Of a DNA stretch of 31,679 nucleotides, positions 1-31,679 are shown in pieces. Within the stretch, counting starts at the first letter, position 1. Each line of letters opens with the position of its first letter. The stretch is taken from IMG/VR virus record IMGVR_UViG_3300026321_000011, positions 1 through 31,679 of that record; one strand, written 5' to 3'. The notes beneath the pieces were generated by a model. That model was given only the letters and a program-made list of their open reading frames with translations. It searched no databases and was not told the origin of the DNA. The position numbers and the translations under genes are program-made. The stretch comes from a virus.

Positions 1-70
1 ACATTGGCTCTGCCAATTCGGGTTTATCAAAGGTGTAGAATTTAACTGGAAAGAACTCGTGGGTGTCCAT
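1..70 (-). CDS. Partial CDS (N-terminus only), unknown product
   Basis: An ATG at 70 opens a frame that stays open to the window edge and reads MDTHEFFPVKFYTFDKPELA and on. It overlaps the end of the oxygenase gene (42-626) by 29 bases, in line with the tight packing of this operon. A start of the form 'xFFPVKFYTFDKPEL' recalls the N-termini of phage 2-oxoglutarate/Fe(II) oxygenases that begin with a 'FPTxIY' strand, but only 23 codons are visible. The iron ligands would lie outside the window, so the family is a guess. No clear ribosome binding site precedes it; translation may be coupled to the upstream gene. Confidence 0.55.
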   Translation of the reverse strand, partial: MDTHEFFPVKFYTFDKPELAEPM

Positions 71-626
71 AGAAATTAATATTCAAGATAGTTCTGTGAG
101 GATTTTTCCTCGGAGCAGAACCAGAATGATAAGTTAGACCATCAAAAATAAGGTACTTTCCTTTCTCTGGTTCTATATATTGCTTTGGTGTTACGGATGT
201 TACAGTTTCACCTGTATACTTTTCATTATATAGAATAGTAGGTCCATCACTATCGTTACAGTAGTAAATCATAACGTGGTGAGGGAAGGGTGCATCCACG
301 TGAGGTTGTGTTGGAGGTGTATGCCAATCATTAATCATTGACTTAGCAGCACGAGCACGGATGATAGGTTGTGTCCCAGTAGGATCAATCTCATCCCATA
401 GTCTCTTAAAGAGTGTCTCATATGCCTGAGACTTTGGCTCACCATCGTGAGCCATTATATGTGCAAAGTAAGGATGCTCTTCATACCCCATAATTTTACA
501 CACCTCAGCGTTACCCTCAGTATACTTAGAAGTAAACTCTTGATAGAACCAAGGGAATGTATTGTCACGACAAAGGACTTCGTATAAGAAGTCCTGAGTC
601 TCTTGGGATACAAATCCTACTTTCAT
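42..626 (-). CDS. 2-oxoglutarate/Fe(II)-dependent oxygenase-like protein
   Basis: This 194-residue protein carries the iron-binding facial triad of the 2OG-Fe(II) dioxygenase fold: HVD at residues 109-111 (in TQPHVDAPFPHH), a distal His at 167 (FDGLTYHSGSAP), and Arg178 followed by a beta strand (RTILNINF), which usually binds the 2-oxoglutarate carboxylate. Such enzymes hydroxylate proteins, nucleic acids or small molecules using O2, and T4-like cyanophages often carry several whose substrates are unknown. The layout is closer to the prolyl-hydroxylase type than to the other oxygenase in this window (7143-7718). The ATG at 626 overlaps the stop of the upstream 55-residue gene in an ATGA, which fixes the start and suggests translational coupling. 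Substrate cannot be told from sequence. Confidence 0.8.
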   Translation of the reverse strand: MKVGFVSQETQDFLYEVLCRDNTFPWFYQEFTSKYTEGNAEVCKIMGYEEHPYFAHIMAHDGEPKSQAYETLFKRLWDEIDPTGTQPIIRARAAKSMINDWHTPPTQPHVDAPFPHHVMIYYCNDSDGPTILYNEKYTGETVTSVTPKQYIEPEKGKYLIFDGLTYHSGSAPRKNPHRTILNINFYGHPRVLSS

Positions 627-790
627 TTTTCCTTCGATCTATTGATGAGAGAGATGAACTTATCGTTGGCAAAGGTACCACCTAAACACACATCAATCTC
701 ATCACCATCCTTCCAATTCTCAGTACCATCCTTCTTGGTATGAGCTAATGCCTCAGTGAGGTCATCAATAATCTTCTGGGTAATTTTCAT
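623..790 (-). CDS. Small hypothetical protein (55 aa)
   Basis: A 55-residue frame starts MKITQKIIDDLTEALAHTKK and ends SLINRSKEK. It is acidic in the middle (GTENWKDGDEID) and has one Cys. It fills the gap between its neighbours exactly: its ATG overlaps the stop of the 97-residue gene in ATGA, and its own stop overlaps the ATG of the oxygenase gene in ATGA. Two such junctions in one short frame are strong evidence that it is translated as part of the clamp-loader operon. I recognise no domain. It has no signal peptide or membrane segment. Confidence 0.8.
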   Translation of the reverse strand: MKITQKIIDDLTEALAHTKKDGTENWKDGDEIDVCLGGTFANDKFISLINRSKEK

Positions 791-1080
791 TCTTGTACAG
801 GATCTAACTCCTCTGTAATACGTGCACCAACTGGACCATCAGATTCAATGTCAATCTTGTGTACGTTGATACTTCCTGCTTCAAATACTCTTATCTCTAC
901 CTTACCCTCGTAGCAGTGTACACTGACTGTACCATTCTTACTCCAGGATTTAGGACTGTTGTAGTACTTGAATAGTGGGTAAGTGTGTTTGTCATAGTGG
1001 TTTGCCTTTTGAGAATAAACCACCTCCTCCTCGTCCTTCATAAGACGGTCAAGAGCATCAAGATCATTGTGTTTGATCAT
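787..1080 (-). CDS. Hypothetical protein downstream of clamp loader gp44
   Basis: This 97-residue protein of unknown function starts at an ATG that overlaps the gp44 stop codon in ATGA, so it should be co-translated with the clamp loader. It has a charged N-terminal helix (HNDLDALDRLMKDEEE), then an aromatic section rich in Tyr and His (residues 24-50), and a C-terminal half that alternates polar and hydrophobic residues (TVSVHCYEGKVEIRVFEAG), suggesting a small beta sheet. In T4 this position belongs to gp62, the small clamp-loader subunit. Length and sequence do not resemble gp62, so I do not assign it. It might be a DNA-replication accessory factor by position only. Confidence 0.75.
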   Translation of the reverse strand: MIKHNDLDALDRLMKDEEEVVYSQKANHYDKHTYPLFKYYNSPKSWSKNGTVSVHCYEGKVEIRVFEAGSINVHKIDIESDGPVGARITEELDPVQE

Positions 1081-2009
1081 TTGAATTCACACCTCATCAT
1101 AAGTTCAGTAAGGAAAGCAACCAAGTTAATTTCTTGGTCTGCTACGAAGGCAGCCTTGTACTGGTATTCACCAATAACTAGAACTGCTTCAGGTATACTA
1201 GCAGGTTTTAGATAGTCATACAAGGTATCGTATATATTTCGCATTATTTGTGTAGGTTCATTGTCAAGATTCTGTACTACCCACTTCTTCATCTTAGTAA
1301 ACTCTCTAGTCTTAAGATAAGATACTAGATCATTCAGATTTGTGTTAACTTCTGATGCCAAGATACCAGAATCTATAGTACCACTAGATGAATATCTTTG
1401 TAACTCATTAAGGGTACGTCTAAAGTCAGGAAAATATTTCTGTACTATCGCTGCAACGACCTTAGGAGGTGCAGTAATTCTTTCTTTATCAAGGATCTCT
1501 TGTACCCTCGTGAAGAAGGACGCAGCGAGTTGTTGCTTATTTCCCCCTGAGAATTCAACCACTGAACATCTGCTGTGGAGAGGTTCGATAATTTTGTTCT
1601 TGTAGTTGCAGGTGAAAATAAATCTGCAATTTTTTTGGAACTCTTCGATGCTTGCTCTAAGAAGAAGTTGAACATCGTGCGTGGTGTTGTCTGCTTCATC
1701 AATAATAATAACTTTGTGAGCGGCTGAAGAAGAAAGAGATACTGTACTAGCAAAGTTCTTTGCATTATTACGTACAGTATCTAAAAATCTTCCTTCATCT
1801 GAACCATTAATAAGATAATAATCCGCACCTATCTGTTCACACAGTGCCTTAGCAACGGTAGTCTTACCGATACCAGGAGGACCACTAAGTAAAAGGTTTG
1901 GGAGTTCACCCTTCTCAACGAACTTCTGAAAAACTGTCTTCAGATTTTCTGGAAGGATGCACTCATCAATTTTCTTAGGTCTGTATTTTTCACACCAAAG
2001 AAAGGTCAT
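1077..2009 (-). CDS. gp44: Clamp loader large subunit (gp44), AAA+ ATPase
   Basis: This is the ATPase of the replication clamp loader, which opens the gp45 ring and loads it at primer-template junctions. The 310 residues compare with 319 in T4. Visible motifs are the N-terminal EKYRPKKIDECILP box shared with T4 gp44 and RFC proteins, Walker A GPPGIGKTT (43-51), Walker B IIIDEAD (101-107), and the SRC arginine-finger motif in LHSRCSVVEF near residue 147. The C-terminal part carries the FPDFRRTLNELQRYSSSG segment that aligns with the T4 protein. The ATG overlaps the gp45 stop in ATGA, so clamp and loader are translationally coupled. The small subunit gp62, needed for loader assembly in T4, is not adjacent here. 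Confidence 0.95.
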   Translation of the reverse strand: MTFLWCEKYRPKKIDECILPENLKTVFQKFVEKGELPNLLLSGPPGIGKTTVAKALCEQIGADYYLINGSDEGRFLDTVRNNAKNFASTVSLSSSAAHKVIIIDEADNTTHDVQLLLRASIEEFQKNCRFIFTCNYKNKIIEPLHSRCSVVEFSGGNKQQLAASFFTRVQEILDKERITAPPKVVAAIVQKYFPDFRRTLNELQRYSSSGTIDSGILASEVNTNLNDLVSYLKTREFTKMKKWVVQNLDNEPTQIMRNIYDTLYDYLKPASIPEAVLVIGEYQYKAAFVADQEINLVAFLTELMMRCEFK

Positions 2010-2683
2010 TTAGTGTCAGGCTCCAATGCTATAAAGTACTCAAGGTGTCTATCGTTAGTAGAAAGGAATCTTGCGATCCTTGCACCTGCTATCTGTACAT
2101 TATACTCCTCAGGTTGCAGACGAAGATTCTCTACCTTGAAACAGTAACAGAACTCTTCATCAGATTTACCTACAGGTACCTCAAAACTGTTGGTAGTATC
2201 ATTCTTCTTGTCACACACCTTCAATAACATATCACCATTATTAGTGTACAAGCACAGATCAGGCACCTGGTACACGCTGGAGGCACGTAACAGACTATCT
2301 AAGACTTGTGGTTTAAGTACAAACTCAACGTCCACAGAGGGCAGTGTGATCTCCTTATCAGGTGGTTGTACAATCAGTGATGGATCACTGTATCTGAAGT
2401 TGGCGAATTGCTTTCTGTTTTCGTCTCTGATGATAAGTTTACTATCGTCTGAGAAATCGAAGACAGGTTGCTCAAAGAGTGAGAGACCAGAGAGAAATAT
2501 GCCGAGGTCATAAATTGGGACTTGTGCAGGAAACTCTTCGGAAACTTCAGCAGAAGCATATATGTTTTTGTTAATAGATATCGTACGGATCTGAGACCCT
2601 GAATCGATAACCACTGATTTGTTGATAGTTGCAAAGTTCTTAAGTGTGTTAAAAGTTTCCTTGGTTAACTTAACGAGGGTCAT
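2006..2683 (-). CDS. gp45: DNA polymerase sliding clamp (gp45)
   Basis: This 225-residue protein (T4: 228) is the processivity clamp. As a trimeric ring it tethers the DNA polymerase, and in T4-like phages it also activates late transcription by contacting gp55 and gp33. It has the expected two-domain clamp composition: N-terminal MTLVKLTKETFNTLKNFATI, repeated beta strands, and a C-terminal section with LQPEEYNVQIAGARIARF before an acidic tail. It is followed by gp44 with an ATGA overlap, the classic T4 order. The start codon at 2683 has no convincing Shine-Dalgarno sequence in front (CCTCTCTTTATT precedes it). It lies 12 bases after the DUF3310-like gene, so it may rely on re-initiation. 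Confidence 0.93.
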   Translation of the reverse strand: MTLVKLTKETFNTLKNFATINKSVVIDSGSQIRTISINKNIYASAEVSEEFPAQVPIYDLGIFLSGLSLFEQPVFDFSDDSKLIIRDENRKQFANFRYSDPSLIVQPPDKEITLPSVDVEFVLKPQVLDSLLRASSVYQVPDLCLYTNNGDMLLKVCDKKNDTTNSFEVPVGKSDEEFCYCFKVENLRLQPEEYNVQIAGARIARFLSTNDRHLEYFIALEPDTK

Positions 2684-2695
2684 AATAAAGAGAGG

Positions 2696-3010
2696 TTACT
2701 TGTCGTAGTCCACCGCATATGCTGGTGGGATATCAGCGTTGCGCTTGTCAGCAGCATCACGCTTGTCGTTGAAATGACATAATAGCACAGCGTAGTGGAT
2801 TATCTTAATGATGTCCCTACGTGCTGTACCCTTCTTGTCATATCTTGAAGCATACTTGAGAATGTTACTTCTACAAAATGCTTCAGCATCACCTACCGAG
2901 TCGATAAGGTCAAGAGTCTGTACGTTACCGACAGAGTAATGACCTTTATAAGTGTGGGAAATGTAGTCTGAGACCTCCTTTAAGATCTCATCTTCATTGT
3001 ACTTTTTCAT
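2696..3010 (-). CDS. DUF3310-like small protein
   Basis: The 104 residues contain QTLDLIDSVGDAEAFCRSN followed by ILKYASRYDKKGTARRDIIK and IIHYAVLL. This matches the pattern of phage DUF3310 proteins, sometimes called nucleotide-kinase-like: 'G.aiKYi.R...K.....Dl.Kai.Y'. The function of that family is not established, and no kinase P-loop is visible. The start is fixed by an ATGA overlap with the stop of the 54-residue gene upstream. The C-terminal tail (RDAADKRNADIPPAYAVDYDK) is polar and probably flexible. Its place before gp45 suggests a link with replication or nucleotide supply, by context only. The family call rests on my recognition of the motif and is moderately sure. Confidence 0.7.
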   Translation of the reverse strand: MKKYNEDEILKEVSDYISHTYKGHYSVGNVQTLDLIDSVGDAEAFCRSNILKYASRYDKKGTARRDIIKIIHYAVLLCHFNDKRDAADKRNADIPPAYAVDYDK

Positions 3011-3171
3011 ACTACATACCCATACTGTTCTCGGAGGATCTTCTTATAGGGTAAACCCAAATCTCGGAGCTCCTTTACAAGTTTTAACTTGTTGTGTAAC
3101 GCAGTATCACCTCCCAGTTTAAGGGAGGAGATAAGTGTCGTTAACTCTTTGTCGTCCAATGGAAGATCCAT
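3007..3171 (-). CDS. Small hypothetical protein (54 aa)
   Basis: This frame reads MDLPLDDKELTTLISSLKLG and ends ILREQYGYVV. Its stop overlaps the start of the DUF3310-like gene in an ATGA junction, and it fills the gap after cobS. The sequence looks like two or three short amphipathic helices (DKELTTLISSLKL, LHNKLKLVKELRDLG, YKKILREQYG) and could be a small helical DNA-binding or adaptor protein, but there is no recognised family. The ribosome binding site is weak. Composition is ordinary for the phage. Confidence 0.75.
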   Translation of the reverse strand: MDLPLDDKELTTLISSLKLGGDTALHNKLKLVKELRDLGLPYKKILREQYGYVV

Positions 3172-3189
3172 AGTTGCTTACTTAGTGTA

Positions 3190-4299
3190 CTATACAGGTG
3201 CTGATTGGTCAACCTCCTTATTGAAATCAATATCAATCTTGTCATATAGATCCAAGAATGCTTGCTTAGTCTCATCATCAAATCTATTGATGCTGTACTT
3301 GAGTGCATTCTCCTTCGATCCGAAGATTGCATATGCCTTCAGGATGTGAACAAGACGACGTGTACTAATGACCTCATCAATCCCACCATCATAGAAAGTC
3401 TTACGAATGACTTGTGCCCAGTCTACAAGACGCTTGCAGAACTCATTATCCTCACAAGCACCAGTTCCCTTGCCATAGTTCTGAAGAATTTTAATCTCAG
3501 TAACTGGTGAAGGATACTCTTGCTCAAGAGTAATCGCAAATCTTTCTAGGAATGCTTCGTTGAGAACGTTAGTACCGATGAAGCGACCGTCATCAGATCC
3601 CTTTCCTTTAGTGTTCGCTGTTGCAATAACATTGAACCCTACCGCAGGTCTGACAAACCGACCGATCTTTTTGAGGAACACACCTTTGCCTTCAAGTATG
3701 GGTTGGAGGCATAAGACTTTGTTACTAGCCAAGTCAATCTCATCGAGTAACAAGGTTGCTCCTCTTTCAAGTGCTTCAATGACAGGTCCGTTATGCCAAA
3801 CAGTTGACCCATCCACAAGACGAAACCCGCCAATAAGATCGTCTTCATCGGTTTCAATAGTAATGTTAACTCTAATCAACTCTCTATTTAGCTGAGAGCA
3901 AGCTTGTTCAACAGAAACTGTTTTACCATTACCAGACAATCCAGTAATGAAGGTTGGATAGAAGACTTTCGACTTGATAATCTTCTTAACAGCATTGAAA
4001 TTTCCAAAGGGAACATAGTTAGGATCCTTCTCTGGTACCAGGTTTTGCTGAGCAACTGGTTCTGCTGGAGATGCATCAGGTGCTTCTAGTGTACGCTCTA
4101 GTCTCTCTGCAACTGTGAGGTTCCACTTACCAATACCTGATTTGTAATCCCTTAATCTTTTCTTTACAGTAACTACTGAACACTTAAACTCATCTGCTGC
4201 TGAGAGTAATTGTGGTACACCTACTTCTTGTCCAAAATTTTCTTTCAAGTATCCAAGGAGTAGATCAGTGGTAACTGGGATTTCAGTTGTAAAAGGCAT
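3190..4299 (-). CDS. cobS: CobS-like AAA+ (MoxR-type) ATPase
   Basis: This 369-residue AAA+ ATPase is of the type annotated as CobS in T4-like cyanophages. In bacteria CobS is the ATPase that works with CobT and CobN to insert cobalt into the corrin ring; related MoxR ATPases with VWA partners remodel or mature other proteins. Motifs are Walker A GLSGNGKT (120-127), ETDEDDLIGG (149-158), Walker B LLLDEID (183-189), sensor 1 with IATANTKGKG near residue 226, and STRRLVHILKAYA near the C-terminus. The first 60 residues (LLSAADEFKCSVVTVKKRLR) look like a helix-turn-helix segment. It follows the cobT-like gene across a terminator and a possible promoter. No CobN is present in the window, so cobalt chelation by the phage proteins alone is not supported. 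Confidence 0.88.
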   Translation of the reverse strand: MPFTTEIPVTTDLLLGYLKENFGQEVGVPQLLSAADEFKCSVVTVKKRLRDYKSGIGKWNLTVAERLERTLEAPDASPAEPVAQQNLVPEKDPNYVPFGNFNAVKKIIKSKVFYPTFITGLSGNGKTVSVEQACSQLNRELIRVNITIETDEDDLIGGFRLVDGSTVWHNGPVIEALERGATLLLDEIDLASNKVLCLQPILEGKGVFLKKIGRFVRPAVGFNVIATANTKGKGSDDGRFIGTNVLNEAFLERFAITLEQEYPSPVTEIKILQNYGKGTGACEDNEFCKRLVDWAQVIRKTFYDGGIDEVISTRRLVHILKAYAIFGSKENALKYSINRFDDETKQAFLDLYDKIDIDFNKEVDQSAPV

Positions 4300-4318
4300 T
4301 TGATTCTTTTAATTGTGT

Positions 4319-4354
4319 ATGTACTAATTGTACATTAAAAAAGGGGGTTGTGAA
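4319..4354 (-). promoter_or_regulatory. Possible promoter/operator upstream of cobS-like gene
   Basis: Between the terminator of the cobT-like gene and the cobS start there is a perfect inverted repeat ATGTAC-n5-GTACAT (4319-4335). On the minus strand it contains TACAAT (4327-4332), which could be a -10 box, with TTCACA 16 bases upstream (4349-4354) as a poor -35 box lying inside the terminator hairpin. This would give the cobS-gp45-gp44 block its own start after the terminator. The -35 match is weak. Confidence 0.35.
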
Positions 4355-4360
4355 CCCCCT
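4337..4360 (-). terminator. Rho-independent terminator after cobT-like gene
   Basis: On the minus strand the sequence forms AGGGGGTT-cac-AACCCCCT followed directly by a run of six T residues. The stem has eight base pairs, five of them G-C, with a three-base loop. It sits just past the stop codon of the cobT-like gene (4370) and separates it from cobS. Confidence 0.85.
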
Positions 4361-4369
4361 GTGTGCAGC

Positions 4370-6556
4370 TTATGCAACTGTCTCTATGAAGGATCGAAGA
4401 ATCTTCTTATTAGATCTCTTCGACTTGAATGTCTTCTTGAAAGCACTGGTGATCTGTGCCTTAGTAGCATCCTCCTTTAGTTCCTCTAAGTACTCAGTGT
4501 TGTCCTGATTCCTTGTAGGAAGAACATACAACTGGTGATAGTTAAGTGCCTTAATAACAGTTGACCTATTTTTACGGTACTCTGCTTTGGACTTCTCTGC
4601 TTCTGGAGAGTTCCAACCAAGAGTATTGTTAAGATAACTATTAACTTCCCTGCCTTGGATCAATCTGAATCCTAGTACATTAATCTGTGGGAACTTGTCA
4701 CGTAGATGCTCAAGGAATACTCCAGTCTGGTGCATAGGATGATAAGGCATCTTGGAATAAGTCTTACCAAGTTTCCTATCTCTTAGGTAGCAACTTTGAT
4801 TGATGCAGTTAGCATACAAGTCACCCATATAACTTACTCTATCTGTGTAGTATCCACAACTAGCAGACTCACCATCAGTCAGTATGCAGAGTGAAACCTT
4901 CTCTACCTTCTTAAGCATCTCTGGTATCACTGAGTGTAGAGCAACGATTGCTTCATTCAATGGGGTACCAGATAGACTCATACCAGGAGCAACAGAGAAC
5001 CTAGTGCCAAAGTAATATCCCCTTGTAGAAATAGCGTGAGTATTGAAGAAGAGGTACTTAAATGAATCCTCTAGATCTATCTTCTTAGCATCAGAAGATA
5101 CTAGATGCATTAGAGAGAAATCATTCTTGATTGCAAACTCTCCTACTACAGGTGGAACAAGTTCAACTTGAGGATCTCTTCCATCCAATCTCAATGCCAT
5201 CTGGTAACTATCATTAGTGAAAGCATATACATCAAACGGTATAGCAACTTTCTGACAGAACCAAGACAGTTGTAGTACCTGCTGGACGGTATCCAGTATG
5301 GCTTCTGCCATTGATCCAGACCAGTCTAGTAGAAAGATCATTCCGTGGTTCTTACCATTAGGTATGGTAGTTACCTTCTTGAAAAGATCCTCGTTAAACT
5401 TATACGTGGATAGTTTCCTTGTGTCCAGTACTCCAGTCCTACTAGTAGTAGCACGAGCATAGGCACTAGCAGACTTTCTGCATTCAAATTCCTTAACAAG
5501 ATAGTTAACCTCCTTTTGTGAATCCTTTTTGAATTTAGTGTACTCTGCTTCCACAGTAGCATACTGTTGATCATATGAAGGTGCATTTGCTTCATAATCG
5601 TTATAGAAGGAATCTGTTTCTCTTGGTTTCCTTGACTCTACCTCAAAATGATTCCTGTTATTTTTGAGTATAGCGGAGAAACTTGTGACACAATCTTCTC
5701 GTTTAAACTTAGGAATCTCAACATAATGTGACTCACGATAGTCTCTATGATCAACAAGTTCCTTTGTTTTATCCTTGAAAGACTTGTCTGTTTCTGCCTC
5801 AAGATCTGGAGCACGATCACCAGCAGCAGAACCGCCAATGGAATCGGGAGTGTCCTTCTCCTCTTCTGCCTCTTGCTCATCGGAAGAGTCAGAGTCTGAA
5901 TCCAATTCACTCTTATTATCTGTATCAGAATCTGATGATGAACCATAACTGGGAGTATCAAGATCAGGATCTTGCTCACCTTCTTTAGGTGATGGTACCT
6001 GCTCCTTCTCCTTATCCATCTTCATATATGTGTAGATCTCTTCTGCTAACTGGCACGCTGCTTCGAAGGACTCAGCATATCCTACTCTGTCACGTAACTC
6101 CTCCTCTTTAATGTTCTTGAAAGGGATAGGAGTGAAAGCACCAACCTTATAGTACAGGTTAATTCTATCGATCAAACCTAGATCTCCTAGATCCTTATCC
6201 TTAGTATCAAAGAAGTCTAGGTGATCTAACTCTTGGTAACCACTGTAGAATGTCTTAGGAAGTCCAGCATACTTACGCTTGATGTGCTTCTCAATCCTTG
6301 CATCCTCAGTAACATTAACAAATGACTGAGGGCACTTTACTTCTGGCCATACATTTGGAGTGAATAATGCGTGTCCAACTTCGTGTGCAACCAGTAGGTC
6401 ATATATGTTCTCGCTTGCCTTCTCCCAGATAGGGAGTGTTAAAATTCTTTTGTCAACATTAAATGCTGCTGTCTCACACTGCTTGTGCTCGATGATTAGA
6501 TCTTCAGTAGCAAGCAATTTTGCTAGTTGACCTTTGACCCCTGTGTTTACTGTCAT
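4370..6556 (-). CDS. cobT: CobT-like VWA protein with HExxH metallopeptidase motif
   Basis: The 728 residues fall into three parts. The N-terminal part has a zincin-type motif HEVGHALF (HExxH at 58-62) followed by NVTEDARIEKHIK, which could supply the third zinc ligand as in gluzincin-like peptidases. The middle (about 185-260) is a very acidic Asp/Ser/Glu linker. The C-terminal part is a von Willebrand factor A domain with a MIDAS: DWSGS at 411-415, LSGTPL and LTDGES. Bacterial CobT has the acidic linker plus VWA architecture and partners CobS; cyanophage homologues are commonly annotated CobT or peptidase. A MoxR-type ATPase (cobS) follows directly, the usual arrangement for ATPase/VWA pairs. 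Peptidase activity and substrate are inference. The ATG at 6556 has a modest GAG ribosome binding site. Confidence 0.85.
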   Translation of the reverse strand: MTVNTGVKGQLAKLLATEDLIIEHKQCETAAFNVDKRILTLPIWEKASENIYDLLVAHEVGHALFTPNVWPEVKCPQSFVNVTEDARIEKHIKRKYAGLPKTFYSGYQELDHLDFFDTKDKDLGDLGLIDRINLYYKVGAFTPIPFKNIKEEELRDRVGYAESFEAACQLAEEIYTYMKMDKEKEQVPSPKEGEQDPDLDTPSYGSSSDSDTDNKSELDSDSDSSDEQEAEEEKDTPDSIGGSAAGDRAPDLEAETDKSFKDKTKELVDHRDYRESHYVEIPKFKREDCVTSFSAILKNNRNHFEVESRKPRETDSFYNDYEANAPSYDQQYATVEAEYTKFKKDSQKEVNYLVKEFECRKSASAYARATTSRTGVLDTRKLSTYKFNEDLFKKVTTIPNGKNHGMIFLLDWSGSMAEAILDTVQQVLQLSWFCQKVAIPFDVYAFTNDSYQMALRLDGRDPQVELVPPVVGEFAIKNDFSLMHLVSSDAKKIDLEDSFKYLFFNTHAISTRGYYFGTRFSVAPGMSLSGTPLNEAIVALHSVIPEMLKKVEKVSLCILTDGESASCGYYTDRVSYMGDLYANCINQSCYLRDRKLGKTYSKMPYHPMHQTGVFLEHLRDKFPQINVLGFRLIQGREVNSYLNNTLGWNSPEAEKSKAEYRKNRSTVIKALNYHQLYVLPTRNQDNTEYLEELKEDATKAQITSAFKKTFKSKRSNKKILRSFIETVA

Positions 6557-6584
6557 TTAATTTCTCGTGTATACACATACTATA

Positions 6585-6610
6585 AGACCTCCGAGGTCGT
6601 TCGGAGGTCT
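6585..6610 (-). promoter_or_regulatory. Strong hairpin in leader of cobT-like gene
   Basis: A perfect ten-base inverted repeat, AGACCTCCGA-n6-TCGGAGGTCT, lies between the stop of the 57-residue gene and the cobT-like start, about 29 bases before its ATG. On the minus strand it is followed by TATAGTATG, not a T run, so it is not a canonical terminator. It may be an attenuator, an RNA processing or stability element, or a weak terminator. Confidence 0.55.
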
Positions 6611-6633
6611 TTAGTAGACTCTTTATCAACTGT

Positions 6634-6807
6634 CTACGTCTTGCTCTCGCTTGTCGTAGTGCTTGGGGCTTGAGCTTTCTTTTGGGCTCTTTCCCAGAAT
6701 TGTGAATCCAGTTCGGGGTCGTCATTGTACTTCTCATTCATTTCCTGTATTAAGGCATTGTACCATTCAGAGTTATCTTCAATCTGGTTTAAAGATTGTT
6801 TTTCCAT
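6634..6807 (-). CDS. Small hypothetical protein (57 aa)
   Basis: The frame continues upstream, but the start chosen is the ATG at 6807 because AGGAGAGG lies just before it, an excellent ribosome binding site. The product MEKQSLNQIEDNSEWYNALI continues as a charged helix and ends in a Thr/Ser-rich tail (APSTTTSESKT). No domain is recognised. It overlaps the end of the preceding gene (6779-7117) by 29 bases, which suggests co-expression. Its job is unknown; it lies upstream of the cobT-like gene, separated by a hairpin. Confidence 0.65.
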   Translation of the reverse strand: MEKQSLNQIEDNSEWYNALIQEMNEKYNDDPELDSQFWERAQKKAQAPSTTTSESKT

Positions 6808-7117
6808 CGGCACCTCTCCTAATGCGTCCTTTTTTACCCTTATGATATCCAACGACACCGTGCTCATTACGTTTGGGAGCAGTCTGAGTTGCTTTTATCT
6901 TTGCTTTGAAATCCTTATAAGTTTGACTGTGACGAGTTGTACCAGTCTTCTTAGGACCGTGCTGCATCTTGTCTTTTTCAAACTTTACGTCTTTCTCTCG
7001 CTCATCCCTCTTCTTACGAGTCTTCTCGTCATCAAAGGTATCACCATACTTCTCCCACAACCAAGGCTTATACTTAGCGTGGTCGTCAAAGATTTCTGGT
7101 AACCAGGTGCGTTTCAT
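6779..7117 (-). CDS. Hypothetical basic protein (112 aa)
   Basis: This is a strongly charged, Lys/Arg-rich protein with no recognised domain. It begins MKRTWLPEIFDDHAKYKPWL, then has a long run of alternating charges (residues 27-55), and ends in a basic Gly/Arg segment (KGKKGRIRRGADGKTIFKPD) that could contact nucleic acid. Two starts are possible: ATG at 7117, or TTG at 7126, which has an AAGGAA ribosome binding site six bases in front. A late-promoter-like CATAAATA lies at 7140-7147. The AAGAAGG-n2-CCTTCTT palindrome in the leader could hide the ribosome binding site. Confidence 0.65.
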   Translation of the reverse strand: MKRTWLPEIFDDHAKYKPWLWEKYGDTFDDEKTRKKRDEREKDVKFEKDKMQHGPKKTGTTRHSQTYKDFKAKIKATQTAPKRNEHGVVGYHKGKKGRIRRGADGKTIFKPD

Positions 7118-7139
7118 TGGATTCAAGAAGGTTCCTTCT

Positions 7140-7147
7140 TATTTATG
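7140..7147 (-). promoter_or_regulatory. Candidate late promoter (CATAAATA)
   Basis: On the minus strand this octamer differs from the T4 late consensus TATAAATA only at the first base. It overlaps the stop codon of the oxygenase gene and lies 23 bases before the ATG of the 112-residue gene, leaving a very short leader. Moderate support. Confidence 0.4.
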
Positions 7148-7718
7148 TTTGTATCATACCTGGAAATCTATCACGTCTGTCCTCGTCTGTCAAGGACATC
7201 AAAAAAGAAACTGTCCACCGCTCCTTATCGGAATGGTTGTACATCACCTCGTGGTCTAGGAAACCTGGCCATATCATAAGGTCAGTTTCTGTGGGGATAT
7301 GCATATGAGTGAAGTTGTGGTAGGGTCTCATCCTATGCATTGCTTCTACTACTGGTGATGGATTATAGAATTGGATAGAACCTGAGTCCTCCTCTGGAAC
7401 TTGCAGGTAATAGGTACCAGCGAAATCTGATTCAGCGTGGTTGTGTCTAGTCTGGTAGGCACCTGTAGGATTAATGTTAACCCACATCCTAGTAATCTTT
7501 AACTTATCATCATACACCTTCATAGCACCCAGTATATAATCTGTAAAATATGGATACTCTTTATGTAAATTCTCCTGTGATCCTATGGTACTATACCCTT
7601 TACCATAAAATATATTATCAAACACACAGAACTCGTGTCTGCGAGAGAGTAAGTTCTCCTTCAGTTGCTTGTGATCCTTGAAGGATTTGCAATCTCTGTA
7701 ATAAGGGGTGTCAAACAT
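7143..7718 (-). CDS. 2OG-Fe(II) oxygenase-like protein, phage 'HxHxE' type
   Basis: The 191-residue protein resembles the family of putative 2OG-Fe(II) oxygenases common in marine phages (TIGR02466-like). The motif RHNHAESDFAGTYYL (91-105) offers His92/His94 and Glu96 as iron ligands, followed by WPGFLDHEVMYN with the distal His156 and RWTVSFLMSL with Arg167 for 2-oxoglutarate. The substrate is unknown. Its start overlaps the end of gp46 by eight bases, so it is the last gene of the gp47-gp46 translational unit. This placement is seen in other T4-like cyanophages and suggests expression with recombination genes. It belongs to a different subgroup from the oxygenase at 42-626. Confidence 0.82.
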   Translation of the reverse strand: MFDTPYYRDCKSFKDHKQLKENLLSRRHEFCVFDNIFYGKGYSTIGSQENLHKEYPYFTDYILGAMKVYDDKLKITRMWVNINPTGAYQTRHNHAESDFAGTYYLQVPEEDSGSIQFYNPSPVVEAMHRMRPYHNFTHMHIPTETDLMIWPGFLDHEVMYNHSDKERWTVSFLMSLTDEDRRDRFPGMIQT

Positions 7719-9429
7719 CTTCTATAATCTTAGAGAATCCATTTACTTTAGCGAACCTGAGTGTACGATTAAACTTATCTGTTAACGATTCACTCTTATG
7801 AGAGATAACAAATATGTTATTAGTTGAATCTAGATTCTTAAGTATCTTAAACAGTTCCTCAGTTGACTGACTGTCTAATGAAGAATCAAATACCTCATCC
7901 AATATAAGGAGGTTGGTAGTAATAGAGTTCTTTAACTTAGCAACGTGCCTCCAAGTAAAGAGTAGTGCTAGGTCAATCTTCTGCTTCTCTCCTTCAGAGA
8001 AGGATGAGTAAGAGAACTTATCACGGTACCTGGATTTTATAACCTCTTGGAACTCTTCGTCAAGAGTGAAATTAATATATGTATCCATATCAGACAGGTG
8101 TCTATTGATAGACTGGTTAATGATAGGGATATATTTTGAAATAATTTTTGCCTTGATACCACCATCCTTTAATAGGGTACCAGCCAATTTATAATCTGCG
8201 GCTAGTTTATTAACATCAGCACAAGCAGATTCCTTTTCATCATACTCCTTCCTCAATTTATCAAGTTCCTCCTGTACACCAGTGATGTCAGGTTGATTAC
8301 TTAAGTCTTTTATTGTAGTAAGAATATCTGTATTAGTCTTCATCAATCTCTTTTCTTCTTGGATAAGAGACTGTACCTCAAACCTATACTCCATAACTGA
8401 CTCGTGATTATCTTTCATAAGAGCCATAGAAGCACGTATCTTTACCAGTTCTTCCTTCAGTTGTTCCGTGGCATCCAATACATCATCCTTCTTTCTACCT
8501 AGAATACCAATCTTCATAGTTCTAAATGTTTCTTCAATGTCCTGAGTACACATAGGACAGGAGGAATTCTCTTGGAAGAACTCAAAGTCCTTAGTAGTTC
8601 TCTCAAGTTTACCTTGTAACCTAGAACGTAGATCCTTTACCTTACTGTACTGTTGTTCTAAGGTTTCAAATTCCCTTTCAGAATCATCCAGTTTTACTAT
8701 TTGCTGTTCTAGTTTATCCTTCTTCCTCTTTACATCTAACATTCGTTCTTCATTGATATCAAACTGACCTTTCTGTAATTCAATTCTCTTATCATTTACA
8801 GCAGTTAAACTATTCAAAGTCTTACACTGTGAGATTATTCTCTCATCAGCAATCTGCAATTCATACTTACAGTCTCTTAGAGACTCATTGTTATCTTTAA
8901 TGCGCTCCTTCAGGAGCATATTCATATGAGAAAAGACTTGTATATCCAGTAGATCTTCAACAACTTCTCTTCTATGTCCAGCAGGAAGTTGCATAAAGGG
9001 AACAAATGTACTACTCCCTAGTATGACCACCTGTGTAAATGACTTGTAGTTAAGCTTGAGTATGTTTTGCTCAAGGTATTTTTGATAGTCTCTATTCGCT
9101 GCGTCCTGATCTAACAAATTACCTTGACGATATATCTCAAGGATCCCAGGCTTTATACCACGTATAACTTTATATTCTATTGTACCAATCTTAAATTCTA
9201 CTTCAACAACACAATCCTTTTCGTTAACAGTATTGACAAGTAGACCCTTACTAATCTTTCTGAATGGCTTATTAAAAAGACAGAAGCACAAGGCATCCAA
9301 CATAGTGGACTTACCAGCACCATTGTTACCAATGATTAAGGTACCTTCATCTTCATTCAATCCGAGTTCTGTAAAATGATTTCCTGTTGATAGGAAGTTT
9401 TTCCAACGGATCTTTTCAAATACAATCAT
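7711..9429 (-). CDS. gp46: Recombination nuclease subunit gp46 (Rad50/SbcC-like ATPase)
   Basis: This is the SMC-like ATPase of the gp46/gp47 exonuclease, which resects DNA ends for recombination-dependent replication and takes part in host DNA breakdown. It has 572 residues (T4: 560). The N-terminus carries Walker A GNNGAGKS (34-41). Two long coiled-coil arms flank a zinc hook CPMC (Cys291 and Cys294). The C-terminus has the ABC signature SFSEGEKQKIDLALLF and Walker B LLILDEVFDSSLD, then the His switch VISHKSE. The start overlaps the stop of the 87-residue gene in ATGA. All catalytic motifs are intact. Confidence 0.96.
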   Translation of the reverse strand: MIVFEKIRWKNFLSTGNHFTELGLNEDEGTLIIGNNGAGKSTMLDALCFCLFNKPFRKISKGLLVNTVNEKDCVVEVEFKIGTIEYKVIRGIKPGILEIYRQGNLLDQDAANRDYQKYLEQNILKLNYKSFTQVVILGSSTFVPFMQLPAGHRREVVEDLLDIQVFSHMNMLLKERIKDNNESLRDCKYELQIADERIISQCKTLNSLTAVNDKRIELQKGQFDINEERMLDVKRKKDKLEQQIVKLDDSEREFETLEQQYSKVKDLRSRLQGKLERTTKDFEFFQENSSCPMCTQDIEETFRTMKIGILGRKKDDVLDATEQLKEELVKIRASMALMKDNHESVMEYRFEVQSLIQEEKRLMKTNTDILTTIKDLSNQPDITGVQEELDKLRKEYDEKESACADVNKLAADYKLAGTLLKDGGIKAKIISKYIPIINQSINRHLSDMDTYINFTLDEEFQEVIKSRYRDKFSYSSFSEGEKQKIDLALLFTWRHVAKLKNSITTNLLILDEVFDSSLDSQSTEELFKILKNLDSTNNIFVISHKSESLTDKFNRTLRFAKVNGFSKIIEDV

Positions 9430-9689
9430 TTAAGGTCTAAAGGAGGAATAACAAAGTCATCAGGTTTGATGATGGAGTAAGCATAACCGTGTGCTAGGCA
9501 ATTGGTTATTACTATATCCTTTTCAACTTCACTTACTTCTAACTTTCGACTGTAGTCTACAGCCTCAAGCATCTGATAATAGCGGTCTGCGTCATCTTTG
9601 TCAATAAAAATTTGCACAACCTTTTGAGGTACACTCTCATCTGTGACAGCGTACACACCACCTGTTCTTTTATCTAGTAAGACGAACAT
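9426..9689 (-). CDS. Conserved small protein between gp47 and gp46 (87 aa)
   Basis: The protein begins MFVLLDKRTGGVYAVTDESV and has an alternating strand-helix pattern (KVVQIFIDKDDADRYYQMLE), ending IIKPDDFVIPPLDLK. It looks like a compact alpha/beta fold, without catalytic motifs I can name. Proteins of this type sit between gp47 and gp46 in T4-like cyanophages, so it may modulate the nuclease complex, but this is from position only. It starts within the gp47 stop (TGATG) and ends in an ATGA overlap with gp46, so all three are one translational unit. Confidence 0.85.
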   Translation of the reverse strand: MFVLLDKRTGGVYAVTDESVPQKVVQIFIDKDDADRYYQMLEAVDYSRKLEVSEVEKDIVITNCLAHGYAYSIIKPDDFVIPPLDLK

Positions 9690-10747
9690 CAGATATTAAT
9701 AGCCTCAGTATACAATGATTTTAAAATCTTTACAACGTTAGGTTTATCAATTGAATCATCTAAGTCATTAACATATTGTTCCAGTATCGTGACAGTATCT
9801 TCCATTTTCACTGCTTCATCTGCTTCTTTTAATTCAAGCGTTACGTCTTCTATGATCTTTAGATCTGCGACACCCACCTCTTGTAAGTGATGAATGTAAC
9901 GATCAAACCAGACCTGGTTTTCCCGATTGTGCACGATTAGCTTTACAAATGATCCAATAAGGCTAGTGCTATCAGGAGGAACATCATAAGATGTGCTGAC
10001 ATCATCGTAGTATACCTTGTTAAAGATATTGTGTGGATTACTGTGGAAGGATAAGCGTAAGTTACTAGTATTTAGTGTATGGAACCCTCTTCTCTGACCG
10101 TAATCACTCCAGTATAATTGGTATGGGTTACCAAGATAGTTTATGTTACCCCTCTTAGACTTCATATGGAAATGACCTGAACATACCAGATCAAATTTCT
10201 CATACCTAGTAGGATCATCACCGTGATCCATTACTATACCAGGCAAAGCCTCAAAAGTTGATAATTCTAAATGTCCGAAACATACATTAGCATCTGACTC
10301 ATCAACCATCTTATGTATTTCTTTCCTATTGTCATCACAGATCCACGGTAACATTAGAATCCTAACACCATTGAATGTTCTATAACAAGGTTCAGTTAGG
10401 ATTTCAATATTATCATACTCACCTAACAACTGTTGAGGTGCATTAGTCTTGATTGTATTCTTATAATAAATGTCGTGGTTACCAATGAGCATAGTCATCT
10501 GAACACCCATCTCCTTGAGAGGGTCAAACCACATATCTCTAGCAGAGTCTAGTGAATGAAAATTAATTGCTTTACGCTTATCAAAGGTATCACCTAAACA
10601 TATTATCTGTTCTATCTTATTCTTTTTTATAAACGGAATTACAGTACCAGAATAAAACTGCTGGTACTTGTCTAGGAATACTTGATTGTCGTTGCGTGCA
10701 CCAAAATGCTGATCAGTTATCAGCAGAATCTTTTTGTTTGATGTCAT
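9689..10747 (-). CDS. gp47: Recombination endonuclease subunit gp47 (Mre11/SbcD-like)
   Basis: This is the metallophosphoesterase partner of gp46. The 352 residues (T4: 339) show the expected metal-binding motifs in order: TDQHFGARND near residue 12, LGDTFDKR, IGNHDIYY, and GHLELS and GHFHMKS for the last His ligands. The complex resects double-strand ends. The ATG at 10747 is preferred over an upstream in-frame TTG. It begins inside the 48-residue gene, overlapping it by 35 bases. An in-frame C-terminal helical region (EADEAVKMEDTVTILEQYV) likely binds the gp46 coiled-coil base. Confidence 0.95.
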   Translation of the reverse strand: MTSNKKILLITDQHFGARNDNQVFLDKYQQFYSGTVIPFIKKNKIEQIICLGDTFDKRKAINFHSLDSARDMWFDPLKEMGVQMTMLIGNHDIYYKNTIKTNAPQQLLGEYDNIEILTEPCYRTFNGVRILMLPWICDDNRKEIHKMVDESDANVCFGHLELSTFEALPGIVMDHGDDPTRYEKFDLVCSGHFHMKSKRGNINYLGNPYQLYWSDYGQRRGFHTLNTSNLRLSFHSNPHNIFNKVYYDDVSTSYDVPPDSTSLIGSFVKLIVHNRENQVWFDRYIHHLQEVGVADLKIIEDVTLELKEADEAVKMEDTVTILEQYVNDLDDSIDKPNVVKILKSLYTEAINI

Positions 10748-10859
10748 ACTCAATAACGATTTTTTTGGATGAACGACCCATAGAGTCTAGAGTTTCGTAC
10801 TCATTAAGAGTACCACCAAGGTATTCTACCACAGTGTCAAGTGTTTGTCTTACATCCAT
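10713..10859 (-). CDS. Small hypothetical protein between gp55 and gp47 (48 aa)
   Basis: The frame starts at an ATG sharing the last base of the gp55 stop codon (TGATG) and reads MDVRQTLDTVVEYLGGTLNE, then DSMGRSSKKIVIEYDIKQKD, before ending inside gp47. It fills the gap between the two genes completely apart from the overlap. Its second half overlaps the first 35 bases of gp47 in another frame. A short helix followed by a basic strand is all that can be seen; no family is recognised. The stop/start junction makes translation likely. Confidence 0.7.
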   Translation of the reverse strand: MDVRQTLDTVVEYLGGTLNEYETLDSMGRSSKKIVIEYDIKQKDSADN

Positions 10860-11338
10860 CAGTTATACCTGTTCCCCATCTCAATTCTATTCTTTATGTT
10901 ATTATAATCTGCAGCGTTGTGATCATCCGTATGAAAGACCTGCTCATATCCAGACTTCTCTATGATCTTTTCCCTAATAGATTGCTGACGTTTCTCCTTA
11001 GCAATCCTTCTTAGGAAAGCATAGTATACTATCTGTGTAAAATATGCGAAGGGGTTTCTGGATTTTCCTGGGTCAAAATTATCTATGTACTGTACACAAT
11101 TCTCTACTCCATCTGATATCATATCTTCCTTGTACATATAGTTGATGAAGTTAGGTCTATATGACAGGTGCGTTGCAATCTTTAGAAAGCAATCTCCCAC
11201 ATACTCATCTATCCTAGGTTTAGATTTTCCCAGATGCTCGGCATCAGAAACTCTACCCTTGTAATTAACTAGGGCTTCTAGGAACTTACCATTATCTACA
11301 TAATGTTGATTCTTGGTTTTACGCATAGCAAATGCCAT
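10859..11338 (-). CDS. gp55: Late-transcription sigma factor gp55
   Basis: This is the phage-encoded sigma-like factor that directs host RNA polymerase to late promoters with a TATAAATA-type -10 element. At 159 residues it is slightly shorter than T4 gp55 (185). The sequence has the cyanophage pattern KTKNQHYVDNGKFLEALVNY at the start, then CFLKIATHLSYRPNFINYMY, ISDGVENCVQYIDNFDP and NPFAYFTQIVYYAFLRRIAK; the last two correspond to sigma region 2, which binds core polymerase and the -10 element. The ATG at 11338 was chosen; an in-frame TTG lies 15 bases upstream. A host-like promoter lies directly in front, fitting expression before the late genes it serves. Confidence 0.93.
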   Translation of the reverse strand: MAFAMRKTKNQHYVDNGKFLEALVNYKGRVSDAEHLGKSKPRIDEYVGDCFLKIATHLSYRPNFINYMYKEDMISDGVENCVQYIDNFDPGKSRNPFAYFTQIVYYAFLRRIAKEKRQQSIREKIIEKSGYEQVFHTDDHNAADYNNIKNRIEMGNRYN

Positions 11339-11363
11339 TATTTTTGCGTGCAATCATAAACAA

Positions 11364-11393
11364 ATTGTAACACCTCTATAGGTATTTTGTCAA
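11364..11393 (-). promoter_or_regulatory. Host-type sigma-70 promoter upstream of gp55
   Basis: On the minus strand there is a perfect -35 box TTGACA (11388-11393), an 18-base spacer and a near-consensus -10 box TACAAT (11364-11369). Transcription would start about 20 bases before the gp55 ATG. It lies in the largest clear intergenic gap of this half of the window (about 120 bases). Confidence 0.75.
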
Positions 11394-11405
11394 GGAGCTT
11401 GACAA
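11387..11405. repeat. Perfect palindrome overlapping the -35 box of the gp55 promoter
   Basis: The sequence TTGTCAAG-gag-CTTGACAA is an inverted repeat with eight-base arms and a three-base centre. One arm contains the -35 hexamer TTGACA. It could bind a dimeric repressor or activator, or fold into a small hairpin in transcripts reading through from uvsW. It has no T run and so is not a terminator. Confidence 0.6.
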
Positions 11406-11459
11406 CAATTCAAAAAATAATTAGACTCAACACTGTCGGGGTTGAAGGGAAACTTATAG

Positions 11460-11921
11460 CTACTGTTTAAATAGGTTCTCTAAGTTTCTACGAGCCTCCT
11501 CTACCTTACCAACGAGACCCATATTTTGATTAACTGGGATCTCTTTATGTTTGATTGAGGCAGGGTCTACACTTTCTCCTTTGAATTCTGATTTAACAAA
11601 TAATTTATACATCGTAATCGTGTCCGACGACATCGGCGCGATGGATAAAATATGATCTTCAGGTATTATAAAAAACTCTTCATCAGAAAAGACCATCCAT
11701 TTTTTTAATCCAATTAAACTAGCCCGTTGACCATCTTTCACCATATCAGTGGCGTGAACCTTGGCAGGTTCTGACACAAATAATAGATCTGTACCTGTGA
11801 TAGTACCTTCTGTCTCTTGCATATCCTCAAAGACAAGCATCTTCGCTAATAGTTCCTCACCATTAGTGAGTTTAACTATACCGAAGAACTCTTCATCGTG
11901 ACGAATGTAACTAATTGCCAT
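11460..11921 (-). CDS. Sm-like (LSm) fold candidate protein
   Basis: The 153-residue protein has the strand pattern of an Sm-like small beta barrel: FFGIVKLTNGEELLAKMLVF (an Sm1-like start with NGEEL), later KKWMVFSDEEFFIIPEDHIL, then SDTITMYKLFVK as closing strand. An Sm-like protein of putative cyanophage origin has been described structurally from marine metagenome data, and this protein resembles what I recall of that group; I could not compare them here. The C-terminal 40 residues (from EFKGESVDP) are an extension with a helix (LVGKVEEARRNLENLFKQ). An Hfq-like RNA role is possible but not shown. It overlaps the end of uvsW by 11 bases and precedes the gp55 promoter. Confidence 0.75.
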   Translation of the reverse strand: MAISYIRHDEEFFGIVKLTNGEELLAKMLVFEDMQETEGTITGTDLLFVSEPAKVHATDMVKDGQRASLIGLKKWMVFSDEEFFIIPEDHILSIAPMSSDTITMYKLFVKSEFKGESVDPASIKHKEIPVNQNMGLVGKVEEARRNLENLFKQ

Positions 11922-13374
11922 TTAAGTTAATTTCCGTGATGGAATAATCAAACTTCTCTTCTTTATACAACTTTATTCTAGCAAATAAATGGTTTAAAGT
12001 CGCGTTATGACTAGAATCATTACTAATATCATCAGCGAAATCATATAGGGTTGCTCTAGATTTAGAGTCGTGCTTCCTTAAAGCACGTCCTATTGATTGT
12101 AAATTTCGTATTCTAGATTTGGATGGAGAAGCGAAAATTACATTGTGCAGGTTACGTATATTGATACCAGTGCTAAAGGTACCATAAGAAGCTAAGATGA
12201 TTGCGTTGTTAGTCTCTTCACATATGTGTCGAACCTCTTCCCGCTCTTCAGCATCAACTCCACCGTGCACAAAAAATAATCTTTTGCTTTTGTTAATACT
12301 ATTTAGCCTATCCCACAATGGGTCTCCGTGTTTTTCGATGAAATTAAATAGCACAAGTGTGTTCCCATTGAGGTCTCGCGCAAGTCCTGTGATGATTTTA
12401 TTCCTTTCTTCATTCGAAACTATATAATCCATTTCTTCTTGATACGTTTCAAAATCTCTGTAAACGTGCTTCAACACTAGGATGTTAATCTTTAGATCAG
12501 ATAGGTGTCCTTCTTTCTGTAATTGTTTTGTTCTTATTACTTGTTCTACTGGTCCAAATAATCCTTCTAGTATCAGTTGGTGGGTTTCCGTACCATCTAG
12601 TGTACCTGTCAACCCTATACGGTACTTACAACCGTGCATCTTAGTAAGGAGTTTTGTTAAACTCTTCGCTTTGAAGAGGTGCGCTTCATCGCCGATAACA
12701 ACATCAAACCTATTAAAGAAATTCCTAGGGTTCTTGTAGACAGACTGCCACGTAGATATGACAACAGGAGACCGTGAATCATAGACGTGTCCTCCGTAGA
12801 CTTTGTTACAATAGTGTTCAGCTTTCCATCCATAAGATTCAAAATCAGTATACATCTGCTCTACTAATGATGTAGTAGGTACAACCAATAGTATTTCTCT
12901 ATTAAATTGTAGGTGCCAACGAATCAAACAATAGATTATAAATGATTTTCCAGACCCAGTTGGTGATAGTAATAACCTACGGTTATACTTGAGAGCTGAA
13001 TAAAGTCCTCGTAGTTGGTAATCTCTTGGCTTAAAAGGCAGACCCAGAGATCTAACAAAACCATATACTGCTGTGGGAGAGATGGCATCGAGGGTGTCGG
13101 TTGGTTTTCCATAGTTTTCACTGTCCTTAATAGTGTAATCATAACGTTTCTTATTCAACCACTCTGTTAAGTAATCATATAATCCAACATACAGTTCCCC
13201 AGTACCAGGAGAGTACAAACGAATCTTACCATCCCAGTACTTATATCTTCTCTGTCTCTGAAGAAAGGCAGCATTAGGTACATCAAATGTAAAGTAATCT
13301 GCCAGTTCCTGATGGATATACTGTTCAGTATCTACCCTGAGATAGACCTCATTCTTTTTTGAAATGACAGTCAT
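11911..13374 (-). CDS. uvsW: ATP-dependent DNA/RNA helicase UvsW
   Basis: UvsW is the SF2 helicase that unwinds R-loops and branch-migrates recombination intermediates, switching T4-like phages from origin-dependent to recombination-dependent replication. The 487 residues (T4: about 500) contain an N-terminal DNA-binding region (FLQRQRRYKYWDGKIRLYSP), Q-like segment KPRDYQLRGLYSAL, motif I SPTGSGKS, motif Ia VVPTTSLVEQM, motif II GDEAHLF, motif III GLTGTLDG, and motif VI QSIGRALRKHD. All are intact. The ATG overlaps the uvsY stop (TAATG). It pairs with uvsY as in other cyanophages. Confidence 0.96.
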   Translation of the reverse strand: MTVISKKNEVYLRVDTEQYIHQELADYFTFDVPNAAFLQRQRRYKYWDGKIRLYSPGTGELYVGLYDYLTEWLNKKRYDYTIKDSENYGKPTDTLDAISPTAVYGFVRSLGLPFKPRDYQLRGLYSALKYNRRLLLSPTGSGKSFIIYCLIRWHLQFNREILLVVPTTSLVEQMYTDFESYGWKAEHYCNKVYGGHVYDSRSPVVISTWQSVYKNPRNFFNRFDVVIGDEAHLFKAKSLTKLLTKMHGCKYRIGLTGTLDGTETHQLILEGLFGPVEQVIRTKQLQKEGHLSDLKINILVLKHVYRDFETYQEEMDYIVSNEERNKIITGLARDLNGNTLVLFNFIEKHGDPLWDRLNSINKSKRLFFVHGGVDAEEREEVRHICEETNNAIILASYGTFSTGINIRNLHNVIFASPSKSRIRNLQSIGRALRKHDSKSRATLYDFADDISNDSSHNATLNHLFARIKLYKEEKFDYSITEINLNGN

Positions 13375-13802
13375 TAGAATCCCGCTTCAAATCTTCTATG
13401 CTCTAGAGCATTTTTAATGTGATACGTTCTACTGTTTATCTGCCTCAATATACCATCAATATAATTTATGACAGTTTCAAAGTACTCTATCCTCAGTACC
13501 TGTGTTCTTATATCGTCATCAGCTTCTATAAACTTCTGAAGATCACCCTTAAGAATTTTTAAGTCAAAAGGATTCTCCTTGTAAGTCTCTGGTGAAGCCT
13601 TACCGTTGTAGTAAATCCATTTATCTCTCAATATTATTTTCAACTTCGACTTATTCTCTGCCAGTATCAAATTATATTTGGAATAAAAATCCATATACTT
13701 AGCGTGAAGAGAAGGGATCTTTAAAGACTCCTGATCCAATTTCTCATCATCAATGATACAGTCAGCAGCCCATTGCTGCTTCACATTTTCAAGGGGATCC
13801 AT
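13374..13802 (-). CDS. uvsY: Recombination mediator UvsY
   Basis: This is the loader that helps the UvsX recombinase displace gp32 from single-stranded DNA. The 142 residues (T4: 137) begin MDPLENVKQQWAADCIIDDE, which matches the cyanophage UvsY start, continue with a mainly helical middle (YMDFYSKYNLILAENKSKLK), and end with a basic helix (RQINSRTYHIKNALEHRRFE). It lies directly upstream of uvsW, which supports the call. The spacing from gp3 is six bases, so recombination genes follow directly on a tail gene here. Confidence 0.9.
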   Translation of the reverse strand: MDPLENVKQQWAADCIIDDEKLDQESLKIPSLHAKYMDFYSKYNLILAENKSKLKIILRDKWIYYNGKASPETYKENPFDLKILKGDLQKFIEADDDIRTQVLRIEYFETVINYIDGILRQINSRTYHIKNALEHRRFEAGF

Positions 13803-13808
13803 AATGTA

Positions 13809-14366
13809 TTATTGTAATTTGTTTATTTGTTGTCCGTTTAGATTTTGTACTTGGTATGAAAGATAATTAAAATCTACCTGAGCACTGAAGTATTCTGTGT
13901 CAGATAAGTTACCATCAAATTCCAGAGTGGTTAAATTAGTAGGAATTAAATCTCTAAAGTATATCTGGAACTTGGGTTGAAAATTAGAACTTAAAACAAA
14001 TAGGGTACCATCAGCATAATTGAAATTACCAAGCTCTGAAGCAGGTCTATTCATCTCAACTGCATCTAGGTTGGCACGCTCTGCATAATTATCAGGAGTT
14101 GCCAGACCTCTCATCCAGTTGTGCATTATCATATAGTTCTCAAGATCCTCATCCACCATAAACCTTAAGGAGAATGGCTGATAGGTCATCATACCTTCTC
14201 TAAAAGTTGTACGATAAGGGGTAGGTTGTTGAACCTCACCTACTGATATACCTGGAATATTAGCTGCTTGAGCAAAATATGCCACCTTAGGATACTTACC
14301 CAATGTAAAGCGGAAGCCACCTGGACTTAAGAAATTCCTATTAGCGATTTGCGATGTGAAAGACAT
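13809..14366 (-). CDS. gp3: Tail completion protein gp3 (tail-tube-like fold)
   Basis: This 185-residue protein (T4 gp3: 176) sits at the position where T4-like cyanophages carry gp3, which terminates and stabilises the tail tube. It starts MSFTSQIANRNFLSPGGFRF and then shows a block (FAQAANIPGISVGEVQQPTP, later TYQPFSLRFMVDEDL and W) that lines up with the tail tube protein gp19 in this same window. A tube-like fold is therefore likely. Other tube-like proteins in T4 are gp48 and gp54 of the baseplate, but those are much longer. A CTAAATA late motif lies 31 bases upstream. Confidence 0.75.
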   Translation of the reverse strand: MSFTSQIANRNFLSPGGFRFTLGKYPKVAYFAQAANIPGISVGEVQQPTPYRTTFREGMMTYQPFSLRFMVDEDLENYMIMHNWMRGLATPDNYAERANLDAVEMNRPASELGNFNYADGTLFVLSSNFQPKFQIYFRDLIPTNLTTLEFDGNLSDTEYFSAQVDFNYLSYQVQNLNGQQINKLQ

Positions 14367-14396
14367 TAACTATTTTAGTGGTCATCCGTCCAACAC

Positions 14397-14403
14397 TATT
14401 TAG
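14397..14403 (-). promoter_or_regulatory. Late promoter motif (CTAAATA) before gp3
   Basis: CTAAATA, the variant of the late -10 element reported in cyanophages, lies on the minus strand 31 bases before the gp3 ATG and immediately before the stop of the 54-residue gene. Position and orientation fit a gp55-dependent promoter. Confidence 0.6.
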
Positions 14404-14404
14404 C

Positions 14405-14569
14405 TTACATATAAAACTCTTCTAGAATATCGAGTGTCTTATTAAGATACTTTTCTGCACCTATACACTCCCATTCCCCCATCTCATTTCTTGTACATTT
14501 ATCAGCTAGCTCTATTTTGAGGCGTGTGAGCTTAGCAGTCATTGTAACTTTATCTAGTCTACCGTTCAT
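14405..14569 (-). CDS. Small hypothetical protein (54 aa) after gp23
   Basis: The frame is open from 14611, but a late promoter (14593-14600) lies inside that extension, so the ATG at 14569 is chosen, giving MNGRLDKVTMTAKLTRLKIE and a Cys-containing middle (DKCTRNEMGEWECIGAEKYL). A second ATG at 14542 (second Met of the motif VTMTAK) is also possible. It looks like two helices joined by a loop with two Cys residues spaced nine apart. No family is recognised. It stands alone between the gp23 terminator and gp3, each with its own late motif. Confidence 0.65.
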   Translation of the reverse strand: MNGRLDKVTMTAKLTRLKIELADKCTRNEMGEWECIGAEKYLNKTLDILEEFYM

Positions 14570-14592
14570 TGTTCGGTACCATTCGACAATTA

Positions 14593-14600
14593 TATTTATA
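14593..14600 (-). promoter_or_regulatory. Late promoter (TATAAATA)
   Basis: A perfect T4 late consensus TATAAATA on the minus strand, located just after the gp23 terminator and 24 bases before the ATG of the 54-residue gene. It would restart transcription toward gp3, uvsY and uvsW after termination. Confidence 0.7.
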
Positions 14601-14609
14601 ATTATAGAC

Positions 14610-14636
14610 AAAAAAAGAGACCCTTGCGGGTCTCTT
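14610..14636 (-). terminator. Rho-independent terminator after gp23
   Basis: On the minus strand the nine-base arms AAGAGACCC and GGGTCTCTT enclose a GCAA tetraloop and are followed by a run of T residues. It lies 26 bases past the gp23 stop codon and is the strongest terminator in the window, expected to isolate the highly expressed capsid gene from downstream genes. Confidence 0.92.
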
Positions 14637-14661
14637 GTCTTGAAGTAAGAATATATGCTTC

Positions 14662-16008
14662 TTACATAAGGTTGTCAACAAGAACACGTCTGTAGTAGCG
14701 GTTCTTATTAGGATCGAGATCTCCACCACCTTGATCGGTTCCTTCAGCGAAGGGGTTAGCAACAAGACCGTAACGAGTCTTGAATCCGATTTTTGGTTGG
14801 AAGGTGTCTTGTCCGACTGCACGTACCATCTGTAGTGGAACGTAAGGGCAGTAGAATATTCCAGCATCATAGGCAGAAGATCCTTTGTACCCACCAACAT
14901 AGTAGTGACGATCACTAACGTTAGCAGAGTAAGGGTCAACATAGACCTTGATACGACCGTTAAGAGTACCTGCAAGGGTGCTGCTGTTGTCGTCTGGAAG
15001 TAGGTTGCTATTACCAGCAAGAGCAGGTGTGTAATCAAGTACACCAGCCATTGATAGTGCAGAAGCAACGTCAGCGGAACAAATTAAGATGTTCCCCTTT
15101 CCACGACGAGTTTCGTGCCCGATTGCGTTCATATCTCTTTCAATCTGGAAGAGAAGACCTTTGAACTTCTCAACAGACCATCTACCATTGGAGTCAACAT
15201 CTAAGTCGAATATTCCAGCAGTAGCAGTGTTGTTCTGAGCACCAGGTCTTGCAACCTTGTATACAGATCTAACAACTTCTCTGTTGATTTCAGCAAGAAC
15301 CTCTGTTGAGAGGATGTTTGCTAGCTCGGACTCTGCATCCAAACCGTGAACGGCTTTGAGGTCTTGAGCCAATTCTAAACTGTACTCAGCTTTGAGTGCT
15401 CTGGACTTAGCAGTCACAGTAACTTTCTCAATACTGAAGTTCATTTCAGCGAACTGGTTTCCTGCAGCATCACCTAATGCTTCAGATTCTGCCGTTGGCA
15501 TACCTTCTGAAGTATTGTAGGTTCCACTGTCATTAAGGAGACCTGGGTTAGATCCAGCTTGTGCTGTTCTTCCTAGATCGCTTGCTGCGTTCTCTCCAGA
15601 GAACTCAGTATCAGCTTCGTTGAAGAACGATTCAGCACCAGCAGTACGGTTGGTACCGTAGCGTGAACGCATTGCGAAGATCAATCCTGTAGGACCAGTC
15701 ATTGGCTGAACGCCAGCGATGTCATAAGCAATTAGCTTAGGCATACTACGGCGAATCAGACTGATCAAAACAGGGTCGAAACCAGCAACTGGACCAGTTG
15801 CGGTACTACCAGCGGTGAAACCACCTGTACCTGCACTCATAGTAGGAGCGGCTTCAGTTAGTACACCAGCCTCCTCTCTGAGAAATTTTTCTTGGTTTTC
15901 GAGCAGGACTGCGGTAACTGCCTTTCTATAGTTATCCTTGATGTTATCCACACCATCGGCTTCTAGAACGGGGTTCCACTTTTCCTGCAACTGTTCTGCA
16001 TTGAACAT
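14662..16008 (-). CDS. gp23: Major capsid protein gp23
   Basis: This is the major head protein: 448 residues against 521 in T4, the shorter form usual in marine T4-like phages. The N-terminal propeptide is helical (EQLQEKWNPVLEADGVDNIK) and ends at a gp21-type cleavage site LTE/A after residue 52 in EAGVLTEAAPT. The mature part has the HK97-type signature FDPVLISLIRRSMPKLIAYD, then IAGVQPMTGPTGLIFAMRSR, and near the C-terminus GFKTRYGLVANPF, all diagnostic for the gp23 family. TAGGA precedes the ATG as ribosome binding site. It follows gp22 and ends in a strong terminator. No late motif is visible in the 50-base gap upstream. Confidence 0.97.
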   Translation of the reverse strand: MFNAEQLQEKWNPVLEADGVDNIKDNYRKAVTAVLLENQEKFLREEAGVLTEAAPTMSAGTGGFTAGSTATGPVAGFDPVLISLIRRSMPKLIAYDIAGVQPMTGPTGLIFAMRSRYGTNRTAGAESFFNEADTEFSGENAASDLGRTAQAGSNPGLLNDSGTYNTSEGMPTAESEALGDAAGNQFAEMNFSIEKVTVTAKSRALKAEYSLELAQDLKAVHGLDAESELANILSTEVLAEINREVVRSVYKVARPGAQNNTATAGIFDLDVDSNGRWSVEKFKGLLFQIERDMNAIGHETRRGKGNILICSADVASALSMAGVLDYTPALAGNSNLLPDDNSSTLAGTLNGRIKVYVDPYSANVSDRHYYVGGYKGSSAYDAGIFYCPYVPLQMVRAVGQDTFQPKIGFKTRYGLVANPFAEGTDQGGGDLDPNKNRYYRRVLVDNLM

Positions 16009-16058
16009 TGCTTTTTTTCCTAAAAGTAGTTTTTAAAATTTAAAAGGTTTGACTAATT

Positions 16059-17072
16059 TCACTTATTAGTCCAGCGACGGAGAGCATCGACATACTTAGT
16101 CATCGATTCCGTCATATCTGTGTCCACAACAGGCTCTACATCTTCAGCTACCGTTTCGGTACCTGCTGCAGGCTTGCTTGGGAAATAAGATTCCTTCAGC
16201 TGGTTGACCTTGCTGCGGAATGACTCTTCATCTTCAAACTCAACACCTTCTGCGAGACTCTCTAGCTTCTCCTTTTCAGTTGATGCTAGACCTTCGGAGA
16301 TCTCTTTCACTATCCCATTCTTGACAAATTTGCCAATTGACTTGGTGAGTTCAACGTTGTTTGATACTTGCTCGTTGAGTTTTGATTCCATTGAATCTAA
16401 TTCAGATGCCATCTCGTTGATGATATCTGCTTTTTCTTCGGGAACTTCTATGTAGTTCTCGACGAATACTTTTTTCAGTCCTGATACAACTGACTCAGCA
16501 ATCTCGGACTTCAGTCCGCTTTCAATTGCTAGGTTGTTCTTATCCATCCACTGCTGAACACTATAGGTTAGATACTCATCTACCTGTTCGGCAAGCTCGG
16601 ACTTGACTTTTTCTACTTCCTCATTAAGAGTTTTAGAGTACTCTTCGTGTACTTTATCTAACTCTTCGTTGAGACGCGAAACAACTGCTGCTTCGAAAAT
16701 TGTTGCTGCTTTTGCTTTGAACTCTTCGCTAAGATCTTCACCATTGGTGAGTGCCTCAACGTCAGCAGTAACATCAACCTCGATGAGGTTTTCTCCCTCA
16801 AGTTCAACACCTGCTTGAACATCACCCTTCGTGCTGAATTCTGCTTTTTGGCCAGAAGCCGCACTTGGCTTTGTTTTAGGTGGTGAAGCTTGTGTCTGTG
16901 AAGGAGCCTTTAGTTTATTAGACTCATCATCGGGTTTAGAGTTTTGTGGAGTTGGTCCTCCCAAAACTTCTACAGATCCTAAGGTAGACTGATCAGCAAC
17001 GGCACCGTCGAATTTTGCTTCGGTGACTTCCTGTTCTTCGGTTACCTTTACTTCAGTATTCTCTTCGGACAT
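16059..17072 (-). CDS. gp22: Prohead core scaffold protein gp22
   Basis: The internal scaffold on which the prohead shell assembles, later degraded by gp21. The start is the ATG at 17072, which has AAGGAG eight bases before it; an in-frame upstream ATG at 17093 lacks this. The 337 residues are very acidic and mainly helical: a Glu/Lys-rich N-terminus, a Pro/Lys linker (residues about 50-75), then long coiled-coil stretches such as RLNEELDKVHEEYSKTLNEE and EMASELDSMESKLNEQ. The C-terminus ends VDALRRWTNK, like cyanophage gp22 proteins. It lies between gp21 and gp23, as in T4, and has its own late promoter. Confidence 0.92.
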   Translation of the reverse strand: MSEENTEVKVTEEQEVTEAKFDGAVADQSTLGSVEVLGGPTPQNSKPDDESNKLKAPSQTQASPPKTKPSAASGQKAEFSTKGDVQAGVELEGENLIEVDVTADVEALTNGEDLSEEFKAKAATIFEAAVVSRLNEELDKVHEEYSKTLNEEVEKVKSELAEQVDEYLTYSVQQWMDKNNLAIESGLKSEIAESVVSGLKKVFVENYIEVPEEKADIINEMASELDSMESKLNEQVSNNVELTKSIGKFVKNGIVKEISEGLASTEKEKLESLAEGVEFEDEESFRSKVNQLKESYFPSKPAAGTETVAEDVEPVVDTDMTESMTKYVDALRRWTNK

Positions 17073-17110
17073 TTTTGTGTCTCCTTCGTACATAGCTGTT
17101 TTGCTAAAAA

Positions 17111-17118
17111 TATTTATA
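17111..17118 (-). promoter_or_regulatory. Late promoter (TATAAATA) before gp22
   Basis: A perfect match to the T4 late -10 element on the minus strand, 39 bases before the gp22 ATG, directly overlapping the end of gp21. It probably drives gp22 and gp23 together, since no terminator or further late motif separates them. Confidence 0.75.
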
Positions 17119-17120
17119 AG

Positions 17121-17771
17121 TTACAAAGATCCAAGGAAATGGGAGAACGCGGAAAGCTTTCTCTCTTCCAGGGCTTTGCGGGATGGAGCATTGTCTATAA
17201 GACGTTTAGCACGCTCTAAATCTGATTCTAATATGGCACCATTTTGCCATACCCATTCCTTCCCTTCCATAATGCCATTAACAAAGGCATCTGGTGCGCT
17301 AGGATCAGCAACAATATCTGCTGCTGTAGCAAGGATGAAATCATCAGCGACCATTTTGCATCCATCTTGTTCCTTCAGTGATCCAATACCACGAGAAGAA
17401 ACGCCAAGCTTAACTCCTTCACCAAGTAAGTTCTTAGCAATGTTACCCATAGGGGTATCCAGAATCCTAGCCTTACCTCTGAAATTCGTGTCCTCTCTTA
17501 CAAGTGAAGTAATTAAGTGAGACACACGATCCAAATTTACAGTTGGACCATCAGGGTGACCAAGTTCGCCAAGTGCTCTACCACTTTTAACGAAAGATTC
17601 ATTGTACTTGTTTACTTCACGCTCCAAAGTATTGATAGGATAGTACCTACCATTCCTATTTTTTAGGTTACCTTGAAGGAAAGTGCCTTCGATATACAAA
17701 TTCTTCTTACCACTCTTGGTGGATTCTTCGAGAACTTGTATGTCTTCAATCTGTTCCGTTATCAGTTTCAT
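17121..17771 (-). CDS. gp21: Prohead core protease gp21
   Basis: The serine protease that matures the prohead by cutting scaffold, propeptides and internal proteins. At 216 residues it matches T4 (212). The probable catalytic residues are His72 in GELGHPDG and Ser125/Ser126 in GVSSRGIG; the conserved segment ADIVADPSAPDAFV carries the Asp region. It begins inside the end of the small gp67-like gene (26-base overlap), with GAGGAG upstream. The C-terminal tail (SRKALEERKLSAFSHFLGSL) is basic. Its expected cleavage rule, (L/I)-x-E before a small residue, is met in gp23 of this window. Confidence 0.95.
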   Translation of the reverse strand: MKLITEQIEDIQVLEESTKSGKKNLYIEGTFLQGNLKNRNGRYYPINTLEREVNKYNESFVKSGRALGELGHPDGPTVNLDRVSHLITSLVREDTNFRGKARILDTPMGNIAKNLLGEGVKLGVSSRGIGSLKEQDGCKMVADDFILATAADIVADPSAPDAFVNGIMEGKEWVWQNGAILESDLERAKRLIDNAPSRKALEERKLSAFSHFLGSL

Positions 17772-17952
17772 CTGTAGATTGCTCCTCTTCTGGTTCGGGC
17801 GGTGTATCTAGAAATGATTTAGCCATCTCTTGCTTCTTTGCATCAATTGCATCAGCAGAAAAGGCCATCATTGCTTTGTCAACTTCTGTACTGAGATCTT
17901 TAGATCCAGAAAACAGTTTGTTAACGACATCCATAGCGACATCACTTGGCAT
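17746..17952 (-). CDS. Small prohead core protein candidate (gp67-like)
   Basis: The 68-residue acidic protein (starts MPSDVAMDVVNKLFSGSKDL, ends in PPEPEEEQSTDETDNGTD) lies between portal gp20 and protease gp21, exactly where T4 has gp67 and gp68, small acidic prohead core proteins cleaved by gp21. Size, acidity and location support this role, but sequence similarity to gp67 is not visible to me. It has GAGGA eight bases before the ATG and a CTAAATA motif upstream. Its last codons overlap gp21. Confidence 0.7.
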   Translation of the reverse strand: MPSDVAMDVVNKLFSGSKDLSTEVDKAMMAFSADAIDAKKQEMAKSFLDTPPEPEEEQSTDETDNGTD

Positions 17953-17972
17953 AATTAATCCTCAATCAGTAC

Positions 17973-17979
17973 TATTTAG
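17973..17979 (-). promoter_or_regulatory. Late promoter motif (CTAAATA) before gp67-like gene
   Basis: CTAAATA on the minus strand overlaps the gp20 stop codon and lies 21 bases before the small core gene. The leader would be very short, so support is moderate. Confidence 0.5.
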
Positions 17980-19601
17980 AATTCCCCGCGTTTATAGTCC
18001 CCTGGGGCAATCGCTTGCACTCCAGTTGGACCCATATCTTCTGGCATTTCTTCCATTGGTTGGTCCATACCACCTTCCATTGGCATTCCAGTTGCGGGAT
18101 CTATTGATGCAGGGTCAGGTAATAACCCCTCGTCTATCTCTTTCTTCATCTGTTTGTCAATGGTTTTAATCTCAGCATCAGTCTGCTTAAGAATTTGACG
18201 ACGAAGATAGTCTAAACTAAAGTACCTACCTGCATATGGATCCATTGCAGTCAATAAATTTAGACGCTCAGTGAGAATTTCTTTCTCCTTAAGTTCACTA
18301 AAGTAATTGTCAGCAATAAAATCATATTGAATATGCTCTGACATATCATCCCACTCTTCGAGAGAGATAATACCTTTGAGCACTAATTGTGTTTTAAGTA
18401 AATCGTGGAATAACTCAGAGAATCTCTTACGAAGTCTAGTTACAAACTTTTGAAACTTAACTTCATCTCTGGTAATTTCAGCAGCACGACCTAAATTAAA
18501 TGTTGATTCTGATTCGAGACGAGACTCAGGTACATTAAGCGCACGATAAAGTTTCTTCTGGAAATACTTTACGTCCTCTAACTCACCTAAGTTCTGTCCA
18601 CCTGGGAGAGTTGTGATCTCTGTACCACGTCCACCTTCTCTTCTTGGGAGCCAGAAGTCTTCTAGCATCGACATAAATTTCCTGTCGTCCCTAATTTCAC
18701 CAGTGTCTGCATTGTACACTAGCTTATTCCTATAGCGTGACATCACCTCACGGAGGTACTGTTCTGCTTTTTGCTTAGGAAGATTTCCTACATCAATGTA
18801 GAATATTCTACGCTCTGGTGCACGTGATAAACGATAGATAACCAGCGAGTCTTCAATCATCCTCAGCTGGTTAAGTGCTTTAATCGCCTTGTGCAAGTGC
18901 GACATTATAACATTCTTATTTAAATCCTTCAGACCAGAGTGGGTCATAGCAATGGCATCAGGTGCAATCTTTACACCAGAGTTCTCCATCCCTCTGATAC
19001 CCTTAGGATTGTAAATATAATACTCAGCAGTACGTGGAGCTACTTGCGCTTCCATTGTACGAGGATCAATATACTGTTTCTCCTTCTGCTGTTCGTACTC
19101 AATTACTTTACGAATCTTACGTGGATCAATGTACCTTAGTTCTGTGATACCACGTCTAGGATTCTTATAGTCAACAAGCTTATGGTAGTAAACCTTACCA
19201 TCGATATACCACCGACGGAAAATATCATAAGCCTTTTTATCGAAATCTAATAAGTGAAGAATGTTCATAAACTCTTCACGTATTTTATTTTTAATCTTCT
19301 GGCTAACTTCTAAGTTAGATAACTCAACATCTACAGGAGTATCATCAATATCTCCAGCGATGGCTTCATTAACAACATCATCCACTGCTCTGTCACATTC
19401 AGGATGAATTGACATTTCACGGTAACGTCGGATGAGGTCCATCTCATCTTTGTAGGAACCATCCAAATCTATGGAGGTACCAAAAAAGCCACCACCTGCA
19501 ATAGGTGTGGCCGCATCTTCAGATTCTTTACGCACGAAAGAAGGACCCTTAGAAGAGTCCTTCTTAGCACGTTCAAGAGAATAACCAAATAGTTGAGTCA
19601 T
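17976..19601 (-). CDS. gp20: Portal vertex protein gp20
   Basis: The dodecameric portal through which DNA enters and leaves the head. It has 541 residues (T4: 524). The family is recognised from the N-terminal region with DLIRRYREMSIHPECDRAVD, the segment YIDPRKIRKVIEYEQQKEKQ, YRLSRAPERRIFYIDVGNLP, LEDFWLPRREGGRGTEITTL and NVPESRLESESTFNLGRA, the region widely used as a cyanophage g20 marker. The Pro/Gly/Met-rich C-terminal tail (residues about 500-541) is variable. It has a GATAAATA late motif 33 bases upstream and follows tube gene gp19. Confidence 0.97.
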   Translation of the reverse strand: MTQLFGYSLERAKKDSSKGPSFVRKESEDAATPIAGGGFFGTSIDLDGSYKDEMDLIRRYREMSIHPECDRAVDDVVNEAIAGDIDDTPVDVELSNLEVSQKIKNKIREEFMNILHLLDFDKKAYDIFRRWYIDGKVYYHKLVDYKNPRRGITELRYIDPRKIRKVIEYEQQKEKQYIDPRTMEAQVAPRTAEYYIYNPKGIRGMENSGVKIAPDAIAMTHSGLKDLNKNVIMSHLHKAIKALNQLRMIEDSLVIYRLSRAPERRIFYIDVGNLPKQKAEQYLREVMSRYRNKLVYNADTGEIRDDRKFMSMLEDFWLPRREGGRGTEITTLPGGQNLGELEDVKYFQKKLYRALNVPESRLESESTFNLGRAAEITRDEVKFQKFVTRLRKRFSELFHDLLKTQLVLKGIISLEEWDDMSEHIQYDFIADNYFSELKEKEILTERLNLLTAMDPYAGRYFSLDYLRRQILKQTDAEIKTIDKQMKKEIDEGLLPDPASIDPATGMPMEGGMDQPMEEMPEDMGPTGVQAIAPGDYKRGEF

Positions 19602-19633
19602 TTATCTCAGCTGATAACTTGTCCTTACAGATC

Positions 19634-19641
19634 TATTTATC
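19634..19641 (-). promoter_or_regulatory. Late promoter motif (GATAAATA) before gp20
   Basis: GATAAATA on the minus strand differs from the T4 late consensus at one base and lies 33 bases before the gp20 ATG, next to the gp19 stop codon. Confidence 0.65.
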
Positions 19642-20326
19642 AGTTTGCGGGAGACCCACTATTATTCCCTGTGTTAACGTCTGTATCGTATGTCCAGTAT
19701 TGTACCTGGAATTCAACTGAATACTCCTCAGGAGTATCGTTGTTACCCCAGTCTAGTTCAATGGCACCAACGTTTGATGGCCATATTCCTTCGAACTTAT
19801 AGGTACGAATGATGTTACCTTTACGATCCATCTGACGTACCTTAGCATTTGCTTGGTACTCAGCCATCGTATTGGAATTCTGGAAGTTTTGCTGTAATGC
19901 TTGGATGTTTGATGACCAAGCCTCAAAGAATGCACGGAACTTGAATGACTGGTCATTAAGTACCTGTACTGTCCAAGGTTCGAATGTACGATCTCCAGCA
20001 ACTTTTAGTATTCTTCCACGGTAAGGAACATCAACAACTCCAACAACTGATGCTGGAATGTTTGCTGCCTTAACAAGAAAAGTACCGAAAGCAGTAGAAG
20101 ATGTAGCACCTAGTTGTGTACCACCAGCAGCAGTCTCAGCAGCATTTGATGCGCTACCTGCTACTCCACCGATAGCAGGAGTAATATTCTCTGCTAGGAT
20201 TGGGGGTGCATATACTTCGACCTGAAACAGATTCGGCCGTGCGAAGTCTTTTACCTGATCACGGAAGGTGAAAATCGGAGCTCTTACTGAACTCTGTTCC
20301 ACCTGTCCTGGTTGTGCTTCTGCCAT
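19640..20326 (-). CDS. gp19: Tail tube protein gp19
   Basis: The stacked-ring inner tube of the contractile tail. At 228 residues it is longer than T4 gp19 (163); the extra length is mainly a low-complexity Ala/Gly/Ser/Thr insertion around residues 45-80, probably a surface loop. Core features are IFTFRDQVKDFARPNLFQVE, FLVKAANIPASVVGVVDVPY, GDRTFEPWTVQVLNDQSFKF, and the C-terminal beta strand VEFQVQYWTYD. An AAGGAG ribosome binding site lies before the ATG. It follows gp18 after about 30 bases and is probably transcribed with it. Confidence 0.94.
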   Translation of the reverse strand: MAEAQPGQVEQSSVRAPIFTFRDQVKDFARPNLFQVEVYAPPILAENITPAIGGVAGSASNAAETAAGGTQLGATSSTAFGTFLVKAANIPASVVGVVDVPYRGRILKVAGDRTFEPWTVQVLNDQSFKFRAFFEAWSSNIQALQQNFQNSNTMAEYQANAKVRQMDRKGNIIRTYKFEGIWPSNVGAIELDWGNNDTPEEYSVEFQVQYWTYDTDVNTGNNSGSPAN

Positions 20327-20356
20327 TTAATTTCTCCTTTAATTGGTTCTCTTGAA

Positions 20357-23140
20357 TCAGTTAGTTACTTCAGCGAAAGAAGTTCCACTTCTTGTCGCAG
20401 TGAAGGTTAGTGTGATGAAGTTGATCGACCTTGTTGGCTTCACAAAGATTTCTGCGAAGAATTCACCACGGTCTATGCTTTCAGCAGGGTTGTTACTGCT
20501 GTCGCAAACGCATAGGAAGTCAACGATACCTCTACGTGACTGAATGGAACGCAAGAATGGTTCCACAATATTCTTGAATGAAGCGCGAGTAAACTCATCG
20601 TTCAATTCGAATAGTTGTGTCTTAGCAGCAGCGGAAATTGCATCTTCTAGTACCAAGAACAAGCGACGAACGTTAATTCTATCGAATGCTGATTGATATG
20701 AAAGTGCAGTCTTGTCTCCGAAGAGTACAATACCTTGACCAGGGAATGCAACTACTGGGTTAACTCGTGCAGCATAGAGTCTATCTCTATGATCCTTTAG
20801 AGGTGAGTAAGCAAGTTTAATTGCATTACGTAATTGTCCTCTGTTGAATCCAGCAGGTGAGAACCAAGCCTCGGCATTTAATGTTGCACCGAGGGTTAGA
20901 CCAGCAACGTCAGCGTTAGTAGCAATGTAACGATACTTGTCATTGTACTTATCATAGATGTACTTGTAGTTGTTATCAAATACAGCATATGATGTACTGC
21001 TCAATCCATCAAAGAAATTGATTGTACGGTTTACAATAACGTTAGTATCGGTTTGGCCGATAACGTCTGTACGAGGTGGTGAAATGAATGCGAGACAATC
21101 CTTACGGGTTGCTGCAATGTCAATGATCTTTTGTGCTTTAGCAGTTGTATCTGCAGCATCTGCCATTGAAGGACCCATTAGGATGTAGTCCACATCAATA
21201 GTTTCTTTGTCTGCAACTAGATCAAAAGCACCTAGAGTCTCAGAACGTGTTAGGGTGTAACCATCAACACCGCCCTGTAGGACGTAACGTAATGTTGCGT
21301 TGTTGGTAGTACCAGGAATTTCTCTAGAAGAAGCACTCTCATTAGTTTTAATGGGAGAGCTAAATTTGAGAAGGTCGAATGCACGTGAGATACCACTGAG
21401 ACCAATCGAACCATTAGCACCACCATCTATATCGAAGATGCTGCCTGTTTCGTGTGAACCCCAGTAAATATATCTTGAATTGTTTTTAATTAGATCCTTG
21501 TAGTATACTGTTTCACCCTGTACACCCTTAGCATCAGATGCTTTGGATACAAAGAGGAACTTCTCAATGACTGATCCAGGAGTACCAGTTAGTTTGCCAT
21601 CTCCGTCTAAGACAAGGATGTGCATCTGGTCATTACGTCCAGCACGGTCAGCGACCCAAGGTGAAGTGCTAGGACGAGGAGCTACGTTAATCCACTTCTG
21701 TCCACCACCGAAGAATCTCTCTTCGTAGTCAGAACGTACTGCAATAACTTGTACGTTTGGTGTACCAGGAGTAGCGTTGTCATCTTCGAGTGTGTAGTTA
21801 GCCTCGAATAACTCCTTATTGATGTCACGAACAACACGTAGTTGACGCTCTATACTTTCAACTACACCCTTATCACCAGTTCTGGCTCCACCAGAAGCAG
21901 CAGTCCAGAGTGCGACTGCATCGCCAGGCTCTAGAACATCGGATGATAATGTATAGTCAATACTTAATTCCAACTTACGAGTAACAGGATCGTATGCTAA
22001 TACCTGACCTTGTACGTCAATCGCAGAAGGTGAGTTAGCATTTGTTTCTGCTCTCCAATACTCATTAAGATTGAAGTCTCCGCTGATTGCAGTTGCATCT
22101 AGTGTAACTACAGTCGTATAAGAATAAACTTTAGCAGTTGAGTTGCCTAAGGCATAATCTACTGAATCAGTTGTTTGGAATTCCCACTCAGCAGTGGTTG
22201 GTTGATTCAATGACAGAATCTGATCAGCACCAGCGTCTGTGATTACAACACGTAATGAATTACCATACAAACCAGGATGTCTTCCACCCCACTTCCAGTT
22301 GTTAGAAGCACCTTCAACTGTTGATTCGTATTGCTCTATGTTACGGATAAGAGGAGCGGTAACACCAGTTGATGTTTGCTCATTAATTTCTGTCTTACCA
22401 GATGTAACAGTTAAGCGGTTGATAGCAACACCATCAGAGTGTGAAGAAGCAGTTGTATTCAACTCACCTCTTGTAACTGTTAGTACATCACCAGCAATTG
22501 CACTAACTCTGATTATCTCAGATTCAATTTTCAGGTAATCGTTTATCTGTACAGCTAATGTAGTTGCAGATTGTACCGTAACTGAAGTTGCACCTGCGGA
22601 TAAGGTAGCACCCTGATTCAAATCAGTGGTAGTACCAGCGTCTTCTATCAATGTGATAGCAGCACCAGCAGCGTGTGTAGTACCTGCAGTGTTTAGCTGT
22701 GCTCTTAGGACTGACAAGTCATTACCGTTAATGGCAGTAACTGTCATAATTTCAGCGTCGATTAAGAGGTAATCGTTTGACGCAATATCCGTAGCAGCCT
22801 TAACGGTCAGAGTCGTATCTGAACCTGAGAAAAGGGTGTTAGTATATTGTGCTGTGTCAATAGCGTTCTTTAACGCTGTAGAATCTGATCTAATAACTTT
22901 TAATGTTCCACCATACAGTAGGAACTGAGCTGCATTGTACCAGTACTCGTAATTGTAATCGTTTGGACGACCAAAGACTGCCAATAACTCCTTCTCAGAA
23001 GTAATATCAACTATCTTATTTACGGGACCTTTTTCAAAAGAACCTACTACCGCTGCAACATTATCTAGTGTGGCGTTAGCCACTGTAGTCAGATCTCTTT
23101 CAAGTACAACGACCCCTGGTGATAATTGGGTAGATGCCAT
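20357..23140 (-). CDS. gp18: Tail sheath protein gp18
   Basis: The contractile sheath. At 927 residues it is much longer than T4 gp18 (659). The conserved N-terminus (SPGVVVLERDLTTVANATLD) and the C-terminal core with FPGQGIVLFGDKTALSYQSA, FDRINVRRLFLVLEDAISAA and SIDRGEFFAEIFVKPTRSIN are typical of sheath proteins and of the part that joins the tube. Between residues 105 and 243 there are two tandem copies of a 60-residue beta-rich module, probably displayed outside. The ATG has AGGAG nine bases upstream and an AATAAATA late motif. Confidence 0.96.
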   Translation of the reverse strand: MASTQLSPGVVVLERDLTTVANATLDNVAAVVGSFEKGPVNKIVDITSEKELLAVFGRPNDYNYEYWYNAAQFLLYGGTLKVIRSDSTALKNAIDTAQYTNTLFSGSDTTLTVKAATDIASNDYLLIDAEIMTVTAINGNDLSVLRAQLNTAGTTHAAGAAITLIEDAGTTTDLNQGATLSAGATSVTVQSATTLAVQINDYLKIESEIIRVSAIAGDVLTVTRGELNTTASSHSDGVAINRLTVTSGKTEINEQTSTGVTAPLIRNIEQYESTVEGASNNWKWGGRHPGLYGNSLRVVITDAGADQILSLNQPTTAEWEFQTTDSVDYALGNSTAKVYSYTTVVTLDATAISGDFNLNEYWRAETNANSPSAIDVQGQVLAYDPVTRKLELSIDYTLSSDVLEPGDAVALWTAASGGARTGDKGVVESIERQLRVVRDINKELFEANYTLEDDNATPGTPNVQVIAVRSDYEERFFGGGQKWINVAPRPSTSPWVADRAGRNDQMHILVLDGDGKLTGTPGSVIEKFLFVSKASDAKGVQGETVYYKDLIKNNSRYIYWGSHETGSIFDIDGGANGSIGLSGISRAFDLLKFSSPIKTNESASSREIPGTTNNATLRYVLQGGVDGYTLTRSETLGAFDLVADKETIDVDYILMGPSMADAADTTAKAQKIIDIAATRKDCLAFISPPRTDVIGQTDTNVIVNRTINFFDGLSSTSYAVFDNNYKYIYDKYNDKYRYIATNADVAGLTLGATLNAEAWFSPAGFNRGQLRNAIKLAYSPLKDHRDRLYAARVNPVVAFPGQGIVLFGDKTALSYQSAFDRINVRRLFLVLEDAISAAAKTQLFELNDEFTRASFKNIVEPFLRSIQSRRGIVDFLCVCDSSNNPAESIDRGEFFAEIFVKPTRSINFITLTFTATRSGTSFAEVTN
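22412..22828 (-). repeat. Tandem repeat of a 60-residue module inside gp18
   Basis: Residues 105-165 and 182-243 of gp18 are two diverged copies: NDYLLIDAEIMTVTAINGN against NDYLKIESEIIRVSAIAGD, then LSVLRAQLNT against LTVTRGELNT, and a final His-x-x-G (THAAGAAI against SHSDGVAI). The DNA copies (22646-22828 and 22412-22597) are diverged, so the duplication is old or held at protein level. Confidence 0.85.
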
Positions 23141-23181
23141 TGCTTATTCTCCTGAAAATTGCTTTCAACTTAGACTGAAAT

Positions 23182-23189
23182 TATTTATT
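23182..23189 (-). promoter_or_regulatory. Late promoter motif (AATAAATA) before gp18
   Basis: AATAAATA on the minus strand, 42 bases before the gp18 ATG, in the gap of about 90 bases after the Cys4 gene. It is in the right place to drive gp18 and gp19. Confidence 0.65.
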
Positions 23190-23227
23190 GTTTACAACTA
23201 TTCAGACGGGGAAACAAAACGTGAACA

Positions 23228-23482
23228 TCACCAGTCAGGATATATTTCTTCAATCCTCTCAAGTATCTTCTTATGTTTCTTTCTGTTGAATGTAATTCTT
23301 TTAATAGTACACAACTTACATTCATATGCGTAAGCTGACGGAAATGGACCTCTACCCTTACGTGTCAGATAGAAGTCATCTAGTAAACTTTTCTCTTCAC
23401 CACAGACTCTACAAGTACGGTTGACCAATAATAAATGTTCCAACTCGTACTGAGACTCTAGTTCCACTAGCGGTACTCCCAC
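23228..23482 (-). CDS. Small Cys4 zinc-binding protein between gp17 and gp18
   Basis: The 84-residue protein has two CxxC pairs, Cys24/Cys27 in NRTCRVCGEEKSLLDDFYL and Cys55/Cys58 in YAYECKLCTIKR, followed by a basic tail (TFNRKKHKKILERIEE). This spacing resembles the zinc-ribbon or treble-clef start of HNH nucleases, but the His-Asn-His catalytic part is missing, so it is probably a DNA- or protein-binding zinc finger. Its start overlaps the end of gp17 by 16 bases, so it is made with the large terminase. Some phage packaging systems use a small HNH partner of the terminase; this could be a relic of such a gene, but that is inference. Confidence 0.8.
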   Translation of the reverse strand: MGVPLVELESQYELEHLLLVNRTCRVCGEEKSLLDDFYLTRKGRGPFPSAYAYECKLCTIKRITFNRKKHKKILERIEEIYPDW

Positions 23483-25116
23483 ATAAATGCTCGATCTCCA
23501 TACTCATCTGCGTGCCACCTATCTCCGTCATCATCAACAAATGACGTGTCTTCCATTCCATCATCAACGAAACCGAAGGGTGCCATATCTGCTTCTATTG
23601 CTTCTCTTTGTTCTTCATACATCCTTGCTCTCACGTCATTGTCGTGAAGTTCTTTGAAGTATTCAGATACAGCTAGCCACGCAAACATAACTAAACACAT
23701 TGCTAAATCATCATTACATCCTTCTTCTGCTTGCCAAGACTGTCCCTTCTGTATAAAAGTTGTTAATTCTGCAATCACATCATAGTCATTTATTAATATC
23801 TTATCATCTTCAACTAGCTGTTTTAGATTAGAACAACCTAATTTCTTAACAGCAGAACTCATCTTGACACCTAATTGTACCTTACCACCTGAGAAACCTT
23901 GACCTACTACCTGACCAGCACGTCCTCTCATAGCACACATTAGTAAATTATCATATTCTAAATCGTACTGGATGATGTCTGCTACCTGTGCACCAACGTC
24001 ATTAACCTCAACCATAATATATGCGTGGTTATATCCCTTGGCAGTATCCACAATTATATCTGGGAACAACATAGGTTTAACATCTGCGTTCCTATACTTG
24101 GCAACTAATTTATAAGGTACCGTGGTTGTATCAAATACACAGAAGGCTGAAAAGTCTCCACCTATACCACGTGCTACATCAACCGTGATTGTGTAATTAT
24201 GTTCTGGTACTGGTGATACATACACGTCCAATCCTTTACTAGAATGTACTGGATCTTCGTATGTCATAACTCTTAGCTTAGATGCAGATACTAAAGTATC
24301 AACAGATCCTAAGAACTCACACTCAAACTCAACTCTGAACTGCTGTTCAGATGTGTTGGCAATAGTTGTCTTCTTCCATTCCTCATCTCTTCCTGGTACC
24401 TGACTCCAGTGTACCTCTGTATTAATATACTCATTCTTACCACGCTCTGCATCGTGCCAGAGCTTGTAATACATATTCATCCCGTGTGGGGTAGATATGA
24501 TAATAACTTTAGTTGACTTACCAGAAGATATAGTAGGATAGACAGAACTGAAAAACTGCTCAGCAATATTGTTCGGAACAAACGCGAATTCGTCCAAAAA
24601 TATAATGTTAAAGGACATACCCCTAACAGCAGAAGCACTAGTACTTGCAGCCAAGAGACGGCTTCCGTTCTCCAATTCCACTGACCCTTTGTTCCAGCCA
24701 ATAATACCTTGTTGCATCCATTTAGGAAGATTCTCATAAGAAAGTTGTAAGCGTCCCAACATTTCTCTTGCAGTGGCTGCTTTGTTTGCGAGGATTGCGA
24801 CGTTGACGTTTCCGTTGAAGATGACATACCAAAGTAAATATGATGTAACAACAGTGGACTTACCAGACTGTCGTGGAAGCTTAGCAATATTGAATCGGTT
24901 ATTGTGAAACCGATCCACCATCTCTTCTTGGAAGTCATACAGATCAAACGGTATGACACCCTCATCTAGAGAAACAATCTTAATATACTTCTTAATAAAG
25001 TAGACAGGATCTTTACTACATTTAATGAACTCTTCTACCTGTTTAGGTGTGAAGTTCGTAGAAACATTTGCCTTCTTTAGATTAGGATTGCCAAGATATA
25101 TCTGATTCTCAGCCAT
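23467..25116 (-). CDS. gp17: Terminase large subunit gp17
   Basis: The DNA packaging motor and headful nuclease, 549 residues (T4: 610). The ATPase half has Walker A PRQSGKST (81-88), Walker B IIFLDEF (171-177) and coupling motif STPHG (208-212). The RNase H-like nuclease half shows the acidic residues in TITVDVARGIGGDFSAFCVF, MVEVNDVGAQVADI and CNDDLAMCLVMF. The extreme N-terminus and the C-terminal tail (after about 505, rich in Asp/Glu) are variable. It starts three bases after the SNase gene. Confidence 0.97.
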   Translation of the reverse strand: MAENQIYLGNPNLKKANVSTNFTPKQVEEFIKCSKDPVYFIKKYIKIVSLDEGVIPFDLYDFQEEMVDRFHNNRFNIAKLPRQSGKSTVVTSYLLWYVIFNGNVNVAILANKAATAREMLGRLQLSYENLPKWMQQGIIGWNKGSVELENGSRLLAASTSASAVRGMSFNIIFLDEFAFVPNNIAEQFFSSVYPTISSGKSTKVIIISTPHGMNMYYKLWHDAERGKNEYINTEVHWSQVPGRDEEWKKTTIANTSEQQFRVEFECEFLGSVDTLVSASKLRVMTYEDPVHSSKGLDVYVSPVPEHNYTITVDVARGIGGDFSAFCVFDTTTVPYKLVAKYRNADVKPMLFPDIIVDTAKGYNHAYIMVEVNDVGAQVADIIQYDLEYDNLLMCAMRGRAGQVVGQGFSGGKVQLGVKMSSAVKKLGCSNLKQLVEDDKILINDYDVIAELTTFIQKGQSWQAEEGCNDDLAMCLVMFAWLAVSEYFKELHDNDVRARMYEEQREAIEADMAPFGFVDDGMEDTSFVDDDGDRWHADEYGDRAFMWEYR

Positions 25117-25119
25117 AAA

Positions 25120-25680
25120 TTAGAATGGTCCTGCAATTTGATCAGTTGTAGTTCCGTGTCCCAACTCAGGAAGTGGATCACCTACACTAGGTTCTATGAC
25201 ATCATCGATGTCTGGTGGTGGAGGTAGTGTACCTAGTTCGTATCTAATATCTCTTAACTCTTGAAAATCTTTTTGCTTTGTACCTCCATCATATGCCCAA
25301 GCATATCCTTCTTCGATCATCTGTTCATTCAAAGAAACTAATTCCTCATTAATATACAACCAGCCAAGGAGTCTACCATACTTACCCATACCACCTTTAA
25401 GTTCAGTACGGATTGTAAGTTCATCTCCATCACCTGCAATAGTATCTTCTAACTTCTGCTTTAACCAATTAGTAGCATCAATTCCTAATGCTTTCTCTTC
25501 TAAATCCCTTGTCCTCTTCTCTGGGGTGTCTACTCCCGCAATTCTTACCCGTTCTTTCTTGTATAAATCGAATCCAAGATCTATGGTGACATCTATCGTG
25601 TCTCCGTCCAGTACCTTGTTGATCTCCGTCACTCGGAAGTTGTAACAACTCTTCCTTGATGGGGGGGTCATCGCTCCCAT
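25120..25680 (-). CDS. SNase-type (thermonuclease-like) endonuclease
   Basis: The 186-residue protein is a staphylococcal nuclease homologue. The motif VTEINKVLDGDTIDVTIDLG (17-36) carries metal-binding Asp residues, RVRIAGVDTPEKR (44-56) the catalytic Arg and Asp, and GKYGRLLGWLYI the second Arg strand; LNEQMIEEGYAWAY completes the OB-fold. A Pro/Asp-rich tail of about 35 residues follows. It cuts DNA or RNA with Ca2+ in relatives. The ATG at 25680 is supported by GGAG seven bases before it and a perfect TATAAATA late motif upstream. The first 12 residues cross a run of seven C and share DNA with another open frame. Its place beside the terminase suggests a role in packaging or host DNA breakdown late in infection. 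Confidence 0.88.
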   Translation of the reverse strand: MGAMTPPSRKSCYNFRVTEINKVLDGDTIDVTIDLGFDLYKKERVRIAGVDTPEKRTRDLEEKALGIDATNWLKQKLEDTIAGDGDELTIRTELKGGMGKYGRLLGWLYINEELVSLNEQMIEEGYAWAYDGGTKQKDFQELRDIRYELGTLPPPPDIDDVIEPSVGDPLPELGHGTTTDQIAGPF

Positions 25681-25707
25681 AATCTAGCTCCAAATTATCT
25701 ATCGCAC

Positions 25708-25715
25708 TATTTATA
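25708..25715 (-). promoter_or_regulatory. Late promoter (TATAAATA) before SNase gene
   Basis: A perfect T4 late consensus on the minus strand, 28 bases before the ATG at 25680, with GGAG between. It lies just after the stop codon of the 59-residue membrane protein, so it marks the start of the nuclease-terminase transcript. Confidence 0.7.
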
Positions 25716-25733
25716 CTCTGTTCTACTGGTGTC

Positions 25734-25913
25734 CTATTCTGCTCCGACTGGTAGTCCCTGATCTTCTGCTGCCATTCGTTCCCCAGTTGAGTGGGGCTGG
25801 TCGCTAATAACGGGATTAGGATACCAATCATCATACTTGAAAATTATGTAGATACAAATAGATACACCGATTAGGAGAATCCCAATCATAATGTTAATCG
25901 ACCATAGTATCAT
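25734..25913 (-). CDS. Small single-span membrane protein (59 aa)
   Basis: The frame reads MILWSINIMIGILLIGVSIC, continues IYIIFKYDDWYPNPV and ends LPVGAE. Residues 3-25 form one clear transmembrane helix, followed by a short acidic/aromatic segment and a polar tail. The ATG overlaps the stop of the upstream 60-residue gene in ATGA, and the stop falls 54 bases before the nuclease start, so it fills the gap exactly. No family name can be given. A holin-like or membrane-anchor role is possible but not supported beyond the single span. Its second half is overlapped by another open frame (25478-25834). Confidence 0.75.
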   Translation of the reverse strand: MILWSINIMIGILLIGVSICIYIIFKYDDWYPNPVISDQPHSTGERMAAEDQGLPVGAE

Positions 25914-26092
25914 AGCACGGAAGAGTAATCGTTTCCTTCCTTAAAAATACTATACACGCTATGCGGGTGATTGTGAATATATTCAACGTCTTCTACGGCA
26001 ATCATTCTTGCTTCGAAGGAATCTTCGGCAGTTACACAAACCTCTTGTCTGTGTCTGGTATCGTCAAGATAACCAACGGTATAATGGGACAT
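25910..26092 (-). CDS. Small hypothetical protein (60 aa)
   Basis: The protein begins MSHYTVGYLDDTRHRQEVCV and has an acidic helix (TAEDSFEARMIAVEDVEYIH) followed by NHPHSVYSIFKEGNDY. It looks like a small alpha/beta fold of the kind that phages use as adaptors, and is not recognised. An AATAAATA late motif lies 24 bases upstream and its stop overlaps the ATG of the membrane protein gene in ATGA. The ribosome binding site is weak (GAAAGA). Confidence 0.75.
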   Translation of the reverse strand: MSHYTVGYLDDTRHRQEVCVTAEDSFEARMIAVEDVEYIHNHPHSVYSIFKEGNDYSSVL

Positions 26093-26115
26093 TACGATCT
26101 TTCGAGTGTCCCAAT

Positions 26116-26123
26116 TATTTATT
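26116..26123 (-). promoter_or_regulatory. Late promoter motif (AATAAATA)
   Basis: AATAAATA on the minus strand overlaps the stop codon of the zinc-knuckle gene and lies 24 bases before the ATG at 26092. It may start a transcript covering the 60-residue and membrane protein genes. Confidence 0.5.
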
Positions 26124-26217
26124 CCTTCTTAGGGCATTGTGTGGAAATATGGTCATAGCTTCCACACTTCTTACAGCAGTCTTTTTTCTCTGCTATGAAC
26201 TCCTTAAAGGACTTCAT
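26119..26217 (-). CDS. 32-residue CCHC zinc-knuckle protein with capsid-targeting-like leader
   Basis: This very short gene reads MKSFKEFIAEKKDCCKKCGS, then YDHISTQCPKKE. The first ten residues resemble the capsid-targeting leader of T4 internal proteins (MKTYQEFIAE, from memory), including the I-x-E that gp21 cuts after. The rest contains Cys-x2-Cys-x4-His-x4-Cys, the exact retroviral-type zinc knuckle spacing that binds single-stranded nucleic acid. The ATG overlaps the stop of the Lys/Ala-rich gene in ATGA, a strong sign that it is translated. It would be one of the smallest zinc-knuckle proteins; a packaged nucleic-acid-binding role is inference. Confidence 0.75.
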   Translation of the reverse strand: MKSFKEFIAEKKDCCKKCGSYDHISTQCPKKE

Positions 26218-26930
26218 TTTCCTGATACTGCTTTGTATGCTTTCTTAGCAAATGATACTGTGTCCTTGACACCTTCCTTTGCTCCTTTAGCAAATTCCTT
26301 AGCACGTTTCTCAGGTGCTTTACCCTTAGCACGTTGCTTCTTGTATGCTGCTTTAGCATCTCCTACTGCTTTGTTATGCTTCTCAACACCCTTCTTAACA
26401 TAGGATGTTACCTTACTTAGAACACCTTCTTTCTTAGCAGGTTTCTTAGGTTGCTTAGCTTTCACTGTCTTAACAGTAGCAACAACCTTCTTCTGTGTAG
26501 CAGCTTTCTTCTTAGCAGGAGCCTTCTTGACAGCAGCTTTCTTAGGTGCGTCATCTTCATAATTTGTATTGTCTTCGTCACCATACTTATTCTTGGCAGC
26601 AGTGGTCTTAGCATACTCACCTTTACCTGCTGTCTTACGTGCAGCATCACCAGCATCAACCTTTGCTTTAACCTTCTCATATGAAGGTGCATTTGCTGCT
26701 GCTCTCTTTGCTGCTCTTACTGCTTCCTCAAGATATTCTGTTGGAGGATTTACTACAAAGTCAGTAAATTCTTCTAGTCCAATCTCTTCTACGATGAGAT
26801 CGATACCTTCTTCGTTTATACCTTCTTCAACAAAGAAATCAGTAGCTACTTCTATGCTTGATTGTACCCATTCCTCAGTCAATACTGCCTCAGGATTAGA
26901 GTCTACTAGGTACCGTGAAAAACTTTTCAT
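26214..26930 (-). CDS. Lys/Ala-rich protein, candidate packaged internal protein
   Basis: The 238 residues split in two. Residues 1-70 are acidic and helical, starting MKSFSRYLVDSNPEAVLTEE, with a gp21-like site LTE/E after residue 19. From about 70 to the end the protein is Lys/Ala-rich and histone H1-like, with repeated PAKK/KKAA elements (APKKAAVKKAPAKKKAATQK) and a basic C-terminal part ending KKAYKAVSGK. Such tails bind DNA without sequence preference. The ATG is preceded by AAGGAG and overlaps the upstream stop (TAATG). Similar basic proteins are found in cyanophage genomes and are often called structural. A head-internal DNA-condensing role fits but is not proved. Confidence 0.85.
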   Translation of the reverse strand: MKSFSRYLVDSNPEAVLTEEWVQSSIEVATDFFVEEGINEEGIDLIVEEIGLEEFTDFVVNPPTEYLEEAVRAAKRAAANAPSYEKVKAKVDAGDAARKTAGKGEYAKTTAAKNKYGDEDNTNYEDDAPKKAAVKKAPAKKKAATQKKVVATVKTVKAKQPKKPAKKEGVLSKVTSYVKKGVEKHNKAVGDAKAAYKKQRAKGKAPEKRAKEFAKGAKEGVKDTVSFAKKAYKAVSGK

Positions 26931-27076
26931 TAAGCTGCTCCTTTGTTGTGGTCTGGGTGTCTAGGACAATTGTTTTCGTGTTTATCTATCCAAGCCTTAG
27001 CGTTCCAATGATTCTTTGGAGACTTAAGACCGCAGTATACACACTCATACTGTCCACTTTCTAACAGTTTAGCCAT
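26930..27076 (-). CDS. Small C2HC zinc-finger-like protein (48 aa)
   Basis: The start is the ATG at 27076, which has GAGGA eight bases upstream and overlaps the stop of the preceding gene by eight bases; a longer frame from 27112 lacks such a site. The product MAKLLESGQYECVYCGLKSP has Cys12-x2-Cys15, then His33-x3-Cys37 (DKHENNCPRH), a pattern that can bind one zinc ion as a C2HC finger. The middle (KNHWNAKAWIDKH) could be the helix. Function is unknown. Confidence 0.75.
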   Translation of the reverse strand: MAKLLESGQYECVYCGLKSPKNHWNAKAWIDKHENNCPRHPDHNKGAA

Positions 27077-27305
27077 TAGCCAATTCCTCTGCTTTCTGAT
27101 TCCATTCGGCAAATGATGAACTGCAATCAGGGGGTTGTGGGTATTTATATCCTTTCATCTTCCTCCATTTATTATGGAGTGCTCCCATCATCCAAGACTG
27201 ACTGAGACTCTTTGGTCCATTCTCAAGAAGATCTAGTTCGTACCTACTGCTAGTGTACCCTTTATACTCTTCTCTCCAATTGGAATCGTCCCACTCAGTT
27301 GTCAT
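27069..27305 (-). CDS. Small hypothetical protein (78 aa)
   Basis: The ATG at 27305 is chosen because AAAGGAG lies in front of it and it overlaps the stop of the large basic-protein gene. The product starts MTTEWDDSNWREEYKGYTSS and is rich in Trp, Tyr, Asp and Glu, with a central helix (SLSQSWMMGALHNKWRKMKG) and a C-terminal helix (AEWNQKAEELANG). No domain is recognised. A longer frame upstream (to 27377) lies inside the neighbouring gene and is not supported. A chance-like TATAAATA lies inside the coding region (27142-27149). Confidence 0.75.
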   Translation of the reverse strand: MTTEWDDSNWREEYKGYTSSRYELDLLENGPKSLSQSWMMGALHNKWRKMKGYKYPQPPDCSSSFAEWNQKAEELANG

Positions 27306-28080
27306 AATGAAAGCTCCTTTTCTTAGTGTTTTTAGGATGTTTAGCACTTCTGACTTTATTGTCAGTAGTTTCACCATCTCCTCTAGGATGCTGACCTGCT
27401 TTTGTCTTACCTATATTGTAAGATGAACCAGGTTTCTTGGACTGAGTATCGTGTAAGCGTGCAGGTTTGTCCTTATCTTTTGTGATAACAGATTCCTGTC
27501 CGTGTTTTCTACCAAACCTACGAATGAGTTTGCCGTGCTTACGCTTTGACATTCCCTTACCAGGAGTGGTATGATACGATACTTCACTGCCCTGTTTGCC
27601 ATCATCGTACTTATACTTTCCAACACTCTTCTTGTAACCAATACCCTTCTTCTTAAGATCTTTCTCAAGACCCTTTCGTTTCTTGCGGTTCTCGGTCTCA
27701 CTGTCACCACGGTCAGCAGAAATGTGACCAGTGACTTGAGTCTTGGATTTGCTTACGGCTCTGGCTAGTCCTCCTTCGGAGATGAACTTCCCAAATGATA
27801 GCATACTATACCCCTGAGTGTGAAGGTTCATATCCACCCCCTTGACATCATTCCCCTTCTGGGCTTGCTGTACCTTAAGTCTTTGCTGTTGAATTTTCTT
27901 AATATTTAACATTAGCTGCCTTCTATCAAGCATCGCACCCTTCTTCTGGATGAGATTCAATCTTGCACTTGAACTAGATGGTGCTGCATTATTAGATGCT
28001 GCCCTAGCAGGAGGACGCTTTTCCTTCTGCGGTTTGATTGTTAAATTTTCTGTGGGTGATTTACCGTTAGCGTCTGGCAT
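27295..28080 (-). CDS. Basic protein with internal capsid-targeting-like segment
   Basis: The 261-residue protein is strongly basic. Residues 1-92 are a Pro/Ala/Ser/Gln-rich extension (LNIKKIQQQRLKVQQAQKG). At Met93 a segment MLSFGKFISEGGLARAVSKS begins that resembles the leader of T4 internal proteins with a gp21-type ISE/G site, followed by TGHISADRGDSETENRKKRK, a domain I recall from other cyanophage proteins, and an Arg/Lys-rich end (GDGETTDNKVRSAKHPKN). An AGGGG ribosome binding site lies six bases before the internal ATG (27804), so a shorter second product is possible. GGAGG before 28080 supports the long form. Function unknown. Confidence 0.8.
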   Translation of the reverse strand: MPDANGKSPTENLTIKPQKEKRPPARAASNNAAPSSSSARLNLIQKKGAMLDRRQLMLNIKKIQQQRLKVQQAQKGNDVKGVDMNLHTQGYSMLSFGKFISEGGLARAVSKSKTQVTGHISADRGDSETENRKKRKGLEKDLKKKGIGYKKSVGKYKYDDGKQGSEVSYHTTPGKGMSKRKHGKLIRRFGRKHGQESVITKDKDKPARLHDTQSKKPGSSYNIGKTKAGQHPRGDGETTDNKVRSAKHPKNTKKRSFHYDN

Positions 28081-28081
28081 A

Positions 28082-28627
28082 TCAGCCTCCCACTACTTGT
28101 ACCTGTTCTACTACAACACCACCGCTTCCAGATCCTGCGGTTAGTTTAACCACTCTGGAAATTACAGGTATGTTACCAGCAGTAGCATCAGCAGCAGATA
28201 ATGCATAATCACCTGACGATGAAGATGAATCAATATCAGTTGTAATAGTAGTGGCAGTAATAGCAGTTACTTTCTTTCCGTCAGCAATAGCAGATTCATA
28301 TGCAGCGACAAACCCATCAGTATCTCCACCGTCTAGGGTCTCTACATAATCTCCAACACTAAATGTGTGGCGACCACCATTCGAATATCCTTCAACGGTT
28401 ATTACTGAACCGTTAGCATCAGTTGCACCAACAATCTTGGAGTGCTTTGCTTTACCTGCAGAAATTAATAATGCTTCTCCAGCTGCAAGTGTGATAGCAG
28501 GACCCGCGTCAACTTGAATACTAGATGCTGCAGCGCAGTAACATCGTAGTGTACCCGTCTTCACTTTGATATAACCAGAACCTGAGGCACTGATTGTTTG
28601 CGTATCTAATACATTTAATACTGACAT
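28082..28627 (-). CDS. Hypothetical Ser/Thr/Gly-rich beta protein, likely virion-associated
   Basis: The 181-residue protein starts MSVLNVLDTQTISASGSGYI and is composed almost entirely of small residues and short strands (GPAITLAAGEALLISAGKAK, VTAITATTITTDIDSSSSSG), with a DNA-neutral composition typical of phage surface or fibre-like proteins. The middle (FSVGDYVETLDGGDTDGFVA) may form a small domain. I recognise no family. It has a late promoter motif overlapping the gp16 stop and is followed at once by the basic protein gene. Virion location is inferred from composition and late control only. Confidence 0.8.
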   Translation of the reverse strand: MSVLNVLDTQTISASGSGYIKVKTGTLRCYCAAASSIQVDAGPAITLAAGEALLISAGKAKHSKIVGATDANGSVITVEGYSNGGRHTFSVGDYVETLDGGDTDGFVAAYESAIADGKKVTAITATTITTDIDSSSSSGDYALSAADATAGNIPVISRVVKLTAGSGSGGVVVEQVQVVGG

Positions 28628-28648
28628 CGATTTCCTACCTATACTAGA

Positions 28649-29053
28649 TTATTTATCCTGTTGGGACTTTAGAAATTTAGCAAGATCAGCTGTGCTCCCA
28701 ACGAACATAGTATTATTTGTAACTGGACCAGAGATTTTAGCTGGACCCTCCTCAAGTTCTTGCATTTTCTTTTGGAGATCTATTAACTTATCCGTGGTAT
28801 CTGCCACGTTCTTGATTAAGTTACCAGCAACTTCATATGATCTAGGTGAATCAGTCTGTCCAGCAACTTCAAGAATACCATCAACAGCCTCCTGTCCTTT
28901 CTCTATAAGAGAATAGAGATTGCCTCTAGTGTACTCATAATCTTTGCTGACCTGTTCCTGCTTCTGTAAGATGCTAGGGTCTGGTCCGACATCAACGATA
29001 TCAGTCTTTTCTTTAGGTATAATAGATGTTTCTATATCGAGAGCATCTTCCAT
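28649..29053 (-). CDS. gp16: Terminase small subunit gp16
   Basis: The DNA-recognition subunit that starts packaging and regulates gp17. The best start is the ATG at 29053, giving MEDALDIETSIIPKEKTDIV, which lines up with the T4 N-terminus MEGLDI; the frame is open to a GTG at 29116 and ATG at 29104 inside gp15, so a longer form is possible. The 134 residues (T4: 164) include QTDSPRSYEVAGNLIKNVAD (matching T4 ADSPRHMEVFATL), a coiled-coil segment TTDKLIDLQKKMQELEEGPA and a C-terminal NNTMFVGSTADLAKFL like the T4 end. No strong ribosome binding site is seen for any start. Confidence 0.88.
   Translation of the reverse strand: MEDALDIETSIIPKEKTDIVDVGPDPSILQKQEQVSKDYEYTRGNLYSLIEKGQEAVDGILEVAGQTDSPRSYEVAGNLIKNVADTTDKLIDLQKKMQELEEGPAKISGPVTNNTMFVGSTADLAKFLKSQQDK
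28650..28657 (-). promoter_or_regulatory. Late promoter motif (GATAAATA)
   Basis: GATAAATA on the minus strand overlaps the gp16 stop codon, 23 bases before the ATG at 28627. It would start the transcript for the accessory block between gp16 and gp17. Confidence 0.55.
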
Positions 29054-29063
29054 ACCCTTAAAC

Positions 29064-29873
29064 TTATTCGTCAACTCCTGTGACTGGGTTTCTTGAGAGT
29101 CCATCCTGGAAATCACTAGTTAGTTCATTAAATCCGAAGTTATCATCTGGGTCTGCATCAACAGGATCAGGTGTAACAGTATACCTGACTTCTCTTGCAG
29201 CAGTTACCTTACTGTCGGTTGCAGTATCGACAATAGCCTTCTTAATAAGTCCTCCAGCAGATGTGACAGGACCGTATAAGTATGTCTTACAGGTAAAGGA
29301 CATTGTATATATCAGAGTTCTTCTCGTTGTATAGTCACCTTCGTAATCATCTTCATAAGAACAAGAGTTTAATACAACTGGGAAGTCTTTAACATCACCA
29401 AGTTCAGGTACCAACTTAATAGTTAGACTGAATACTGGTTGAAAATATGGTAAGATCTGCTCAATAATTTGCAGACCATCATCCTGATTCTTAGCAAGAA
29501 TTGCTAATTCAAAATCTATATTATAAGGTACTGGCATAAATGCCTTCTTCACTGCAGCAGTACCTTGTGTTTCTGGCGGTGAATACCTTATAGTTTGTGT
29601 TGGTGAAACCTTTCTTGTACTATCATATGCAAAGTTTGTTATCTCAAATGATATTCTAGGTAAGGTAATCTGTGTAGCTTGCTTACCAGTAAGGTTTCCA
29701 GTTTGTTGGAGACGTGCTAAAAACTTTTGCTTTGGACCATATGCCAAAGGCACTTTCATATATTCATAATCCGTAGCAGTTTTCTTCCTACGTATTTCAA
29801 TATTATTGAATAGTGTACCGAAGGCGACAACGGTCTTTCTGAATATTTCGTTGTATGTATACGTACCTAACAT
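29064..29873 (-). CDS. gp15: Tail sheath stabiliser and completion protein gp15
   Basis: The protein that caps the finished tail and joins it to the neck. It has 269 residues (T4: 272). The family pattern is seen in MLGTYTYNEIFRKTVVAFGT, LFNNIEIRRKK, the conserved KVPLAYGPKQKFLARLQQ near residue 45, ITLPRISFEITNFAYDSTRK, PVPYNIDFELAILAKNQDDG, and the Tyr-rich TTRRTLIYTMSFTCKTYLYG. It comes right after gp14 (two-base gap). The last 50 residues are variable and Asp-rich. No late motif is visible before it, so it likely shares the neck transcript. Confidence 0.94.
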   Translation of the reverse strand: MLGTYTYNEIFRKTVVAFGTLFNNIEIRRKKTATDYEYMKVPLAYGPKQKFLARLQQTGNLTGKQATQITLPRISFEITNFAYDSTRKVSPTQTIRYSPPETQGTAAVKKAFMPVPYNIDFELAILAKNQDDGLQIIEQILPYFQPVFSLTIKLVPELGDVKDFPVVLNSCSYEDDYEGDYTTRRTLIYTMSFTCKTYLYGPVTSAGGLIKKAIVDTATDSKVTAAREVRYTVTPDPVDADPDDNFGFNELTSDFQDGLSRNPVTGVDE

Positions 29874-29875
29874 AG

Positions 29876-30742
29876 TTAATTAGCCTGTCCGAATTCGCCA
29901 AATGGATTTCCTTCACTAAAGTCAAGGATACCATCTGCCTGTGTTTCAAGTGTAAAGTTCTGATCAAAGTCAGAGCTAGTATTATTTAGGGTATTATATG
30001 AGGCTGTAGTCCAAGCAGCACCAGATGTTTGACCAGTAATGGTCTCTGGTATTGAGAATATTCCAGTTCTATTAAACAATTGAAGTTGTCTATTAGTACT
30101 ATCCCAAGCCTTAACTTCAGCAGTTACATTAGATGTACCACCAGCAACTACCTCACCAACAGTGAAGTCATTGGTACCACCCTCAGCAAAGTTGACTGTA
30201 ATAGCAACAGAGAAGTCCTGTTCGATCTTATCTATAGCAGCAACACCAGTTGCAATGGTCTCATCACCAAACTCAAAGAGTTCACAACGTAATGTCCAAG
30301 TATGGATCTTACCTAACTGGAAGAACGGTTGCTCATAATCAACGTATTGTATTTGAAATAATTTATTTGCTAGAGGGAAGTAAACTAAATCTCCTTCATT
30401 TGGTCTACCCTCTACTATTAATGTAGCATTATCATCAACTGCAGCAGTGAATCTAGTACGTGATATAACAAAGTTAACCTGATCTGATATACGTACACCA
30501 AACTTACTGTACATATCTCCATCACCACCAAACCCATTCACACTCTCTACGTATGCTTCTATTTCATATGCAGCATTAAACGCAGATAAACTATCCTCAG
30601 TAAATACCGTATTCTGGTTTACTAAGGATCGTGGCATATAGTACACATTTTTACCGAACATTTTTATCTGTTCTATAACAAGTTCTCCAACGAGATCCTG
30701 TTCACCAGTAGTACCTTGTGTAAAATAAGTGTTAGTTGCCAT
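29876..30742 (-). CDS. gp14: Neck protein gp14
   Basis: The neck protein that, with gp13, joins the head to the tail. It has 288 residues (T4: 256). The signature IKMFGKNVYYMPRSLVNQNT near the N-terminus and DMYSKFGVRISDQVNFVISR, VYFPLANKLFQIQYVDYEQP and LGKIHTWTLRCELFEFGDE are typical of the family. Residues about 185-255 form an insertion-like, Thr/Gly/Val-rich beta module (FTVGEVVAGGTSNVTAEVKA) not found in T4 gp14 and probably displayed outside. It starts at the gp13 stop codon. Confidence 0.94.
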   Translation of the reverse strand: MATNTYFTQGTTGEQDLVGELVIEQIKMFGKNVYYMPRSLVNQNTVFTEDSLSAFNAAYEIEAYVESVNGFGGDGDMYSKFGVRISDQVNFVISRTRFTAAVDDNATLIVEGRPNEGDLVYFPLANKLFQIQYVDYEQPFFQLGKIHTWTLRCELFEFGDETIATGVAAIDKIEQDFSVAITVNFAEGGTNDFTVGEVVAGGTSNVTAEVKAWDSTNRQLQLFNRTGIFSIPETITGQTSGAAWTTASYNTLNNTSSDFDQNFTLETQADGILDFSEGNPFGEFGQAN

Positions 30743-31542
30743 TAGCCAATCATATCTAGTGGTGGAGTTTCATAAGTAAGTCTCAACTCTTCTTCTAACT
30801 TAGTAAGTTCCTCTACTGCATCACTATAAATCTTTTCACCGTTAAGAGTAACTCCGCCAGGAAGTTGTACATTCTGGAATTTAGTGAGGTTCATTCCCCA
30901 CTGCTTCTTAATCATAGAAGTTGAATAATCCTTTAACCAAACTGCATTGTATATCTTAGTCCAGTTAGTAGGATCTAATGCACGTACACAATCTATAATT
31001 ACATAGTCACCTTCTATCACATCAGTGTCAGCATCAAAGTCCATATAGAGACGACCTTGAGTTGGCATAAATCTGGTAGGTTTCATTCCTTCTAAGAGGA
31101 AGTTAATAGTTTCCAAATGAGTTTGGATCATAAAGTAATGATAGAACTGTGTAGATGTAAAATCATACAAGTCATTCAATCTTATCTGATACCTAATATC
31201 AAACATATTAGGTGTACCCTTATCTTGGAAAGTAAATATGCCATTCACACTTCTAATATGATCAGGCATTATTATGTAATTATTCTGAGTTTTAAACTCA
31301 GTAGTATTATCAGCACCAAGTTCAGTAGTATCAGCAGCAAAATTGGCTACATCAGCTGCTGTAAATTGATGTTTTAAATAAACTTTTTCAGCACCTTCGT
31401 AATGAAATTCTTGGAATTTTTCAATAGAATAATCTAGAGCATCATCTATCTGGTCATCGGAAACATTAATCTCCAATACTGGTTTACCCAGTCTCCGAAG
31501 ACAATACTCCTTAAGAGTTGCTTTTGAATTTGGTTGTGCCAT
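30742..31542 (-). CDS. gp13: Neck protein gp13
   Basis: The head completion/neck protein that interacts with gp14. It has 266 residues against 309 in T4, the shorter form of cyanophages. Features are KATLKEYCLRRLGKPVLEIN, VSDDQIDDALDYSIEKFQEF, IMPDHIRSVNGIFTFQDKGT, YHYFMIQTHLETINFLLEGM and VWLKDYSTSMIKKQWGMNLT. The last segments are strongly conserved in the family. It follows the structural protein at the window edge after four bases and overlaps the gp14 start by one base. Confidence 0.94.
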   Translation of the reverse strand: MAQPNSKATLKEYCLRRLGKPVLEINVSDDQIDDALDYSIEKFQEFHYEGAEKVYLKHQFTAADVANFAADTTELGADNTTEFKTQNNYIIMPDHIRSVNGIFTFQDKGTPNMFDIRYQIRLNDLYDFTSTQFYHYFMIQTHLETINFLLEGMKPTRFMPTQGRLYMDFDADTDVIEGDYVIIDCVRALDPTNWTKIYNAVWLKDYSTSMIKKQWGMNLTKFQNVQLPGGVTLNGEKIYSDAVEELTKLEEELRLTYETPPLDMIG

Positions 31543-31546
31543 TTAC

Positions 31547-31679
31547 TTATCTTGTGAGAGCAGCGAGTGCAGCCTTAATATGTGCAACGGTTGTTACACT
31601 AGCGTCATTACCAATAGCATTTAATTCAGTGTAAATTGCGTCAATGTCAGTGTCGTTAGTACCTGACTGAGTACCTTGT
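31547..31679 (-). CDS. Partial CDS (C-terminus only), structural protein
   Basis: The open frame entering the window reads QGTQSGTNDTDIDAIYTELN and ends HIKAALAALTR before a stop at 31547. Its Gly/Thr/Asn-rich style and location directly upstream of gp13 suggest the end of a large virion structural or fibre-type protein, as found at this place in cyanophages. Only 43 codons are visible, so the product cannot be named. Confidence 0.75.
   Translation of the reverse strand, partial: QGTQSGTNDTDIDAIYTELNAIGNDASVTTVAHIKAALAALTR

Follow-up and report, generated by a model that had tools for sequence, protein, structure and literature searches.

Three genes lying between gp16 and gp17 of a T4-like viral contig carry nearly the same short peptide, and the locus raises the question of whether this peptide is an address that sends their products into the phage head and, if so, what the cargo might do. 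The window analysed here is the whole 31,679-base contig, whose gene order on the minus strand is T4-like (gp23, gp22, gp21, gp20, gp19, gp18 and gp17, then gp16, gp15, gp14 and gp13); apart from those tested here, gene names are based on reading of the sequence and on synteny with annotated cyanophages. The relatives of this phage are contigs from marine metagenomes and Kyanoviridae, for instance the Prochlorococcus phages P-SSM7, P-SSM4 and P-SSM2 and the Synechococcus phage S-SSM5. Coordinates place the three genes between gp17 (23467-25116) and gp16 (28649-29116), as a preliminary description had it, and the three leaders begin where it had put them, all on the minus strand: from 26217 to 26188, at 26930, and at 27804, which is Met93 of a longer open reading frame (ORF). 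We put at about 80% the probability that these are leaders of the T4 internal-protein type, that they direct all three products to the core of the prohead, to be trimmed by gp21 and ejected with the DNA, and that the best cargo among them is a SAM lyase.

The search for the leader was built on T4. A review of mutagenesis work on IPIII assigns targeting to positions 4 and 7 of its leader and processing to positions 8 and 10, and Asp at position 10 permits targeting but prevents processing (PMC9026906). From these data we derived the strict rule ^M..[FYW]..[FYW][ILVMFC].[ED], that is, aromatic residues at 4 and 7, an aliphatic residue at 8 and Glu or Asp at 10. Among the ATGs of the window, taken in six frames, the rule matched exactly three, which are those of the three claimed leaders, and no fourth site; first-order Markov shuffles of the window gave a mean of 0.15 matches, and 0.075 in ORFs of at least 30 amino acids. 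The leader in DNA form was run on the whole T4 genome as a positive control and found ipII, ipIII and gene 61.1 and no others (reversed pattern, 0); across 10 cyanophage records it found eight sites versus none for the reversed pattern. The T4 peptide quoted in the preliminary description proved correct, since both IPII and IPIII start MKTYQEFIAEA, while IPI starts MKTFKEFTSTTTPVSTITEA. The distance from the aromatic residues to the cut is variable, as it is between IPIII, cut after residue 10, and IPI, for which the cut is predicted after residue 19.

The predicted processing enzyme is encoded in the same contig. The prohead protease gp21 (17121-17771, minus strand) scores above the PF03420 cut-off, with the matched part at 17268-17714 (E 6e-35), and the major capsid protein gp23 (14662-16008, minus strand) has a conserved GVLTE/AAP site, the slash marking the predicted cut. 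An LTE/A site in the propeptide region of gp23 is common to the window phage, S-SZBM1 and S-CREM2, which agrees with gp21 of all three phages cutting after LxE. A T4-type late-promoter core, ATAAATA (28650-28656, minus strand), stands ~22 bases upstream of the ORF 28082-28627, which heads the cluster holding the leader genes. All nine copies of ATAAATA in the window are on the coding strand; their total is not above chance, so that the signal is one of strand bias only. An NCBIfam search of the window proteins gave nothing useful.

The largest of the three genes has a composite structure. The ORF 27295-28080 (minus strand) consists of a 92-residue extension (27805-28080) that is absent from stand-alone relatives, the leader MLSFGKFISE at residues 93-102 (27775-27804), with a predicted gp21 cut after E102 and before GG, and a mature domain of 159 residues plus stop (27295-27774) with a net charge of +26. 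Shine-Dalgarno-like sequence precedes both internal starts, Met84 and Met93; the strict rule holds for this protein given a start at Met93, and otherwise the leader is internal. The product corresponds to T4-GC 110, which is called hypothetical in all annotated relatives that we examined. The isolates P-SSM4, S-SSM5, P-SSM2 and P-SSM7 carry it. It stands alone in P-SSM2 and several metagenome contigs, where the ORF begins at the leader Met; elsewhere it makes up the C-terminal portion of ORFs as long as ~1000 amino acids.

We assign the body of this protein to the S-AdoMet lyases (PF23780), and the family assignment, made from sequence comparison, is solid. The domain scores 30.5-31.9 bits against a curated Pfam cut-off of 28, and 51 of 52 relatives match PF23780 at E<=0.01. 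In Svi3-3 the conserved and important residues are G56, Y58, E69 and Q104, and also E105 (PMC7877911); their counterparts G62, Y64, E74, Q103 and E104 are invariant in 52/52 relatives, and when T3 SAMase and the homologues from S-CREM2 and S-N03 are aligned with them, T3 G55, Y57 and E68 and the QDCV glutamine share the same columns. AlphaFold predicts a beta-alpha-beta-beta-alpha-beta core with low confidence (pLDDT 58). With this low-confidence model as query, Foldseek placed a phage SAM lyase (6ZNB, E 3e-3) first and T3 SAMase (7OCK) third among the 765 PDB matches listed with E<=10. A profile of the 52 family sequences found no SAM lyase when run against PDB sequences; the link to SAM lyases had come via Pfam and the S-CREM2 homologue. 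The product is likely to degrade SAM.

The leader of this protein is conserved together with its cut site. An aromatic pair followed by [LIVF]xE/G lies directly before the SAM-lyase domain in 62/62 distinct relatives, a count in which Leu is allowed at the first aromatic position, and E10/G11 is invariant in 52/52. Leaderless homologues had been named beforehand as a finding that would speak against capsid targeting; for this protein the leader is kept throughout these 62. It occurs either as the N-terminus or inside fused ORFs, at least seven of which have no start codon within 27 codons upstream of it. That the leader is nevertheless kept there argues for selection on the peptide and not on the start site. 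Furthermore, more divergent SAM lyases, which share 38-78% identity with S-CREM2 ORF6, have a leader at almost every complete N-terminus, for example MKTYSEFIQEA, and some of these leaders are almost that of T4 IPIII (MKTYSEFIQEASLNRI, MKSYSQFISEASLNRL, MKTFPEFMLECSSLNEGG). Capsid targeting and removal by gp21, which the preliminary description had proposed for all three proteins, are thus well supported for the 27295-28080 product by its 62 relatives and by an S-CREM2 homologue found in virions (PMC10665884), and more weakly for the other two.

The second protein, of 238 residues, starts at 26930 with MKSFSRYLVD and reaches a VLTE/E site at the end of a 19-residue propeptide, MKSFSRYLVDSNPEAVLTE (26874-26930, minus strand). 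Asp10, in this leader, is of the type that is targeted but uncut at that place in T4 (PMC9026906). From the sequence, LTE19 may be the cut site: E19 is invariant in 28/28 relatives, and while the full leader is kept in close relatives, distant fused forms keep the E19 site only. The body (26214-26873) consists of an acidic helical domain (net charge -13) followed by a Lys/Ala-rich basic tail (+29); the protein matches phrog_3477 (E 1e-8), and its AlphaFold model contains helices only, at low confidence. We take it to be, probably, another internal protein: its leader would target it, LTE19 would be its cut site and its tail would bind DNA. The third is a peptide of 32 residues whose leader, MKSFKEFIAE (26188-26217, minus strand), is followed by a CCHC zinc knuckle (C15, C18, H23 and C28; 26119-26187). 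This C-x2-C-x4-H-x4-C pattern is barely above the PF00098 cut-off (21.0 versus 20.8 bits) and is found again, as a module, in further ORFs at related loci. The candidate cut site, IAE/K, is unusual in having Lys next to it. The peptide is probably a minimal internal peptide made of a leader and a zinc knuckle, although the case for it and for the 238-residue protein is less certain than that for the SAM lyase. Of the claim that all three bodies are strongly basic or nucleic-acid-binding, the basic part is right for the mature SAM lyase and for the tail of the 238-residue protein, which follows an acidic domain; the 32-residue peptide has its knuckle.

Evidence from virions comes from related cyanophages. 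The S-CREM2 virion mass spectrometry list includes a SAM hydrolase, an APH/ChoK-like kinase, a cytidylyltransferase and a Cas9-annotated nuclease, and in the parts of the report consulted the authors give no mechanism for the presence of such enzymes in virions (Table 3 of PMC10665884). Of 218 S-CREM2 ORFs whose N-termini we tested, four follow the strict rule, namely ORF136 and the ORFs of the SAM lyase, the kinase and the cytidylyltransferase. All four were detected by mass spectrometry (4/4, p=0.0027; p=0.0003 without annotated structural proteins), the leader-bearing SAM-lyase homologue, ORF6, by 19 unique peptides, as were two near-matches, ORF13 (MKDLHSFLTE) and the Cas9-annotated ORF12 (LRFASFMAEA at about residue 17); a flexible form of the rule adds two undetected ORFs that resemble chance matches. 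Strict matches occurred at 6/433 N-termini, compared with 3/1720 internal Met residues. CsCl contamination is left open by the authors as the reason for ORF6 in virions (PMC10665884). Orthologues in S-CRM01 have strongly diverged bodies and have kept their leaders (MISFDQFLSE, MKLFNQFFKEA and MKKLDQFLTE). The cytidylyltransferase, reported by several cyanophage virion proteomes, has a strict leader in 80/80 metagenome contigs, and its S-SZBM1 form (MRFRQFIIEA) was detected in the virion proteome of that phage. However, neither the S-SZBM1 SAM-lyase fusion (_194) nor the leader-bearing _191 and _192 are listed in this proteome, on which the leader rule gives no enrichment (0/2 strict and 1/3 flexible matches detected). 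Because Lys-rich proteins yield few usable tryptic peptides, we regard these misses as weak but real counter-evidence. The decay of the kinase leader in S-N03 and S-B68 also counts against the proposal.

If the leaders act as proposed, all three proteins would enter the core of the prohead, and gp21 would trim them after [LIF]xE, as the conservation of the sites suggests, that is, after ISE in the SAM lyase. The mature proteins would then leave the head together with the DNA, so that a SAM lyase delivered at injection could destroy the SAM of the host ahead of all phage gene expression. SAM-dependent systems, be they restriction, methylation or BREX-type defence, would then be starved. The T3 SAM lyase has this effect too, but as the first gene product, whereas the protein considered here would be packaged. 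The suggestion that such cargo might block host defence, which by analogy may apply to the 27295-28080 product, thus gains a concrete basis, because the body belongs to the anti-restriction enzyme class of T3. Since its relatives keep the tag, these phages probably inject the enzyme with their DNA, disarming the host at once. It is possible that SAM depletion has an effect other than anti-restriction or anti-BREX in picocyanobacterial hosts.

Several other explanations of the same observations deserve consideration. The leaders at 26119-26217 and 26214-26930 might be products of chance or remnants, the SAM lyase alone being packaged. The near-identity of all relatives of the 32-residue ORF and the missing second aromatic residue in distant relatives of the 238-residue protein would fit such a history, but there are three matches where shuffles predict 0.15, each in an ORF on the coding strand of the same operon, E19 is invariant, and the small ORF starts in an ATGA overlap with the stop codon of the 238-residue ORF, so that we consider it rather unlikely. 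We give similarly little credence to the idea that the long fused ORFs are polyproteins cut by gp21 at many sites into several internal proteins. A leader-like segment does persist in ORFs of up to ~1000 amino acids, some without a nearby start codon; however, [LI]xE/[AGSN] sites upstream of the SAM-lyase module number 16 against 18.8 in shuffles, and the only junction with support is the one before the SAM lyase. Multi-site processing of the fused ORFs was rejected, as LxE sites are not enriched.

The remaining two alternatives concern the SAM lyase itself. The leader proteins could be scaffold or DNA-condensing components of the core that serve assembly only, with a SAM-lyase fold that is structural or binds nucleic acid and has no catalytic role. 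Their very basic bodies, the placement of the gene in a head/neck operon and the head-assembly defects of T4 IPIII mutants (PMC9026906) are in keeping with this, yet residues for SAM binding and catalysis that a purely structural role would not need are invariant in 52/52 relatives, and we judge it improbable. Alternatively, the enzyme might be made early in the infected cell, like T3 SAMase, which is early, non-packaged and without such a leader (PMC7877911), the leader-like segment having nothing to do with the head. This we find very hard to reconcile with a leader and E/G site in 62/62 relatives and leaders in nearly all divergent homologues, with the detection of the S-CREM2 homologue in virions (PMC10665884), and with a gene position between gp16 and gp17, downstream of a late-promoter-like ATAAATA. 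Thus, we favor packaging and delivery of the SAM lyase in the head, for which the preliminary description had the address and the fate right and had missed the enzyme.

The same address on other cyanophage virion enzymes, the cytidylyltransferase and the kinase, looks like a general cargo code. We lean, with less assurance than for the window itself, toward the view that T4-like cyanophages share one capsid-targeting code of the T4 type, which would load a SAM lyase, a nucleotidyltransferase, a kinase and an HNH/Cas9-annotated nuclease for delivery with the DNA, so that the leader alone would predict the injected proteome and a packaged SAM lyase would be the first blow in many of these phages. 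If this is true, ten residues predict the proteins injected by some of the most abundant phages of the ocean, and a mechanism is offered for the puzzle of cytidylyltransferase, kinase and SAM hydrolase in cyanophage particles. T4-GC 110, a conserved hypothetical protein of marine cyanomyoviruses, would become a probable head-packaged SAM lyase, a reassignment that covers PHROGs 12788 and 26015, both of unknown function, and the T4 internal-protein system would extend from non-catalytic inhibitors to delivered enzymes. Among the open-access papers searched, there was no account of a T4-type capsid-targeting leader in cyanophages or of a packaged SAM lyase that is defined by such a leader. T4 supplies the precedent for delivery and T3 that for the enzyme; as far as we can tell, joining the two is new, as is how generally this applies to the virion enzymes of cyanophages.

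Each component of this proposal has a counterpart in a known system. Polyvalent proteins are likewise multidomain and are predicted to enter the host with phage DNA and counter its defences, and the fused ORFs in relatives of the window phage resemble their layout; in the sections of that paper considered here, however, their targeting is not by a T4-type leader, and no SAM lyase with such a leader was found (PMC5512222). S-CREM2 ORF6, annotated as SAM hydrolase, shares with T4-GC 110 both the leader and a homologous SAM-lyase domain (phrog_12788, E 1.5e-29) and differs in its longer C-terminal region. ORF6 has been seen in virions, whereas T4-GC 110 of the window phage is known from its sequence; the leader is not described in the portion of the S-CREM2 report at hand (PMC10665884). 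With T3 SAMase, established by others as a counter-defence against SAM-dependent restriction, and with Svi3-3, the family shares PF23780, the conserved G-x-Y, E and Q, and the predicted beta-alpha-beta-beta-alpha-beta core, but the T3 enzyme is early and lacks a leader (PMC7877911), whereas T4-GC 110 combines a capsid-targeting leader with a basic tail at the C-terminus. The closest likeness is to T4 IPI-IPIII, injected anti-restriction factors (PMC12373910, PMC9391042) that have in common with the proteins described here an N-terminal leader of 10-19 residues with aromatics at 4 and 7, an (L/I)xE cut, a gp21 in the genome and basic cargo; the IPI propeptide, MKTFKEFTSTTTPVSTITE, even has the same 19-residue length and layout as that of the 238-residue protein. 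Unlike the T4 proteins, relatives of the window phage also carry the leader inside fused ORFs, and while the T4 proteins inhibit type IV restriction enzymes without catalysis (PMC12373910), the best cargo here is a putative SAM-destroying enzyme.

The leader pattern, searched across the whole T4 genome, has a sole match outside the internal proteins: gene 61.1 (NC_000866, 18966-19130, minus strand; loci L149 and L153), which adjoins 61.2 and whose product (54 aa, MKTFKEFIKEDMVAGDSGG...) bears an internal-protein leader. This product may be an internal protein that has so far gone unrecognised. Candidates for the same role are additional leader-bearing ORFs, namely S-SZBM1_192 and S-SZBM1_191 (L136, 5658-6155 and 6155-6472), L132 1501-2016 and L004 4507-4767, among which DUF6321 is joined to a leader (MKTFKQYITEA, MKTYSQFIEEG), another leader reads MKSFKSFLSES and that of P-SSM2 GC 111 is MKSFKQFLEEA.

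The leader lies at about residue 17, rather than at the N-terminus, in the Cas9-annotated virion protein of S-CREM2 (L138, 7704-10313, minus strand; LRFASFMAEA) and in its S-N03 and S-B68 homologues (L147, 11243-14161, and L148, 11138-12889; GFSNFLKEA and LGFSSFIAEA). The S-CREM2 protein has no Cas9 match in Pfam or NCBIfam.

In the window, the gene cluster is headed by an ORF at 28082-28627 (minus strand), assigned to T4-GC 403 by synteny. Because S-SZBM1_195, at the same gene position, is among the most abundant virion proteins of its phage (emPAI 2.66), the window product is possibly a head decoration protein. Directly upstream of gp17 lies a nuclease-like protein (25120-25680, minus strand), whose P-SSM7 homologue is annotated with PF00565 and whose counterparts in other cyanophages are named endonuclease. 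ATAAATA occurs in the window at chance level in total; all nine copies are on the coding (minus) strand and several stand directly upstream of head genes, a strand bias and placement as expected for T4-type late promoters.

Between gp16 and gp17 of the relatives, small Lys-rich modules, including DUF3008 N-termini, CW.GY..KGTK..GK..P.CVK and ALDIVK..I..K.GKGAIM, are recombined into ORFs of differing composition (L062, L087, L127, L136 and other fused ORFs). In this variable module make-up, the ORFs resemble polyvalent proteins.
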